A stretch of 64,000 bases of DNA, taken from assembly GCF_019024325.1 (NCBI RefSeq), contig NZ_JAFNJS010000001.1, positions 186,001 through 250,000 on the forward strand. Direction: 5' to 3'. The translations under genes were made by a program, and so were the position numbers. Every line of letters begins with the position of its first letter. Position 1 is the stretch's first letter. Shown here in pieces: positions 1-64,000 of this stretch. This DNA is from Falsiroseomonas tokyonensis (GTDB lineage: Bacteria > Pseudomonadota > Alphaproteobacteria > Acetobacterales > Acetobacteraceae). The notes beneath the pieces were generated by a model that searched no databases, was not told where the DNA came from, and saw only the letters and a program-made list of their open reading frames with translations.

Positions 1-167
1 GGCTGGAATTCCTGCTGGCCGCCATGCAGGGCGACCCCGGCGTGCGCCTGCCCGGCAGCCGCCGCGCCGGCCTCGCGGCCCATGCGGCGGCCGATGGGCT
101 GGAGGTGCCGGAGGCCCTGCTCGCCCAGCTGCAGGCCCTGGCCGCCAAAAGCGCGAAGGTGGCATAG
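1..167 (+). CDS. Ldh-family (malate/L-lactate dehydrogenase type) oxidoreductase, C-terminal fragment
   Basis: The reading frame is already open at base 3 and ends at TAG 165-167, so only the last 54 residues are visible. The piece reads LPGSRRAG, then an Ala-rich helix, then GLEVPEALLAQLQALA. This matches the C-terminal tail of the Ldh_2 (type 2 malate/L-lactate dehydrogenase) family, where a PGxRR loop precedes a helix ending in a Leu-rich segment. The NAD-binding and catalytic parts lie outside the window, so substrate cannot be judged. The next gene starts 40 bases downstream on the same strand and could be cotranscribed. Confidence 0.55.
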   Translation, partial: LEFLLAAMQGDPGVRLPGSRRAGLAAHAAADGLEVPEALLAQLQALAAKSAKVA

Positions 168-207
168 TTTCCGGCCCCCGGCGCAACACGCAGCAGGACC
201 CCACCCC

Positions 208-1338
208 ATGCCGATGCCGCAGCTCAACCCCGGGGAGCCCATCCCGCCCTTCCACGCCCGCGCCGCCGGCAATCCGCGCTTCGCCTTCGACACCACGGCG
301 GGCCGCTGGCTGATGGTGCTGATCCCGGGCCCACTCGGCGCGCCGGGCCAGCTGGAGCGGCTGGCCGGCATGGTCGCCCCCCATGCCGCGGTGCTGCGCG
401 TGGAACACGCCTATCTGCTGGTGATCGGCACCGACCCGGCCGATGAACAGGCCGGGCGGATCACGGACGGCCATGGCCGCCGGGTGCTGTGGGACGATAC
501 CGGCGCCGCACGCCAGGCCTTCCGCGCCACGGAGGCCGACGGCAGCCTGCGCCCCGGCTGGGTGCTGCTGGACCCGATGCTGCGCGTCTTCGCCGTCTGG
601 CCGCTGGAGGCCGGCGCCGAGGCGATGGCGACACTCGCCGCCTTGCCGCCGCCCGGCGAGCATGCCGGCGTGCCGCTGGCAGCCCCCGTGCTGATCCTGC
701 CGCGGGTCTTCGAACCGGCCTTCTGCCGCCGCCTGATCGCGGAATACGAGGCCGTCGGCGGCGGCGAGAGCGGCTTCATGCGCGAGGAGGGCGGCCGCAC
801 CGTCGGCGTGATGGACCCCAGCCACAAGCGCCGGAAGGACGTCTTCCTGCAGGACGAGGCGCTGAAGGCGCAGATCCGCGCCCGGCTGAACGCGCGCCTG
901 GTGCCGGAAATCCGTCGCGCCTTCCAGTACAACGTCACCCGCCTGGAACGCTACGTCGTCGCCTGCTACGATTCCGCCGACAAGGGCTTCTTCCGGGCGC
1001 ATCGCGACAACACCACCAAGGCCACCGCCCACCGCCGCTTTGCCGTGACCATGAACCTCAATACCGGCGAATACGAAGGCGGGGAGCTGAACTTCCCCGA
1101 ATTCGGCCCGCAGACCTACAAGGCGCCGGCGGGCGGGGCTGTGGTGTTTTCCTGCTCGCTGCTGCATGAGGCGCGTCCGGTCACGCGCGGACGGCGATAC
1201 GCCTTCCTGCCGTTCCTGTACGATGACGCAGCCGCGGAAATCCGCGAGGAGGGTGCAAAATTCCTGGGCCAGAACGACGCGGTCCCCCAGATGGGCCGCA
1301 GCAGGCCGGAGACGGCCGAAGCGACCGCGACCGCCTGA
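208..1338 (+). CDS. 2-oxoglutarate/Fe(II)-dependent oxygenase with N-terminal thioredoxin-like domain
   Basis: This 376-residue protein has two parts. Residues about 8-150 resemble a peroxiredoxin/AhpC-type fold but contain no cysteine where the peroxidatic one should be. The C-terminal 200 residues are a prolyl-4-hydroxylase-type double-stranded beta-helix. The iron ligands are visible as H265-R-D267 in FFRAHRDNTTKAT and the distal His near residue 320 in LLHEARPVTRGRR, whose following Arg would bind 2-oxoglutarate. The start at 208 (MPMPQLNPGEPIPPF) is preferred over an in-frame ATG at 82, which would overlap the preceding gene. Family knowledge predicts hydroxylation of a protein or small molecule; the substrate is unknown. 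Confidence 0.8.
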   Translation: MPMPQLNPGEPIPPFHARAAGNPRFAFDTTAGRWLMVLIPGPLGAPGQLERLAGMVAPHAAVLRVEHAYLLVIGTDPADEQAGRITDGHGRRVLWDDTGAARQAFRATEADGSLRPGWVLLDPMLRVFAVWPLEAGAEAMATLAALPPPGEHAGVPLAAPVLILPRVFEPAFCRRLIAEYEAVGGGESGFMREEGGRTVGVMDPSHKRRKDVFLQDEALKAQIRARLNARLVPEIRRAFQYNVTRLERYVVACYDSADKGFFRAHRDNTTKATAHRRFAVTMNLNTGEYEGGELNFPEFGPQTYKAPAGGAVVFSCSLLHEARPVTRGRRYAFLPFLYDDAAAEIREEGAKFLGQNDAVPQMGRSRPETAEATATA

Positions 1339-1442
1339 GCCCGCCCGAGGGCGGCGATTTCCGCGCGCGCCCCTTCAGCCGGGGACGCGCGCCCGAACGC
1401 CCCCCGGAACGCCCCGAACTGGCCAATACCCCCCGCCCGCCC

Positions 1443-2204
1443 GTGGAACCCGGCCAGGCGCCGGTGCGCGGCTGGCGCGACTCCGACCTCGACCGGCTCT
1501 GCGGCCCCGCCGCCGCCGCCGCCGCCTTCGCCACAAGGCCGGACGCCGTCCTCCGCCTGTTCTACCTGGAGACCCGCCGCCGCGAGGTCGGCCCCCTCTG
1601 CGCCCAGATGGCGCGCAACCGCCGGCCCTACCGGGAAGTCACCCCCGACGAGCTGATGCGCATCGCCGGCACCGAACACCACGGCGGCGTCGTCGCCATC
1701 GCCGTGCCACGCACCATCCCGGAACTCGGCACCGGCCCCTTCCCGCCGGCACTCCTCGCCGCCCCCGTCCTGCCGCTGCTCGACGGCATCGGCAACCCAC
1801 ACAACCTGGGCGCCATCGCCCGCTCCGCCGCCTTCTTCGGCTGCACCGGACTGCTGCTGTCCAACGACCCACGCCAGGCCGGCCTCTCCGACGCCGCCTA
1901 CCGGATCGCCGAAGGCGGCCTGGAACACCTCGAAATCCTCCGCCTGCCCAACCCGGCCGTGGGCCTGCGCGCCCTGGCCCCCCGCTTCACCACCGTCGCC
2001 GCCGTCGCCGCCGGGGGCGTACCCCCCGAAGCCCTGCCCCGCGGCAAACCCTTCCTCCTCGCCCTCGGCAACGAGGAAATCGGCCTGCCCGGCCTGACCG
2101 CCGCCGCCTGCACCCACCGCGTCACCCTGCCCGGCAGCGGCCGCGTCGAAAGCCTGAACGTCTCGGTCGCCGCGGCGGTCCTCATGCATGCGATGTCGGG
2201 CTGA
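1443..2204 (+). CDS. TrmH/SpoU-family RNA 2'-O-methyltransferase
   Basis: This 253-residue protein shows all three SPOUT signature motifs: motif 1 DGIGNPHNLGAIARSAAFFG (about 120-140), motif 2 ALGNEEIGL (about 207-215) and motif 3 LPGSGRVESLNVSVAAAVL near the C-terminus, which forms the AdoMet-binding trefoil knot. The N-terminal part resembles the SpoU substrate-binding domain. It should 2'-O-methylate a ribose in tRNA or rRNA; the target cannot be deduced. The first in-frame start is GTG 1443, 105 bases after the oxygenase. The frame is open for about 90 codons further upstream without a standard start, so a non-canonical start is possible. Coding-strand codons end overwhelmingly in C (CCC, GCC, CTC), unlike the G-ending next gene. 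Confidence 0.88.
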   Translation: MEPGQAPVRGWRDSDLDRLCGPAAAAAAFATRPDAVLRLFYLETRRREVGPLCAQMARNRRPYREVTPDELMRIAGTEHHGGVVAIAVPRTIPELGTGPFPPALLAAPVLPLLDGIGNPHNLGAIARSAAFFGCTGLLLSNDPRQAGLSDAAYRIAEGGLEHLEILRLPNPAVGLRALAPRFTTVAAVAAGGVPPEALPRGKPFLLALGNEEIGLPGLTAAACTHRVTLPGSGRVESLNVSVAAAVLMHAMSG

Positions 2205-2228
2205 GGCAGGGCGCGCGAGTGATGCGAG

Positions 2229-2433
2229 AGGGGCTTTGCCCCCCTCGCGCTCCCCCCACGAAGGGTCAGTGGACCCTTCGAACCCCGGTATGGAGGGGTG
2301 GGAGAGAGGAGGGGCACGGCGCGCGCGCCGGTCCCTGCGGACCCGCCTCGCCCCTCCTCTCTCCCACCCCTTGATGGGATTCCAAAGGGACCACTGTCCC
2401 TTTGGTGGGGGGCGCCGGGGGGCAACGCCCCCT
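2229..2433. repeat. Long imperfect inverted repeat, about 85-bp arms
   Basis: The gap between the methyltransferase and the amine oxidase is almost wholly one large palindrome. The left arm 2229-2315 and right arm 2350-2433 are imperfect reverse complements around a 34-base centre. The innermost 22 bases (2294-2315 and 2350-2371) pair perfectly. Each arm also holds its own small hairpin: CGAAGGG...CCCTTCG near 2260-2281 and CCAAAGGGA...TCCCTTTGG near 2382-2405. It could be a REP/BIME-type or MITE-like element that forms a strong hairpin in RNA. No terminal direct repeats were identified. Confidence 0.8.
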
Positions 2434-2489
2434 GGCAACAACCCGCACGCCCTACCCCATCCCCGACCCCGCACCGCATGAGGCCCCCC

Positions 2490-3740
2490 ATGGCAGACCC
2501 GGATGTTCTGGTTATCGGCGCGGGCGCTGCTGGCATTGCGGCGGCGCGGGCGGTGCGGGCGGCGGGGCGGTCGGTGCTGGTGGTGGAGGCGCGGGCGCGG
2601 GTGGGGGGGCGGGTGGTCACGGATGGGCGGCTGGGGGTGCCGTTCGATCTGGGGGCGGCCTGGCTGCACAATGCGGAGGGCAATCCGCTGGTGCCTTTGG
2701 CGGGGGCGCTGGGGTTTCGGCTGGTGGATTCGGATGCCTTGCGGCGGGAGCAGACGCGGGTGGGGGGGCGGCTGGCCACGGCGGAGGAGGAGGCGGCCTA
2801 TGGGGCGGCCTGGGATGGGTTTGCGGAGGCGGTGCGGGCGCGGGTGGCGGCGGGGGGGCCGGATGTCAGCGTGGCGGCGGCGGTGCCGCGGGGCGGGGAT
2901 TGGGATGCGACGGTGGCGGCCTGGCAGGGCGATATCATCGCCGCGGCGCCGCTGGAGCGGTTGAGCCTGCAGGATTTCGCGGCGACGGCGCTGGATGGCC
3001 GGAACATGTTGCCGGAGGCCGGGTTCGGCACGCTGCTGGCGGCCTTGGCGGAGGGTTTGCCGATCCGGCTGGGCGCGGGGGTGCGGCGGCTGCGCTGGGG
3101 TGGGGCGTGGGCGGAGGCGGAGGGGGATTTCGGCACGATCCGGGCGCGGGCGGTGGTGGTGACGCTGCCGACGGATGTGCTGGTGGCTGGGGCGGTGCGC
3201 TTCGATCCGCCCTTGCCGGCGGAGGTGGTTCAGGCCGCGCAGGACCTGCCGCTGGGGCAGGTGGTGAAGGTGGGGTTTCGGGGTGTGGCGGGGCTGGGCC
3301 TGCCGGAGTTCAGCTCGGTGGATCGCCAGGTGGCGCCGGGCGAGGCTCTGGTCGCCATGTCGGCGCGGCCTTTCGGGCGGGACCTGCTGGCCTGCCATGT
3401 GGGGGGCGATGCCGCGGCGGCGCTGGAGGCGGCGGGCGATGCGGCGGCCGAGGATTTCATGCGGGCGGAGGTGGCCTTGCGCTTCGGGGCGCAGGCGGCG
3501 CGTGGCTTGCGGGCCGGGCCGGTGGTGACGAACTGGATGCGCGACCCTTTCGCGCGCGGCGTCTATAGCACCGCCAGGGTCGGCCGGGCGGCGGCGCGGG
3601 GGGTGCTGGCGGCGCCGCTGGCGGGCGGGCGGCTGTGCCTGGCGGGGGAGGCCTGCCATGCGCGGCTGGCCGGCACCGTGGGCGGGGCCTGGGAATCCGG
3701 CGAGGTTGCAGTCGGAAACGTGCTTGCTGCGTTGCAGTGA
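2490..3740 (+). CDS. Flavin monoamine oxidase family protein (FAD-dependent)
   Basis: This 416-residue protein opens with a Rossmann dinucleotide-binding motif VLVIGAGAAGIAAARA, then VVEARARVGGRVVTD, the Arg-Gly-Gly FAD pyrophosphate signature of the monoamine oxidase/phytoene desaturase group. The C-terminal LCLAGEACH...GTVGGAWESG is the second FAD-contacting segment typical of amine oxidases. It should oxidise an amine, producing an imine and H2O2 or a reduced carrier; the substrate is unknown. ATG 2490 (MADPDVLVIG) places the Rossmann motif at the N-terminus; ATG 2478 is a near alternative. The coding strand is extremely G-rich, with many GGG, GTG and GCG codons, in contrast to the C-rich gene before it. 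Confidence 0.82.
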   Translation: MADPDVLVIGAGAAGIAAARAVRAAGRSVLVVEARARVGGRVVTDGRLGVPFDLGAAWLHNAEGNPLVPLAGALGFRLVDSDALRREQTRVGGRLATAEEEAAYGAAWDGFAEAVRARVAAGGPDVSVAAAVPRGGDWDATVAAWQGDIIAAAPLERLSLQDFAATALDGRNMLPEAGFGTLLAALAEGLPIRLGAGVRRLRWGGAWAEAEGDFGTIRARAVVVTLPTDVLVAGAVRFDPPLPAEVVQAAQDLPLGQVVKVGFRGVAGLGLPEFSSVDRQVAPGEALVAMSARPFGRDLLACHVGGDAAAALEAAGDAAAEDFMRAEVALRFGAQAARGLRAGPVVTNWMRDPFARGVYSTARVGRAAARGVLAAPLAGGRLCLAGEACHARLAGTVGGAWESGEVAVGNVLAALQ

Positions 3741-3771
3741 CGCAGTATGCGGCGACCTCTGCCATAATGGC

Positions 3772-4917
3772 ATGGCCATATGGCTTTGGGATGACGGCGA
3801 GGAGGCGGGGCCGCTGGCGGAGAGTCTTGCGATGCGGGAGGAGGATGGGGCGCGTCGCATGGCCCTGTCCGGGCGCATCGATACCCAGGCGGCGGCGGCG
3901 CTGTGGGCGCGGCTGATGGCCGAGGCCCGCAAGCCCGGCGCCCCGCTGCTGATCGACCTGGCGGGGGTGGAGGCGGTGGATACCACCGGGGCCACCCTGC
4001 TGCTGACCGCGCAATCCGCCGCCCAGGGCAGCCGGATCGAGGGCGCGTCGCCCGGCGTGGTGGCGGTGCTGGACCGGGTGCGGGATGCGCTGGCGGCGCC
4101 GCGCCCGGCGGTGGTGGCCCGCCGTTTCGCACCGCTATCCGGTCTCGGGCGGCGGGTGGTCGGCGCGCTGAATGGCGGCGTGGAGGCGCTAGCCTTCCTG
4201 GGCGAGACGCTGGTGGTGGCGCTCGGCACGCTGATCCGGCCCGGGCGGCTGCGCGTGCGGGAATTGCTGCGCCACCTGGATGAGGCCGGCACGCGCGCCT
4301 TCGGCCTGGCCGCGCTGCTGGGGGCGCTGCTGGGGGTGATCCTGGCCTTCCAGTCGGCGATTCCGCTGCGGCAGTTCGGCGCCGAGATCTTCGTGCCCAG
4401 CCTGGTCGGCATTTCCCTGTTGCGGGAGCTGGGGCCGCTGATGGCCGGCGTGGTGCTGGCCGGGCGCACGGGGTCCGCCTATGCGGCGGAGCTCGGCACC
4501 ATGACGGTGAATGAGGAAGTGGCGGCCTTGCGCATCATGGGCATCGACCCGATGGCGCTGCTGGTGCTGCCGCGGGTGCTGGCCGGGGTGCTGGTGATGC
4601 CGGTGCTGTCGCTGCTGCTGACCCTGGCGGGGCTGGCGGGCATGGCGCTGATCATGCAGCTGCTCGGTTTCCAGCTGAACACGGTGGCGCAGCAGCTGGT
4701 CAATTTCGTCAGCCTGAAGGACCTGCTGGGCGGTCTGTTCAAGGCCTCCGTCTTCGGGCTGGCGATCGCCATCATCGGCTGCCGCGCCGGGATGGGCGCG
4801 GGCCGCGGGCCGCGCGCGGTGGGCGATGCGGCGACCTCGGCCGTGGTGGGCGGCATCGTCGCCATCGTGGTGCTGGACGGCATCTTTGCCGTGCTGTTCG
4901 AAAGGCTGGGGCTGTGA
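3772..4917 (+). CDS. mlaE: MlaE-family lipid ABC transporter permease with fused N-terminal STAS domain
   Basis: This 381-residue inner membrane protein starts with a STAS domain of about 100 residues (LLIDLAGVEAVDTTGATLLL), the part supplied by separate MlaB in Escherichia coli. It is followed by an MlaE permease with about five or six hydrophobic segments and the family signatures SLLRELGPLMAGVVLAGRTG and ELGTMTVNEEVAALRIMGID. ATG 3772 lies just after the amine oxidase; longer in-frame starts would overlap that gene. It opens a four-gene operon whose members overlap by 1-4 bases. Together these genes should move phospholipid between inner and outer membrane. No MlaC-type periplasmic shuttle lies nearby. 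Confidence 0.9.
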   Translation: MAIWLWDDGEEAGPLAESLAMREEDGARRMALSGRIDTQAAAALWARLMAEARKPGAPLLIDLAGVEAVDTTGATLLLTAQSAAQGSRIEGASPGVVAVLDRVRDALAAPRPAVVARRFAPLSGLGRRVVGALNGGVEALAFLGETLVVALGTLIRPGRLRVRELLRHLDEAGTRAFGLAALLGALLGVILAFQSAIPLRQFGAEIFVPSLVGISLLRELGPLMAGVVLAGRTGSAYAAELGTMTVNEEVAALRIMGIDPMALLVLPRVLAGVLVMPVLSLLLTLAGLAGMALIMQLLGFQLNTVAQQLVNFVSLKDLLGGLFKASVFGLAIAIIGCRAGMGAGRGPRAVGDAATSAVVGGIVAIVVLDGIFAVLFERLGL

Positions 4918-5699
4918 GCGAGGCTCTGGACGACAAGGCGCCGGGCCCTGATGCGCCGGCGGTGATCGAGGCGCGCGACCTGACCGCGCGCTTCGGCACC
5001 AACACGCTGTTTCGCAACGTGACCTTCGATGTGCGGCGGGGCGAGGTCTTCGTCATCCTCGGCGGGTCCGGCTGCGGCAAGTCCACGCTGCTGAAGCTGA
5101 TGATCGGCCTGGTGCCGCCGGCGGAGGGCAAGGTGGCGGTGCTGGGCACCGATGTCTGGTCCACCGAGGGGGCCTCCCGCCTCGATCTGTTGAAGCGGAT
5201 CGGCGTGATGTGGCAGCAGGGCGCGCTGTTCGGGTCGCAGACCCTGCTGGAGAATGTCGAGATGCCGCTGGCCGAGCACACCACCCTGCCGCCCGAGGCG
5301 CGGCGGGAGGTGGCGCGCGCCAAGCTCGGCCTGGTCGGGCTTTCGGCGGCGGCGGACCAGCTGCCGTCGGAGATTTCGGGCGGCATGCTGAAGCGGGCGG
5401 GGATCGCCCGCGCGCTGGCGCTGGATCCGCCCATCCTGTTCCTGGACGAGCCCTCGGCGGGGCTGGATCCGGTGACCTCGGCGGGGCTGGATGCGCTGAT
5501 CCGCGACCTGTCGCGTTCGCTGGGCACCACCTTCGTGGTGGTGACGCATGAGCTGGCCTCGATCCTGGCGATCGGCGACCGCTGCATCATGCTGGACAAG
5601 GGGGCCAAGGGAATGATTGCCGAAGGCGACCCGCGCGAGCTGCGCGACCACAGCACCCACCCCACGGTGCAGGCCTTCTTCCTGCGAAAGGCGGCGTGA
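4914..5699 (+). CDS. mlaF: MlaF-family ABC transporter ATP-binding protein
   Basis: This 261-residue ATPase drives the lipid transporter. It shows Walker A GGSGCGKST (about residues 49-57), a Q-loop followed by GALFGSQTLLENV, the LSGGQ-equivalent ISGGMLKRAGIARAL (an M in place of Q, usual for MlaF), Walker B ILFLDEPSAGLDPV and switch His in VVVTHEL. The GTG start at 4914 overlaps the mlaE stop by four bases (GTGA), so translation is probably coupled. The C-terminus HPTVQAFFLRKAA is typical of the family, whose tail contacts the partner subunit. Confidence 0.93.
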   Translation: MSEALDDKAPGPDAPAVIEARDLTARFGTNTLFRNVTFDVRRGEVFVILGGSGCGKSTLLKLMIGLVPPAEGKVAVLGTDVWSTEGASRLDLLKRIGVMWQQGALFGSQTLLENVEMPLAEHTTLPPEARREVARAKLGLVGLSAAADQLPSEISGGMLKRAGIARALALDPPILFLDEPSAGLDPVTSAGLDALIRDLSRSLGTTFVVVTHELASILAIGDRCIMLDKGAKGMIAEGDPRELRDHSTHPTVQAFFLRKAA

Positions 5700-6715
5700 T
5701 GGCGAGCGGTAGGGCGCTTTATGCGCGGGTCGGCGCGCTGGTGCTGGTGGGCATCGTGCTGGCGGTGGGCTTCGTGCTGTTCCTGGCCGGCGGGCGCGGC
5801 CTGCAGACCACGGAGGTCTTCGAAAGCTATTTCGAGGAGTCGGTGCAGGGCCTCGATGTCGGCGCGCCGGTGCGCTACCGCGGCGTCGCGATCGGCCGGG
5901 TGACGCAGATCGGCCTGGTGGCGGCGGAATATCCGCGGCGGGAGGGCACGGCCTATAGCGCCGGCTTCCAGCGCGTCTTCCTGCGCTTCGGCGTGGATCT
6001 GCGCCAGGTTGGGGAGGCGCCGGACCTGGCGGAGGCGGTGCGGATGGGCCTGCGGGCGCGGATCACCGCGCAGGGCATCACCGGCGTGAACTACCTGGAG
6101 CTGGATTTCGTCAGCCCGCAGCGCTTCCCGGTGACGCCGCCGCCCTGGCAGCCGCGCTTCCCGGTGATCCCGGGCGTGCCCTCGACCGTGGCGCAGGTGA
6201 CCAATGCGGCGGAGCTGCTGATCCAGCGCATCGCGGAAATCCCGCTGGACCAGATTTCCAACGACATCGCAGGCCTGCTGTCCAACCTGAACCGGCAGAC
6301 CGGCGATGGCGACCTGGCGCAGACGCTGCGGGAGGCCGCGGCCACCATGGCGCTGGTGCGCCAGGCGGTGGAAGGCGCCGACCTGGCCGGCGCGCTGGGC
6401 GAATTCCGCGCCGCAGCCGGGGAAGCGCGGGCGCTGCTGAACGGGCCTGAGCTGCGCAGCATCCTGACCAATGCCAATGGCGCCGCGGCGGAGCTGCGCC
6501 GCACCGCGCAGCGCCTGCCCGGCGCGGTGGAGGGGCTGGAGCGCACCCTGCGCTCGGCGCGGGAGACGACGGTGGATATCCAGGCCGAGCTGCTGCCCAT
6601 CCTGATCGACTTGCGGGCCACAACCGCCAACCTGCGCGCCACCGCCGAACAGCTGCGAAGCTCGCCGTCCCAGCTGCTGTTCGGCGCGCCGCCCACCCCG
6701 GATCGCCGCCGATGA
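5699..6715 (+). CDS. mlaD: MlaD-family MCE domain protein
   Basis: This 338-residue protein has one N-terminal transmembrane helix (VGALVLVGIVLAVGFVLFLA), then an MCE domain beginning GLDVGAPVRYRGVAIGRVTQ. MCE proteins form hexameric periplasmic rings that pass lipids. After the MCE domain comes a long helical, Ala/Leu-rich C-terminal extension (about residues 170-320), longer than in E. coli MlaD and closer to PqiB/YebT-like or alphaproteobacterial forms. ATG 5699 overlaps the mlaF TGA; GTG one codon upstream is also possible. Confidence 0.9.
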   Translation: MASGRALYARVGALVLVGIVLAVGFVLFLAGGRGLQTTEVFESYFEESVQGLDVGAPVRYRGVAIGRVTQIGLVAAEYPRREGTAYSAGFQRVFLRFGVDLRQVGEAPDLAEAVRMGLRARITAQGITGVNYLELDFVSPQRFPVTPPPWQPRFPVIPGVPSTVAQVTNAAELLIQRIAEIPLDQISNDIAGLLSNLNRQTGDGDLAQTLREAAATMALVRQAVEGADLAGALGEFRAAAGEARALLNGPELRSILTNANGAAAELRRTAQRLPGAVEGLERTLRSARETTVDIQAELLPILIDLRATTANLRATAEQLRSSPSQLLFGAPPTPDRRR

Positions 6716-7314
6716 ACCGACGCAGCCTGCTCGCCGCCCTGCCCCTGCTGGCCGGCGGCTGTTCCATCCTGCCGGACCGGCCGAATGTCCCGGTGCGGCG
6801 CTATGCGCTGGCCCCGATGCGGCCGGAGAACCAGGCGTCGCGGCCGCGGGCGCCGGTGCTGCAGGTGCGCCTGGTACGGGCGGTTCCCGGGCTGCAGGAT
6901 CTGGGCCTGCGGCGACTCAATGCGGACGGGTCCTATGAGATCCTGGTCTATGAGGAATGGCTGGCGCCGCCGGCCCTCCTCACCGATGCGGCGCTGCGCG
7001 CCTGGCTGCAGGCCTCCGGCCTGTTCTCCGCCGTGGTGCCGCAGGGCAGCCGGGCGGAGGCGGACCTGGTGCTGGAGATGCAGCTGACGCAGCTGGAGGC
7101 GGTGCCCGCCGCCGGCCGGGCGCGCGCCGCCCTGTCCGGCCTGCTGCTGCGGGAGGAGCGGCTGACCTCCCGCGTGGTGGAGACGCTGGAGGTCTCGGCG
7201 GAGGCGCCGCTGGCGCCGGATGCGGAGGCGCCGGCCATGGCGCGGTCCATGGCGCTGGCGCTGGGTCTGGCGTTGTCGCGGCTGGAGGCGGCCCTGGTGC
7301 CGCTGGCGCGCTAG
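6712..7314 (+). CDS. ABC-type transport auxiliary lipoprotein (PqiC-like)
   Basis: This 200-residue protein has a lipoprotein signal: a short charged start MNRRSLLAAL followed by lipobox LAGGC, with Cys at about residue 17. The body, with RYALAPMRPE, LQVRLVRAVPGLQDLG and YEEWLAPP, fits the ABC_trans_aux/PqiC (DUF330) family of outer-membrane lipoproteins. It overlaps mlaD by four bases (ATGA). Its place suggests that it anchors the MCE complex to the outer membrane in place of MlaA/MlaC. Confidence 0.82.
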   Translation: MNRRSLLAALPLLAGGCSILPDRPNVPVRRYALAPMRPENQASRPRAPVLQVRLVRAVPGLQDLGLRRLNADGSYEILVYEEWLAPPALLTDAALRAWLQASGLFSAVVPQGSRAEADLVLEMQLTQLEAVPAAGRARAALSGLLLREERLTSRVVETLEVSAEAPLAPDAEAPAMARSMALALGLALSRLEAALVPLAR

Positions 7315-7621
7315 GGATCACGCATTCGTGATTGCACCCCGGCTCCCTTGTGGTTTCCGGGAGTCGCCTCGCATTTCCTGTCGGTTCTCAGAAAAACGAC
7401 AGCCCAGCATCTCTCGTTAATCCTTTTCCCACCAGTGGCGCCTCATTCTCCGAAACCGGAGAGCGCTCCTGGATCGTCTCCACCGAGGAGAGGCTGCCGC
7501 GGCCGGGATGGCGTCGCGGCCTGGGCCGCTCGGTGAGATATCTCAGGCCATGCGAAGCAACTTAAGGTTGTCTTTCCGGCTGGAAGATCCGGCAATTCAA
7601 TCTTAACGTGCGAGGCACGAC
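7315..7621. other. Intergenic region of about 300 bases with small palindromes
   Basis: No convincing gene lies here. The stretch is less G+C-rich than its surroundings. It holds ATCACG-CATT-CGTGAT at 7317-7332 just after the lipoprotein stop, TCTCCG-AAAC-CGGAGA at 7447-7462, and a perfect 12-base palindrome TGAGATATCTCA at 7534-7545. The first could be a weak terminator without a T-run. The last lies about 75 bases before the next gene, where an operator would be expected. Function is not shown. Confidence 0.4.
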
Positions 7622-8299
7622 GTGGGCACACGGGGCGCAAGCGTGACAACGGAGTGGGATCAGGTCTGGGCCGACTACGACGCGCGCCAGCCGGCGCCGC
7701 CTCCCGTCGCGCGCAGTCTGCCGCCGCGCAGCCTGGCGCCGCGACCGGTCATCGCCGCCGCGCCCCGGGCCCCGGCCCGGCGCCGCGGCTGGGCCGCGCT
7801 GCTGCTGTTTCTGCCGCTCCTCGTCGCCGGCTGGTTCAGCGCGCCCTATGCCACCGCCTGGCAGGTGGTGCATGCGCTGGATGGCCGCGACGGCCAGGAG
7901 ATGAGCCGCCACCTGCATATGCCCGCCCTGCAGGCGGCGGTGCGCGAAAGCCTGGCGCGCGCGCCGGACGATGCCGCCCGCAGCCCGCAGGCGCGCGCCT
8001 TCCTCGGCGCCATGGCGGAGGAGATCGGCGCCGCCTGGGCGAATCCGGAGGCGCTGGCGGAGGTGGCCCGCGCCCGCGGCGTGCCGCCCGGCGCGGCGGT
8101 CGAGGCGCTGCGCCGCACCGTGCCGGTCGGCCTGACCCGCTTCGAGATGCCGCTGCGCGGCAGCGTCGCGCCGATCACCCTGCAGCTGGAACTGACCAGC
8201 GAGTCGCTGGCGCCGCGCTGGCAGGTGACCGGCGTGCGGCTGGAAGACCGGACCGGCCTCGGCGGCAGCCCGACGATCCGGCTGAGCCAACTGCGCTGA
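7622..8299 (+). CDS. DUF2939 domain-containing membrane-anchored protein
   Basis: This 225-residue protein has a Pro/Arg-rich cytoplasmic N-terminus (about 1-57), one transmembrane helix (GWAALLLFLPLLVAGWFSA, about 58-77) and a presumably periplasmic domain. The segment ATAWQVVHALDGRDGQEMSRHLHMPALQAAVRESL matches DUF2939, in which a helix-rich start is followed by a statement-like 'D...L..hvd.paLR.slk' pattern. Function of the family is unknown. GTG 7622 is preferred because GAGG stands seven bases before it; GTG 7643 is an alternative giving MTTEWDQVW. Confidence 0.65.
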   Translation: MGTRGASVTTEWDQVWADYDARQPAPPPVARSLPPRSLAPRPVIAAAPRAPARRRGWAALLLFLPLLVAGWFSAPYATAWQVVHALDGRDGQEMSRHLHMPALQAAVRESLARAPDDAARSPQARAFLGAMAEEIGAAWANPEALAEVARARGVPPGAAVEALRRTVPVGLTRFEMPLRGSVAPITLQLELTSESLAPRWQVTGVRLEDRTGLGGSPTIRLSQLR

Positions 8300-8344
8300 G
8301 CCGCGCCGCGCGCCGACGGACGCCCGTGGCCCGGACCGGCCGGC

Positions 8345-8983
8345 TCAGACCAGCTGGATCCGCTCGATCTGGCTGAAGCGCAGGGTCTCGCCGCCGATCT
8401 GGATCACGCCCTGGAAGGTCGCGGGATTGCCCTGCGCATCCGTGAAGCTGATGAACGTGCCGTTCTGATCCTGGGTGACGGACATCTGCAGGTTGGTATT
8501 GCCCTCCAGCGTCAGGGCCGACTGCAGCTGGTGCAGGCTCACATTGTCCAGCTGCAGGGTATCCGTGCCGGAGCCGCCCTGGAACTGGTCGCTACCATCG
8601 CCCGGCGCCCAGATGAAGCTGTCATTGCCTTCGCCGCCGAAGGCGAGGTCGGAGGCGCCATCGCCCACGCCGCCATCCAGGCTGTCATCGCCATCGCCGC
8701 CCTGCAGTTCGTCCTCGCCCTTGCCGCCAGTCAGCGTATCGTGGCCGGCGCCGCCGAAGAGCAGGTCGCTGCCGGAACCCCCGGCCAGGTCGTCATGGCC
8801 GGCCTCGCCATAGACCTGGTCATTGCCGGCCCCGGCCCCCACGGTGTCGTTGCCGGCGCCGCTGAAGATGACATCGTCCTGCCCGGTGCCGTAGACTTGG
8901 TCGTTGCCGGCGCCGGTCTGCTGGAAGGCGCCTCCGGCCACCTTGTCCAGGGATTCCTTGTTCAGCGGGGTGGGGTGGGCCAT
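8345..8983 (-). CDS. Small RTX (calcium-binding nonapeptide repeat) protein with double-glycine-like leader
   Basis: This 212-residue protein carries about ten consecutive RTX nonapeptides (GGxGxDxLx) between residues about 22 and 125, such as GGSGSDLLF, GGAGHDTLT and GGDGDDSLD, expected to form a Ca2+-bound parallel beta-roll. A C-terminal domain of about 80 residues follows, ending in IERIQLV. Such proteins are usually secreted by type I systems through a C-terminal signal. Unusually, the N-terminus LNKESLDKVAGG fits the bacteriocin-type double-glycine leader, with L at -12, L at -7, V at -4 and GG at -2/-1. No transporter gene is adjacent; a HlyB/HlyD pair lies 42 kb away at 50691-54205. 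Confidence 0.85.
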   Translation of the reverse strand: MAHPTPLNKESLDKVAGGAFQQTGAGNDQVYGTGQDDVIFSGAGNDTVGAGAGNDQVYGEAGHDDLAGGSGSDLLFGGAGHDTLTGGKGEDELQGGDGDDSLDGGVGDGASDLAFGGEGNDSFIWAPGDGSDQFQGGSGTDTLQLDNVSLHQLQSALTLEGNTNLQMSVTQDQNGTFISFTDAQGNPATFQGVIQIGGETLRFSQIERIQLV

Positions 8984-9057
8984 GGCGACGCCTCCTTCTG
9001 GCTTGTTGCGGATACGACCCTATTCCGCATGGGCAGAGAGGGGGAGTCCCCAGGATC

Positions 9058-9315
9058 CTATGGGACCGATAGGCCGGGCCTCTGCCCCAGCCCGGGTGCT
9101 TCCGCCGCGGCCGTCCCAGGCGCGCGGTCGGCCGAGGCCGCCAGCGCCACCGCCTGGCGCAGCACCGCGGGATCGCCGATGTGATTGGCAAGGATCAGCA
9201 CCAGCCGCGCATCCAGCCGGCGCGAGGCTGCCTCATCCAGCCCGGCATGCGCCGCGACCAGCAGCGCGAAAACCGCATCCGGATCCTCCAGCCGCGGGCG
9301 CGTGTCGAGCATCAT
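9058..9315 (-). CDS. DUF2783 domain-containing small protein
   Basis: This 85-residue protein begins MMLDTRPRLEDPDAVFALLV and contains AHAGLDEAASRRLDARLVLI followed by LANHIGDPAVLRQAV, the conserved core of DUF2783. Members are small and usually lie directly behind an FAD-dependent aromatic hydroxylase, as here. The start codon overlaps the stop of the monooxygenase (ATGA), so the two are translationally coupled. Role unknown; an accessory function for the hydroxylase is inferred from constant linkage only. Confidence 0.8.
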   Translation of the reverse strand: MMLDTRPRLEDPDAVFALLVAAHAGLDEAASRRLDARLVLILANHIGDPAVLRQAVALAASADRAPGTAAAEAPGLGQRPGLSVP

Positions 9316-10931
9316 GGCGGGGTCCCTCCCATCGCCCGGGCCAGGGCGGCCTGGACGGCGCCGGCGCGCGGCGCGGCGAAGCGGGCGGCGATATGCTGGT
9401 CCGGGCGGATCAGCACGGCCCCGCCCGGCGGCGCGCCATAGCGGGCGGCGGCTAGGCCCGCATGGTCCCAGAGCGCGCCGGGCGTCTCCTCCGCCGTGAT
9501 GAAGACCGGGCGGAGGCCAAGGGGGGCCAACCCTGCCACCGGCGACCAGACCGCATCGAAGACCAGCAGCGCGAAATCGCCGCCGAGATGGTGCAGCAGC
9601 CAGTCCGGCGCGCCATCGCGCAGCAGCGGCGCATCCGGCGCCGGGCTGCCGGGCGCGGCCCCGCCGGGCCAATGGCCATCATCCGGGGCGTTCAGCGGGC
9701 TGCCGGCCAGATGCGCGGGGCGCGACAGGCGGCCGGAATTCACCAGGGCGCGGGCGAAGGCCTGGCCTTCCGCCAGTTCCAGCACCGCGTCGCGATAGGC
9801 CCGCGCCGCCGCCGATTTGGGCGAGATGAAGTCGGTGGCGCGCGTCGAATGCAGGATGTTCTCATCGGCCGCCACGATGCGCTCCGCCTCGTAGCTGGCC
9901 AGCAGGCCCGGCCCGGCCTGGCCGCGCAGCACCGAAGCCAGCTTCCAGGCCAGGTTGTCCGCATCCTGCACCCCGCCATTGCCGCCGCGGGCGCCGAAGG
10001 GGCTGACCTGGTGCGCCGAATCACCCACGAAGATCACCCGCCCATGGATGAAGCGGTCCAGCCGCCGGCAGCGGAAGGTATAGAGGCTGACCCATTCCAG
10101 CTCGAAGGGCACCTGTGGCCCCAGCATGGCGGCGACCCTGTCCCGCACCCGGCCGGGCTCCGTCTCCACCGCCGCATCCGCCTCCGGCCCCAGCTGGAAG
10201 TCGATGCGCCAGAGGTCGTCGGGCTGCTTGTGCAGCAGCACCGATTGGCCGGGGTGGAAGGGCGGGTCGAACCAGAACCAGCGTTCGGCGGGGAAGGCGA
10301 CCTCGCCCCGGATCACCACATCGGCGATCAGGAAGCGGTCCGGGAAGACCTGGCCCTGGAAGGTCAGGCCCAGGCTGCGCCGGACGAAGCTGCGGGCGCC
10401 GTCGCAGGCCAGCAGCCAGTCGGCGCGGAGCGTATAGGGGCCCTCGGGGGTTTCGACGGCCAGCGTCGCGCCTTCCGCATCGGTCTCCAGCCCGGCTACC
10501 GCATGGCGCCAGCGCAGGTCGACGCCGGCGGCCGCGCAGGCCTCCACCAGCCAGGCCTCCACATGGTATTGCGGGATATTGACGAAGGCGGGGTTCTGGT
10601 GCCCGGCCTCCGGCAGCAGGTCGAAGGCGAAGGCCTGGCTTTCGCGGTGGAACACCCGGCCGGTCTGCCAGGTAACGCCCTTTTCCAGCAGGCGCTCGCC
10701 CAGGCCGAGACGCCCGAAGATCTCCAGCGTGCGCTGGGCGAAGCAGATGGCGCGGCTGCCGGTGGCGACGCTGTCCTCCTCATCCAGCAGCGTCACCGCG
10801 ACGCCGTGGCGGGCGAGATCCAGCGCCAGGGTCAGCCCGACCAGCCCGCCGCCGACCACCACCACCGCGCGGTGGTCCTGGCCCGAGGGTGGGCGGGGCG
10901 CCGCTTCATAGCGCGGATTGACGTGCGGCAC
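9312..10931 (-). CDS. FAD-dependent aromatic monooxygenase (MhpA/PheA-like)
   Basis: This 539-residue protein is a class A flavoprotein hydroxylase. It has the Rossmann motif VVVVGGGLVGLTLALDLARHG, the DG motif WLLACDGARSFVRRSLG (about residue 170) and the second FAD motif RVIFVGDSAHQVSPFGARGG with its GD pair (about 300). The C-terminal part resembles the thioredoxin-like domain of phenol hydroxylases. Such enzymes hydroxylate phenolic acids using NAD(P)H and O2. The GTG start at 10931 lies four bases after the MBL-fold gene stop. Gene order MBL-hydroxylase-DUF2783 is a recurrent aromatic degradation unit. Confidence 0.85.
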   Translation of the reverse strand: MPHVNPRYEAAPRPPSGQDHRAVVVVGGGLVGLTLALDLARHGVAVTLLDEEDSVATGSRAICFAQRTLEIFGRLGLGERLLEKGVTWQTGRVFHRESQAFAFDLLPEAGHQNPAFVNIPQYHVEAWLVEACAAAGVDLRWRHAVAGLETDAEGATLAVETPEGPYTLRADWLLACDGARSFVRRSLGLTFQGQVFPDRFLIADVVIRGEVAFPAERWFWFDPPFHPGQSVLLHKQPDDLWRIDFQLGPEADAAVETEPGRVRDRVAAMLGPQVPFELEWVSLYTFRCRRLDRFIHGRVIFVGDSAHQVSPFGARGGNGGVQDADNLAWKLASVLRGQAGPGLLASYEAERIVAADENILHSTRATDFISPKSAAARAYRDAVLELAEGQAFARALVNSGRLSRPAHLAGSPLNAPDDGHWPGGAAPGSPAPDAPLLRDGAPDWLLHHLGGDFALLVFDAVWSPVAGLAPLGLRPVFITAEETPGALWDHAGLAAARYGAPPGGAVLIRPDQHIAARFAAPRAGAVQAALARAMGGTPP

Positions 10932-10935
10932 GGGT

Positions 10936-11916
10936 TCAGCGCGGCACTTCGGCGGAGGGCATCGCCGTGCCGTGTTCCAGCGCCTGCCACATCGCCACGT
11001 CCCGTTCCGCCGTCCAGATGCGCGGATGGTCGAGGCCCTTCGCCTCGTCGAAGGCGCGGGTGACGTTGAAGGGCATGCAGTGCTCGAAGATGACCCAGGA
11101 CCCGTATTTCGGGCGCATGAATCCCATGGTGTCGTCGTAGACCGCCTTCAGGTCCCAGCCCTTGGCGACGCCTTCCCGCACGCGGGTGAACAGATCCGTG
11201 GTGAAGGACCGCGTGCCCTCGATCGCCTCGGCGCAATCGGCCTTGGTCAGCAGGGCGCGGCCGCGGCCGGGCACCAGCTTTTCCGCCCCCAGCGCGGCCA
11301 CCGCATCCAGCGTGGCGGACCAATCGGCGAAATGCGCATCGCCGCAATAGGGGGTGGCACCGAATTCCACCGTGTCGCCGGCAAACAGCACGCGCTCCTT
11401 CGGCAGCCAGACCACCGTGTCCCCGGCCGTATGGCTTCGCCCCACATGGATGATCTGCGCCTCCCGCTCCCCCAGCCACATGGTCATGCGCTTCTCAAAG
11501 GTATGGGTCGGCCAGGTGAGGCCGGGGATGCTTTCCTTGCCGCGGAACAGGCGGGGAAAGCGGCCGATCTCGCTGTCCATGTCCTGTTGGCCGCGCTCGA
11601 CGATCAGCCGGCGCGTCGCCTCGCTGGCCAGGATCACCGGGTTGCCGTAGCCGCTGGCGCCCAGCACCCGCACCGCGTGGTAATGCGTCAGCACCACCTG
11701 GCCGACATGGCGCGGCGTGACGGTGGCGATGCGGGCCATGACATCCTGCGCCATGGCCGGCGTCGCCTGCGCATCCACCACCACCACCCCATCCGGCCCG
11801 ACGATCACGCCGGAATTCGGGTCACCCTCCGCCGTATAGGCATAGAGGCCCGGGCCGAGCTCGTCGAAGGAGACGGTCTTCTCGGCCAGGTCGTTGGCGG
11901 AGGCGAATCCGGACAT
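10936..11916 (-). CDS. MBL-fold metallo-hydrolase with altered metal motif
   Basis: This 326-residue protein is metallo-beta-lactamase-like: GVIVGPDGVVVVDAQATP, then TPRHVGQVVLTHYHAVRVLG, IIHVGRSHTAGDTVVWLP (His of site 1) and VLFAGDTVEFG (bridging Asp). The usual HxHxDH motif reads H-Y-H-A-V-R, so the Asp and third His are replaced and the second metal site is probably weakened. ATG 11916 follows GGAAGGA at a good distance. First gene of the operon with the aromatic monooxygenase, divergent from the Crp/Fnr gene; it may hydrolyse an ester or lactone in the same pathway. Confidence 0.82.
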   Translation of the reverse strand: MSGFASANDLAEKTVSFDELGPGLYAYTAEGDPNSGVIVGPDGVVVVDAQATPAMAQDVMARIATVTPRHVGQVVLTHYHAVRVLGASGYGNPVILASEATRRLIVERGQQDMDSEIGRFPRLFRGKESIPGLTWPTHTFEKRMTMWLGEREAQIIHVGRSHTAGDTVVWLPKERVLFAGDTVEFGATPYCGDAHFADWSATLDAVAALGAEKLVPGRGRALLTKADCAEAIEGTRSFTTDLFTRVREGVAKGWDLKAVYDDTMGFMRPKYGSWVIFEHCMPFNVTRAFDEAKGLDHPRIWTAERDVAMWQALEHGTAMPSAEVPR

Positions 11917-12071
11917 GCGTGCTTCCTTCCCTGAAGCGACCATTCTCGGCCGGGCAGGTCACCCGGGGCAACAGGCCTGACGGCGGCCAAGCCATTGCGG
12001 ACATGTGGCGATTGCTGTTCCCATCAAAGGGCCGGGAGCGTAGGTTGCGCATATTGGATGGCAGCACACCC

Positions 12072-12812
12072 ATGAGCCGCAACCCGAACCTGACCCCCCT
12101 GCCCGGAAGCTGCGCCGCCTGCACGGTGCGGCCCTTCGCGCTGTTCCGGGTGATTCCGCAGGCGCGGGTGGGGGAGATTGCGCGCATCCGGTCCGGTGTC
12201 CGGCTGGTGCGCTCGGGCGATGCCATCCTGGACGCGGTCTTCACGATGTATGCCGGCTGGGCCTTCACCTGGACGGCGACCCCCGATGGCCGCCGCCAGG
12301 TGCTGGATTTCCACCTGCCCGGCGACCTGGTGGAGCGCAGCGAGGATGCGGCGGAGGTGGAGGCGCTGACCGATGCCTCCTTCTGCATCCTGTCCAAGGA
12401 AAGGCTCTGCGCCTTCATGGGCCATGATCCCGGCCTGGCGCTATCCTATGTCGAGGGTTTGACGCGTGACCGCGCCAGGATGCGGGAGCGCCTGACCAGC
12501 CTCGGCCGGCGCGATGCGGCGGGGCGCGTCGCGCATCTGCTGCTGGAACTGCATGGCCGGCTGCTGCGGCGCGGCGGGGCGGATGCGCGCGGCGCCGCGG
12601 TGCCGCTGAAGCAGGCGCATCTGGCCGATGCGCTGGGGCTTTCGGTGGAACATGCCAACCGGGCGCTGGCCAGCATGCGCAAGGAAGGCATCGCCACGCT
12701 GAACAAGGGGCGGCTCGAGATCCAGGATCGCCGGGCCATGGAAGACCTGGCCGGCTGGGCCGGCACGGCGCATGCCGGGACCACCCTGGCGCCCCGGACC
12801 CTGGTTGGCTGA
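12072..12812 (+). CDS. Crp/Fnr-family transcriptional regulator
   Basis: This 246-residue protein has an N-terminal Cys pair in CAACTVRPFALF reminiscent of FNR, a cyclic-nucleotide-type beta-barrel (RSGVRLVRSGD...VLDFHLPGDLVE, about 35-110), a dimer helix and a C-terminal winged helix-turn-helix (VPLKQAHLADALGLSVEHANRALASMRKEGI, about 175-210). Only two of the Cys residues expected for an Fe-S FNR are near the N-terminus, so oxygen sensing is uncertain. It is transcribed away from the MBL/monooxygenase operon and is a candidate regulator of it. An in-frame ATG at 12003 would add 23 residues. Confidence 0.85.
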   Translation: MSRNPNLTPLPGSCAACTVRPFALFRVIPQARVGEIARIRSGVRLVRSGDAILDAVFTMYAGWAFTWTATPDGRRQVLDFHLPGDLVERSEDAAEVEALTDASFCILSKERLCAFMGHDPGLALSYVEGLTRDRARMRERLTSLGRRDAAGRVAHLLLELHGRLLRRGGADARGAAVPLKQAHLADALGLSVEHANRALASMRKEGIATLNKGRLEIQDRRAMEDLAGWAGTAHAGTTLAPRTLVG

Positions 12813-12830
12813 CCCCCTGGTTGAGGGGGT
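12812..12830 (+). terminator. Possible stem-loop after Crp/Fnr gene
   Basis: ACCCCC and GGGGGT pair across a seven-base loop, starting at the last base of the regulator stop codon. There is no T-run, so intrinsic termination is doubtful. Confidence 0.3.
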
Positions 12831-12880
12831 GGGCGGGATTCTGTAGCCTGCCGCCCCCTGCTCCGGATGGACCCCAGCCG

Positions 12881-13522
12881 ATGCGCCCGCTGCCCTCACG
12901 CCTCACCTTCCTGACGGGCTTCCTGCTGCTGCTCGCCAGCCTGGTGCTGCCGCCGGCGGGGCCGGCCTGGGGCCAGTCCGGCGATCCCTCCTTCAACCTG
13001 GTGAATCGCAGCGGCCAGACGATCCGGGAGATCTATGTCTCGCCCAGCGAGGATCGCTACTGGGGGCACGACCTGCTGCAGTCCCAGGTGCTGCCGGATG
13101 GCGGCAGCTTCCCGCTGCGCATCGCGCCCTCCGCCGGCTGCCTGCAGGATGTGCGCGTGGTCTATGCCGATGGACGGCCGGAGGAGCGGCGGCGGCAGGA
13201 TACCTGCCGGATCAGCCAGATGGTCTTCGGCACGGGCGCTGGTTCGGCCCCGGCGTCGGGCGCCAGCCAGGCCAATCCCTCCTTCAACCTGGTGAACCAC
13301 GGCAGCGCCGTGATCCGGGAGGTCTATGTCTCCTCCGTGCGGGAGGACAATTGGGGCGAGGACCGGCTGGGCGAACAGGTGCTGCCGCCCGGCCGCCACC
13401 TGGCGGTGCGGCTGCCGGCGGGGGACTGCCTGAACGATGTGCGGATCGTCTGGATGGATGGCCGCAACGAGGAACGCCGGCGGCTTGATACCTGCCAGAT
13501 GATCAACCTGGTCTTCCGGTAG
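12881..13522 (+). CDS. Secreted protein with two tandem copies of an unknown domain
   Basis: This 213-residue protein starts with a signal peptide (MRPLPSRLTFLTGFLLLLAS ... AWGQ, cleavage about residue 30). The rest is an internal duplication: copy 1 (about 35-115) and copy 2 (about 130-213) share SFNLVN, IRE(I/V)YVS, D-x-WG-x-D-x-L, QVLP-x-G, a CL-x-DVR(V/I)V segment, DGR-x-EERRR-x-DTC and a terminal VF. Each copy has two conserved cysteines, which could form an intradomain disulfide in the periplasm. I know no function. ATG 12881 is preferred to GTG 12821 because it places the signal peptide at the N-terminus. Confidence 0.75.
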   Translation: MRPLPSRLTFLTGFLLLLASLVLPPAGPAWGQSGDPSFNLVNRSGQTIREIYVSPSEDRYWGHDLLQSQVLPDGGSFPLRIAPSAGCLQDVRVVYADGRPEERRRQDTCRISQMVFGTGAGSAPASGASQANPSFNLVNHGSAVIREVYVSSVREDNWGEDRLGEQVLPPGRHLAVRLPAGDCLNDVRIVWMDGRNEERRRLDTCQMINLVFR

Positions 13523-13537
13523 CCAGAGGTTTCGGGG

Positions 13538-13580
13538 GAGGAGCCCCCCACCCAACCCTCCCCCCTGAGAAGGGGGAGGG
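13538..13580. terminator. GC-rich hairpin between convergent genes
   Basis: CCCTCCCCC (from 13556) pairs with GGGGGAGGG (to 13580) around a short CTGAGAA-type loop, preceded by a C-run. It lies between the convergent ends of the secreted protein and the dehydrogenase subunit, and belongs to a family of similar elements found at six or more gene ends in this window. Confidence 0.6.
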
Positions 13581-13589
13581 CTATAGGTC

Positions 13590-15917
13590 TCAGGCGGCCC
13601 TGGCGGCCGAGATCGCCTTCCACACCGTCTCCGGCGTCGCCGGCATGTCGATATGGGTGACGCCCGAACCCGAGAGCGCATCGACCAGCGCATTGATCGC
13701 CGCCGGCGGGGATCCCACCGCCCCGGCCTCACCGGCGCCCTTCACGCCCATCGGATTGGTCGCACAGGTCACCTCGATGAGGTCCACGTCGATATCCGGC
13801 AGGTCCTCCGCCCGCGGCAGGGCATAGTCCATGAAGGAGGCCGAGAGCAGCTGGCCGGAGCCATTGTCGTAGCTCGTGCGCTCATGCAGCGCCTGGCCGA
13901 TGCCCTGGGCCACGCCGCCATGCACCTGGCCGCGCACGATCAGCGGGTTCAGCGCATGGCCGACATCGTCCACCACGATGTAGCGCGGCACGGTGACGAT
14001 GCCGGTCTCCGGGTCCACCTCCACCTCCGCCACATGGCAGCCGTTCGGGAAGGTGTGGCTGTCGATATTCGCGGTCTCCATCGCATCCAGCAGGATGGCG
14101 CTCTCGCCCGCCGCCACGCGCTTCCGCTGGATGGCCGCGAGGTCGAGGATGCCGATGCCGCGATCGGTGCCAGCGACTTCGAAGCGCCCGGCGCCGGAGA
14201 CGAATTCGATATCGGCGACCGAGGTTTCCAGCTGCTCGGCGGCGGCCTGCTTGCCCTTCTCCACCACCGAGGCAGTGGTGACCAGGATCGCCTGGCCCTC
14301 GGAATACAGGCTGCGCGCGCCGCCGGTGCCGCCGCCGGAGGGCAGCGTCTCGCTGTCGCCCTGCCGCACGCGGATCTTGTCGATCGGGATGCCGAGCTCA
14401 TGGCTGGTCATCATGGCATAGGCCGTCTCGTGCCCCTGGCCGGTGGACTGGGTGCCGACGTAGAGATCGACAAAACCGTCATCGGCGAAGACGACCTTGG
14501 CATTCTCCGTCGCCGCGCCGCCGGTGGCCTCCAGGTAGTAGGCCAGGCCGATGCCGCGCTGCTTGCCGCGCCGCGCCGCTTCGGCGCGCCGGGCCGGGAA
14601 GCCGGCCCAGTCGATCTTGGCCAGCGCCGCGTCCATCAGCTGGCCGAAATCGCCGCTGTCATAGCGCTGGCCCATGGCGGAGACCCAGGGCATGGCCTCC
14701 TGCTTCACCATGTTGCGGCGACGCAGCTCGATGCGGTCGATGCCGATCTCCCGCGCCGCGGCGTCGATCAGGCGTTCCACCAGGTAGTTGCTCTCCGGCC
14801 GCCCGGCGCCGCGATAGGCGTCGACCGGAACCGTGTTCGTGAGAACGCCGATGACATGGGCGTGGATCGCCTCGAACCCATAGACGCTGGCCAGCACCTT
14901 GGTGCCGGCACCGGTCGGGATGAAGGGCGCGAAGGTGGAGAGATAGGCGCCCATGCCGGCATAGTTGCGCGTGCGGAGCGCCAGGAACTTGCCCTCCGCA
15001 TCCAGGGCGAGCTCGCCGAGGGTGATGTTGTCGCGGCCATGCGTGTCCGACAGGAAGGCCTCGCTGCGCTCGCTGGCCCATTTCACCGGGCGGCCGACCT
15101 GGCGCGCCGCGAAGGTCACCAGCACATGCTCCGGGTAGAGGAACAGCTTCATCCCGAAGCCGCCGCCGACATCGGGCGTCACCACGCGGACATTCTCGGC
15201 CGGGATGTTGAAGATGCTGCCGGAAAGGATGTTCTTCAGCAGCCAGGAGCCCTGGGTATTGGTGTGCAGCGTCAGCTTGTCGCCTTCCCAGGCGGCGACG
15301 GCGGCGCGGGCCTCCATGCTGGCGACCACGACGCGGTTGTTTACCACGGTCAGCCGGGTGACATGGGTGGCGCGGGCGAAGGCGGCGTCCGCCTTGGCCT
15401 TGTCGCCGGCCTCCCAGTCGAAGACCACATTATTGGCGATGCCGGGCCAGACGGCGGGCTGGCCGGGCTGGAAGGCGGTGGCCAGGTCCGTGGCGGCGGG
15501 CAGGGCGTCGTACTCCACCTCCACCGCCTCGGCGCCGTCGCGCGCGGCCTGGGCGGTCTCGGCCACGATGAAGGCGACCGGGTCGCCCACATGGCGCACC
15601 ACGCCATCGGCCAGCGCCGGGCGCGGCGTGTCGCCGCGCGAGGTTCCGTCGCGGTTCTTCAGCGGGATCAGGCAGGGCAGGTCGCCGATGCCCGCGGCCT
15701 TCAGGTCTGCCGCGGTGATCACCGCCAGCACGCCCGGCAGGGCCAGGGCCGCGGCGGTGTCGATGCGGGTGATGGTGGCATGCGCCTGCGGGCTGCGCAG
15801 CACGATGCCATAGGCCTGGCCGGCCATGGCCAGGTCATCCGTATAGGATCCCCGGCCGGTCAGCAGCCGCGGATCCTCCACCCGTCGCACCGATTGGCTC
15901 AATCCGAACTTCGCCAT
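13590..15917 (-). CDS. Xanthine dehydrogenase family molybdopterin-binding subunit (CoxL-like, form II)
   Basis: This 775-residue protein is the large, Moco-binding subunit of an aerobic CO-dehydrogenase-like or aldehyde dehydrogenase. It has the N-terminal hammerhead domain (RVEDPRLLTGRGSYTDD), DVGGGFGMK, the active-site loop AYRGAGRPE and the C-terminal VKGAGEAGAVG holding the catalytic Glu. AYRGAGR rather than AYxCSFR marks form II, so CO is an unlikely substrate; an aldehyde, hydroxy-acid or heterocycle is more likely. The FAD (CoxM) and 2Fe-2S (CoxS) subunits are not adjacent, which is unusual. ATG 15917 gives the standard start MAKFGLSQSVRR. Confidence 0.9.
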   Translation of the reverse strand: MAKFGLSQSVRRVEDPRLLTGRGSYTDDLAMAGQAYGIVLRSPQAHATITRIDTAAALALPGVLAVITAADLKAAGIGDLPCLIPLKNRDGTSRGDTPRPALADGVVRHVGDPVAFIVAETAQAARDGAEAVEVEYDALPAATDLATAFQPGQPAVWPGIANNVVFDWEAGDKAKADAAFARATHVTRLTVVNNRVVVASMEARAAVAAWEGDKLTLHTNTQGSWLLKNILSGSIFNIPAENVRVVTPDVGGGFGMKLFLYPEHVLVTFAARQVGRPVKWASERSEAFLSDTHGRDNITLGELALDAEGKFLALRTRNYAGMGAYLSTFAPFIPTGAGTKVLASVYGFEAIHAHVIGVLTNTVPVDAYRGAGRPESNYLVERLIDAAAREIGIDRIELRRRNMVKQEAMPWVSAMGQRYDSGDFGQLMDAALAKIDWAGFPARRAEAARRGKQRGIGLAYYLEATGGAATENAKVVFADDGFVDLYVGTQSTGQGHETAYAMMTSHELGIPIDKIRVRQGDSETLPSGGGTGGARSLYSEGQAILVTTASVVEKGKQAAAEQLETSVADIEFVSGAGRFEVAGTDRGIGILDLAAIQRKRVAAGESAILLDAMETANIDSHTFPNGCHVAEVEVDPETGIVTVPRYIVVDDVGHALNPLIVRGQVHGGVAQGIGQALHERTSYDNGSGQLLSASFMDYALPRAEDLPDIDVDLIEVTCATNPMGVKGAGEAGAVGSPPAAINALVDALSGSGVTHIDMPATPETVWKAISAARAA

Positions 15918-15992
15918 GGCGTCACATCCCCGCTTGGTTCCGATGAGTATCTGCTGTCCCGGGGCCTTCCGTGAAGGGGGCGCGTGACGCCT

Positions 15993-18900
15993 TTACGGCG
16001 ACGGCGCCCCGCGGCGGCCGAAGCGCCGCTTCACGCCTTCGCGCATCGACTGGAACACCACGTAGAGCATCGGGATGATGAAGATGCCGACGATGGAGGC
16101 CGCCAGCATGCCGCCGAAGACCGGCGTGCCCACCGCGCGGCGGGAGGCACTGGCGGCGCCCGAGGCGATGATCAGCGGCACCAGGCCGAGGATGAAGGCC
16201 ACCGAGGTCATGATGACGGCCCGGAAGCGCAGCCGCGCGCCCATCACCGCGGCCTCCCGGATCGGCATCCCGGCCTCCCGCTTCTCCTTCGCGAATTCGA
16301 CGATCAGGATGCCGTTCTTGGCGGCGAGCGCGATCAGCACCACCAGCCCCACCTGCGCATAGACATCGAGCGAAAGCCCCGCCAGCACGATGGCGCCGAA
16401 GGATCCCAATGCGCCGACCGAGATGGACAGCAGCACCGGGATCGGGATCACCCAGCTTTCATAGAGCGCGACCAGGAACAGATAGGCGAAGAGCAAGGCG
16501 AGGGCCATGATGATGCCGGTCTGGCCGCTGGCCTGCTTTTCCTGGAACGCGGTGCCGGTCCATTCATAGCCATAGCCGGCCGGCAGCGCGGTTTCCGAAA
16601 GCTGCTCCATCGCCGCCAGCGCATCGCCCGAGGAAACGCCCGGCCGCGGCGACCCGCCGATGCGCACGGAGCGGACGTTGTTGTAGCGGTTGATGGTCTG
16701 CGGCCCGAGCACGATGCGCACATCCGCGAAGGACCGCAGCGGCACCATCTCTCCCGCGCTGTTGCGCACATGGATGCGCCAGAGGTCGGGGATGTCGTCG
16801 CGATCCGTCGCCTCGCCCTGGATATTCACCTGCCAGGACCGGCCATACAGGTTGAAGTCGTTGACGTAGAAGCCGCCCAGCGTGGTCTGCAGCGCATTGA
16901 AGATATCGCTGATGCGGACGCCCAGCGCCTGCGCCTTGTCGCGGTCCACATCCAGGTAGAGCGAGGGCGTATTGGCGGTGAAGGTGGAGAAGACCGCGGT
17001 CAGACGCGGATCCTGGTTGGCCGCGGCGGCCAGGCCCTGCATGGCGGAGAACATCTCCTCCGGCGGCCGGCCCTCCAGGTTCTGCATCTGGTATTCGAAG
17101 CCGCCGCCGGTGCCGAGGCCGATGATCGGCGGGATGTTGAAGGCGAAGGTATTGGCCGAGCGCACCTGCTGCGTCGCGCCAAAGACCGTGCCGATGGCGG
17201 CGAACACGCTTTCCTGCGCCGAGGGGCGATCCGCGAAGGGCTTCATCCGCACCACGATGAAGGCGGCATTGGACTGCGACCCGCCATCGATCAGGCTGAA
17301 GCCGACGATGGACAGGATGCGGTCCACGCCCGGCACCGGGGCGATGATCGCCTCCACCTGCTCCACCGCCGCGCGGGTGCGGGACAGGCTGGCACCGGCC
17401 GGCAGTTGCATCTGCACGAAGAAGGCGCCCTGGTCCTCGGCCGGCAGGAAGCCCTGCGGCGTGCGGCCGCCGAGGAACAGGATGCCGGCGCCGGATACGG
17501 CGACCAGCACCAGCGACAGGATGGAGAAGCGCACCAGGCGCGCGACGATATTGCCGTATTTGTCGCGCACCCAGTCGATGCCGCGCATGACGGCGGCGAG
17601 GAAGCCCTTGCGCGGCCCATGCCCCGCCGGATGCGGCCGCAGGAACAGCGCGCAGAGCGCCGGAGACAGGGTCAGCGCATTGAAGGCCGAAATCACCATG
17701 GCGACGGAAACGGTGACGGCGAACTGGCTGAACAGCACGCCCGACAGGCCGGGGATGAAGCCCACCGGCACGAAGACCGAGAGCAGCACCAGGGTGATGG
17801 CGATGATCGGCGCCGTGATCTCCCGCATCGCCTGCTTGGTGGCCTCGGCCGGCGTCAGCTCCGGGTGTTCCGACATCACCCGCTCGACATTCTCCACCAC
17901 CACGATGGCGTCGTCGACGACGATGCCAATCGCCAGCACCATGGCCAGCAGGGAGACGGTATTGGCCGAGAAGCCCAGCAGCAGCAGCACGGCGAAGGTG
18001 CCGATCAGGCTGACCGGCACGGCGATCGTCGGGATGATGGTGGCCCGGAAGCTGCCAAGGAACAGCAGCACCACCAGCACGACCAGGACGAAGGCCTCCA
18101 GCAGCGTCTTGATCACCTCCTGGATCGTGTCCACGACGAAGGTGGAGGTGTCGTAGAAGACCTGCGTGCGCATGCCCTCGGGGAAGCGCCGGGACATATC
18201 CTCCAGCGTCGTGGCCAGGTTGCCGGCCGCCGTCACCGCATTGGCGCCGGGCGAGAGATAGGTCGCCAGCGTCACCGCCGGGCGGCCGTTCAGCCGGCTT
18301 TCCTGGTCGATGCGCGCGGCGCCGAGCTCGACGCGCGCCACGTCGCGCAGCCGCAGCAGGGATCCGGTGGCATCGGCGCGGATGACGATGGCGCCGAATT
18401 CCTCGGGCGTCGTCAGGCGGCCCTGGGTCTGCAGGTTGATCTGGTACTGCTGGTCATCCGAGATCGGCTGCGCGCCGATGCGCCCCACCGCGGCCTGCAC
18501 GTTCTGCGCCTGGATCGCGGCGATGACATCCGCCGGCGTCAGGTTCAGGCTGATCAGCCGGTCCTGCTCGAACCAGATCCTCATCGAGTAGTCGCGTGCG
18601 CCAAAAATCTGGGCGGAGCCGATGCCGGGCGTCCGCGCCAGCCGGTCCAGCATGTTGATGGTGACGTAGTTGGAGATGAACAGCGCGTCGTGCTCGGGGT
18701 TGTCCGAGGTCACGGCGATGAACTGCAGCACCGCGGAGGACTGCTTGCGCACCGTCACGCCGGCGCGCTGCACCTCCGTCGGCAGCCGGGCGAGCGCCGA
18801 CTGCACGCGGTTGTTGACATTCACCGTCGCGATATCCGGGTCGGTGCCCAGCGCGAAGGAGACGGAAAGCGAGTAGCTGCCGTCATTGGCGCTGTTGGAG

Positions 18901-19139
18901 GACATGTAGATCATGCCCTCCACCCCGTTCACCGCGGATTCCACCACCTGGGCCACGGTCGATTCCACTACGGCGGCGGAGGCGCCAGGGTAGCTGGTGG
19001 TGACGGAGACCTGCGGCGGCACGATATCCGGGAACTGCGCCACCGGGATGCGCAGCATGGCCAGCCCGCCGGCCAGCGTCAGCAGGATGGAAAGGACGAT
19101 CGCCAGCCGCGGGCGATCGACGAAGACGGCGGAGATCAT
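15993..19139 (-). CDS. RND efflux transporter, AcrB/MexB-type permease (HAE1)
   Basis: This 1048-residue inner-membrane pump has the full HAE1 length and symmetry. The first helix ([20 protein letters not shown]) is followed by a large periplasmic porter domain. The fourth helix carries the proton-relay Asp pair in [20 protein letters not shown], and a second periplasmic loop and six more helices follow. [22 protein letters not shown] is conserved in AcrB relatives. It should export hydrophobic drugs, detergents or solvents by proton antiport with the adaptor encoded just upstream. The two genes are six bases apart. No outer-membrane TolC-type gene is nearby, so a distant channel is presumably shared. 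Confidence 0.93.
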
Positions 19140-19145
19140 GCGGCG

Positions 19146-20375
19146 TCAGCCCTGCCGGCCGGCGGGCTGGGCGGCTGGCTGGGCGCCCGGGGCCGCGCCC
19201 GGTGCACGCATGGGCGGGGTAGCCGGGCCGGGCTGCACCGCCTGGCCGGCGCGCACGCGCTGCACGCCTTCCACCACCACGCGCTCCCCGGTCTCCAGCC
19301 CGCGCTCCACCACCACCTGGTCGGCGATGGAACGGCCGAGCGTCAGCGGGCGGCGGGCCGGCTTGTTCTCGGCATCCAGCACCCAGACATAGTTGCCGCC
19401 CTGGTCCTGCAGCACGGCGCTGCGCGGGATCACCACCGCCTGCACCGGCTCCGCCCCCTCGACGAAGACATTCACGAACATGCCGTCGATCAATTCCCGG
19501 TCCACGCTGCCGTCGCTATTGGCGGGTCCGCGGGGCGGGTTGGGGATCAGCGCGCGGACCAGCACCGTATCCGTGTTGCGGTCCACCTGCGGGTCGATGA
19601 ATTCGATGCGGCCGACCTGGTTGTAGATCTCCCCGGTCACCAGGCGGATGCGCACCCGCACCGCCTCCGCGCCGCCGCGCGTCGCGTAGCGGTCGCGCAG
19701 TTCCGTCCCCGTGCGCAGGTTGACGGGGAAGGAGACGCGCATCGGGTCCTGGCTGACCACGGTGGCCAGCGTATCGCTGGTGGGTCCCACCACGGCGCCG
19801 ACCGAGAAGGTGGAGCGCCCGACCTTGCCGGCGAAGGGCGCCGCGATCTCGGTATAGCCCAGGTTGATCTCCGCCACCCGCAGCTGCGCCTGGGCGCCCA
19901 GCAGAGTGGCCTGGGCGGTGCGCTGGGCGGCCGTCGCATTCTCCACATTCACCTGCGTGCCGGCGGAGCTGCGCACCAGGTCGCGGGCGCGGGCCAGCGC
20001 GCTATTGGCGTTCTGCAGCTCCGCCTCCGCCGAGGCGACGGAGGCGCGGGCGCGGGCCACCTCGGCCTCGAAGGGCGGGCGTTCCAGGCGGAACAGCACC
20101 TGGCCCTCGGTCACCTCCTGGCCCTCGCGGAAGGTGCGCTCCTGCAGGAAGCCGGTAACGCGGGCGCGCAGCTCGACGCGGTTCTGCGCCTCCACCCGGC
20201 CGACGAATTCGGTGCTTTCGCGCACCGGGCGGCGTTCCACCTCCACCACGCCCACCGCCGGCGGCCCCTGCGGCCCGAACTGGGCCTGGGCCGGGGCGGC
20301 GAGAAGGCAGAGCCCCAGGAGCGCGGCCGAAGCTGAAAAAGCCGCGCGAGGCGCGGCCTGGTGCTGTTTGGGCAT
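19146..20375 (-). CDS. RND efflux periplasmic adaptor (AcrA/MexE-type)
   Basis: This 409-residue protein has an N-terminal signal peptide ending AAPAQAQ, a barrel-sandwich lipoyl half ([20 protein letters not shown]), a coiled-coil hairpin (about 95-165, rich in Ala, Glu, Arg), the second lipoyl half ending APFAGKVGR, and beta-barrel and membrane-proximal domains. No lipobox Cys is present, so it is probably soluble or tethered by its signal. The C-terminal 30 residues are Pro/Ala/Gln-rich. ATG 20375 is chosen because the signal peptide follows at once; an in-frame start at 20402 would add nine residues. Confidence 0.9.
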
Positions 20376-20390
20376 GGAAGCGATCCGAGA

Positions 20391-20407
20391 TTTGGACCGC
20401 ACCCAAA
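20391..20407. promoter_or_regulatory. Candidate operator upstream of the RND operon
   Basis: A 17-base palindrome TTTGG-N7-CCAAA sits 16-32 bases upstream of the adaptor start. RND operons are often repressed by TetR-type proteins binding such dyads, but no regulator gene is adjacent. A TTGACG hexamer on the minus strand (20430-20425) could be part of a promoter, though no well-spaced -10 is evident. Confidence 0.35.
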
Positions 20408-20445
20408 CCTATCCCGACCGGCCGCGTCAAGTTTTCTGCGCGGCG

Positions 20446-21039
20446 CTAACCGGCCGCGCGGCGCTGCTCGAAGGCCGCGATCTCCGGCTCCAGAGTCAGG
20501 GTCAGCCCGATTTCATCCAGGCCGCGCAGCAGACAGTCGCGTGCGAAGCCCGGCACGACGAATTCATGCGTGGAACCGTCGGGCGCGGTCAGGATCTGAG
20601 TCCGTAGGTCAACGGAAAGTGTGGTGCCCGGCGCGGCGGCGACGGCGGCGCGCAGCTCGTTCACCGTCGACTCGGGCAGCCGCACCGGCAGCAGGCCGTT
20701 CTTCAGCGCATTGGAGAAGAAGATATCGCCGAAGCTGGCCGCGACCACGCAGCGATAGCCCATGGCCAGCAGCGCATAGACCGCGGCCTCCCGCGACGAC
20801 CCCACGCCGAAATTGCGGCCGGCGACCAGGATGGCGGCCGTATCGTAGGGCGGCTGGTTCAGGATGAAGTCCGGCCGCTTCGCGCCCTCGGCCGTGAAGC
20901 GCTGGTCGTGGAAGCCATAGGTCGCGTAGCGTTCGTCGCGCGGCCGCCGCATGAAGCGCGCCGGCATGATCTGGTCGGTATCGACATTCGCCAGGTCGAG
21001 CGGCGCCGCGATGGCGGTGAGCTGGGTGAAGGCGTCCAT
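20446..21039 (-). CDS. leuD: 3-isopropylmalate dehydratase small subunit
   Basis: This 197-residue subunit shows the LeuD hallmarks NVDTDQIMPARFM (about 18-30), GRNFGVGSSREAAVYALL (about 73-90) and SFGDIFFSNALKNGLLPV (about 103-120). With LeuC it isomerises 2-isopropylmalate to 3-isopropylmalate in leucine biosynthesis. The start ATG overlaps the leuC stop by one base (TGATG), indicating coupled translation. Length is normal. Confidence 0.95.
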   Translation of the reverse strand: MDAFTQLTAIAAPLDLANVDTDQIMPARFMRRPRDERYATYGFHDQRFTAEGAKRPDFILNQPPYDTAAILVAGRNFGVGSSREAAVYALLAMGYRCVVAASFGDIFFSNALKNGLLPVRLPESTVNELRAAVAAAPGTTLSVDLRTQILTAPDGSTHEFVVPGFARDCLLRGLDEIGLTLTLEPEIAAFEQRRAAG

Positions 21040-22409
21040 CAGAGGGCACTCACCAGCCGGCCCGCCACGGCCGAGGCGGCGGCGGAGGCCGGAGAGACCA
21101 GGTGGGTGCGTGCCCCCCGCCCCTGCCGGCCGGCAAAATTGCGGTTGGAGGTGGAGGCGCAGCGCTCGCCCTCCCCCACCGTCTCGCCATGCATGGAGAC
21201 GCAGAGCGCGCAGGAGCTTTCCTCCCACCGCGCGCCGGCCTCCTTGAAGATGCGGTCCAGCCCCTCGGCCTCCGCCGCGCGCTTGACGCGGGAGGATCCG
21301 GGCGAGACGAGCATGGGCACGGCGAGCCGCTTGCCACGCAGCACGGCGGCGGCCTCGCGCAGATCCTCGATGCGGGCATTGGTACAGGAGCCGAGGAAGA
21401 CGCGGTCCAGCGCCACATCGGCCATCGCCTCTCCGCCCCGCAGGCCCATGTAGTCCAGGCTGCGCGCCCAGGCCTTTTTCCGGGTTTCGTCGGGGGCTTC
21501 ATCCAGGCGGGGGACGCGGCCGGAGAGCGGCACGGCCTCCTCCGGGCTGGTGCCCCAGGTGGCCATGGGGCGGATTTTTGTCGCGTCGAGCGTCACCTCG
21601 GAGTCGAAGCGGGCGTCCAGGTCGCTGAACAGGCGGGACCAGGCCGGGTCGGGCTGCGCGGGCGCATAGGGGCGGCCCTTCAGCCAGGCGGCGGTCACCG
21701 CATCCGGCGCCACCATGCCGGTGCGGGCGCCGGCCTCGATCGCCATGTTGCAGAGGGTCAGCCGGGCTTCCACGGACAAGGCCTGCACGGCCACGCCGGC
21801 GAATTCGATCGCGCCGCCCAGCCCGCCGCCGGTGCCGATCCGGGCGATCAGCGCCAGCGCCATGTCCTTGGCGGTGCTGCCGGCGGGCAGCGCGCCGTCG
21901 AAGGTGCAGCGGATCTGCTTCGGCGGGGACTGCCAGATGGTTTGCGTCGCCAGCACATGCGCCACCTCGCTGGCGCCGATGCCGAAGGCCAGGGCGCCGA
22001 GCGCGCCATGCGTCGAGGTATGGCTGTCGCCACAGACCACCGTCATGCCCGGCAGGGTCAGCCCCTGCTCCGGCCCCGCCACATGCACGATGCCCTGGTC
22101 CGGGTCGGCCAGTTCGAAGGCGCGAATCCGGTTGGCGCGGGCATTTTCCTCGAATGTCTCGATGATGCCGCGGATTTCGGGGTCCTTCACCTCCGGCGTG
22201 CTGCGGCCCACGGTCGGCGCGTAGTGATCGCCGAAGCCGAAGGTCAGGTCGGGGCGGCGCACTGCCAGACCACGCGCCTTCAGCATGTTGAAGGCGTGGA
22301 AACTGCCCTCGTGGAAATAGTGGCGGTCCACATAGAGCAAGGCGAGGCCGTCATCGCGGGCCTGCACCACATGCGCGTCCCAGATCTTTTGGAAAAGCGT
22401 TTGTCCCAT
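21039..22409 (-). CDS. leuC: 3-isopropylmalate dehydratase large subunit
   Basis: This 456-residue aconitase-family protein begins MGQTLFQKIWDAHVV and includes VCGDSHTSTHGALGALAFGI and the 4Fe-4S cysteines in VFLGSCTNARIEDL and SSCALCVSMHGE. The last motif differs a little from the usual CSMCLxMNPD, but both Cys are kept. C-terminal STSNRNFAGRQG is the substrate-binding loop. The gene heads the leuC-leuD pair and is divergent from the broken SMP-30 gene, with 55 bases between start codons. Confidence 0.94.
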   Translation of the reverse strand: MGQTLFQKIWDAHVVQARDDGLALLYVDRHYFHEGSFHAFNMLKARGLAVRRPDLTFGFGDHYAPTVGRSTPEVKDPEIRGIIETFEENARANRIRAFELADPDQGIVHVAGPEQGLTLPGMTVVCGDSHTSTHGALGALAFGIGASEVAHVLATQTIWQSPPKQIRCTFDGALPAGSTAKDMALALIARIGTGGGLGGAIEFAGVAVQALSVEARLTLCNMAIEAGARTGMVAPDAVTAAWLKGRPYAPAQPDPAWSRLFSDLDARFDSEVTLDATKIRPMATWGTSPEEAVPLSGRVPRLDEAPDETRKKAWARSLDYMGLRGGEAMADVALDRVFLGSCTNARIEDLREAAAVLRGKRLAVPMLVSPGSSRVKRAAEAEGLDRIFKEAGARWEESSCALCVSMHGETVGEGERCASTSNRNFAGRQGRGARTHLVSPASAAASAVAGRLVSAL

Positions 22410-22464
22410 GGGATGACACTGGCGCCGGCTTGGCGGCCAGGCAAGACCCGGGCAGGTTCAACCC

Positions 22465-23352
22465 ATGTGGAACACGCCGCCCGCCGTCATCGCCCCCAGC
22501 CTGCTCTCCCGCCTGCCCGATGCCTTGCGCCGGCCCCGCCCCAGCGCCTGGGCGGATGCGAATCGCGGCGGCGCGCCGGTGGATTCCTTCCTGGAAGGCC
22601 CCTGCTTCGACGGCGCCGGCAATCTGTTCTGCACCGACATCCCGCATGGCCGCGTCTTCCGCATCTCCGGCAGCCAGTGGGAGGTGGTGGCGGACTACTA
22701 AGGCTGGCCGAACGGCCTGGCAGCGCGGGAGGAGGAGCTGCTGGTCGCCGATTACCGCCACGGCGTGCTGAGCCTCGATCCGCGGACCGGCGCCATGACC
22801 GCGGTGGCGGAGAATATCCACAGCGAGGGCTTCCGCGGGATCAACGACCTGATCCTGCATCCGGATGGCTCCATCCTGCTGACCGACCAGGGCCAGACCG
22901 GGTTGCAGGACCCCACCGGGCGCGTGTGGCGGCTGCACCGCGACGGGCGGATGGACCGGCTGATCTCGAACGGGCCGAGCCCCAATGGCCTCACGCTGAA
23001 CCGCGCCGGCACGCATCTGCTGGTGGCCATGACTCGGTCCTGCGAGGTCTGGCGCTTCGCCCTGCGGCCGGATGCGGTGGTGGCCAAGGCGAACCTGTTC
23101 TTCCGGGTGCCGGCCGGCACCTCCGGCCCCGATGGCATGGCGGTGGATGCGCATGACCGGCTGTTCGTCGCCAATCCCGGCCATGGCCAGGTCTGGGTGG
23201 TGGATCCGCATGGCATTGCGACGCATCGGGTGGATTGCACGGGCTTCGGCCGCATGCCCACCAACTGCGCCTTCGCGCCCGATGGCCGCACGCTGGTGAT
23301 CACCGAAAGCCAGTCGGGCAGCCTGCTGGCTGCCGAGATCCCGGCGCCGTGA
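22465..23352 (+). pseudogene. SMP-30/gluconolactonase/LRE family protein, interrupted by an in-frame TAA
   Basis: The frame from ATG 22465 to TGA 23352 would give about 295 residues of an SMP-30/gluconolactonase beta-propeller: EGPCFDGAGNLFCTDIPHGR, then GWPNGLA, INDLILHPDGSILLTDQGQ, SPNGLTLN and GPDGMAVDAHDRLFVANPGHG, with the expected Asn and Asp metal ligands. It is interrupted only by TAA at 22699-22701, between residues reading VVADY and GWPNGLA. There is no frameshift and homology continues in the same frame, so one base change (for example GAA to TAA) explains it. Either the gene was recently lost, or the base is a sequencing error. An internal restart at 22765 would lack the first part of the fold. 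Confidence 0.8.
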
Positions 23353-23870
23353 CGGTCTTCCACTGCCATATCGCGACCTCGCTGGACGGCATGATCGCCC
23401 GGCCGGATGGCGCGGTGGACTGGCTGCTGCAGGGCGCGCCGCCGCCCGAGGCCTTCGGCTTCGCCGAATTCTACGCCGGGGTGGAGACCATCCTGATGGG
23501 CCGCGGCACTTATGAGGCGGTGCGGCAGATGGGCGACTGGCCCTATCCGGACAAGCCGGTGCGGGTGGTCACCAGCCGCCCCCTGGCCGATGCCCCGCCG
23601 GGGGTCGAGGCCCATGCCGGCGACCTGCCGGGGCTGGTGGCGGATCTGCGCCAGCGCGGCCTCGGCCGCGTCTGGGTGGAAGGCGGCGGGCAATTGCTGC
23701 GCGGGCTGCTGGCGATCGGCGCCCTGGACCGGCTGGAGATGGCGGTGCTGCCGCTGATCCTCGGCGCCGGCATCCCGCTTTTCCCGCCCGGCACGCCGGA
23801 GACAAGGCTGGCGTTGCGGCAGAGCCGGACCGTGGGCGACGCCCTGCACCTGGTCTACGAGCGGGCCTGA
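23349..23870 (+). CDS. Dihydrofolate reductase family protein (RibD C-terminal-like)
   Basis: This 173-residue protein shows HIATSLDGMIARPDGAVDWL, ILMGRGTYEAV, RVVTSRPL, VWVEGGGQLLRGLL and VLPLILGAGIPLFP, the order of motifs of the RibD C-terminal/YwjB-like DHFR fold that binds NADPH. The actual substrate in such stand-alone proteins is not known. The GTG start overlaps the end of the SMP-30 frame by four bases (GTGA), so translation may be affected by the upstream stop codon. Confidence 0.82.
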   Translation: MTVFHCHIATSLDGMIARPDGAVDWLLQGAPPPEAFGFAEFYAGVETILMGRGTYEAVRQMGDWPYPDKPVRVVTSRPLADAPPGVEAHAGDLPGLVADLRQRGLGRVWVEGGGQLLRGLLAIGALDRLEMAVLPLILGAGIPLFPPGTPETRLALRQSRTVGDALHLVYERA

Positions 23871-23927
23871 GAGGACGCGCCGCGCTTGACCCGCGCGGCG
23901 GGCCTGTGCGTAAGCTCATCTCAGAAA

Positions 23928-23942
23928 CAGAACGTCATTCTG
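23928..23942. promoter_or_regulatory. Candidate operator upstream of the Bug protein operon
   Basis: The dyad CAGAA-CGTCA-TTCTG lies 29-44 bases before the start of the binding-protein gene in a locally A+T-richer stretch. IclR-family proteins bind short palindromes of this type, and an IclR gene is second in the operon, so autoregulation is plausible but unproven. Confidence 0.35.
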
Positions 23943-23971
23943 ACAGATAGAACGACGAGAAGGGAAACGCC

Positions 23972-24943
23972 ATGAATCTCCGCCGCCGCAGCCTGTTCGC
24001 CGCCCCCGCTTTGCTCGCCGCCACCCCGCTGCGCGCCCAGGAGGCTTGGCCCAACCGCCCGATCCGCATGGTGCTGCCCTATGCCCCCGGCGGCGCCACC
24101 GATGTGATCGGCCGGCTGGTCGCGGACCGGCTGTCGCAGCGCCTGCCGCAGCGGGTGGTGATGGAAAACCGCACCGGCGCCGGCGGGGCCATCGGCAGCT
24201 CCTTCGTCGCCAAGGCGCCGGGCGATGGCCATACGCTGCTGTTCCACAACATCGGCCATGCGGTGACCAAGGCGATCTACCCGCAGCTGGACTACGACCC
24301 GGCGGCCGATCTGAAGGCGGTCTCGATCGTCGCCGAAAGCCCGATGGTGCTGCTGGTGCCGCCCAATTCGCCGCACCGGACGCTGGCCGATTTCGTTGCC
24401 GCGGCGCGCGCCAATCCCGAGAAGCTGACCTATGGCAGCACCGGCGGCGGCGGCGCGCTGCAGCTGGTGTCGCTGCTGTTCCTGCGCGCCGCCGGAATCA
24501 AGATGACCGAGGTGCCCTATCGCGGCGGCGCCCCGGCGGCGCTCGACCTCGCCTCCGGCACGCTGGACATGCTCTACGATGCCGGGCTGACCGGCTTCGG
24601 CCTGGCCCAGGGCGGCCGCGCCCGGGCGCTGGCCATTTCCGGCCCTAGCCGCAGCCCGGTGATGCCGGATGTGCCGACCATGGCGGAGGCCGGCTTCCCG
24701 GACGCCACCTTCATGGTCTGGCAGGCGATCCTCGCCCCCGCCGCCACGCCGGACCCGCTGCTGGCCCGCATCCAGGCGGAGGTCGCCGCCGTGCTGGCCG
24801 AGCCCGCGACGCGGACCCGCCTGGCCGAGCTCGGCGCCGAACGTCTGGTGGGCAACAGCCCGGCCGAGGCCCATGCCTTCGTCACGGCCGAAATGGCGAA
24901 ATGGGCCGTCATCCTGCGCGAGGCCGGGGTTCGCGCCGGGTGA
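23972..24943 (+). CDS. Tripartite tricarboxylate transporter (Bug family) substrate-binding protein
   Basis: This 323-residue periplasmic binding protein has a signal peptide (MNLRRRSLFAAPALLAATPLRAQ) followed by the Bug signature WPNRPIRMVLPYAPGG and VVMENRTGAGGAIG. Further family motifs are LTYGSTGGGG and VPYRGGAPA. Bug proteins bind carboxylates or related anions in a Venus-flytrap fold. The TctA/TctB membrane subunits are absent from the window, as usual for the numerous orphan Bug proteins of beta- and alphaproteobacteria. It is first of a three-gene overlapping operon with an IclR regulator and a CoA transferase. Confidence 0.92.
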   Translation: MNLRRRSLFAAPALLAATPLRAQEAWPNRPIRMVLPYAPGGATDVIGRLVADRLSQRLPQRVVMENRTGAGGAIGSSFVAKAPGDGHTLLFHNIGHAVTKAIYPQLDYDPAADLKAVSIVAESPMVLLVPPNSPHRTLADFVAAARANPEKLTYGSTGGGGALQLVSLLFLRAAGIKMTEVPYRGGAPAALDLASGTLDMLYDAGLTGFGLAQGGRARALAISGPSRSPVMPDVPTMAEAGFPDATFMVWQAILAPAATPDPLLARIQAEVAAVLAEPATRTRLAELGAERLVGNSPAEAHAFVTAEMAKWAVILREAGVRAG

Positions 24944-25629
24944 GCACCGCGCCTGAAAGCGGCGTCGCCGCGGTAGATCGCGCCCTGACCATCCTGGGCG
25001 CCTTCCGGGAAGGCGATGCGGCGCTGAGCCTGGCGGAACTGGCCGCCCGCACCGGCCTGTACAAATCCACCATCCTGCGCCTTCTCGCCTCGCTGGAGCG
25101 CGCCCGCTGCGTCAGCCGGCTGGCGGATGGGCGCTGGGCGCTGGGGCCCATGCTGTTCCATTGGGGCACGCTCTATGCCCGGTCCCTGCCGGTGGAGCGG
25201 CACCTGCCGGCGCTGCTGGCGGCGCTGGCCCAGCGCAGCGGGGAAACGGCCAGCTTCTGGGTGCGGCATGCCGACCAGCGCCTGTGCCTGGCGCGCGTCC
25301 GCAGCCCGAACCGCATCGGCGACGACCTGGCGGCGGGCGACCTGATCCCGCTGCCCGCCGGCGCCGGCGGCCGCGTGCTCTCGGCCGCCGACCCCCGTGC
25401 CCTCGGCGTGGTGGCGACCTTCGGCGAGCGGAACCCCGAAACCGCCGCCGTGGCCGCCGCCGTCTTCGGTCCCGGCGGCAGCCTGGCCGGGGCGCTCGGC
25501 CTGTCCGGCCCCAAGGCGCGGATCGAGGCGCAGCGGGCGGCGCATCTTGCGGCCGTGGCCGAAGCGGCCTCCGATCTCACAAGACGACTCGGCGGTGACC
25601 TGATGCCGCGTAGCGGAGCCCCTGCATGA
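24940..25629 (+). CDS. IclR-family transcriptional regulator
   Basis: This 229-residue regulator has an N-terminal winged helix-turn-helix (VDRALTILGAF, LSLAELAARTGLYKSTILRLLASLE, about 10-60) and a C-terminal effector domain (GETASFWVRHADQRLCLARV, about 95-200), the standard IclR layout. GTG 24940 overlaps the preceding stop by four bases. It probably controls this operon in response to the imported acid or its CoA ester. Confidence 0.92.
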   Translation: MSTAPESGVAAVDRALTILGAFREGDAALSLAELAARTGLYKSTILRLLASLERARCVSRLADGRWALGPMLFHWGTLYARSLPVERHLPALLAALAQRSGETASFWVRHADQRLCLARVRSPNRIGDDLAAGDLIPLPAGAGGRVLSAADPRALGVVATFGERNPETAAVAAAVFGPGGSLAGALGLSGPKARIEAQRAAHLAAVAEAASDLTRRLGGDLMPRSGAPA

Positions 25630-26810
25630 CCAGCCCGACCCCGCTCGCCGGGATGCGCGTTCTTGAATTTACCCATATGGTGATGGGCCCGACCGTGGGC
25701 ATGACGCTGGCCGATCTGGGCGCGGAGGTCATCAAGGTGGAGCCGGCGCCGGAGGGCGACAGCACCCGCCGCCTGACCGGATCCGGCACCGGCTTCTACG
25801 CCGCCTTCGGCCGCGGGCGGCGCAGCCTGTGCGTGGACCTGAAGCAGCCCGAGGGCCTGGCGCTGGTCCAGAAGCTGGCGGCGAAGGCCGATGTGGTGGT
25901 GGAGAACTTTCGCCCCGGCGCCATGGCCAAGCTGGGCCTGGGTTTTCCCGAATTGTCGGCCACCAATCCCGGGCTGATCTACTGTTCCTGCAAGGGGTTC
26001 CTGCCCGGCCCCTATGAGCACCGCACCGCCTTGGACGAGGTGGTGCAGATGATGGGCGGGCTCGCCTATATGACGGGGCTGGAGGGTCGGCCGCTGCGGG
26101 CGGGGTCCTCCGTCATCGACATCATGGGCGGGCTGTCCGCCGTCATCGGCATCCTGGCCGCGCTGGCCGAGCGCCAGCGCACCGGCAAGGGCGGCGAGAT
26201 CCAGGCCGGGCTGTTCGAGACGGTGGCCCTGCTGATGGCGCAGCACATGGCGCAGACCAAGATCACCGGGCAGGCGCCGCCGCCCATGTCCGTCCGCCGC
26301 CCCGCCTGGCCGGTCTACGACATCTTTGGCACCGCCGATGGCGGGCAGGTCTTCGTCGGCGTGGTGACGGATACGCAGTGGCCGGCCTTCTGCACGGCCT
26401 TCGGGCTGCAGGACCTGGCCGCCGATTCCAGCCTGGCCACCAAGCAGCAGCGCGTGGCGCAGCGGGAACGCACCATCCCGCGCATCGCCGCGGCCCTGGC
26501 CGCCTATACCAAGCCGGAGCTGATGGCGAAGTGCGAGGCACTCGGCCTGCCCTTCGCCCCCATCGGCAAGCCGGCGGAGCTGTTCGAAGACCCGCATCTG
26601 CTGGGCTCCGGCGGGCTGGTGCCGCTGCACCTGCCGGACGGCACGCCGATCGACCTGCCGGCCCTGCCGGTGGCCATCGACGGTGCGCGCCCGGGCGGCA
26701 CGGGGGACCTGCGCGCGCCGGGCGCCGATGGCGCGGCGATTGCGGCGGAGCTTGGCTATTCCGAGGCTGAGATCGCCGCGATGCGGGAAGCGGGGGTGCT
26801 CGCGGGCTGA
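25626..26810 (+). CDS. CaiB/BaiF family (family III) CoA transferase
   Basis: This 394-residue enzyme has the family III signature: LAGMRVLEFTHMVMGPTVGM, LADLGAEVIKVEPAPEGD and VVVENFRPGAMAKLGLG. The catalytic Asp is likely in HRTALDEVVQMMGG (about residue 140). It should move CoA between a donor such as succinyl-CoA and a carboxylic acid. Its ATG overlaps the IclR stop (ATGA), supporting a binding protein-regulator-CoA transferase unit for uptake and activation of an organic acid. Confidence 0.92.
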   Translation: MTSPTPLAGMRVLEFTHMVMGPTVGMTLADLGAEVIKVEPAPEGDSTRRLTGSGTGFYAAFGRGRRSLCVDLKQPEGLALVQKLAAKADVVVENFRPGAMAKLGLGFPELSATNPGLIYCSCKGFLPGPYEHRTALDEVVQMMGGLAYMTGLEGRPLRAGSSVIDIMGGLSAVIGILAALAERQRTGKGGEIQAGLFETVALLMAQHMAQTKITGQAPPPMSVRRPAWPVYDIFGTADGGQVFVGVVTDTQWPAFCTAFGLQDLAADSSLATKQQRVAQRERTIPRIAAALAAYTKPELMAKCEALGLPFAPIGKPAELFEDPHLLGSGGLVPLHLPDGTPIDLPALPVAIDGARPGGTGDLRAPGADGAAIAAELGYSEAEIAAMREAGVLAG

Positions 26811-26837
26811 GGGGGCAAGCACCGCACGGTGCTGCGG

Positions 26838-26880
26838 ACCCCCCTCACCCATCCCTCTCCCCCCGGTGGGGGGAGAGGGT
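26838..26880. terminator. Strong GC hairpin between convergent genes
   Basis: A perfect 12-bp stem, CCCTCTCCCCCC (26853-26864) and GGGGGGAGAGGG (26868-26879), with a three-base loop lies between the convergent CoA transferase and second Bug gene. Probably a bidirectional terminator of the window's CCCTC/GAGGG repeat family. Confidence 0.7.
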
Positions 26881-26892
26881 ATGGCGGACTGC

Positions 26893-27891
26893 TCAGTCCA
26901 CCTTGATGCCGCCGGCGCGGATCACCTCCCGCCACTTGTCCAGCTCGCTGCGGATCATCGCGGTATAGGCCTCGGCGCCCAGCGTGCCGGGGCGCACGCC
27001 GATGCGGCCGAATTTCTCCGCGATCTCGGGGGAGGCCATGGCCTTGCCCATCTCCTCCTCCCACCGCGCCTTCACGGCGGGCGGGATGCCGGCGGCGGCG
27101 GAAAAGCCGAACCAGTTGGTCGAGGCCACGGCGGGGAAGCCGGCCTCGGCAAAGGTCGGCACATCCGGCAGGGCCGGGGAGCGTTCGGGCTCGCTGGTCG
27201 CGATCGGGCGCATGCGGCCGGCGCGGAGATTGGGCAGGGCGGTGGGCAGGCTCTCCATCAGCGCCGGGATCTGCCCGCCCATCACATCGGTCATGGCGGG
27301 CGCGGAGCCGCGATAGGGCACATGGGTGAGTTCGACCCCCGCGGCGCGGGCCAGAAGCTGGCCGATCAGGTGGTTCATCGTGCCATTGCCGCCGGAGCCA
27401 TAGGTCATCTCGCCCGGCTTCGCCCGGGCTTGCGCCAGGAAGGCCGCGAGATCCGGCGCCGTCACGCCCGGCCCGACGGCCAGCACGCTGGGAAAGGTGC
27501 CGACCAGGTGGATGTGGGTGAAATCGGCCACCGCGTCATAGGGCACGTTCGCATAAAGCACCGGCCCGATGCCGTGCGAGGCGGCGTTGGAGATCATCAC
27601 CAAGTGCTGGTCGCCGCGCGCCTTGGCCAGCAGGTCGCTGCCCAGCATGCCGCCGGCGCCGGGGCGGTTCTCCACCACGATGGGCTGGCCAAGCCTGGTG
27701 CCGAACCACTCGGCCAGGATGCGGGAGAGGATGTCGGCCGCACCGCCCGGGGGGAAGTTCACGATCCAGCGGATCGGCCGCTCCGGCCAGGCGGATTGCG
27801 CGCGGGCCAGGCCAGGGGCGGCCAGGGCCGTGGCAAGGCCGCCGAGGATCTGGCGGCGGGTCGGGCCGGCATTGTCGGGCATCTGCGTCAT
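26893..27891 (-). CDS. Tripartite tricarboxylate transporter (Bug family) substrate-binding protein, second copy
   Basis: This 332-residue protein starts MTQMPDNAGPTRRQILGGLA, a Tat-like signal (TRRQILGG) ending ARAQSA, followed by WPERPIRWIVNFPPGGAADI, VVENRPGAGGMLGSDLLAKA, MTYGSGGNGT and VPYRGSAPAMTDVMGG. These are Bug motifs, but the protein is clearly divergent from the copy at 23972. ATG 27891 has AGGA six bases upstream; ATG 27882 is the alternative. It is divergent from the amidohydrolase, whose substrate it might deliver. Confidence 0.92.
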   Translation of the reverse strand: MTQMPDNAGPTRRQILGGLATALAAPGLARAQSAWPERPIRWIVNFPPGGAADILSRILAEWFGTRLGQPIVVENRPGAGGMLGSDLLAKARGDQHLVMISNAASHGIGPVLYANVPYDAVADFTHIHLVGTFPSVLAVGPGVTAPDLAAFLAQARAKPGEMTYGSGGNGTMNHLIGQLLARAAGVELTHVPYRGSAPAMTDVMGGQIPALMESLPTALPNLRAGRMRPIATSEPERSPALPDVPTFAEAGFPAVASTNWFGFSAAAGIPPAVKARWEEEMGKAMASPEIAEKFGRIGVRPGTLGAEAYTAMIRSELDKWREVIRAGGIKVD

Positions 27892-28010
27892 CTCCCATCC
27901 TGGATCCGATGATCCGGTCGGGTGGGTGAAAGCAACTTCGGTGCCGTAGACGCAGCGCGTCCTGCATGGTTCGGTGGCCCGCCGCACAACTGGTATCCCG
28001 GAGCCCCCGC

Positions 28011-29255
28011 ATGGAATTCGACCTCCTCCTGCGCGAGATGCGTCTGCCTCATTCCGCTGCATCTGACCCCTTGATGGACATCGGCGTGCAGGCCGGCCGC
28101 ATCGCCGCCATCGCACCAAGGCTGCAAGCGGAGGCGGCCGAGACGGTGCAGGGCAAGGGCCGGCTGGTCTGCGCCGGCTTCGTCGAGACCCACATCCACC
28201 TCGACAAGTCCTGCCTGTTCAACCGCTGCGCCTGCGAGACCACGCGCTTCCCGCACCTGGCGATGGAGCGCGTCTCCGCCATCAAGCCCGAGATTACGGT
28301 GGAGGAGGTGACGGCACGCGCCGGCCGGACGCTCGAGATGTGCGTGCTGCACGGCTGCACCCGCATGCGCACCCATGTCGAGGTCGACCCGCGCATCGGC
28401 CTGCGCTTCTTCGAGGGCGTGAAGGCGCTGATCGACAGCTACGCCTGGGCCATCGATGTCGAGATCTGCGTCATGCCGCAGGAGGGGCTGACCAACAATC
28501 CCGGCACGGACGAGCTGATGGTCGCCGCGCTGCGCAACGGCGCGAAGGTGGTCGGCGCCGCGCCGAACTACGACAGCGACCGCGCCGCGCAGATCCGCCG
28601 CGTCTTCGAGATGGCGCGCGAATTCGACGTCGACATCGACATGCACCTGGATAGCGGCACCAGCGGCGCGGAGCTCGACACGCTGCTGGTCTGTGACCTG
28701 ACGGAGAAATACGGCTGGGGCGGGCGGGTGGCCATCGGCCATGTGACCAAGCTCTCCACCATGCCGCCGGCGGAGGTGGACAAGGTGGCGAAGCGCCTGG
28801 CCGATGCCGGCGTGGCACTGACGGTGCTGCCCGCGACCGACCTCTATCTCGGCGGGCGTCACAGGGATGCCGACGTGCCGCGCAGCGTGGTGGATGCGAA
28901 CCGGCTGGTGGAGGCGGGCGTGGTCTGCTCGATCTCGTCGAACAATATCCAGAACCCCTTCACCCCCTATGGCGATGGGCAGCTGATCCGGCAGGCGAGC
29001 CACTACGGAAACATCATCCAGCGCGGCAATGCGGAGGATGTGCGGGCCATGTGGTCGATGATCACCGACAGCTCCGCCCGGCTGATGCGGCAGGACGACT
29101 ACGGGATCCGGGTGGGCGCGCCGGCCGACCTGGTGGTGGTGGATGCGCCGGACGAGGTGCAGGCGCTGCGCGGCATCGCCCCGGTGCTGGATGCCTTCAA
29201 GCGCGGGCGGCGGACGGTGACGCGGGCGCCGGCGGTGCTGCATCGGCCGGGGTGA
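28011..29255 (+). CDS. Amidohydrolase family protein (cytosine deaminase-like)
   Basis: This 414-residue TIM-barrel hydrolase has the first metal motif GFVETHIHLDKSCLF, MRTHVEVDPRIGL, DIDMHLDSG (His on strand 5), VAIGHVTKL and SISSNNIQNPFTPYGDGQ, where cytosine deaminase has the conserved Asp region. The subfamily is that of cytosine deaminase and related imidohydrolases acting on cyclic amides or amidines. The N-terminal DIGVQAGRIAAIAPRL forms the small beta domain. Its neighbour is a divergently transcribed Bug binding protein, consistent with uptake and hydrolysis of a nitrogen compound. Confidence 0.85.
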   Translation: MEFDLLLREMRLPHSAASDPLMDIGVQAGRIAAIAPRLQAEAAETVQGKGRLVCAGFVETHIHLDKSCLFNRCACETTRFPHLAMERVSAIKPEITVEEVTARAGRTLEMCVLHGCTRMRTHVEVDPRIGLRFFEGVKALIDSYAWAIDVEICVMPQEGLTNNPGTDELMVAALRNGAKVVGAAPNYDSDRAAQIRRVFEMAREFDVDIDMHLDSGTSGAELDTLLVCDLTEKYGWGGRVAIGHVTKLSTMPPAEVDKVAKRLADAGVALTVLPATDLYLGGRHRDADVPRSVVDANRLVEAGVVCSISSNNIQNPFTPYGDGQLIRQASHYGNIIQRGNAEDVRAMWSMITDSSARLMRQDDYGIRVGAPADLVVVDAPDEVQALRGIAPVLDAFKRGRRTVTRAPAVLHRPG

Positions 29256-29280
29256 GGAAGGCGCGGGGTACCGGACTACC

Positions 29281-29341
29281 CCCCCCCCAGCCCGAGGCGT
29301 CGCGGCAGTGCCGCGACCCCCCGCAAGTGCGGGGGAGGGCT
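29281..29341. repeat. Double hairpin element (REP-like), also a possible terminator
   Basis: Two hairpins lie side by side between convergent genes: GTCGCGGCA-G-TGCCGCGAC (29299-29317) and CCCCCGC-AAGT-GCGGGGG (29318-29335). The first and its left flank are closely matched, with a compensatory base-pair change, on the minus strand at 44217-44235 inside the pbpC reading frame. Confidence 0.7.
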
Positions 29342-29345
29342 TTCG

Positions 29346-30179
29346 CTAATGGTGGATGAAAACCGGGCAGCGGGCGCGGCGCAGCAGTTCGTGGGTGGCG
29401 CTGCCGGTCAGCAGGCGGCGCAGGCCGCTTTCCTCGAAGGCGCCGACCACCAGCAGGCGCGCGGCCATGCCCTCGGCCTCGGCCAGCAGCAGGTCGGCCG
29501 GGCGGTCGCCCACCAGGGCCAGCGGCGTCGCCTGCAGCCCGTGGCGGCGCAGATAGACGCAGCCCTCCTCCGCCATGGCGAGCGCGGCCTCCCGCGTCTC
29601 GGCGGCGGAGGCGACGCGCACCGGCGCGCCTTCGGCCAGGCCGAGCAGGGCGAAGAGCTGCAGCGCGGCCATATTGGGCAGGGATGCATCGTAGCCAACC
29701 AGCACCGGGCCCTCGGCCAGCACAGGCTCGGGCGGGATCACCAGTAGGGGGCGGGCGCCGTCCATCAGCAGGCGCTCGATCACCGGGGCCACGCCGTCCT
29801 CCACCTCCTCCAGGCCCAGCGTGCTGTCGCGGCCGATCACCACCAGGTCGTGCGTCGCGCCGGCGCGCTGCAGGGCCGGCTCCGGCGCCTCCTCCAGTCG
29901 GATCTCCACATAGGGATGGCCGGCGGCGGCGGCGGCGCATTCGGCCAGCGCCTGGTCCGCATCCTGCTGCGCCCGCTTCACCAGCGCGGCGTCGCGCCGC
30001 GCCTTGAAGGCGGCGCCGCCGATGGGCACGAATTCGTGCTCGCTTTCGGTATGCGGGCGGTCGAGCACCACCGCCGCCGTCAGGCTGGCGCCGGTGCGGC
30101 GGGAGAGGGCGAAGGCGGCGTCGCGCGCCGCCTTTGCGCCCTGCGTGTCATCCAAAGCGACCAGAATGCTGCGCAGCAT
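29346..30179 (-). CDS. Universal stress protein with two UspA domains
   Basis: This 277-residue protein has a first UspA-like domain (MLRSILVALDDTQGAKAARD to LLVIPPEP, about 1-150) and a second (VLVGYDASLPNMAALQL to CPVFIHH, about 155-277). The G-x2-G-x9-G-(S/T) ATP-binding motif appears as VVGAFEESGLRRLLTGSATHE in the second domain; the first has IGRDSTLGLEEVEDG, less complete. Start ATG 30179 follows a perfect AGGAGG at seven bases. Such tandem proteins respond to starvation or oxidative stress; the ligand is unknown. Confidence 0.88.
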   Translation of the reverse strand: MLRSILVALDDTQGAKAARDAAFALSRRTGASLTAAVVLDRPHTESEHEFVPIGGAAFKARRDAALVKRAQQDADQALAECAAAAAGHPYVEIRLEEAPEPALQRAGATHDLVVIGRDSTLGLEEVEDGVAPVIERLLMDGARPLLVIPPEPVLAEGPVLVGYDASLPNMAALQLFALLGLAEGAPVRVASAAETREAALAMAEEGCVYLRRHGLQATPLALVGDRPADLLLAEAEGMAARLLVVGAFEESGLRRLLTGSATHELLRRARCPVFIHH

Positions 30180-30236
30180 AAGCGATCCTCCTGCAGGACC
30201 ATGCTAGCGCAGCCGCGGCCGCCGCGGCACCCCGCC

Positions 30237-30371
30237 TCAGTGACAGGCGGCGCAGGTGCCGGCGGCGAAGCGGCCAATCTGGCCGGGCTGCTGTTGTGCC
30301 TGCAGCAGAAGCCAATGGCCCAGCACCGCGCCCCCCGCCAGCAACGCCAGCAGCCCGATGAGCCTGAGCAT
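30237..30371 (-). CDS. 44-residue membrane-anchored protein ending in a CxxCH heme motif
   Basis: A short frame from ATG 30371 to TGA 30237-30239 gives MLRLIGLLALLAGGAVLGHW, then LLLQAQQQPGQIGRFAAGTC and AACH, with the stop directly after CAACH. The first 20 or so residues form a membrane helix or signal anchor. GGAGG stands eight bases before the ATG, supporting translation. A CxxCH motif normally starts a c-type cytochrome domain, but nothing follows, so this is either a truncated cytochrome or a true miniprotein. It lies just upstream of the universal stress gene in the same direction. Confidence 0.5.
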   Translation of the reverse strand: MLRLIGLLALLAGGAVLGHWLLLQAQQQPGQIGRFAAGTCAACH

Positions 30372-30498
30372 CGCCCGCCCTCCCCCACGATCCGGGAAAG
30401 TTAGCCGATCAGACGGCGGGCCGAACAGTTACGACAGGGGCAGGCCGGGGGCGACCCTGCCGCCCTGCATCAGCGCCGAGCGCGGCGCGCGAAGCCCC

Positions 30499-31716
30499 TC
30501 ACCGCGGCCGCAGCGCCAGGAAGCCGAGCGAGCAGACCACCAGCCCCACGGCAAAGGTTGTCAGCGCCGCCGCGGGACCGCCCCAGGCGGCCATCACCCC
30601 GGACAGCGCCTGGAAGAAGGCGGCGCCGGAGAAGAAGAACAGGTTCGCCGCCGAAAGCGCCCGCCCCGCCTGTTCCGGCGGCACGGCCGCGCGGACGATG
30701 GAGAAGGCCAGCACCTGGAAGGAGATGATCCCCCCAAAGGCCACCAGCAGCGCCGCATCCCAGGCCACCGGCAGCACCGGGCGGCCGAGCAGCGTGGCGA
30801 GCCAGCCGCCGGGGCCCCCGCCCACGATCAGCAGGATGAAGCCGGCACACAGCAGGTGGCTGCCGGCCAGCAGCGCCGGCGCATGGCCGACCCGCCGCAG
30901 CACCAGCCCCGCCAGCAGCGGCCCGATGGTCAGCGCCACGGTGCAGGCCAGCAGCACATTGCCCGCAGCCACGCGATCCAGCCCCTTGCCCTCCATCAGC
31001 CAGGGCCCGCCCCAGAGGCCGCGCAGCCCCAGCACCGCGGCGAAGGAGGCGAAGACGAAGACCATCACGCCGCGCAGCGCCGGCTGGGCGGCCATGCGCG
31101 CCACCTCCCGCAGATCCGCCCCCAGGCTGCGCGGCGGCTGCGCCGCGGGCCGGTCGCGCGGCACCAGCAGCGCCACCAGCGGCAAGGCGAGGGCCGCAAT
31201 GCCGGCGCAGGCCAGGAAGCCGGCGCGCCAGTCCACCGCCTCGATCAGCAAAGCCAGCGGGCTGGCCGAGAGCAGCATGCCGGTATTGCCCACCGCCTGG
31301 ATCAGCCCGGACCAGACCGCGAAGCGCGCGGTGGAAAGCCCCCTTGCGGCGAAGGTGATGGGGCACATCAACATCCCCGAACAGCCGGCGCCGAGCACCA
31401 CCTGGGCCAGCAGCATGGACCAGGGCCCGGTCGCCAGCGCGCCCAGCACCGCGCCGCAGCCCGCCACCGTCAGCAGGCCGAGTGCCACGCGCTGCACACC
31501 GAAGCGATCCAGCGCGATGCCGACCGGCAGCATCACCGCCGCGAAGGCCAGCGGAAAGGCGCCGGTGATCTGCGCCAGCGCCTCCGCCGTCAGGCCGAGG
31601 TCGCGCATCAGCACATCCGCCGCCACCGCCGGAATCGTCCGCACGGCATTCGAAAAGATATGGCCAAGGCACAGCACCAGGATGGGCAGCGCCATCCCGG
31701 CCTGGGCGGGGGACAT
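30499..31716 (-). CDS. MFS transporter
   Basis: This 405-residue membrane protein has twelve hydrophobic segments in the major facilitator pattern. The loop between helices 2 and 3 contains GIALDRFGVQRVALG, a version of the G-x3-D-R-x-G-R signature. Central loop PRDRPAAQPPRSLGADLREV separates the halves. The substrate is unknown. ATG 31716 is five bases downstream of the oxidase stop, so it probably forms an operon with the FAD-linked oxidase and may import a hydroxy-acid for it. Confidence 0.85.
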   Translation of the reverse strand: MSPAQAGMALPILVLCLGHIFSNAVRTIPAVAADVLMRDLGLTAEALAQITGAFPLAFAAVMLPVGIALDRFGVQRVALGLLTVAGCGAVLGALATGPWSMLLAQVVLGAGCSGMLMCPITFAARGLSTARFAVWSGLIQAVGNTGMLLSASPLALLIEAVDWRAGFLACAGIAALALPLVALLVPRDRPAAQPPRSLGADLREVARMAAQPALRGVMVFVFASFAAVLGLRGLWGGPWLMEGKGLDRVAAGNVLLACTVALTIGPLLAGLVLRRVGHAPALLAGSHLLCAGFILLIVGGGPGGWLATLLGRPVLPVAWDAALLVAFGGIISFQVLAFSIVRAAVPPEQAGRALSAANLFFFSGAAFFQALSGVMAAWGGPAAALTTFAVGLVVCSLGFLALRPR

Positions 31717-31720
31717 CACC

Positions 31721-33115
31721 TCAATTCCGGAACATCTTGCCCGGGTTCATGATGCCCTTCGGGTCCAGCGTGGCCTTCAGGCTGCGCATCACGGCCAGCG
31801 CCTCCGCCCCGTGCTCCGTCTCCAGGAATTCGCGCTTGCCGAGGCCGATGCCATGCTCGCCGGAGCAGGTCCCGCCCAGCGACAGGCCGCGCGCCACCAC
31901 GCGCCGGTCCATGTCCCAGGCGCCCTCCAGCCCGTTGGGATCGGCCGGATCGTAGAGGATCATTTGATGAAAGTTGCCGTCGCCGACATGGCCGACGATG
32001 CAGGTGGTATGGCCGCGTTCGGTGGCTTCCTGCTTGGCGCCCACCAGCGCCTCCGCCAAGCGGGAGATCGGCACGCAGACATCGGTGGTCAGCGCCTTGC
32101 GGCCCGGCTTCCAGGCGACGCCGGCCCAGTAGCTGTCATGCCGCGCCTTCCACAGCTTGGCGCGTTCGGCGGGGTCGGTCGCCCAGCGGAAGCCGCTGCC
32201 GCCGTTTTCCGTGGTGATCGCCTCCACTAGCTCCGCCTGTTCGCGCACCCCGGCCTCGGTGCCGTGGAATTCCAGGAACAGGGTGGTGAGCGGGGCGAAG
32301 CCTTCCAGCTTCGAGAAAGCGATGGAGGCGGCCATCATGTCGTCGTCCAGCAGCTCGATCCGCGCCACGGGGATGCCGAGCTGCATCACCTGGATGGTGC
32401 TCTCCACCGCGCCGGCGAGCGTCGGGAACTGCACCACGGCGGAGCTCATCGCCTCCGGAATGCCGTGCAGCCGCAGGCGGACCTTGGTGACGACGCCGAG
32501 CGTGCCCTCGCTGCCGATGAACAGCCGCGTCAGGTCGTAGCCATTCGCCGCCTTGCGGGTGCGGCCGCCGGTGGTGATCACCCTTCCATCCGCCAGCACC
32601 ACCTCCAGCCCCAGCGTGTTTTCCCGGATGGTGCCGTAGCGCACGGCATTGGTGCCGGAAGCGCGCGTGGCGACCATGCCGCCCAGCGTGCAGTGGCTGC
32701 CGGGATCGACCGGGAAGAACAGGCCCTTGTCCCGCAGATGCTCGTTCAACTGCTGGCGGGTGACGCCAGGCTCCAGCAGGCAGTCCATGTCCTGCTCGTT
32801 CACCTCGAGAATCGCGGTCATGCGCGAAAGGTCGAGGCTGATGCCGGCGCGGACGGGGTTCACATGCCCCTCCAGGCTGGTGCCGGCGCCGAAGGGCACC
32901 ACCGGCACGCCATGCTGGTGACACTGCGCCAGCAGCTGGCTGACCTCCTGCGTCGTCTCCACGAAGGCGACGGCATCCGGCAGGGTCGGCGTGGAACTGT
33001 CCTCGCCATGGCTGTGCTGCTCGCGCAGCGCGGCATTTGTGGTGATGCGCTCGCCGAGGAAGGCGGAGGCGGCGGCGATGACGGCATCCACCGGGCGGGG
33101 GGAGATGGTGTTCAT
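31721..33115 (-). CDS. FAD-linked oxidase, GlcD/D-lactate dehydrogenase type
   Basis: This 464-residue protein has the PCMH FAD-binding domain: VPVVPFGAGTSLEGHVNPVRAG, DPGSHCTLGGMVATRASGTNAVRYG (about 130-160) and NGYDLTRLFIGSEGTLGVVTK. The C-terminal cap includes CIVGHVGDGNFHQMI and CSGEHGIGLGKREFL, with metal-binding His and Glu typical of D-2-hydroxyacid dehydrogenases. It should oxidise a D-2-hydroxyacid such as D-lactate or glycolate, passing electrons to the quinone pool or a cytochrome. ATG 33115 (MNTISPRPVDAV) is preferred over the upstream in-frame start at 33268. Confidence 0.9.
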   Translation of the reverse strand: MNTISPRPVDAVIAAASAFLGERITTNAALREQHSHGEDSSTPTLPDAVAFVETTQEVSQLLAQCHQHGVPVVPFGAGTSLEGHVNPVRAGISLDLSRMTAILEVNEQDMDCLLEPGVTRQQLNEHLRDKGLFFPVDPGSHCTLGGMVATRASGTNAVRYGTIRENTLGLEVVLADGRVITTGGRTRKAANGYDLTRLFIGSEGTLGVVTKVRLRLHGIPEAMSSAVVQFPTLAGAVESTIQVMQLGIPVARIELLDDDMMAASIAFSKLEGFAPLTTLFLEFHGTEAGVREQAELVEAITTENGGSGFRWATDPAERAKLWKARHDSYWAGVAWKPGRKALTTDVCVPISRLAEALVGAKQEATERGHTTCIVGHVGDGNFHQMILYDPADPNGLEGAWDMDRRVVARGLSLGGTCSGEHGIGLGKREFLETEHGAEALAVMRSLKATLDPKGIMNPGKMFRN

Positions 33116-33261
33116 GGCGCGCAGCCTGCCACGCGCCCCGCCCCCCGCAAAGCGCCTGGCCTGCCATGCGGGCGCCTGAATGCGCCCCGCCGCGTTGACG
33201 CCCCGGCGGCGCGCGCCTAGCGTCGAGTCATCATACAACCACCCGCGGGGGAACGTAGAAG

Positions 33262-34017
33262 ATGGCAAACGGCGTCAAGGCGGCCTGGGCGGCAGGCAAG
33301 CCCGTGGTGAACGGGTGGCTTGCCATCCCACATGGCTTCACGGCCGAAGTCATGGCGCAGGCCGGCTGGGACAGCCTGACCGTCGATATCCAGCACGGCG
33401 TGCAGGACTACATGTCCATGGTCGCCTGCTTCCAGGGCATGCAGCCGCATGGCGTCACCCCCATGGTCCGGGTGCCCTGGAACGAGCCGGGCATCATCGG
33501 CAAGGTGCTAGATGGCGGGGCCAAGGGCGTGATCTGCCCGATGGTGAACACGGAATCCGAGGCCCGCGCCCTGGTCTCCTATTGCCGCTACCCCCCGAAG
33601 GGCAGCCGCAGCTTCGGCCCGATCCGTTCCGGCATCTATGGCGCCGCGGCCGATACCAATGCGGCGAATGACGATGTGCTGGTCATCCCGATGATCGAGA
33701 CCAAGACGGCGCTCGACAACCTGGAGGCCATCGTCAATGTCCCCGGCGTGGACGCGATCTATATCGGCCCCTCCGATCTCAGCCTCTCGCTCGGCATGGC
33801 GCCGCTGCAGGACCGGCGGGAGCCGGAGTTCCTGGCCGTGCTGGACAAGATCCGCACCACCGCCCAGGCGGCCGGGGTGAAGGTCGGCATCCACACCATG
33901 ACGGGCCAGTACTCGAAGGAGATGTTCGAGCGCGGCTTCAACCTGGCGACCATCATGAACGACAGCGGGTTGATGCTGACCGCCGCCAAGGCCCAGGTCG
34001 CCGTCGCCCGGGGCTGA
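33262..34017 (+). CDS. HpcH/HpaI aldolase family protein
   Basis: This 251-residue class II (divalent-metal) aldolase has NGWLAIPHGFTAEVMAQAGWD, TVDIQHGVQDY with the catalytic His-equivalent region, PMVRVPWNEPGIIGKVLDGGAKGVICPMV with metal-binding positions, and VPGVDAIYIGPSDLSLSLG. Relatives cleave 2-keto-4-hydroxy acids into pyruvate and an aldehyde. It is divergent from the GlcD-like oxidase, suggesting a shared 2-hydroxyacid/2-ketoacid pathway. Confidence 0.9.
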   Translation: MANGVKAAWAAGKPVVNGWLAIPHGFTAEVMAQAGWDSLTVDIQHGVQDYMSMVACFQGMQPHGVTPMVRVPWNEPGIIGKVLDGGAKGVICPMVNTESEARALVSYCRYPPKGSRSFGPIRSGIYGAAADTNAANDDVLVIPMIETKTALDNLEAIVNVPGVDAIYIGPSDLSLSLGMAPLQDRREPEFLAVLDKIRTTAQAAGVKVGIHTMTGQYSKEMFERGFNLATIMNDSGLMLTAAKAQVAVARG

Positions 34018-34027
34018 GCGCCTGACG

Positions 34028-34054
34028 CCCTCTCCCCCGACGGGGAGGGGGCAA
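34028..34054. terminator. GC-rich hairpin between convergent genes
   Basis: CCCTCTCCCC pairs with GGGGAGGGGG around a CGAC loop, between the stop of the aldolase and the stop of the convergent galectin-like gene. Same repeat family as at 13556 and 26853. Confidence 0.6.
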
Positions 34055-34060
34055 GCTGGT

Positions 34061-34867
34061 TCAGCCGCGCGGCGTGTCCGCGGCCAGGCTGACCAGCTGC
34101 GGCACGGGCTCCGGCCCCGCCTTCGGCGTCTCCGGCCGCAGGCGGCGGGCCAGGAACCAGGGGCTGTGCAGCAGCAGCCGGCCGCCCACCCGCGCCTCCA
34201 GCACCACATCCGCCCCCTCCGCCAGCTCCAGCGGTGGGTCGAAGCGATGGGTGAAGCCGTGGGTCGCGAGATCCGGCCTGGCGCGGCGCAGCCCGGCATG
34301 GCCGCGATCGGCCAGCACCTGCGCCACCGCCTGCCCATTCACCAGCAGCTCCACCGCCACCGGCACCCCCGGCCGGCGCGCATCGCAGGCCCAGCCGCGC
34401 ACGCCGGAGGCGCCGGCGAAGGTCAGCGCGCCCACCGGCGCCTCCGCCACCCCCACCGGCACCCCAACCGGGGCCGGCGCGACGCCGGCGGGTGCATCGA
34501 CGCGGCTGAAGGAAAAGCTGTCGTCGCACAGGATGTGGTCGGCATCCTTCAGCTCGATGTCGCGGTCGAACGCGACGTGGCTGGTCTCGTCCAGGCTGAC
34601 CCGCGCGCCGAATTCCGGGAAGCGGAGCGTCAGCGCCAGGCTCTCCGCCCCTGCCTCGGGGAAAGGCAGCACCGTCTCCGACCGCCAGTGCCCCAGCACC
34701 TTGTCGTTCAGCACCAGCCGCTGCCGCGCCTTGTCGACCCGCAGATGCAGCAGGGCGGTGCCGCGCCAGACATAGTCGATGGTGGGCGAGGGATGGCCGC
34801 CGCTGCGGGAAAAACGGAAGCTGTGGCGCTCCCCGACCTCAATCGGCTTCGCCAGGGAGATCTTCAT
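34061..34867 (-). CDS. Protein with galectin-like N-terminus and C-terminal 'VRGWA' domain
   Basis: This 268-residue protein of no assigned function has two parts. Residues about 1-125 are predicted beta-rich and include LLHLRVD, LVLND and GHWRSETVLPFPEAG, recalling the galectin core order H..R, N, W-x-x-E. After a Pro/Val/Gly-rich linker, residues about 150-250 form a domain (GVRGWACDARRPG ... RPDLATHGFTHRFDPPLEL ... LHSPWFL) that recurs in the proteins at 35198 and 39651. No signal peptide is seen. Linkage to glycosyltransferase genes suggests glycan recognition, as inference. Confidence 0.6.
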   Translation of the reverse strand: MKISLAKPIEVGERHSFRFSRSGGHPSPTIDYVWRGTALLHLRVDKARQRLVLNDKVLGHWRSETVLPFPEAGAESLALTLRFPEFGARVSLDETSHVAFDRDIELKDADHILCDDSFSFSRVDAPAGVAPAPVGVPVGVAEAPVGALTFAGASGVRGWACDARRPGVPVAVELLVNGQAVAQVLADRGHAGLRRARPDLATHGFTHRFDPPLELAEGADVVLEARVGGRLLLHSPWFLARRLRPETPKAGPEPVPQLVSLAADTPRG

Positions 34868-35197
34868 CTTGGTCGGTCCGAAAGCTGGGTCGCCGCCGCA
34901 TCGCGCCCGGGCTCGGCCGCGCGGCGGGGCCGCTGGCGGGCGCAGGCTGCGGCTGCGCCCTGGTCTAGAGCAGGTCCGCCGGCAAAGTCCATCGGAGGGT
35001 CATCCGGACGTCGTTTGGGGGACCATGGCGCCCGGCCGGCACGGCGTTGACCCCAAGCCACCTTCTCCTGTAACCCGCCGGTCCCGAAACCTTGTACAGC
35101 TTTGCCCAGCCGGCACCCCGCGGCTGGCGTCCTGCTGCCCGCGTTATCCAGGCGGCAGGGCAGGTCGTTGTTCCAAGGCGAGCAGGAGAAACTTCGC
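34868..35197. other. Divergent intergenic region of 330 bases
   Basis: No gene is evident between the two galectin-like genes. The region should contain promoters for both directions. One candidate for the rightward gene is TTGACC (35047-35052) with TGTAAC (35069-35074) 16 bases later. AGGAG at 35184-35188 is the ribosome site of the next gene. Confidence 0.4.
35047..35074 (+). promoter_or_regulatory. Possible sigma-70-type promoter
   Basis: TTGACC and TGTAAC are 16 bases apart, about 120 bases before the start of the galectin-like gene at 35198. Match to the -10 consensus is partial. Confidence 0.3.
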
Positions 35198-36244
35198 ATG
35201 GCCTTGCCGGGTGCCTCCGACTCCTACCTGTTTTCCGTGCGCGCGATCCGCGACAAGGCCCATCTGGACTTCATCGACGGCAACGACATCCTGTTCCATG
35301 CGAAGCCGCTGCAGGAGCACGGCTGGATCGTCTTCAACAGCTTCCTGGGCGGCGCCTGGCAGCCGGAAGCGCGCCTGCCGCTGGACCCCGCCGATTTCGC
35401 CGCGCCCATCCGCCTCGGCCTGGCACTCGGCCCGGGCGGTCTGGTGCTGCGCGTCAATGACCGGCCAGAGCTGGACTATCCGCTGGACCTCGCCCGCCTC
35501 GCCGCCGCCCGGGTCAGGCATGGCACCAGCATCGCGCCCATCCTGCCGGCGGCGGAGGAGCAGATCGCCATCCGCATCCTCGCGGCCGACATCATGCACC
35601 TGGCGGCGGAGGTGACGCTGCCGGGCGGCGACTGGGCCAAGGAAGCCGTGCAGGATGGCGCCGCCTTCCTGCTTTCGATCGATGGCCGGCCCGCCGGGCG
35701 CACCCCCCTGGCCGCGCTGCGCCCGGCGGAGGGCGGCACGCTGCCGCTGCGCATGACCTTCGGCCGCGGCGCCTTCGTCTGCGACGGCATGGTGGCGGAG
35801 CTGGTGCTGGAACGGCAGGGGCAGCGCTGGACGCTGGCCACCGCCCCGCTGCGCTCCCGCTTCACCGGCGGGCTCGATCGCTGCAACGAGGCCATGGTGC
35901 GCGGCTTCGCCGCCAACCCGGCCCTGCCCGGCCAGCCGGTGATGGTGGATGTCTTCATCAACGGCACCTACCAGGGCTCCACCCGCGCCGACCGGCCGCG
36001 GCCGGACCTGGCGGAATTCGGCGCCGACTACGCGCATTCCGGCTTCGAATTCACCTTCGCCCGGCCGATCCACCTGCCGGTCAGCGCCGATGCCTTTGTT
36101 TCGGTGCGGGTGCGGGATACGGATCTCGACCTGGCCAATAGCCCCTGGTGGGTCTGCCGCGCGGTGACGCGCGACAGCCTGCTGCAGCTGGAGGCGCCGC
36201 AGCCGCCCGCGCGCGACGCCGCGGCGCAGCCGGCCCTGTCCTGA
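35198..36244 (+). CDS. Galectin-like protein with 'VRGWA' domain
   Basis: This 348-residue protein precedes a glycosyltransferase by 49 bases. Residues about 5-115 look like a galectin beta-sandwich: DGNDILFHAKPLQEHG, VFNSFLGGAWQPEARLPLD and LVLRVNDRPELDYPL keep the order H...N...W-x-x-E-x-R that lines the galectin sugar site. A middle beta-rich domain (about 125-230) follows, then the shared domain (CNEAMVRGFAANPALPGQP ... RPDLAEFG ... HSGFEFTF ... ANSPWWV, about 230-330). There is no signal peptide. AGGAG nine bases before ATG 35198 fixes the start. Function is inferred as glycan binding; the galectin relation needs a structural check. Confidence 0.6.
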   Translation: MALPGASDSYLFSVRAIRDKAHLDFIDGNDILFHAKPLQEHGWIVFNSFLGGAWQPEARLPLDPADFAAPIRLGLALGPGGLVLRVNDRPELDYPLDLARLAAARVRHGTSIAPILPAAEEQIAIRILAADIMHLAAEVTLPGGDWAKEAVQDGAAFLLSIDGRPAGRTPLAALRPAEGGTLPLRMTFGRGAFVCDGMVAELVLERQGQRWTLATAPLRSRFTGGLDRCNEAMVRGFAANPALPGQPVMVDVFINGTYQGSTRADRPRPDLAEFGADYAHSGFEFTFARPIHLPVSADAFVSVRVRDTDLDLANSPWWVCRAVTRDSLLQLEAPQPPARDAAAQPALS

Positions 36245-36293
36245 CGCTTCGCCGCATGACCCCGCCACCCCTCGCGCCACGGGACCCGCCGCC

Positions 36294-38549
36294 ATGAAGA
36301 TCTGCGTCGCCTCCCCCGATATCGTGGGGCCGATCAAGAATGGCGGCGTCGGCACCGCCTGCACCGCCCTGGCCCAGGCGCTGGCCTCGGCGGGGCATGA
36401 GGTGACGCTGTTCTATACCTCGACCTATTTCGAGAACCAGGACCTGGCCTATTGGCAGGAGGCCTACCAGAAATCCGGCGTCCGGCTGATCGGCCTGCCG
36501 GAGGACACGCTGCCGCCGGTGCACCGCACCCCCACGGTCTATGACCAGGACAATATCGCCCGCGCCTACCAGGTGCATGAGGTGCTGAAGCACAGCGACT
36601 ACGACCTGATCCATTTCGTCGACTATATCGGCCTGGGCTATTTCACGGCTTTGGCCAAGTCCCAGGGCCTCTGCCTGGCCAATACCCGCATCGCGGTGAC
36701 CACCCATTCGCCCACGCTCTGGTCCCGCCTGACCAATGCGGCGCCGGTGGACGACATCTCCTACATGGTGCGGGACCGGCTGGAGCGCCGACTGGTGGAG
36801 CTGGCCGATATCGTCATCAGCCCCAGCCACTATATGCTGAAATGGCTGCGCGATGCCGGCTTCCGGCTGCCCGCGCGCCAGGTGATGCTGCCGAACCTGA
36901 TGCCGGCCCATTTGGATTTGGGGCGCCTGCACGGCGCACCGCCGCCCGCGGCGACGGAGCCCGGGCCCATCAAGGAACTGGTCTTCTTCGGCCGGATCGA
37001 GCCGCGCAAGGGCCTGCTGGTCTTCTGCGACGCGATCGACCGCATCAATGCGGAGCTGCCGCCGGAGGTGAAGATCACCTTCCTCGGCAAGGCCGGCCGC
37101 GACTATCCGCAGGAGGTGCTGGAGGCGCGGGCCACCAAATGGGGCCGGCCGGTTTCCGTGGTCTCGGGCCTCGATACCTTCCAGGCGGTGGACTATCTGC
37201 GCGGTGCGGGCCGGCTAGCCGTGCTGGCGGCGCTGCACGACAACTCGCCCTATACGGTCATGGAATGCGTCTATCACCGCATTCCCTTCATCTCCTCCGA
37301 TGTCGGCGGGGTGGCGGAGCTGATCGCGCCGGCCAGCCGCGCGGCGGTGCTGTTTCCGCCGACACCCGCCGGGCTTGCCGAGCATATCCTGCGCACCCTG
37401 GCCGATCCCGGCTTCGGCGCGGCGGAAAGCGCCTTCGACTTCGCCGAGCACCGCACGCGGATGCTGCGCTTTCACGCGGAACTGGCCGAGGAGATCGCGG
37501 CCGACCGCGCCCGCCCGCCCGCCCCCCCGCCGCCGCGCCTGCCGCTGGTGAGCGTGAATATCCTGCATTACGAGCGACCGGAGGGCCTGGCCCAGGCGAT
37601 CGCGGCGCTGGAGGCGCAGACCTACCCGAATCTCGAGATCATCATCGTCGACAATGGCAGCCGCACGCCGGAGGCGGTGGCCTATCTAGCGCAGCTGGAA
37701 GCCAGCCGCCGCGGCAACCTGCACATCGTCCGGCTTGCGGAAAACCTGTACGAGCCCGCCGCGCGCAATGCCGGCGCCTATGCGGCGCGCGGCAAATACG
37801 TGCTGTTCATGGACGACGACAATGTGCCGAAGCCGCAGGAGGTGGAGGTCTTCTGCCGCGCGGCGGAGACCGGCGGCGCCGATGTGCTGACCTGCTTCAA
37901 CGACCATTTCGCCACCGAGGCCCCCCCGGAATCGGAGCGGGAGGCGCTGAAGCGCTTCGTGGTGATGGGCGACTTCGGGCCGCTCGGGCTGATCTGCAAC
38001 AGCTATGGCGACCTGAACTCCTTCGTCCGCCGCGACCGCTTCCTGGAGATCGGCGGCTTCACCGTGGATGGCCGCTTCAACCATGCCGAGGATTGGCGCT
38101 TCTTCGCCAAGGCCTGGTCGAAGGGGCTGCGCGTGGACGTCGTGCCGGAATCGCTGCTCTGGTACCGGACCACCCTGGCCAGCTGGGGCAGCGGCTGGCG
38201 CAAGCGGGACCGCAACGGCGCGCTGATGCGGGCGGCGGAGATCTACCTGGAGACGGCGCCGGAGGCGGTGCGCCCCTTCCTGCTGCTCTCCCAGGGCCTG
38301 TTCTGGAAGGCTTCCTCCGCCGAAGGCGCCCGGCGCGAGGCGAGCCGGGAGGCGGCCGACCTGCGGCGGGAGGTGGCGCGGCTGACCGCCCAGGCCCAGG
38401 CAGCGGAAGCGCGCGCGGATATGTTACAGGATGCTTACGCGGGCCTGTCGCATTTCGTGCTGCAAACGGTAGAACCCTCGGCCGGCGCCTCGCCCGAACT
38501 GCGGCGGGGCCTGGAACATGCGCGGCGCCTGGCCCGCAAGTTCGGATAA
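36294..38549 (+). CDS. Bifunctional glycosyltransferase, GT4 fused to GT2
   Basis: This 751-residue protein is a fusion. The N-terminal half (about 1-410) is GT-B: GGVGTACTALAQALASAGHEV, then VFFGRIEPRKGLLVFCDAI and NSPYTVMECVYHRIPFISSDVGG, the GT4 nucleotide-sugar site. A Pro-rich linker (PPAPPPPR, about 405-412) leads to a GT2 GT-A domain (VSVNILHYERPEGLAQAIAA, IIIVDNGS, and the DxD-like FMDDDNVPK near residue 506). The last 75 residues form a coiled coil. Two sugars could thus be added by one polypeptide. Neighbours with galectin-like and hydrolase folds suggest one glycan pathway. Confidence 0.88.
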   Translation: MKICVASPDIVGPIKNGGVGTACTALAQALASAGHEVTLFYTSTYFENQDLAYWQEAYQKSGVRLIGLPEDTLPPVHRTPTVYDQDNIARAYQVHEVLKHSDYDLIHFVDYIGLGYFTALAKSQGLCLANTRIAVTTHSPTLWSRLTNAAPVDDISYMVRDRLERRLVELADIVISPSHYMLKWLRDAGFRLPARQVMLPNLMPAHLDLGRLHGAPPPAATEPGPIKELVFFGRIEPRKGLLVFCDAIDRINAELPPEVKITFLGKAGRDYPQEVLEARATKWGRPVSVVSGLDTFQAVDYLRGAGRLAVLAALHDNSPYTVMECVYHRIPFISSDVGGVAELIAPASRAAVLFPPTPAGLAEHILRTLADPGFGAAESAFDFAEHRTRMLRFHAELAEEIAADRARPPAPPPPRLPLVSVNILHYERPEGLAQAIAALEAQTYPNLEIIIVDNGSRTPEAVAYLAQLEASRRGNLHIVRLAENLYEPAARNAGAYAARGKYVLFMDDDNVPKPQEVEVFCRAAETGGADVLTCFNDHFATEAPPESEREALKRFVVMGDFGPLGLICNSYGDLNSFVRRDRFLEIGGFTVDGRFNHAEDWRFFAKAWSKGLRVDVVPESLLWYRTTLASWGSGWRKRDRNGALMRAAEIYLETAPEAVRPFLLLSQGLFWKASSAEGARREASREAADLRREVARLTAQAQAAEARADMLQDAYAGLSHFVLQTVEPSAGASPELRRGLEHARRLARKFG

Positions 38550-38590
38550 GCAATCACGCCTGCCTGCACGGTTGAGGATCTGAGTAGAAC

Positions 38591-39529
38591 ATGGTGGACT
38601 CCCCGGAGCCGGCCGCAACCTCCCAAGCGCCGGGCAGCATCACCCGCCGCTTCGTGTCGCGCGGCGAGATGGCGGCCCGTGCCCGGACCGAGACGCTGCA
38701 GGTGGCGGACCTGGCGGCGCTGGAGCTGCGTCCCGGCAACTACATCTACGAGCACCAGGGCCAGCCGCTGCACTACGCCTTCTATCTGAAGTTCACCGAT
38801 CCGGGTCAGCCGCTGCTGGTCTTCGGCCAGGGCTTCCAGGCGCGTTCCCAGGTGCAGTTGCCGCGCTTCCAGCGCATGGACTGGGCGGAGGAGCTTCCCT
38901 ACAACGCGTTGATCTTCAACGATCCCACGCTGTTCCTGCGGGAGGATGTCAGCCTCGGCTGGTGCGCCGGCACGGCGGAAGCGCCGGTACTGCCGACGCA
39001 TTGCGAGATCGTGGGCCAGGTGCGGGATGCGCTCGGCATCCGCAACGAGAACATTCTCTTCTACGGCTCCTCGGCCGGCGGCTTCACCTCCCTGATGATG
39101 GCCAGCCGCATGCCGGGAAGCTCCGCCCTGGTGAACAACCCGCAGACCGATGTGCTGAAGTTCCGCCGCGGCGGCGTGCGCCGGCTGCTGGAGGTGGGCT
39201 TCGGCGGCATTCCGCTGGACCGCGCCAAGGCGGAATTCCCCGACCGGTTCTCCTTCGTCGCCAGCATCGCCGCCGGCGCGCAGGTGCCGCGCATCTACTA
39301 CCTGCAGAACATCCTGGACGACGACCACTACACCGACCAGCTGCTGCCGCTGCTAGGCACGCTGAAGTTGCGTGCCGAGGAGCGTCAGGAGATCGACCTC
39401 TCGCAGCGATTCATTCTGGAGTTGTATTCCGACGCCAAGGCTCTCCATAATCCCGTGGGGTTCGACAAGATCCGCAGCTGTCTCGAAAGCATCCGCCCCT
39501 GGTTCGAAGGGGCGCCGGTCCAGGATTAG
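38591..39529 (+). CDS. Alpha/beta-hydrolase-fold protein, Asp2-like
   Basis: This 312-residue protein has a beta-rich N-terminal domain (about 30-130) and an alpha/beta hydrolase-like part with nucleophile elbow FYGSSAGGFTSLMMASRMPG (Ser at about 159) and candidate His in ALHNPVGFD near residue 285. The pattern resembles Asp2, the acyltransferase of the accessory Sec system that modifies GlcNAc on Ser-rich adhesins, and similar proteins of capsule loci. It lies 41 bases after the fused glycosyltransferase, on the same strand. An esterase or acyltransferase acting on glycans is plausible; the match is from motif and context only. Confidence 0.55.
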   Translation: MVDSPEPAATSQAPGSITRRFVSRGEMAARARTETLQVADLAALELRPGNYIYEHQGQPLHYAFYLKFTDPGQPLLVFGQGFQARSQVQLPRFQRMDWAEELPYNALIFNDPTLFLREDVSLGWCAGTAEAPVLPTHCEIVGQVRDALGIRNENILFYGSSAGGFTSLMMASRMPGSSALVNNPQTDVLKFRRGGVRRLLEVGFGGIPLDRAKAEFPDRFSFVASIAAGAQVPRIYYLQNILDDDHYTDQLLPLLGTLKLRAEERQEIDLSQRFILELYSDAKALHNPVGFDKIRSCLESIRPWFEGAPVQD

Positions 39530-39650
39530 GGACCGCATCGGCAGCCCGGGCTGCAGACCCGGGCACCGCATCAGCCGCAAGGCGGGGAAACGTCCATAAG
39601 GCAGGCGCCATTCCTCTCTTGGACTCGGAGTGTGTGCGGTGGGCGGGTCA

Positions 39651-40274
39651 ATGGTGACGGAGGATCGGGGCGCGCCAGGCGTGGCGCTGCTGACGGCGGA
39701 TCGCTTCCACCTGGGCGGCGAGGCGACGGCCGCAAGCTGGGCCGGGGCCAGGCTGCATGCGGTGCATGAGGGGCGCAGCCTGGGCCAGGCGGTGCTTCCA
39801 GGGGCCACGCCGCAGCCCGCCCCGCTGCGCTTCCGCATTCCCCTGGCAGAGCCCGCGCCGGCGGAAGGGACGGAGCTCGCCCTGGCAGTGGAGGCCGAGG
39901 GCGGGCTTCAGGTGCTGGCCCGGCGCCGCATCGCCACCCGCTTGGCCGGCGCCATCGATCGCTGCAGTGAATCCCTGGTACGCGGCTGGGCCGCCAATCT
40001 CGCCTGCCCGGACCTTCCCCTGACGGTGGAGATCTGGCTGGATGGCAGCCCAGTGGGCACCGCGCCCGCGCAACGGCGGCGATCCGACCTGGAGCGCATC
40101 GGCAAGGAGCTCGCCGGCACCGGCTTCCTGTTCAAGTTCCCACGCCCGCTGCAGCTGCCGCCGGGCCAGGCCTCGGAGGTGACCGTGCGCGTCCAGGGCA
40201 CCAACATCGCCCTGGCGCACAGCCCCTGGGTGCTGAGCCACCGCTTCGCAGAGCTGCCGGTGCTCGGCAGCTAA
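39651..40274 (+). CDS. Protein with C-terminal 'VRGWA' domain, third copy
   Basis: This 207-residue protein has a beta-rich N-terminal half (about 1-95) and the shared domain (CSESLVRGWAANLACPDLP ... RRSDLERIGKELAGTGFLF ... AHSPWVLSHRF, about 105-200). It is closest to the C-terminal 200 residues of the protein at 35198, so the galectin-like part is missing. ATG 39651 is chosen; GTG 39630 is an alternative. The gene is last in the island and its stop codon TAA forms the left foot of the first hairpin of the downstream array. Confidence 0.55.
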   Translation: MVTEDRGAPGVALLTADRFHLGGEATAASWAGARLHAVHEGRSLGQAVLPGATPQPAPLRFRIPLAEPAPAEGTELALAVEAEGGLQVLARRRIATRLAGAIDRCSESLVRGWAANLACPDLPLTVEIWLDGSPVGTAPAQRRRSDLERIGKELAGTGFLFKFPRPLQLPPGQASEVTVRVQGTNIALAHSPWVLSHRFAELPVLGS

Positions 40275-40479
40275 AGCACTATCGGTTCACACTGAATCAG
40301 TGTGAACTGATTTCGTGCTTTAGAAACAATAGCTTCTACAGCACGAGATCTGTCCATTCGGACAGATCGTGCTGTAGAGAACGATCCCGGTCCAGCTGGA
40401 CGGATCTCGTGCTCTAGACGTCACTTTTTCCAAAGCACGAAATCCGCTGGCACTGCTTCAGTGCCCTCGGATCGTGCTT
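40272..40479. repeat. Array of four tandem hairpins with conserved outer and variable inner stems
   Basis: The whole convergent intergenic region consists of four palindromes: 40272-40322 (TAAAGCAC/GTGCTTTA, inner GTTCACACTG/CAGTGTGAAC), 40336-40377 (CTACAGCAC/GTGCTGTAG, inner GATCTGTCC/GGACAGATC), 40375-40416 (TAGAGAACGA/TCGTGCTCTA, inner GTCCAG/CTGGAC) and 40432-40479 (AAGCACGA/TCGTGCTT, inner GGCACTG/CAGTGCC). The outer feet share AGCACGA/TCGTGCT and the inner stems differ but remain paired. The first foot overlaps the left gene's stop codon and the last ends at the right gene's stop codon. Probably a bidirectional terminator made of REP-like units. Confidence 0.85.
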
Positions 40480-41384
40480 CAGCCCCGCAGCAATTCCTCC
40501 ACCATGGCGCGGCTCGGCGTGGCGCCGTCGCGCGCCCGCAACCCGCCGGCGGCGGAGGCGAAGCGCATCGCCTCCGCCACGCTCTGCCGCTCCGCCATGG
40601 CCAAGGCATAGGCGCCGTGGAAGACATCGCCGGCGCCGGTGGTATTGGTGGCCTGGACGCGGAAGGCGGGGGTGATGCGCGGCTCCGGATCCTCGGCCGT
40701 CAGCCAGAGCGTGCCCTTCTCGCCGCGGGTCACGGCGGCGGTGCGGCAGCCGGCGGCGATCGCCTTGCGCAGCCCCTCCACCGGGCGGGCGCCGGGGGCG
40801 TAGTTGGTGAGGCCGGGCTCCGAGAAAATCGCATGGTCGGCGCGCGGGATCAGGTCCAGCAGCAGGCGCGTCTCGCTCTTTTCGCCATCGATCACGCTGG
40901 GGATGCCGTGCAGGCGGGCATGGTCCAGCGCGCGGGCGCTGCCCTCCGCCCAGCGCGGATCGCAGAGGAAGGACTGCGCCGTCTCCAGCAGGTGCAGCGG
41001 CAGCCAGTCCGGGTCCGTGCCGAGGTTGTCACCGCGATAGGAATAGATGCTGCGCTCGCCCACCGGGTCCACCAGCACGGCGGAGACGGGGGTGCGGGCG
41101 TTGGCGGCGAGGTGGCAATGCGCCACATCGACGCCCTGGGCGGCCAGCGCCTCCAGCAGCGGCGGGCCGTTCAGGTCGTCCCCGACCCGTCCCCAGAAGA
41201 TGCAGTGGCCGCCGAGGCGCGCCACGCCGACCGCCGCATTGGCCGCCAGCCCCCCGGCACCGAGGCTATAGCCGCTGGCCCGGTTCTTGGACGGCGGCTG
41301 GACGATATCCTGGACCAGGAAAGTGTGGTCCATGACCACGCTGCCGAGGCAGACAACGATTGGGCGGAGATCAGGCTCGTTCAT
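40479..41384 (-). CDS. PfkB-family carbohydrate kinase
   Basis: This 301-residue kinase has VVCLGSVVMDHTFLVQ at the N-terminus, the sugar-binding GAGGLAANAAVGVARLGG (about 40-58) and the C-terminal PfkB signature NTTGAGDVFHGAYALAMA with catalytic Asp (about 240). It should phosphorylate a sugar or nucleoside with ATP; which one cannot be told. The first beta strand is at residues 8-17, so the start cannot lie further in, and ATG 41384 is practically fixed. That start shares bases with the start of the divergent pseudouridine synthase. Confidence 0.88.
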   Translation of the reverse strand: MNEPDLRPIVVCLGSVVMDHTFLVQDIVQPPSKNRASGYSLGAGGLAANAAVGVARLGGHCIFWGRVGDDLNGPPLLEALAAQGVDVAHCHLAANARTPVSAVLVDPVGERSIYSYRGDNLGTDPDWLPLHLLETAQSFLCDPRWAEGSARALDHARLHGIPSVIDGEKSETRLLLDLIPRADHAIFSEPGLTNYAPGARPVEGLRKAIAAGCRTAAVTRGEKGTLWLTAEDPEPRITPAFRVQATNTTGAGDVFHGAYALAMAERQSVAEAMRFASAAGGLRARDGATPSRAMVEELLRG

Positions 41385-42102
41385 GGCCCCCAGGGTTCCA
41401 CCGCCGGGCAGGTTTCGCCAAGCGAAGATTGCTGCACCGCCGAATACGCCCCTGCCCGGCTGGCTGCGGGACCGCATCCTGCACCTGGATGCGGAGCTTC
41501 TGGTGCTGGACAAGCCGGCCGGCCTGCCCCTTTCGGCCCGGCAGGGGGAGACGCTGGAGGGTTGGTTGCCGGCGCTGCGCCTGGGCAAGAAGCGCCTGCC
41601 GCAGCCGGCGCATCGGCTGGATACGGATACCGCCGGCTGCCTGGCGCTGGGCCGCACCGCGCCGATGCTGGCGCGGCTGAACGCGCTGTTTGCCGCGCGG
41701 CAGGTGGGCAAGACCTATTGGGCGGTGGTGCGCGGCGATCCGGGCGCCGAGTCCGGCCTGGTGGAGGCGCCGCTGGCCAAGGTCAGCAGCGCGGCGCGCG
41801 GCTGGCGGATGCAGGTGGATGCGAAGGGCGACCCGGCCCGCAGCGCCTGGCGGGTGCTGGGGCGCGGCGGGGGGCTGAGCTGGCTGGAGCTGGCGCCGGA
41901 GACCGGGCGGACGCACCAGCTGCGGGTGCATTGCGCGCATCTCGGCTGCCCGATCGTTGGGGACTCGCTGTATGGGGGCGGGGAGGCCGGCGGGCTGCAT
42001 CTGCTGGCGCGGGGGCTGACGCTGCCGCTGGAGCCGGCGCTGCATTTCGAGGCGCCGGTGCCGGCGCATATGCGGGCGGCGATGGCGGGCTGCGGGGGTT
42101 AG
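41383..42102 (+). CDS. RluA-family pseudouridine synthase
   Basis: This 239-residue protein has LHLDAELLVLDKPAGLPLS, the catalytic HRLDTDTAGCLALGRT (Asp at about residue 80) and ETGRTHQLRVHCAHLGCPIVGDSLYG, the RluA set of motifs. It isomerises uridine to pseudouridine in rRNA or tRNA. No S4 domain is present, as in RluA and TruC. No ATG, GTG or TTG in frame lies between ATG 41383 and the core, so that start stands. Only a weak AGG lies seven bases upstream. Confidence 0.9.
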   Translation: MAPRVPPPGRFRQAKIAAPPNTPLPGWLRDRILHLDAELLVLDKPAGLPLSARQGETLEGWLPALRLGKKRLPQPAHRLDTDTAGCLALGRTAPMLARLNALFAARQVGKTYWAVVRGDPGAESGLVEAPLAKVSSAARGWRMQVDAKGDPARSAWRVLGRGGGLSWLELAPETGRTHQLRVHCAHLGCPIVGDSLYGGGEAGGLHLLARGLTLPLEPALHFEAPVPAHMRAAMAGCGG

Positions 42103-42118
42103 GCGTGAGGAGCGCGCC

Positions 42119-42224
42119 GGGCCCCCACCCCAACCCTCCCCCGCTCCGCAGGGGAGGGAGCCGCATCAACCCTCCCCTGCGGAGCGGGGGAGGGAGGGGC
42201 CCGCGAAGCGGGAGGGTGGGGGCC
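42119..42224. repeat. Nested palindrome with perfect 25-bp arms
   Basis: Arms 42134-42158 and 42170-42194 are perfect 25-base reverse complements around an 11-base loop. An outer pair GGCCCCCACCC (42120-42130) and GGGTGGGGGCC (42214-42224) encloses them. It fills the region between the convergent pseudouridine synthase and pbpC, and may act as a bidirectional terminator. It belongs to the CCCTC/GAGGG repeat family of the window. Confidence 0.85.
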
Positions 42225-42249
42225 GCGGCCCGCACGACCAAAGCCACCC

Positions 42250-44358
42250 CTACCGCACCCGCAACTCCGCCCCCGCCGCCACCCCATCCGCATCCAGCAC
42301 CGTCACCCGATAGAAGCCGGGCCCCGGCGGCACCCAGGCGGCTTCGCGCCGGGCCCGCTGGTGCTCGATCGGCGCGCCATCCACAAGGAAGACCAGCGGC
42401 CGGCGCCCGCCGGCGGCGCGCAGCGTCACCGGCCCACCCTCCGCCAGCACCGCGCCCGGCATGGGAAACAGCAACCGCAACCGGTCCGCGGCTTCCCCAA
42501 AGGGGCGCGGCGTGGCGCGGACGGTCAGCGGCGCGCGGGGCGCGGCCGGCAGCCGGGCGAAGATCGCGGCCAGCGCCGGCAGGGCCGCGCCGCGGCCGGT
42601 CAGGCCGGGGATCGGCGTGCCATCCGGCCGGCCGACCCAGACCCCCGCCACATGCCGCGCATCCAGCCCCACAGCCCAGCCATCCCGCCCGCCCCAGGAG
42701 GTGCCGGTCTTCCAGGCGACGCCGGCCGGCCCGCCGCCCGGAAAAGGGTTCACCAATATGCCCGCCACCTCGGCCGCCGCGCGCGGCAGCACCACCTCCG
42801 GCCTCTCAGTGGGCGGCGTCGGCAGCGTCACCAGCGGCGCTGCGCGGCCGCCATCGCCGAGCAGCGCGTACAGCGCCACCAGCTCCCGCAACGTGGTCCC
42901 CGCGCCACCCAGCGCCAGCGGCAGCGAGGGCTCGGCCCCCGGTGCCAGGCGCGGCGGGCTGCCGGCCAGCTTCAGCGCGGTCGCATAGCGCAGCGCGCCG
43001 AACTCGCTCAGCAGCGCGACCGCCGGCAGGTTCAGCGATTGCCGCAGCGCATCCGCCGCGGTGATGCGGCCCACGAAGTCGCGCGAGAAATTCTCGGGCG
43101 CATAGCTGCCGAAACGGAAAGGCAGGTCCGCCACCAGCGTCTCGGGCCGCGCCACCCCGGCCTCGAAGGCCAGGGCATACAAAAAGGGCTTCTGGGCCGA
43201 GCCGGGGGAGCGGATGGCCCGGGTCAGGTCCAGCATGCCGGCGCGGGTCTCGACGCCAAAGCTGCCACCGACCAAAGCGCGGATCTCCCGCGACTGGGTC
43301 TCCGCCACCACCATGGCCATGGCGGCGTGGTCCGACAGCGCCAGCAGCCGGTCCTCGGTGAGCGCCTCCGCCGCCGCCTGCAGGTCGCGGTCCAGCGTGG
43401 TGGCGATGCGCGCGCCCGGCGCGGCGCCCTGGGCGAGCTGGCGGGCCAGGTGCGGCGCCAGGCGGGGCATGGGCTGGCGCGCGGTCGGCACCGGCGTCGC
43501 GAAGGCCAGGTCGCGCTCCGCCGCGCTGACCTGGCCGGCACCTGGGGCGCGCTGGCGCAGCAGGGCATCGCGCGCGGCGCGGGCGGCCATGGGATGGCGG
43601 TCCGGCCGCAACGCCTCCGGCCGCCTCGCAAGCGCCACCAGCAGCGCGGCTTCGGCGGCATCCAGCTGGCTCGGCGACCGGCCGAACCAGGCGAAGGCGC
43701 CGGCCCGAAGCCCCTCCAGGTTGCCGCCCTGCGGGGCCAGGGTCAGCCAGATGGCGAGGATTTCGTCCTTGGAGAAGCGCGCCTCCAGTTGCAGCGCGCG
43801 CAGGATTTCGACGAATTTGCTGCGCAGCGTGCGCGGGCGCGGCTCCAGCAGCCGGGCGGCCTGCATGGTGAGCGTCGAACCGCCGGAGACGACCCGCCCC
43901 GCGCGGATCCATTGGAAGGCGGCGCGGGACAGGGCCAGCGGGTCGACGCCGGGATGCCAGCGGAAGCGCGCATCCTCCGCGGCCAGCAGCATGGCGATGA
44001 GATGCTGCGGCAGGTCGGCGGGGGCGGTGGGCAGGCGCCAGATGCCGCCGGGGGCGGGCAGGGTGGAGAGGGTGCGGCCGTGGCGGTCCAGGACCTCGAT
44101 GCCGGGGTGGAGGCGGGCGAGATTGGGGGGGAAGGCGCGGTCGAGGGTGAAGAGGGTGGCGGCCAGTGCAGCGGCCGCGAAAACCAGGCGCCTCCCTCTC
44201 CACCCGGAGGGGGGGGGTTGCGGCACTGCCGCAACGCCGCAGGCTGGTCGGGGTGGGGGGGGCTGCGGGATGGCAAGGTCGCCCTCGCCGCCCAGAGCCC
44301 CCCCCACCCAACCCTCCCCCCCCGTTGGGGGGAGAGGGCTTTTCGGCTCCTTCCCCAT
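42250..44358 (-). CDS. pbpC: Penicillin-binding protein 1C
   Basis: This 702-residue bifunctional peptidoglycan synthase has a membrane helix (about 58-75), a GT51 glycosyltransferase domain with catalytic Glu in LLAAEDARFRWHPGVD and GGSTLTMQAARLLEP, and a transpeptidase domain with SPGSAQKPFLYALAF (SxxK), SLN and KTGTSWGGRDGW (KTG box). The last 90 residues form the PBP1C C-terminal domain. It follows the alpha-2-macroglobulin gene with TGATG overlap, the usual bacterial pairing. The first 50-60 residues are Pro/Gly-rich and are encoded by a GC-palindrome element normally seen between genes; an internal GTG at 44226 could be an alternative start. Confidence 0.9.
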   Translation of the reverse strand: MGKEPKSPLPPTGGEGWVGGALGGEGDLAIPQPPPPRPACGVAAVPQPPPSGWRGRRLVFAAAALAATLFTLDRAFPPNLARLHPGIEVLDRHGRTLSTLPAPGGIWRLPTAPADLPQHLIAMLLAAEDARFRWHPGVDPLALSRAAFQWIRAGRVVSGGSTLTMQAARLLEPRPRTLRSKFVEILRALQLEARFSKDEILAIWLTLAPQGGNLEGLRAGAFAWFGRSPSQLDAAEAALLVALARRPEALRPDRHPMAARAARDALLRQRAPGAGQVSAAERDLAFATPVPTARQPMPRLAPHLARQLAQGAAPGARIATTLDRDLQAAAEALTEDRLLALSDHAAMAMVVAETQSREIRALVGGSFGVETRAGMLDLTRAIRSPGSAQKPFLYALAFEAGVARPETLVADLPFRFGSYAPENFSRDFVGRITAADALRQSLNLPAVALLSEFGALRYATALKLAGSPPRLAPGAEPSLPLALGGAGTTLRELVALYALLGDGGRAAPLVTLPTPPTERPEVVLPRAAAEVAGILVNPFPGGGPAGVAWKTGTSWGGRDGWAVGLDARHVAGVWVGRPDGTPIPGLTGRGAALPALAAIFARLPAAPRAPLTVRATPRPFGEAADRLRLLFPMPGAVLAEGGPVTLRAAGGRRPLVFLVDGAPIEHQRARREAAWVPPGPGFYRVTVLDADGVAAGAELRVR
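44186..44342. repeat. Palindromic element(s) lying inside the pbpC 5' coding region
   Basis: GTTGCGGCA-C-TGCCGCAAC at 44217-44235 and its flank match, on the minus strand, the element at 29281-29341, with a compensated base pair. A second part at 44290-44338 (CCCTCCCCC...GGGGGGAGAGGG) matches the intergenic hairpin at 13538-13580. Both lie within the frame that codes for residues about 6-58 of PBP1C. Confidence 0.7.
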
Positions 44359-47300
44359 CACTCGCCCGGCAGCACCGTGACTCGCGCGACGTTCTGGCGC
44401 GCAAACACCCCCGGCCGGTACATGTCCTGCGCCTCCATCCCCGGCAGTTCGAAAGTCCCGGCCGTCACCGCGCGCACCCGCACGGCGAAGCGCGCCAGCG
44501 GATTGGCCGGCGTCAGTTCCAGCGCCGCGGCGTAGCGGTCGTCGCGCGCCGGCTGCGCCGCCGGCTCGGTCAGCGTGCCGAGCCAGGGCATGCCCTGCAC
44601 CTCGCCCGGCCCGAGCCGCCCGGCGATCTCCCAGCCCGCCGGCAGGCCCTGGATCACCATGGCGATGTGGCGCTCATTGCTCAGCGCGCGGGCCTCCATC
44701 AGCAGCACGAAGCCGGTGCCGGCGCGCAGCGTGTCGAGGTTCAGCGGCTGGCCGTCCAGCGCGAAGAAGCGCCGCGCCACCCGCATGCCCTGGCTGGCGG
44801 CCGGCAAAGGCGAGGTCGGCACGCCGGCGATCGAGACCGCCTGCACCACCGGCGCGTCGCCGCGGTTGCGCGCCTCGCCCGGCGCCGTCAGCGGCGCCGT
44901 CACCACGCCGGCCACCGGCAGGTCCCGCCCATCCAGCGTGATGCGCGCCGGGCGGCCGTCACGCCCGAGCACGAAGGCCGCCGCCACGGCCCAGGCCTGT
45001 TCCTGGGTATTGCTGACGGCGGGTGTGAATTCCGCCCCCGGCAGCCGGCCGAGCAGCGCCGGCAGCCGGTCCTGGGCCACGCCGGATTCGCGCAGCAGCA
45101 AGGCGGTGGCCAGCGCATCCCGCGCCGCGCTGCCGAAATCCTCGTACCAGACCTGCCGCGCCGGATTGGCCAGGGCCTCGGCGAAGATCGCCTCCGCCCG
45201 GTCCCGGTCCCCGGCGCGGGCGAAGGCGGCGGCCAGCTGCGCCTTGGCGAGCGGCGTCGGCAGCCGGTCCAGCTGCTCCGCCAGCCGCCGCGCCGCGCCC
45301 AGCCGGTTGCGCCCGGCCAGGGCCAGGACATGCACGCGATAGGCCTGCAGGGCGAAGAATTCGGGCGAATTGCCGCTCCCCTCCAGGTCGTCCTCCACCG
45401 CCTGCAGCGCCGTGTTCAGCGCCGCCTCCGGCACCGCCGCGCCATTGGTGCGCGCGCGCAAAAGGGCCTCGGTGGCGAACAGGCTGGCCCAGTCCTGCAC
45501 ATTGCCCTCGGCGCTCCAATAGCCGAAGCGGCCGTCATAGCGCTGACGGTCGAGCACGGAGGAAATCGCCCGGCCGAGCTGGGCCAAATCCTCCTGCGCC
45601 GTATCCGGATTGGAGGGCGCGTAGGACAGCGCCAGGACGCGGGAGCTGGCCTGTTCCACGCAATCCAGCGGGAAGCGGCGCAGCCCCGCCAGCAGCGCCT
45701 GCGGGTCGTAGCGCACTGGCGCGCCCCAGCTCGCCGAGGCGCGCCAGGTGCCGTCCAGGAAGCGGGAGGAAGGCAGCGCCACCGGTGCGGTCGCGCCCGG
45801 CGCCAGGGTGGTGATCGCCACCTCCGCCACTGCGGGGCGGGAGGAGCGGACGGCGATCGCCGCCTCCCGCTCCGTCCGGAAGCCGCCCGGGCCGGTGACC
45901 GCCAGGCGCAGCATCCCCTGCCCCACGGCGACGCCGCGCAGGCTGGTGGCGGGCGCGGCGCGGGCGCCGGTGGCCAGATTCGCCTCCAGCGTCGCCGGCC
46001 CCGCCAGGGCAATGGCGCCCGTGGCGGTCAGCGTGGCGCGGAATTCGCCCGGCGGCAGTTCGACATTGTGCAGCAGCAGCGGCAGCCGCACCTCGTCGCC
46101 TGGCGCCAGGAAGCGCGGCAGCAGCGCCTCCGCCACCGCCTGTTCGCGGATGGTCATGGGTTTCGCCGCGCTGCCGATGCGGGCGCCGTCCCAGGCCACC
46201 ACCATCAGCCGCACCTCGCCGGCGAAATCCGGCAGGTCCAGCGGGATGGTCGCGGTGCCGTCCGCGGCCACCGCCACCGGCCCCTGGAACAGCGCCACCA
46301 CGCGCTGCGGCACCTGCAGCCCCGCCCCGCCATCCATGCCGTCGCCACCCTGGCGCAGCAGCGCGGCCTCGCCCTCGGCGGGCGCGATCAGCCGGCCGTA
46401 GTCGTCACGGATATCGAGGCCCAGCCGCCGGCGCGCCAGGAAATGGGCCACCGGATCGGGCGAGGCGAAGCTGGTAATCCGCAGAATGCCCTCATCCACC
46501 GCCGCCAAAGTCACCATGGCGGTGGTGCCGGCGCCGGCGATGCGCAGCGGCACCTCGATGCGGGTCCGCGGGCGGGCCAGAGCTGGGCTGTCGATCGCCA
46601 CCTCCAGCCGCCGCGCCGCCGGATCCAGCCCGAGCCAGGCGAGGCCCAGCGCCCGGCCGGGCCGCCCCGCCCCAGCGCCCGGCCGGAAGACGGTGACTGC
46701 GACATGCGCGCCCGGGCCCCAGGCGGCGTCGATGGGCACCTCCACCTCCGTCCCGGCCTCCGGCACCTCGACCTCGCGCAGCGAGACCACGCGATCCGTC
46801 AGCACGGCGATGCTGGCGCGGCCGGCGAAGGGGGGCGTGATGCGCAGCCGGGCCGTATCGCCGGCGCCATAGGCGCGGCGGTCGGCGGCGACATCGACGC
46901 GATCCGGCACCTCGGCGGCTTCCGCCTGGGCCCAGCCGGCGCGGAAGCGGTAGCTGGCGATACCCAGGCCATTGGGCTCCGTCACTTCCAGCCGGTAGCG
47001 GCCGAAGGCCAGGGTGCGGGCGAAGCGCGCCGGCTGGCCGGGGGCGACCTGCACCTCCGCCGAATCCACCGGCTCGTCGCGCCAGACCGTCTCGTAGCGG
47101 GCCAGGCGTTCGCGCATCACGATCCGCCAGTCGGGGCGTTCCCGCACCAGCCGGACGCGCAGCGTGCCAGCGATGGCCTCGCCCGCCGGGTTCACCGCGG
47201 CGATGTCGAAGGCGGCCTCGGCGCCGTCATTCACCGCGCCGCCCTCGAAGGCCGGGCGGAGGGCCAGCAGCGTGCCGCGGGCGCGCACCGGCAGGGAGAG

Positions 47301-49466
47301 GCGCGTGCCGCTGGCCCGCCCGCCCGGCTCCGACATCAGGATCGAGACATCGGCGCGCAGCGGCCGGGTGGTGTCGGGCGCCTGCGGCAGGGAGAGAGTG
47401 AGCGTCGCCTTCCCTTCCGCATCCGTCTCCGGCACGTCGAAGGCCTGCAGGTCCGGCGTGAAGGTTTCGTCCTGCAGGCCGAAGCGCCAGCCGCGCCAGG
47501 CTTCGAAGGGCTCGGGGTCCACGGCCAGGCGCAATTCGGCGGTGCCGGTCAGGCCGGCGCCGGGCGCGCCGTAGAGGAAACGGGCGGTGACGGGGATCTC
47601 CATCTCCTGCCCCGGCACCAGCGCGCCGGGGGCGGGGCCGGCCGTCACCTCCAGCCGCTCCGGCACGAAGGCCTCGACGCGGAAGCTGGCGCTGCCGATG
47701 GGCGGCGCGTTCGGGTCGGCCAGCACCTCCACCGACCAGGCGCCGGCCGGCGCACTGGCGGAGAGCGTCACGGGCGCGACGAAGGCGGCGCCCTGCACCC
47801 GCTCCGGCACGCTTTCGAAAAACACCTGGCCATTCGGGCGCTTCACCCGCAGGCGCACCGGCAGGTCCACCGGCTGGCCGCCGCCATCGCGCAGCAGCGC
47901 GCCCACCTGCACCACCTCCCCGGGCCGATAGATGCCGCGGTCGAGCCAGAGGAAGGCATCCAGCGGCCCCGGATGCGGCCTGCCCTCCGCACCCCGATCG
48001 GTCAGGTCGAAGGCGGCGCTTTCCAGGTTGAGGGTGGCAAAATCCTCGCCCGAGAAGGCCTGCACCGCGACCGGCGCCAATTGCCCGGTGCCGCGCAACG
48101 CCGCGGCGTTGAAGCGCGCCAGGCCATCCGGGCCGGTCATGGCCTCGGCCAGGATGTCGTTGTTGCGGGCCAGCAGCACGGTGCGGACGCCGTCCCGCAC
48201 CCGGGCATCCGAGAAGCCGCGCACCTGCACCGCCAGGCCCTGCGCTCCGCGCCAGGCGGTGAGGCCGAGATCGGTCGCCAGCACGGCGAGCGAGGCGGAC
48301 TGGCCGCGCCGCGTGCCATCGCCCGGCTGCGCCACCAGCACATACATGCCGGGCCCGGCGCTGCGCAGCGCCTCCGGCAGCGGCAGCGCGCTGCGGGCCA
48401 GGCGATTGGGCTCGGACCGCGGCAATTCGGCGCGGCCTTCCCAGACCACGCGGCCGAGATCCTCGGAGAGGTTTTCGGCCATCCAGTCATCCATGGCGGT
48501 GCCGGGGCGCCAGTCGCGCATCAGCGGCACCAGGTTGCGCTCCGTCACCCGCACCAGCTTGAGGCTGAGCGCTGCGACATTCACGGTGGCCACCGTCACC
48601 CGCGGCTCCTGCCCCTGGGGCAGCAGGAAGGCGCGATTGTCGAAGGCGATGCGGGCCGGGCGGTTCGGCATGGCGATGCGGTAGGAGGTGTCGCGCAGCG
48701 CGCGCAGCCCGTCCTCCCCAGGCAGGCCGGCGCGGACAACCAGTTGCGTCACCTGCCCCCAGGGCAGGCCGGCGACGCAGAGCGAATCCCCTTCCCGCGT
48801 CACCGCCAGATCGGGCAGCGCGGGCTCCGCGCGCAGCCAGTCGCGCGGCTGCCAATCCGTGCGCCGCGCCGGCGGGGTGGTGAAGGCAAGGCAGGCGCGG
48901 GCGGGTTCGGCATCCGGCTCCGTCGTGATGCGGCGCACCAGCAGGCCGGCGGCGCGGCGGGCGGCGGCCAGGGCTTCGCGCTGCCGCGCATCGGCGGGCG
49001 CGCGTTCCACCACCGCTTCCAGCGCCTCGATCTGCCACATCGGCTGGTCCAGCCGGCGCATCGCCTCCGCCATCACCAGCAGGGAGGGGATCTCGGCCGC
49101 GCCGCCGGGCACCAGCATATAGGCGCGCCAGCCGGCCTGCAGGGCGCGCAGCGCCTCGGGCGGGGTGCGGGACAGCTGGGCATTGGCCAGCGCCATCCAA
49201 TGGTCGGCGGTGGCCTGGCCGGCGCCGATCCGCTCCTCCCAGGCCGCGGCGGCGGCGGCCCAGTCGCGCCGTGCCTCCGCCGCGCGGGCGCGGGTCTCGG
49301 CCTGGCTGCGCTGCTGCGGCGTGCCGCCGGCGGGGAAGCGGCGGTTCAGCGCATTCTCGTAGCTGGAGGAATCGTTGGCCAGCCCGGGCGGATCGAAGTT
49401 CTGGGCCGCGGCCGGCAGCAGCCAGGCCAGCACCAGCAGCAGGGGCAGCAAAAGGCGAAGCGTCAT
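44358..49466 (-). CDS. Alpha-2-macroglobulin family protein (YfhM-like)
   Basis: This 1702-residue periplasmic protein starts with a signal peptide ([22 protein letters not shown]) without a lipobox Cys, unlike E. coli YfhM. It has the bait/macroglobulin domains (for example [24 protein letters not shown]), and a thioester-domain CVEQ motif in [12 protein letters not shown] (about residue 1269) within an alpha/alpha toroid. Such proteins trap proteases covalently and are thought to guard the cell wall with PBP1C, whose gene overlaps its stop. ATG 49466 places the signal peptide correctly; longer in-frame starts are discarded. Confidence 0.9.
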
Positions 49467-49656
49467 GGTGGCTCCCGTGCGCGGCGTTTTCGGCAGCATG
49501 CCATGCCGCCCGCGCGGCGTGCAGCGTATCCGCGGCCAGCCCCGCGAAAAATGCCGCGGCGCTTGCGCGGCGACGTTCACGCTTTCGCAAGCCGTGGCGA
49601 GGCAGGGTGCGGCCACGGGTCCGCCCCGTCGGGCCGGCAGAAAAGGAAGCCGTCGC

Positions 49657-50649
49657 ATGAAGCGCGCGCGCAAACGCGTCCTGGTCACCGGCGGCGCCGG
49701 GTTCCTCGGCTCCCACCTGTGCGAGCGGCTGCTGGCGGAAGGCGAGGAGGTGATCTGCCTCGACAACTTCTTCACCGGCTCGCGCGACAATATCCGCCAC
49801 CTGCTGCCGCATCCGCATTTCGAGGTGATCCGCCACGACGTGACCCAGCCGATCCAGCTGGAGGTGGACGAGATCTACAACCTGGCCTGCCCGGCCTCCC
49901 CGGTGCATTACCAGCACAATCCGGTGCAGACGGTGCGGACTTCCGTGCACGGTGCGATCAACGTGCTGGAGCTGGCGAAGCGGCTCGGCGCGCGGATCTT
50001 CCAGGCCTCCACCTCGGAAGTCTATGGCGACCCCGCGGTGCATCCGCAGCCCGAAAGCTACCGCGGCAACGTCAATCCCATCGGCGTCCGCGCCTGCTAC
50101 GACGAGGGCAAGCGCTGCGCGGAGACGCTGTTCTTCGACTACCACCGGCAGGACGGCGTCGATATCCGCGTCGCGCGCATCTTCAACACCTACGGTCCGC
50201 GCATGCATCCGAATGACGGGCGCGTGGTCTCCAACTTCATCGTGCAGGCGCTGCAGAATGAGCCGATCACGCTGTATGGCGATGGCCGCCAGACGCGGTC
50301 CTTCTGCTATGTCGACGACCTGATCGAGGGTATCATCCTGCTGATGCGCGCGCCGGGCGGCGTCACTGGCCCGGTGAATATCGGCAATCCCAGCGAATTC
50401 ACCATCCGCGAACTGGCGGAGGAGGTGACGCGGCAGACCGCGTCCCGCGCCGGCTTCGTGATCCGCCCGCTGCCGCAGGACGACCCGATGCAACGCTGCC
50501 CCGATATCTCCCTGGCGCGCGCCCTGCTGGGCTGGCAGCCGCAGGTGCCGCTGGAGGCCGGGCTGCGCCGCACCATCGGCTATTTCGCGGAGACGCTGGG
50601 CCTGCGCATGCCGGAACCGGCGCTGCCGCGCGTGGTCGCCGCGCGCTGA
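49657..50649 (+). CDS. NAD-dependent epimerase/dehydratase, UDP-glucuronate decarboxylase (UXS)-like
   Basis: This 330-residue short-chain dehydrogenase-like protein has [19 protein letters not shown] (NAD binding), [18 protein letters not shown] (characteristic of UXS) and [18 protein letters not shown] holding the catalytic Tyr-x3-Lys. [18 protein letters not shown] and [16 protein letters not shown] are also UXS-like. It should make UDP-xylose from UDP-glucuronate. AGGA about nine bases before ATG 49657 fixes the start. The gene runs into the type I secretion genes 41 bases later and could supply a sugar donor for surface glycosylation. Confidence 0.88.
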
Positions 50650-50690
50650 GATTTACCAGCTGTCCATACCGGCCGCGATAGGCTGCGCGC

Positions 50691-52843
<2,153 letters not shown>

Positions 52844-52847
<4 letters not shown>

Positions 52848-54205
52848 GCCATCTGCGACGCATCAGGCCGGCGAAGCCCCGGCTGGCGGCGGAAGCCGTG
52901 CCCTTCCAGGACGAGCTGGAGGCGCTGATTGCCGAGCCGCCGTCCCGCTTCCTGGGCGGCGCGCATTGGTGGCTGGCACTGCTGGCGCTGGCGCTGCTGG
53001 TCGGCGCGGCGCTGGCGCGGATCGATGTGGTGGTGACCGGCCATGGCCGGCTGGTGCCGGATGCGCCACCGCTCGTGCTGCAGCCGCTGGAACGCGCGGT
53101 GCTGCGCGAGGTGCTGGTGCGGCCCGGCCAGGCGGTGCGGCGCGGCGATGTGCTGGCACTGCTCGATCCCACCTTCACCGCCGCAGACCAGCAGGCGCTG
53201 GCCGCCCAGGCGCAATCCCTCCGCGCCCAGTTGTTCCGCGTCGAGGCCGAGCTCGCCGGCGTGGCGCCGGTGGCGGGCGACAATGCCGAGTCCGCGCTGC
53301 AATCCGTGCTGCAGGCCCAGCGGCAGGCGCTGCGCGCCACACGGCTGCAGGCGTTGGGGGCCGATATCCGCGCGCTGGAAGAAGGGTTGCGCGCCACCGT
53401 GGCGCAGCAGGAGGGCCTCGCCGAGCGCGCCGCCATCGCTCGCGACGTGGAGACCCTGCGCGCCCGGCTGCTGGAAGGCCAGATCGGCTCCCGCCTGAAC
53501 CTGCTGGCCGCGCGCGTGCAGCGGCTGGAGGCGGAGCAGGCGCTGGAGACGGCGCGCAGCCGCCAGCAGGAATTGCTCCACAGCCTGGCAGCCCGCCGCG
53601 CCGAACATGCGGCCTTCCAGGAGGAATGGACGCGCCTGCTGCTGGAGGATGCCGTGCGGTTGCGCGGCGAGCTGGTGCGCGCCACGGAATCCCTGGCCAA
53701 GGCCGAACGGATGGAAGCGCTGACCACGCTGCGCGCGCCGGCCGATGGCGTGGTGCTCGACGTCGCGCGCCGCTCCGCCGGCTCCGTGCTGCGGGAGGCG
53801 GAACCGCTGGTGATCCTGGTGCCGGCCGATGCGCCGCTGATCGCGGAGATCAGCCTGCGCTCCGCCGATATCGGCCATCTGCGCATCGGCGATCCGGTGG
53901 TGCTGAAGGTGGATGCCTTCCCCTTCCAGCGCCACGGCCCGCTGCACGGCACGCTGCGCGCCGTCAGCCGCGACAGCTTTGGCGCCAACCAGCCCGCGGG
54001 CAGCGAGCCCCTGCCCGGCGCGCCCGCCGTGCATCGCGGCCAGGTGGCCATCGCGCCCGATGCCGCGCTGCGGCTGGAGCCGGGCCTGGCGCCGATCCCC
54101 GGCATGACGCTGACGGCGGAAATCAAGGTGGGCGATCGCAGCGTGCTGGGCTACTTCCTGGCGCCCCTGCTGCGCGGCGTGCAGGAAAGCCTACGGGAGC
54201 CGTAG
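52844..54205 (+). CDS. HlyD-family type I secretion membrane fusion protein
   Basis: This 453-residue protein has a cytoplasmic N-terminus, one transmembrane helix (WWLALLALALLVGAALA, about 40-57), a lipoyl half-motif (RAVLREVLVRPGQAVRRGDVLALLDP), a long coiled coil (about 120-300), the second half-motif and a C-terminal beta-barrel (PGMTLTAEIKVGDRSVLGYFL). This is the HlyD layout. It would link the HlyB-like ATPase to an outer-membrane channel. The substrate is not encoded directly next to it; candidates in the window are the RTX protein at 8345 and the repeat protein at 62652. Confidence 0.9.
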
Positions 54206-54208
54206 TGC

Positions 54209-56308
54209 TCAGCCGTGGACGACGGCCCTGCCGCTGGTGGCCGGATGCCGGCGGCGGCCGGATCCTGCCGCGGCAACCTGGCCCTGAATCAGGCACTCCA
54301 CCTCCTCGGCGCTGACGGGGGCGCTGTAGAAATAGCCCTGCAGCTCATGGCAGCCATTGCGCTGGGCCCATTCGGCCATCTCCAGCGTCTCGATCCCCTC
54401 CGCCACGATGGTGACCTGCATGAAGTTGCACATGGCGATCACCAGGCGGACGATCTCCTCGTTGCGCGGCAGCCCCTGCATCAGGCCGCGGTCGATCTTG
54501 ATGCAATCGACGGACATCTCGTTCAGCCGTGCGATGTTCGAATAGCCAGTGCCGAAATCGTCGATCGCAAGGCGGATGCCAAGCTCCCGGATCTTGGCCA
54601 GGTTGGCGCTCACCACCGGGTTGCTCTCGATCAGCAGCGTCTCCGTGATCTCGAGCTCGAGGCGCTTCGGGTCGCAGCCATGGTCTTCCAGCACGCGCTG
54701 CACCATGCCGGCGAAGTCCAGGTCGCAGAGCTGGCGCTGCGACACGTTGATGGAGACGGAGACATCGAGCCCCTGGCGCGCCCATTCGCAGCGCTGCCGC
54801 ACGGCCTGTTCCAGGATGGTCGCGCCGATCTGGTTGATCAGGCCGGACTTCTCCGAGATCGGGATGAATTCGGAAGGCAGGATCAGGCCGCGCTCCGGGT
54901 GGTTCCAGCGCGCCAGCGCCTCCACCGCGATGGCGCGCTGGGCGGTGGGCGAATAGCGCGGCTGGTAGTGGGGCAGGATATGGCCGCAGCGCAGCGCCTC
55001 CCGCAGGTCGGACAGCAGCTGCAACTCCTCCTCCCGCTGGTTGCGCATGCTTTCGTCGAACATGCGGTACTGGTTCCGGCCGCCGGCCTTGGCCTCGTAC
55101 ATCGCGAGGTCGGCGCGCTGCATCAGCAGCTGGGCATTGGTGCCGTGATGCGGGAAGCAGGCGATGCCCACGCTCGGCGTCACCATCAGCTTGCGGCGCT
55201 CCCCATGCACCGGCATGGCCAGCCGCTCCAGGATGCGCCTGGCCAGTATCTCGATGCGCCCGGCCTCCTCCGCGCCCTCCATCGCCAGGAACAGGAATTC
55301 GTCGCCGCCGAGGCGGATCACCGTATCCTCGCCCAGGCGCAGCTCCTGCAGCCGCCGCGCCACCTCCATCAGCACGCCGTCGCCATGCAGATGCCCCAGC
55401 GTGTCGTTGATGGCCTTGAACTGGTCGAGGTCGATGAACAGCACGCCGATGCGCGCGCCGCGCTGTTCCGCGCGGCGCACCATGGCGTTGAAGCGCGCGG
55501 GCATGGCCAGGCGGTTCGGCAGGCCGGTCAGCGGGTCGTGATGCGCGCGGCTCTGCGCCAGCGCCTCGGCCTCCTTCAGCTCCGTCACATCGGTTTCGCT
55601 GACCAGGATGGAGGGACGGCCGGAGACGGGGTCGTGGCAGGACCGCACGGTCAGCTCATGCCAGCGCAGGCCGGTGGCGGTCACCACCTCCGCGATCAGG
55701 CTCACCTCCGCCAGGCTGTGGATCTGCTCCATCATCCGCAGGTAGTCGCGCCGGTGCAGGAAGCGAGCGGGCAGGTCCTGCTGCGGCGAATCGAAGCTGG
55801 CCCGCGCCGCCGGGTTGCAATACAGCGTGCGGCCGTCCAGGTCGTGCAGCGAGATCATCAGCTTGGTGTGCAGCAGCGCATCGGCGCTGCGGATCGCCTC
55901 CGGCTGCATCCGCGCCTCGTCGCGGGCCTCGCAGAACATGGCCATGCGGCCGTCCTGCAGCTTCACGCCGCTGAGCCGCACCTCCAGCCGCCGCGGCACG
56001 CCGCGGGGATAGAGCGTCCACCTCTCGGTGAAGCTGGCATCGTAGCCGAGGAAATCCGTTTGGTACTGGCGCAGCCGTCGGGCCACCGCCGGGGACATGT
56101 CCGCCTTCAGGTTGCGGGCCGCCAGTTCCGCGAGCGATCCGGCATTCCAGACCTCCAGCGCCGCGGCATTGGCCCAGACCACGCGGCTATGGTCGACGTC
56201 GTAGATCCAGACCGCCGTGGTCAGCCGGTCCAGGATCCAGTCCCGGTCGGCGCCCGCATGGGAGGGCGCCGGCGGTGCCGGATCCCCGCCACTGTCCGGC
56301 CCCTCCAT
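54209..56308 (-). CDS. PAS-GGDEF-EAL cyclic-di-GMP signalling protein
   Basis: This 699-residue protein has two PAS-like domains (about 15-130 and 140-255), a GGDEF domain (DPLTGLPNRLAM, RLGGDEFLFL, about 265-430) and an EAL domain (VEALARWNHPERGLI, ELEITETLL, DDFGTGYSN, VAEGIETLE, about 440-685). The GGDEF signature and the main EAL metal and catalytic positions appear intact, so it could both make and degrade cyclic-di-GMP. No signal peptide or membrane segment was seen. Its ATG overlaps the stop of the GST gene (TGATG). Cyclic-di-GMP often controls secretion of adhesins, but a link to the neighbouring type I system is inference. Confidence 0.92.
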   Translation of the reverse strand: MEGPDSGGDPAPPAPSHAGADRDWILDRLTTAVWIYDVDHSRVVWANAAALEVWNAGSLAELAARNLKADMSPAVARRLRQYQTDFLGYDASFTERWTLYPRGVPRRLEVRLSGVKLQDGRMAMFCEARDEARMQPEAIRSADALLHTKLMISLHDLDGRTLYCNPAARASFDSPQQDLPARFLHRRDYLRMMEQIHSLAEVSLIAEVVTATGLRWHELTVRSCHDPVSGRPSILVSETDVTELKEAEALAQSRAHHDPLTGLPNRLAMPARFNAMVRRAEQRGARIGVLFIDLDQFKAINDTLGHLHGDGVLMEVARRLQELRLGEDTVIRLGGDEFLFLAMEGAEEAGRIEILARRILERLAMPVHGERRKLMVTPSVGIACFPHHGTNAQLLMQRADLAMYEAKAGGRNQYRMFDESMRNQREEELQLLSDLREALRCGHILPHYQPRYSPTAQRAIAVEALARWNHPERGLILPSEFIPISEKSGLINQIGATILEQAVRQRCEWARQGLDVSVSINVSQRQLCDLDFAGMVQRVLEDHGCDPKRLELEITETLLIESNPVVSANLAKIRELGIRLAIDDFGTGYSNIARLNEMSVDCIKIDRGLMQGLPRNEEIVRLVIAMCNFMQVTIVAEGIETLEMAEWAQRNGCHELQGYFYSAPVSAEEVECLIQGQVAAAGSGRRRHPATSGRAVVHG

Positions 56309-56958
56309 CAATCGGCTCCCGCCTTGCAGGCGAAGGGGATGGCCGCTTCGCCCATGGCGGACAGCGGCACGAAGCCCGGCGTCTGCTGCACCCGGTGGAT
56401 CCAGGACCGGATGGCGGGAAAGGGCCGCATGTCGATCTCGGCCTCCTCCGCCACATGGACATAGCCGAAGATGGCGATGTCGGTGATGCCGTAGCAATCG
56501 CCGAGCATGACGTCCCGCCCGCGCAGATGCGCCTCCAGCAGCGCGAGGCCGGCAGCGCCGCGCGCGCGCCAGGCGGCCATCTCCGCCTCCCGCCCCCGCC
56601 CGCGTTCCGGGACCAGGCGTCCGAAGAAGCGGGCTGGCGAGATATGCGGCTCCAGCTTCATCTGTTCGAAGAACATCCATTGCAGGCTCTGCGCGCGGGC
56701 CAGCGCATCCTGCGGCATCAGGCCCGAACCCTCGCCGACCGGCCAGAGCATGGCATTCGACCCACTGAGGCCCGTGCCATCCGCCGTCACCAGGAGGGGC
56801 ACGCCGCCCACCGGTTTCAGCGCCAGGAAGCGCGGCGCCCGCGCCTCCCCCGCCAGCACATCCACCGAGATCATCCGCATGCCGAGGCCGAGTTGGCGCA
56901 GCGCCAGGAAGGGCTTGAAGCAATTGCCGGGGCCTGGGGTTGCGTACAAGGTATACAA
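56308..56958 (-). CDS. Glutathione S-transferase family protein
   Basis: This 216-residue protein has an N-terminal thioredoxin-like domain (MYTLYATPGPGNCFKPFLALRQ, with GGVPLLV as the cis-Pro glutathione site and a Ser-rich LSGSNAML) and a C-terminal helical domain (ITDIAIFGYVHVAEEAEIDM) typical of bacterial GSTs. The catalytic residue may be Ser/Cys near residues 11-13. Substrate unknown. It is transcribed with the cyclic-di-GMP gene. Confidence 0.85.
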   Translation of the reverse strand: MYTLYATPGPGNCFKPFLALRQLGLGMRMISVDVLAGEARAPRFLALKPVGGVPLLVTADGTGLSGSNAMLWPVGEGSGLMPQDALARAQSLQWMFFEQMKLEPHISPARFFGRLVPERGRGREAEMAAWRARGAAGLALLEAHLRGRDVMLGDCYGITDIAIFGYVHVAEEAEIDMRPFPAIRSWIHRVQQTPGFVPLSAMGEAAIPFACKAGAD

Positions 56959-57088
56959 GACGGACGTCTCTTATCGTTCTTGCCTGCGTCTATATGGCAA
57001 AACTTTAGCCTTCCTTGCGAAGGATTTCGTGATTCCGCCGCAGCCGGCGAGCCCAGGCCCGGGAATGGCCGTAGGCCGGCGCTGCAGA

Positions 57089-57817
57089 TCAGGCGGCCAG
57101 TGGCAGGGAAGGCTGCGCCTGACGCCGCGGCTTGCGCAGCACGCTGACGAAATAGCCGTTGTGCCAGTCGCTGTCCTTGAAGGCGATTTCCGGATGGGTA
57201 TTGTCCAGCGTGGTGCGGATCTCCGCGCCATAGAGCAGCTGCAGCCCGCCCTGGACGATGGCGCGATGCGTGCCGGCGCGCACGGGCCACCAGTTCCAGT
57301 CGTCGCAGATGAAGACGAATTCCTCGGCCAGCGCCGGCAGCGCGGCGATCAGCCCGTCATGCTGGTCCTGTTCCTCATGCGGCCCGTCGAAGAGATAGAC
57401 CTCGAAGGGCGCATGACGCGTGGCGAGATCGGCGAAGGGCACGGCCCGAAAGTCCGCCTCGATCACCTCCACCGCCGCGGCCTCCGTCCGGAACTGCGCG
57501 AGATTGCCAAGGAAGGCGTCGCGCGGGCCGCCGAACTGGCTCCAATTGTCGATCGCCACCGCCTGCACCGCATTGCCGTGGATGGCGCTGCACAGCGTCG
57601 ATCCCATCCAGCTGCCGACCTCGAGGTAGCCGGTGCGGCCCAGCCGGCGCAGCAGCCCGTTGATGAAGTGGCGGTAGCGCGCGCCGGACATGCCGTCGAT
57701 CGCGTAGATGCCCTGGGCGCGGTCGATCGGGGCCGCCAGGGCCTCCGACAGGGCCAGGCGCAGCGGCGCCACATGGCGGGCCTCCGGCTCGATGAGGATT
57801 TCGCTGAGATGGGTCAT
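57089..57817 (-). CDS. Class I SAM-dependent methyltransferase-like protein
   Basis: This 242-residue protein has a Rossmann-type start of the SAM domain at YLEVGSWMGSTLCSAI (about residues 60-76) and then AVAIDNWSQFGG, EVIEADFRAV and YLFDGPHEEQDQHDGL, where the acidic DGPH loop resembles the Methyltransf_24 group that methylates sugars or other hydroxyls. ATG 57817 is preferred because GGAG lies nine bases upstream. It lies between a GST and glycosyltransferases, so a glycan or lipid target is possible. Confidence 0.7.
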   Translation of the reverse strand: MTHLSEILIEPEARHVAPLRLALSEALAAPIDRAQGIYAIDGMSGARYRHFINGLLRRLGRTGYLEVGSWMGSTLCSAIHGNAVQAVAIDNWSQFGGPRDAFLGNLAQFRTEAAAVEVIEADFRAVPFADLATRHAPFEVYLFDGPHEEQDQHDGLIAALPALAEEFVFICDDWNWWPVRAGTHRAIVQGGLQLLYGAEIRTTLDNTHPEIAFKDSDWHNGYFVSVLRKPRRQAQPSLPLAA

Positions 57818-57951
57818 CGGGCTTTTCTCCGGATGCGGTGCGTCCGCCATCTGACCCGCTTTGCCTGAACGGAGCATGAAGGCCGGCATCTCCAGACTTG
57901 ATTCATCCTTTCTCGCCAGACTGCGCCCGCACCGCCCGGAAAAGCCGCAGC

Positions 57952-58575
57952 ATGGACAGCCATTCCCAAAGCGAGATCGGACTCACGGTTGAGGCGCCCC
58001 TCGGGGTCCAGCCCCTGCGGCATGTGCTGCATGTCGGCTGCGGCGCCGCCGCGCCGGACAAGCTGCCGGCGCATTTCTTTCCCGCCGGACAGTGGCAGGA
58101 GATCCGGCTGGATATCGACCCGGATGTGGCGCCCGATGTGCTCGCCTCCATCACCGACATGGCCGTGGTGCCGGATGCCAGCGTCGATGCCATCTGGTCC
58201 TCGCACAATCTGGAGCACCTGTTTCCGCATGAGGTGCCGCTGGCGCTGGCCGAATTCCGCCGTGTGCTGAAGCCCGGCGGCTTCGCGCTGATGACCATGC
58301 CGGACCTGCAGCAGATCGCTCGCCTGGTGGCGGAGGACCGGCTGACGGATGCCGCCTATCTCTCGCCCATGGGTCCGATCACGCCGCTCGACATGCTCTA
58401 TGGCCATGGCGGGTCGCTGGCGCGGGGCAATGTCTTCATGGGCCATCGCGGCGGCTTCACCGCGCGGTCGCTGGAGATGGCGTTGATCGGGGCCGGCTTT
58501 CCCATCGTGCGCGTGGTGCGCGACGACAGTTTTGCCCTTTGGGCCACGGCCTATATGGGCGGCGCGACGGGCTGA
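57952..58575 (+). CDS. Class I SAM-dependent methyltransferase (Methyltransf_11-like)
   Basis: This 207-residue protein has SAM motif I in VLHVGCGAAAPDKLP (about 25-40), an acidic motif IRLDIDPDVAPDVLASITDM, and VDAIWSSHNLEHLFPHEVPLALAEFRRVLKPGGFALMTMPD, the usual order of the ubiE-like fold. It starts 135 bases after the divergent methyltransferase gene. The target is unknown. Convergent stop codons leave 19 bases to the next gene. Confidence 0.85.
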   Translation: MDSHSQSEIGLTVEAPLGVQPLRHVLHVGCGAAAPDKLPAHFFPAGQWQEIRLDIDPDVAPDVLASITDMAVVPDASVDAIWSSHNLEHLFPHEVPLALAEFRRVLKPGGFALMTMPDLQQIARLVAEDRLTDAAYLSPMGPITPLDMLYGHGGSLARGNVFMGHRGGFTARSLEMALIGAGFPIVRVVRDDSFALWATAYMGGATG

Positions 58576-58594
58576 GCCCGTCGCGGCGACGCCG

Positions 58595-60448
58595 CTACAG
58601 CAGGCTTTCGAGCGCCGCTTCCAGCCGCCGCGTGAAGCCGGCGGAATCGCCCAGCGTGCGCATCCAGGCATCGCCCGCCAGCACCTGCCGCGCCGCGGCC
58701 AGCCGGGCCGGATCGGTGGCCAGGGCGATGGCACGGGCGACGTAATCCTCCCGCGTCTCCGTGATGCCATCCGTCAGGCCGATCGCGGTCAGCAGGCTGC
58801 AGGCCATGCGCGCGGCGAAGGCGGTGCCGGCCAGCGTCAGCAGCGGCAGGCCCATGCGCAGCGCGTCGCTCGCCACCGTGCCGGAGTTGTAGGGCGTGGT
58901 GTCGAGGAACAGGTCGGCCAGCCGCATCCGCGCGAGATACCGCGCCGGCTCCACCCGCGGGCCGAGCACCAGCCGTTCCGGCGCCAGGCCCGCCTCGGCG
59001 AAGCGCGCGCGCAGCTGCACGCTGCCGCCATGCCCATCCTCCGGCAGCCAGAGCACGGAGCCCGGCACGGCGTGGAGGATGCGCGTCCAGTCCGCGAAGA
59101 CCTCCTGCGTGATCTTGTAGAAATTGGCGAAGCAGCAGAAGACGAAGGCGTCTTCCGGCAGCCCCTCCTCCGCCCGCGTCAGGCTGGGCAGGTCCGGCAT
59201 GCGGCTGTCATTCGCCTGGTAGAGCCCCTCGATCGCCAGCGGCTTCGGCGCATAGAGATGCGCGCGATCCGGTGGCACGGCGATGGCGTCGCACAGAAGA
59301 AAATCCAGCTCGGGCAGCGGCACGCTGCCGATATAGCCGAGATAGGTGCCCTGCAGCGGCGCCGGCTTCCAGCGCAGCGTGCCCATCCGCGCACCGCGCG
59401 TCAGGCCGTTCAGGTCGATCAGGATGTCGATCTCATCGGCGCGGATGCGCCGTGCCGCCGCCTCGTCATCCATCGCGCCAATGCGCACGTGATGATCCAG
59501 CGCCGCGATGACGCGCGCGCGGATCTCGCTGCCATCCTCCGGCGAGGAGCAATAGCCGAAGATCTCGAAGCGCGTGCGGTCGTGGCGCTCCAGCACCTCT
59601 GCGATCAGGAAGCTCATCGCATGGCGGCAGAAGTCGGAGGAGAGGTAGCCGATGCGGATGCGGTCGTGGCGATAGAACTGGGCCGGCGCCAGGCGCTGCG
59701 GCGCGGCGGGCACCTTGCGCTCCAGCCAGGTGGCGACGATGCGGCGCTGCAGGTCAACATCGTCGAACAGCGCGAGCGCGCCGAGCGGCCCCGCATGCAG
59801 CTGCGCCTGTTCTGCCGAAAGGCCCGGTATATCGCCCGCATGAATCGGCCACAGGCACAGCTTCTGCCGCAGATGCGTCCAGTGCTGCAGCACATCGGGC
59901 TGCGCCGGGTCGCTGGTCAGGCTGGCGCGCAGCGCCTGCTCGGCCTCCGCGAAGCGGCCCGCCTGTTCCAGCAGGCGGCCGCGCTGGTTCAGCAGGTTCC
60001 GGCGCACCGGCTCGGGCTGCAGCGCCTGCTGCCAGGTGGCCAGCGCGGCCTCCACCTGGCCGGCCGATTCCAGCGCCAGGCCCAGGTTGATCGCCGCCTC
60101 GTGGAAATCCGGCTTCAGCGCCAGGGCATTGCGGTAGCAGGTCACGGCGTGCGCCGGGTCGCCGGTCTGCACCAGCTCAACGCCCAGGTTGAACCAGGCC
60201 GCCATGGCCTGCGGATGGCCCGGATTGGCGGCGAGCCAGGCCTGGTAGACGGCGATGGTGACGCCGCGGCGCCCCTCGCGGCTGGCCTGTTCCAGCAGCG
60301 GCAGCAGCCCTTCCAGCCGGATGGCGCGCAGGCCCCGCTGGCGCCGCGCCTCCTCCGCCGGCGGCAGCAAGGCGGGCCAGCTGGGGCCGGCGATCAGCCC
60401 GGCGAGCCAGCCGATATCCAGCGTGTCGGAGGGCACCAGCGCGTTCAT
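58595..60448 (-). CDS. TPR-containing GT41-like glycosyltransferase (SPINDLY/OGT-related), variant copy
   Basis: This 617-residue protein has N-terminal TPR-like repeats (about 50-190: AAWFNLGVELVQTGDPAHAV, AAINLGLALESAGQVEAALA) and a C-terminal GT41 domain: RIRIGYLSSDFCRHAMSFLI, DILIDLNGLTRGAR, FCCFANFYKITQEVFADW and FLDTTPYNSGTVASDALRMG. The family transfers GlcNAc or other sugars to Ser/Thr. Compared with its neighbour the usual NGHTRGAR reads NGLTRGAR, and the HTT donor-phosphate motif reads GTV (about residue 522), so donor use or activity may be altered. Its ATG overlaps the stop of the second copy (ATGA). Confidence 0.85.
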   Translation of the reverse strand: MNALVPSDTLDIGWLAGLIAGPSWPALLPPAEEARRQRGLRAIRLEGLLPLLEQASREGRRGVTIAVYQAWLAANPGHPQAMAAWFNLGVELVQTGDPAHAVTCYRNALALKPDFHEAAINLGLALESAGQVEAALATWQQALQPEPVRRNLLNQRGRLLEQAGRFAEAEQALRASLTSDPAQPDVLQHWTHLRQKLCLWPIHAGDIPGLSAEQAQLHAGPLGALALFDDVDLQRRIVATWLERKVPAAPQRLAPAQFYRHDRIRIGYLSSDFCRHAMSFLIAEVLERHDRTRFEIFGYCSSPEDGSEIRARVIAALDHHVRIGAMDDEAAARRIRADEIDILIDLNGLTRGARMGTLRWKPAPLQGTYLGYIGSVPLPELDFLLCDAIAVPPDRAHLYAPKPLAIEGLYQANDSRMPDLPSLTRAEEGLPEDAFVFCCFANFYKITQEVFADWTRILHAVPGSVLWLPEDGHGGSVQLRARFAEAGLAPERLVLGPRVEPARYLARMRLADLFLDTTPYNSGTVASDALRMGLPLLTLAGTAFAARMACSLLTAIGLTDGITETREDYVARAIALATDPARLAAARQVLAGDAWMRTLGDSAGFTRRLEAALESLL

Positions 60449-62406
60449 GGCGGGCTCCACAGGCGCCCATCGGGCGGCAGCTTCTGGAAGGCGTGGCGGC
60501 GCGCGAGCCTTTGCTGCCAGCGGGCCTCGTAATCCGGCAGGGTGCCGGTCTCCTGCGCCTCATGATCCTCGGCGGCGCCGAGATCCAGGTAGGTGTCGAG
60601 ATTCGAGAGGTCGGGCCGCGGCAGGCGCCCTTCGCGAAAATCCTGCCACATGCCGTCGAAGGCCTGCTCGATGTGCCGCACGAAGTTCTGCGTGTCGTAG
60701 AGCAGGGAGGTTTCCCGGAAGGCCAGCAGGCGCGGGCGATAGGCGCGCAGCCGCGCCGGGTCCTGGCCCAGCGCGATGGCCTGGGCGACGTAATCGGCTG
60801 GCGTGTCGCAGACCAGTTCCGGCACGCCGGCGGCGCGCACCAGGCTGGCACAGACGCGACTCGCAAAACCGCGGCCCGGCAGGGTCAGCACCGGCGTGCC
60901 CATCCACAGCGCGTCGGAGGCGGTGGTATGCGCGCCGTAGGGCGCCGTATCCAGGAACAGGTCGGCGGCGGCATAGCGCGCGACATGATCGGCATTGCCG
61001 GCCATCGGCGCAAAGATCAGCCGCGCGGGATCGATGCCCGCCGCCTGCGCGCGCTCGCGCAGCTTCACATCCACGGCGTCGCTGGATTTCAGCAGCCAGA
61101 GCACGCTGCCCGGCACGCCGCGCAGCACCTGCATCCAGCGATCGAAGCCGAAGGGCGTGATTTTCTGGGTACCATTGAAGCTGCAGAAGACCACCGCGTC
61201 TTCCGGCAGGCCGAGCGCGGCGCGCGTAGGCACCGCGCCAACGGTGCGATGCCTGTCATTCGGCTGGTAGCAGGGCAGCCGCCGCACTGCCTCGGAGTAG
61301 TAGCGCTCGCTGCCCGCGGGGATGATGACCTCGTCGCCCAAAATATAATGGTGATAGGGCGTGCCCATGGTGCCGGCATAGCCGAGCCAGTTGACGATGA
61401 CGGGCGCTGGCCGGCGGGAGAGCAGCCTGGTGCGCGCGCCACGGGTATGGCCGTTGATGTCCACCAGGATGTCGATGCCATCCGCCAGCATGCGCGCCAG
61501 CGCCGCGTCGTCGTCCATCGGCGTGATGTCGCACCAATGCTCCACGCTGCCGCGGATGCGCGCCTTCACCGCATCCTCCTGCGGGATGCCGCAGTAGTAG
61601 ACGAAGACCTCGTAGCGGTCGCGATCGTGCAGCCGGTACATGTCGGCCGTCAGGTGCCCGATGGCATGGGAGCGCAGATCGGAGGAGAGGTAGCCGATGC
61701 GCAGCCGGGGCGAGGGCGGCCGTGCGGCGAAGTCCGCATCGGTCCGGAAATCCGCCGGCACGCCGAACTCGGCGCGGCTGTAGGATGCGGCCAAAGCGAG
61801 CGCCAGCATCGGGTCGTCGGTATGGGTCACCAGGCTGAGCGGCGCCATGCCGCGCAGCAGCGCCGGGCGGTCCAGCGCGCCGACCGGTTCCAGCAGCGGC
61901 CAGGCGCATTGCCGCTGGCGCAGGCTGATCCAGTGCTGCACCACGTCACGCTGGGTCGGCGCGATCTCGATGATCTGGCGCAGATGCTCCTCGGCCTGCG
62001 CATGGCGCTGCACGGATTCCAGCACGCGGGCGATGTGCTTCAGCGCGGTGGTCTTGTAGGCCAGGCTGTCGCCGGACACCGCGGCCAGCGTCGCCGTCGC
62101 ATGCGCCCAATGGCTGATCGCGGGCTCCGTCGCGCCCAGCCTTTCATAGACCACGCCGAGATTGATGAAGGGCGGCAGGAAGGTGGCGTTGCGCTTGATC
62201 GCTTCGCCAAAGGCCGCCGCGGCGCCGGCGAGATCGTCGAGGCCCGAGAGCAGCACGCCGTAGTTGAAATAGACCGCATGGCCCAGCGGGTCCGAAGGGT
62301 GGCGGGCCAGCCAGTCCCGGTACAGCGCCGCGGCCTGCGGCGCCTGGCCCGCGCTGGCCATCTGCTGCGCCGTGCCGAAGAGGTCGGCAACGTTCTCGAT
62401 CTGCAT
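60445..62406 (-). CDS. TPR-containing GT41-like glycosyltransferase (SPINDLY/OGT-related)
   Basis: This 653-residue protein has TPR-like helices (about 10-190) and a complete GT41 domain: RLRIGYLSSDLRSHAIGHLT with catalytic-region His, DILVDINGHTRGAR, VNWLGYAGTMGTPYHHYI, VFCSFNGTQKITPFGFDRW (with the Lys that binds the nucleotide sugar) and FLDTAPYGAHTTASDALWMG with HTT at about 493-495. This is the O-GlcNAc transferase/SPINDLY layout, also used by bacterial flagellin glycosyltransferases. ATG 62406 is used. It is divergent from the Thr-rich repeat protein, a likely substrate by context. Confidence 0.9.
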   Translation of the reverse strand: MQIENVADLFGTAQQMASAGQAPQAAALYRDWLARHPSDPLGHAVYFNYGVLLSGLDDLAGAAAAFGEAIKRNATFLPPFINLGVVYERLGATEPAISHWAHATATLAAVSGDSLAYKTTALKHIARVLESVQRHAQAEEHLRQIIEIAPTQRDVVQHWISLRQRQCAWPLLEPVGALDRPALLRGMAPLSLVTHTDDPMLALALAASYSRAEFGVPADFRTDADFAARPPSPRLRIGYLSSDLRSHAIGHLTADMYRLHDRDRYEVFVYYCGIPQEDAVKARIRGSVEHWCDITPMDDDAALARMLADGIDILVDINGHTRGARTRLLSRRPAPVIVNWLGYAGTMGTPYHHYILGDEVIIPAGSERYYSEAVRRLPCYQPNDRHRTVGAVPTRAALGLPEDAVVFCSFNGTQKITPFGFDRWMQVLRGVPGSVLWLLKSSDAVDVKLRERAQAAGIDPARLIFAPMAGNADHVARYAAADLFLDTAPYGAHTTASDALWMGTPVLTLPGRGFASRVCASLVRAAGVPELVCDTPADYVAQAIALGQDPARLRAYRPRLLAFRETSLLYDTQNFVRHIEQAFDGMWQDFREGRLPRPDLSNLDTYLDLGAAEDHEAQETGTLPDYEARWQQRLARRHAFQKLPPDGRLWSPP

Positions 62407-62651
62407 GCTTCCATCCTGGCGCGCGTGCCGCGGGCGCGCAGCATGGCGGCGCTTGGTGAAGAAGCGGTGAACGCCCCGGGCGCAGGATTTCGGCTGGCCG
62501 CATGGCTGCGATTCATCGGGCGTCAAGGGTTCCTCCCTAGTCTCGCCGCACGCCGGGACGACAGAATGTCCACCCCGCCCCTACTGCGCCGCCTGACTCG
62601 GGATCGCTGGTTCCTGGCGCGGTTCATCATGCCCAGCCGGGAGACATGGCG
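62407..62651. other. Divergent intergenic region between GT41 genes and repeat protein
   Basis: This 245-base region should hold promoters for both directions. No gene was found. GGGAG at 62639-62643 serves as ribosome site for ATG 62652. I saw no clear -35/-10 pair. Confidence 0.5.
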
Positions 62652-64000
62652 ATGGCGCTGTTCGATGCCCTGACGACGACCCAGATCGGCCAGCTGACGA
62701 CGACGACCATCGCCGCGCTGACCACCACCGAGGTCCGCTCGCTGGCGACGACTCAGATTGCCGCCCTGACCACGACACAGGTCACCGCCCTGGCCTCCAC
62801 CCATCTCGGCGCGCTGCACAGCACGCAGGCGGCGGCGCTGGAGACGACGGATCTCGCGGTGCTCGGCACGGCGCAAATCCGCGGCCTGGTCTCCACGCAG
62901 CTGACCGCGCTGAGCACGACGCAGCTGGGCGCCATCACCACGACGCAGATCGGCGCCCTCACCTCCACCCAGGCCAGCGTGCTGACCACCACCCAGGTGG
63001 CGGCGCTGACCACCACGCAGATCGGCGGGCTCGGCACCACCCAGGTGACGGGCCTGAGTTCGCAGCAGCTGGCGGCGCTGACCACCACCCAGGTGGGCGC
63101 GCTGACCTCGACCCAGCTGGGCGCTATCGGCGTCACCAAGATCCGCGGGCTGGAGACGACGGACCTCGCCGCGCTGACCACGACGCAGATCGCGGGCCTG
63201 ACGACGGCGCAGCTGGCGGGCCTCACCGCCACCCAGGCGGCGGCGCTGGAGACCACGGACCTGGTGGCGCTCACCACCACGCAGCTGCGCGGCCTGGCCA
63301 GCACCCAGCTCGCCGCGCTGACCACCACCCAGGCGGCGGCGCTCACCACCACGCAGCTCACCTCGCTGACCACCACCCAGATGGCGTCGCTGACCACGAC
63401 GCAGATGGCGGCGCTGACCACCACGCAGGTCGCGGCACTCGGCACCACGCAGGTGGGCGGGCTGACCTCGGCCCAGATCGGCGCGCTGAGCACGACGCAG
63501 GTGGGCGTGCTGACCTCCACCCAGATCGGCGCCATCGCCACCGGCCAGATCCGCGGCATCGAGACGACGGACCTGGCCGCGCTGACCACCACCCAGGTCG
63601 CGGGCCTGACGGCGACGCAGCTCGGCGCGCTGAGCGCGACGCAGATCGTGGCGCTGGAGACCACGGACCTGGCCGCGCTGACCACGACGCAGCTGCGCGG
63701 CCTGACCACCACGCAGATGGCGGCGCTGACCACGACGCAGGCCGCGGCGCTGACCACCACGCAGATCGGCGCGCTGGCCAATACGCAGGTGGCGGGGCTG
63801 AGCTCGCTGCAGCTGCCGGTGCTGACCACGACGCAGATCGGCGCCCTGACCTCGACCCAGATCGGCAGCATCAGCAGCATCGCGCTGCGCGGCATGGAGA
63901 CGACGGATCTCGCCGCGCTGACCACCACCCAGGTGGCGGGCCTGACGGCGACGCAGATCGGCGCGCTCACCACCACCCAGGCGGTGGCGCTGGAGACGAC
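62652..64000 (+). CDS. Thr-rich octapeptide-repeat protein, open at the window end
   Basis: The frame runs from ATG 62652 (MALFDALTTTQIGQL) without a stop to base 64000, at least 449 codons. From residue 4 it consists only of eight-residue, 24-base repeats with consensus [LIVA]-x-x-L-[TS]-T-T-Q; 55 full copies are visible. Variants recur in order: xxxLETTD at repeats 8, 25, 42 and 56, and (I/L)RG(L/I/M)ETTD at 21, 38 and 52, giving a 17-repeat (408-base) super-period, once shortened to 14. No signal peptide, Cys or aromatic residues occur in the array. TTxQ fits a helix N-cap, so short helices are possible, but the fold is unknown. GGGAG eight bases upstream selects this ATG over 62646. A surface or secreted role is inferred. 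Confidence 0.85.
   Translation, partial: MALFDALTTTQIGQLTTTTIAALTTTEVRSLATTQIAALTTTQVTALASTHLGALHSTQAAALETTDLAVLGTAQIRGLVSTQLTALSTTQLGAITTTQIGALTSTQASVLTTTQVAALTTTQIGGLGTTQVTGLSSQQLAALTTTQVGALTSTQLGAIGVTKIRGLETTDLAALTTTQIAGLTTAQLAGLTATQAAALETTDLVALTTTQLRGLASTQLAALTTTQAAALTTTQLTSLTTTQMASLTTTQMAALTTTQVAALGTTQVGGLTSAQIGALSTTQVGVLTSTQIGAIATGQIRGIETTDLAALTTTQVAGLTATQLGALSATQIVALETTDLAALTTTQLRGLTTTQMAALTTTQAAALTTTQIGALANTQVAGLSSLQLPVLTTTQIGALTSTQIGSISSIALRGMETTDLAALTTTQVAGLTATQIGALTTTQAVALET

Follow-up and report, generated by a model that had tools for sequence, protein, structure and literature searches.

The locus studied here raises the question of what a bacterium makes from a gene composed almost entirely of one threonine-rich octapeptide, and with which of its neighbours the product works. 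The window, by which we mean the whole 64,000-base stretch analysed (C1:186001-250000 of the 6.16-Mb draft genome G000), holds the first part of this gene at its right-hand end. Open reading frame analysis, profile matching and repeat parsing place the gene for a PF20080 (ALTTAQ) array protein on the plus strand at 62646..64000 in the window, from where it runs on to 69305 in contig terms. The frame opens with an ATG at 62646 and enters its first repeat at 62670.

An octapeptide array of the PF20080 family

The array protein is 2,219 amino acids long; after a leader of 8 residues come 276 octapeptides, and a further three residues close the chain. All 276 units are exactly 8 residues long, with zero phase slips. 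Position 1 of the octapeptide is taken by Leu, Ile, Met or Phe, Thr/Ser prevail at positions 2-4, position 5 is Gln (225 units) or Asp (33 units), and position 6 is mainly Leu, Ile or Val; the whole protein contains 626 Thr, 114 Ser, one Lys and one Pro, with no Cys and no Tyr. At the DNA level, Tandem Repeats Finder recovered a 24-base period over 62893-63992, and the long minus-strand ORFs that cross the array we take to be shadows of the repeat. A sequence-only reading of the window had described a giant in-frame octapeptide array without length slip, reaching the window edge without a stop and carrying ETTD at a fixed phase, all of which was upheld by the parsing of the units and by the end of the frame in the contig. 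The C-terminal domain that it expected downstream did not appear, the protein being repeat up to its last three residues. No Sec signal was noticed when the array protein was judged by eye. A terminal motif, F-T-x-x-Q-x-x-x-M, considered here as a possible export signal, is found in 28 of the 69 arrays whose stop is present, 20 of these 28 being accompanied by a GT41 gene.

The array is real and chance is excluded, because it scores 1546 bits against the Pfam family PF20080, "ALTTAQ repeat", and has relatives in 75 loci. The match falls in 69 stretches and exceeds the curated cut-off of 26.4 bits. The same repeat thus described by Pfam occurs in the window's array and, by similarity search, in the 75 loci; PF20080 itself is a curated repeat with no function described in the literature searched, and no paper in the literature searched names 'ALTTAQ' or 'PF20080'. 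The earlier statement that the repeat belongs to no characterised family stands as regards function and fails as regards the profile, for a known domain profile, the finding against which that statement had been hedged, does cover the array. Its expectation of similar repeats in related genomes, among them those of Acetobacteraceae, was confirmed by the relatives found. Beyond PF20080 itself, the present analysis adds a higher-order unit, a period common to many arrays and a partnership with GT41; no description of the partnership or of a shared period was met in the literature searched. The array protein had no NCBIfam match at E 1. Its other Pfam matches, some of them above cut-off (LRR_EndoS, 64.8 bits; CAAP1, 38.4 bits), and its matches to leucine-rich-repeat structures in the PDB (up to 3e-6) we take to be effects of the Leu/Thr-rich repeat.

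Giant arrays of this family with GT41 partners are spread over Alpha- and Betaproteobacteria, plus single genomes or MAGs from other groups. A survey of 190 genomes from the class met PF20080 in 4 of them and GT41 in 72, so that GT41 alone is no predictor of an array. The genome studied here encodes two further PF20080 proteins. One is a 1247-amino-acid array (L031:9818-13561, on contig C23) that is more diverged and Thr-poorer and has no adjoining GT41; arrays like it, of 1164-1289 amino acids (stop to stop) and with similar C-termini, are present in G001, G003, G005, G007 and G201. The other is a 429-amino-acid DUF1217 protein in a flagellar cluster (L032:9890-11179, on contig C58), in which DUF1217 is matched in two stretches with an ALTTAQ block inside, and into which the repeat seems to have been inserted. 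Hits of a DUF1217 query on arrays were discarded as meaningless, the query itself having contained repeat residues. Eight arrays from Duganella/Rugamonas (L084, L089, L094, L106, L107, L109, L123 and L124), 3250-4953 amino acids long (stop to stop), carry after their repeats a tail of other sequence whose last residues are W-F-x-V-P-[NK]-R, unlike the alphaproteobacterial arrays.

Higher-order repeat, common period and predicted fold

Along the whole array, ETT-bearing units are spaced 13, 4, 13, 4, 10 and 4 octapeptides, five times over, plus a final 13. The spacing of 17, 17 and 14 repeats between ETTD variants, as first noticed from sequence, agrees with these unit positions; because it recurs five times, the higher-order unit is 48 octapeptides, or 1152 bases, and 17 + 17 + 14 is one period. 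DNA identity within the array is 0.82 at a lag of 48 octapeptides, 0.74 at lag 17 and 0.64 at lag 1. Growth through duplication of blocks, as proposed earlier, is borne out; the 'one loss of three repeats' proposed with it is ruled out, since the 17, 17, 14 pattern recurs and is a stable 48-unit repeat, found also in the sister species. The array of that species (G001) has 324 octapeptides against 276 here, an excess of exactly one 48-unit block. Amino-acid identity is 0.78-0.93 among the four 48-unit copies of the window's array, 0.80-0.91 among the five of G001 and 0.74-0.84 when copies are compared between the two; as copies are more alike within an array than between species, the blocks appear to have been amplified partly separately in the two species. 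An assembly artefact is unlikely, given that the 48-unit copies of the window's array differ to the extent just stated, that the longest exact run at lag 48 is 135 bases and that the sister species shares the order. The arrays of G003, G007 and G201 are broken at contig ends, and copy numbers in drafts are unsure.

A shorter period is common to many arrays. Octapeptide autocorrelation, with periods searched from 2.05 to 12, was applied to 64 arrays, namely the window's and those of 63 of the 75 loci, all with at least 85 units in one phase and Gln in at least 40% of units at position 5. The best period lay between 3.37 and 3.48 octapeptides in 52 of the 64 (median of those 52, 3.425), and period strength was above that of all of 40 shuffles in 48 of the 64; an earlier version of the analysis, under another phase rule, gave 49 of 68 arrays. 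The mean autocorrelation peaks at lags 4, 7, 10, 14, 17, 24, 27, 31, 34, 38, 41, 44 and 48, none of them more than 0.2 away from a multiple of 3.43; lags 20 and 28 are positive as well, at lower values, and the mean profile of lags 1-9 alone has a period of 3.47. Periodograms of ETTD only gave no clear answer, 12 of 24 arrays falling in the band; for the window's array the best period by this measure was 4.36, a harmonic of 48, with R 0.82 vs 0.79 at 24/7.

We read the 3.43 octapeptides, or 27.4 residues, as the probable length of one superhelical turn, judging from the period of the sequence. The gene would then gain and lose whole higher-order units, of 48 octapeptides in this case, whose lengths tend to near-whole superhelical turns, and whole-turn units would keep special octapeptides such as ETTD facing the same way. 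The higher-order units might instead record recombination history alone, early 7- and 10-unit similarities having been copied and then summed by unequal crossing-over with no structural turn involved. Such a history would suit the observations that large lags are sums of small ones and that copies are more similar within species than between. In an independent-lag test, 14 of 16 dominant lags fell near multiples of 3.415, which was equalled by 1 of 20,000 random sets; limited to those seven dominant lags which cannot be obtained by adding others, the test found no fit to a period beyond chance (p 0.24), again as recombination alone would have it. Against this stand the single narrow period seen in 52 of 64 arrays from many genera whose dominant lags differ (24, 17, 48, 34 and others) and the recurrence of the period in the averaged lags 1-9, which are shorter than most of the dominant lags, and we hold an origin in recombination alone to be unlikely.

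The array is predicted to fold as a long helical screw. Given 34 octapeptides and a 38-sequence alignment, AlphaFold returned a model (pLDDT 92.6, pTM 0.79) in which each octapeptide forms roughly one short helix and strands are absent; for 451 residues without an alignment the best model was likewise helical (pLDDT 87, the other four models 31-61). The T-x-x-Q of the octapeptide resembles a helix N-cap. Among solved structures the nearest in sequence is PDB 9zem, "HeliScrew4" (E 9.2e-16, 61 bits, 112 residues aligned gap-free), a 120-amino-acid chain of octapeptides of the same kind (LTPEQIAA-like) and, to judge by its name, perhaps a designed protein; it matches the array by sequence only and is absent from the fold-search matches, an absence that excludes nothing. 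Fold searches with the array model gave weak matches only, to mesothelin and armadillo solenoids, the first Foldseek match being mesothelin (E 4e-4, TM-score 0.31, rmsd about 11 Å). Mesothelin is a right-handed spiral of short helices, 24 of them in nine layers (PMC10035497). It is like the predicted array in being a short-helix spiral, and differs in having about 2.7 helices per layer vs the 3.4 inferred for the array. A beta-solenoid with an ice-binding or ice-nucleating role could be suspected from the Thr-rich tandem repeats, a feature also of bacterial ice nucleation proteins; both array models are helical without strands and the unit has 8 residues, not 16. These two properties rule out a beta-solenoid ice nucleation protein, with its strand coils and 16-residue repeats, and leave an ice-related solenoid of any kind barely credible.

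GT41 neighbours and a candidate export locus

Beside the array lie two genes for TPR proteins with a Glyco_transf_41 domain (PF13844), both on the minus strand: GT41a (60445..62526, 281.7 bits), which is divergent from the array and whose listed ORF begins at a TTG, the true start probably lying further in, and GT41b (58595..60460, 225.5 bits), which overlaps GT41a by 16 bases. Both exceed the curated cut-off for Glyco_transf_41 (25 bits), both carry TPR families, and they are the only GT41 genes of the genome. The sequence-only reading of the array made no mention of them or of the secretion genes described below. H287, K455 and D538 (GT41a numbering) are conserved in 56 of 56 aligned GT41 sequences; they correspond to active-site residues of GT41 enzymes, a His (H218 in XcOGT), a Lys and an Asp. 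The remaining positions of the site are less constant, H533 being present in 36 of the 56, and GT41b keeps the H, K and D, with Gly and Val at the sites of GT41a H533 and T535. The two enzymes match OGT structures better than SPINDLY, which hints that the donor may be a UDP-sugar.

This neighbourhood is conserved. In a sample of 75 array loci drawn from one query, with the best 80 of 100 relatives kept, and hence favouring arrays like the window's, GT41 was present in the available flanks of 44 loci and within 500 bases in 40; flanks are often cut by contig ends or long arrays, and gene distances are those between stop-to-stop frames. Where at least 2.5 kb of flank was available on both sides, the count was 31 of 43 loci. 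The nearest GT41 lies on the same strand, downstream and within 300 bases of the array in 35 of the 44 loci. A search in which the two window enzymes served as queries (E below 1e-10), and by which remote GT41 could be missed, found none in the available flanks of the other 31 loci, 12 of which have at least 2.5 kb on both sides. In a clustering of all neighbours, GT41 formed the largest cluster (44 loci), followed by frames overlapping GT41 genes (32 and 15), ABC (12) and HlyD (9); several further clusters spanned 8 loci each, including synteny among Duganella/Rugamonas and a group of sugar-nucleotide epimerases. Scaled roughly from the two GT41 in the 6.16 Mb of this genome, about 0.3 would be expected in 815 kb of flank, where 56 were found.

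Among 15 genomes of the genus, GT41 matches above 100 bits, a line set after the scores had been seen, occurred in G000, G001, G003, G005, G007, G010, G201 and G203, which are exactly the genomes with a GT41-side giant array; in all eight, GT41 adjoins the array within one contig, and these counts take no account of shared ancestry. The other seven had no GT41 match above 100 bits (best, 88 bits), and some GT41 is present in 14 of the 15. At least four loci (L050, L051, L052 and L120) are apparently also counted among these 15 genomes. In G051 the array and the GT41 genes are far apart, and G152 has a PF20080 protein without GT41. Six genomes (G000, G001, G003, G005, G007 and G201) carry a GT41-linked and an unlinked array side by side, with Ser/Thr contents per octapeptide of 2.51-2.79 in the linked and 1.41-1.70 in the unlinked ones. 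When all loci are pooled, the difference is small and not significant (2.38 in 44 linked arrays vs 2.22 in 12 unlinked arrays with full flanks, p = 0.12), and the GT41-linked array of G010 is Thr-poor, with 1.82 Ser/Thr per octapeptide.

About 8 kb upstream of the array the window encodes a type I secretion-like ABC transporter (PF00664 and PF00005; 50691..52847, plus strand) and a HlyD-type membrane fusion protein (PF13437; 52766..54205, plus strand), which we propose as parts of the exporter; HlyD genes are found beside arrays elsewhere too. ABC and HlyD genes occur together near the array in 9 of the 75 loci, within available flanks, and all nine have GT41; in six of the loci (L053, L054, L058, L059, L064 and L073) the order on one strand is ABC-HlyD-array-GT41. 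A UDP-glucuronate decarboxylase-like gene (49375..50649, plus strand) ends 41 bases before the ABC gene. It scores 417 bits against the solved UDP-glucuronate decarboxylase 1, with homology from near residue 94, and could possibly make a UDP-xylose donor, its membership of the system being a guess; as the genome has two paralogues elsewhere, the link to the array is a lead only. Members at 72% identity or more to the decarboxylase of L057 are present in 6 of the 75 loci (L057 included), four of them with GT41, and two more are remote (25-31%).

Several other genes of these loci were recorded. A GGDEF-EAL protein is encoded at 54209-56923 (minus strand) between the ABC/HlyD pair and the GT41 genes, and control of export or adhesion by c-di-GMP through it is conceivable. 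Two small methyltransferase-fold genes lie between exporter and GT41, at 57089-57889 (minus strand) and 57898-58575 (plus strand), the second having relatives in array loci L054, L055, L058, L059 and L063. A 1810-residue frame at 44358-49790 (minus strand) resembles, by eye, bacterial alpha-2-macroglobulin, and at L009:16587-19961 (minus strand) a large TPR protein has a C-terminal part that by eye is like the cellulose-synthase outer-membrane protein BcsC.

A proposed glycosylated helical rod and its alternatives

On balance we favour the view that the array is a helical-screw rod rich in Thr, to which GT41a and GT41b attach O-linked sugars in the cytosol and which leaves the cell through a type I system. 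Each octapeptide (L-T-T-T-Q-x-x-x) would form one short alpha-helix started by its Thr residues, and the units would join in a continuous superhelical rod. The two TPR/GT41 enzymes would hold the array and add O-linked sugars to its Thr/Ser stretches in the cytosol, after which the ABC/HlyD system would export the glycosylated chain. Outside, the chain may form a long glycosylated fibre of the surface or matrix, with adhesion or aggregation the most likely use.

Parts of this scheme have precedents. In Haemophilus influenzae, the large exoprotein HMW1 is glycosylated in the cytoplasm by the GT41 enzyme HMW1C, encoded next to it; HMW1C, in which an AAD domain takes the place of TPR repeats, modifies Asn, and HMW1 leaves by two-partner secretion (PMC3983070). 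The array system would work alike, a large protein gene again adjoining a GT41 gene, and on this description it differs in its TPR/GT41 enzymes, its likely Thr/Ser acceptors and its ABC/HlyD exporter; GT41a and GT41b both carry TPR repeats, and we do not assign them to the HMW1/HMW1C two-partner system. The serine-rich repeat proteins of Gram-positive bacteria are reported to be adhesins with Ser/Thr-rich repeats that are O-glycosylated before export (PMC6973325); they use an accessory Sec system, and their family, repeats and enzymes are other than those of the array system.

The GT41 proteins could also act as TPR-binding chaperones, or on some other target, with the array exported as an unglycosylated structural rod. 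A chaperone action has been considered for HMW1C too (PMC3983070), and neither the non-significant Ser/Thr contrast over all loci nor the GT41 neighbours of the Thr-poor array of G010 would be surprising if no sugar were added. Against this stand the active-site residues, retained in 56 of 56 sequences, and the within-genome Ser/Thr contrast, present in 6 of 6 genomes; we regard the chaperone explanation as having a minor share of the probability. Smaller still is the chance that the array belongs to the flagellar apparatus and that the GT41 proteins are flagellin-type glycosyltransferases adjoining it by chance. TPR/GT41 enzymes acting on flagellin are known, such as Caulobacter FlmG. The ALTTAQ repeats inside a DUF1217 protein of this genome's flagellar cluster point in that direction, as do the weaker GT41 found about 3 kb from a short PF20080 ORF (447-450 amino acids) in G009 and G202. 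The giant arrays, however, share no common flagellar cluster, a flagellin query matched 1 of the 75 loci (L096), and within the genus the GT41 beside giant arrays score above 100 bits and all others at most 88.

We propose tentatively, with rather less than even confidence, that the PF20080 giants and GT41 together make up a widespread class of bacterial mucin-like helical-screw glycoproteins, whose genes copy whole-turn blocks (10, 17, 24, 31 or 48 octapeptides, near multiples of 3.43), in which case the gene would reveal how the protein twists before a structure is available. With a decarboxylase gene just ahead of the exporter genes, xylose is a possible candidate for the sugar. PF20080, for which the literature searched describes no role, would gain a testable one. 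Bacterial TPR/GT41 enzymes, the targets of which are often unknown, would gain in the array a candidate for a dedicated substrate, a single polypeptide offering them hundreds of acceptor sites. Being self-capping and accompanied by enzymes that decorate it, such an octapeptide rod could serve as a scaffold, and the arrays may be a rare case in which the twist of a protein sets the higher-order repeat of its gene.
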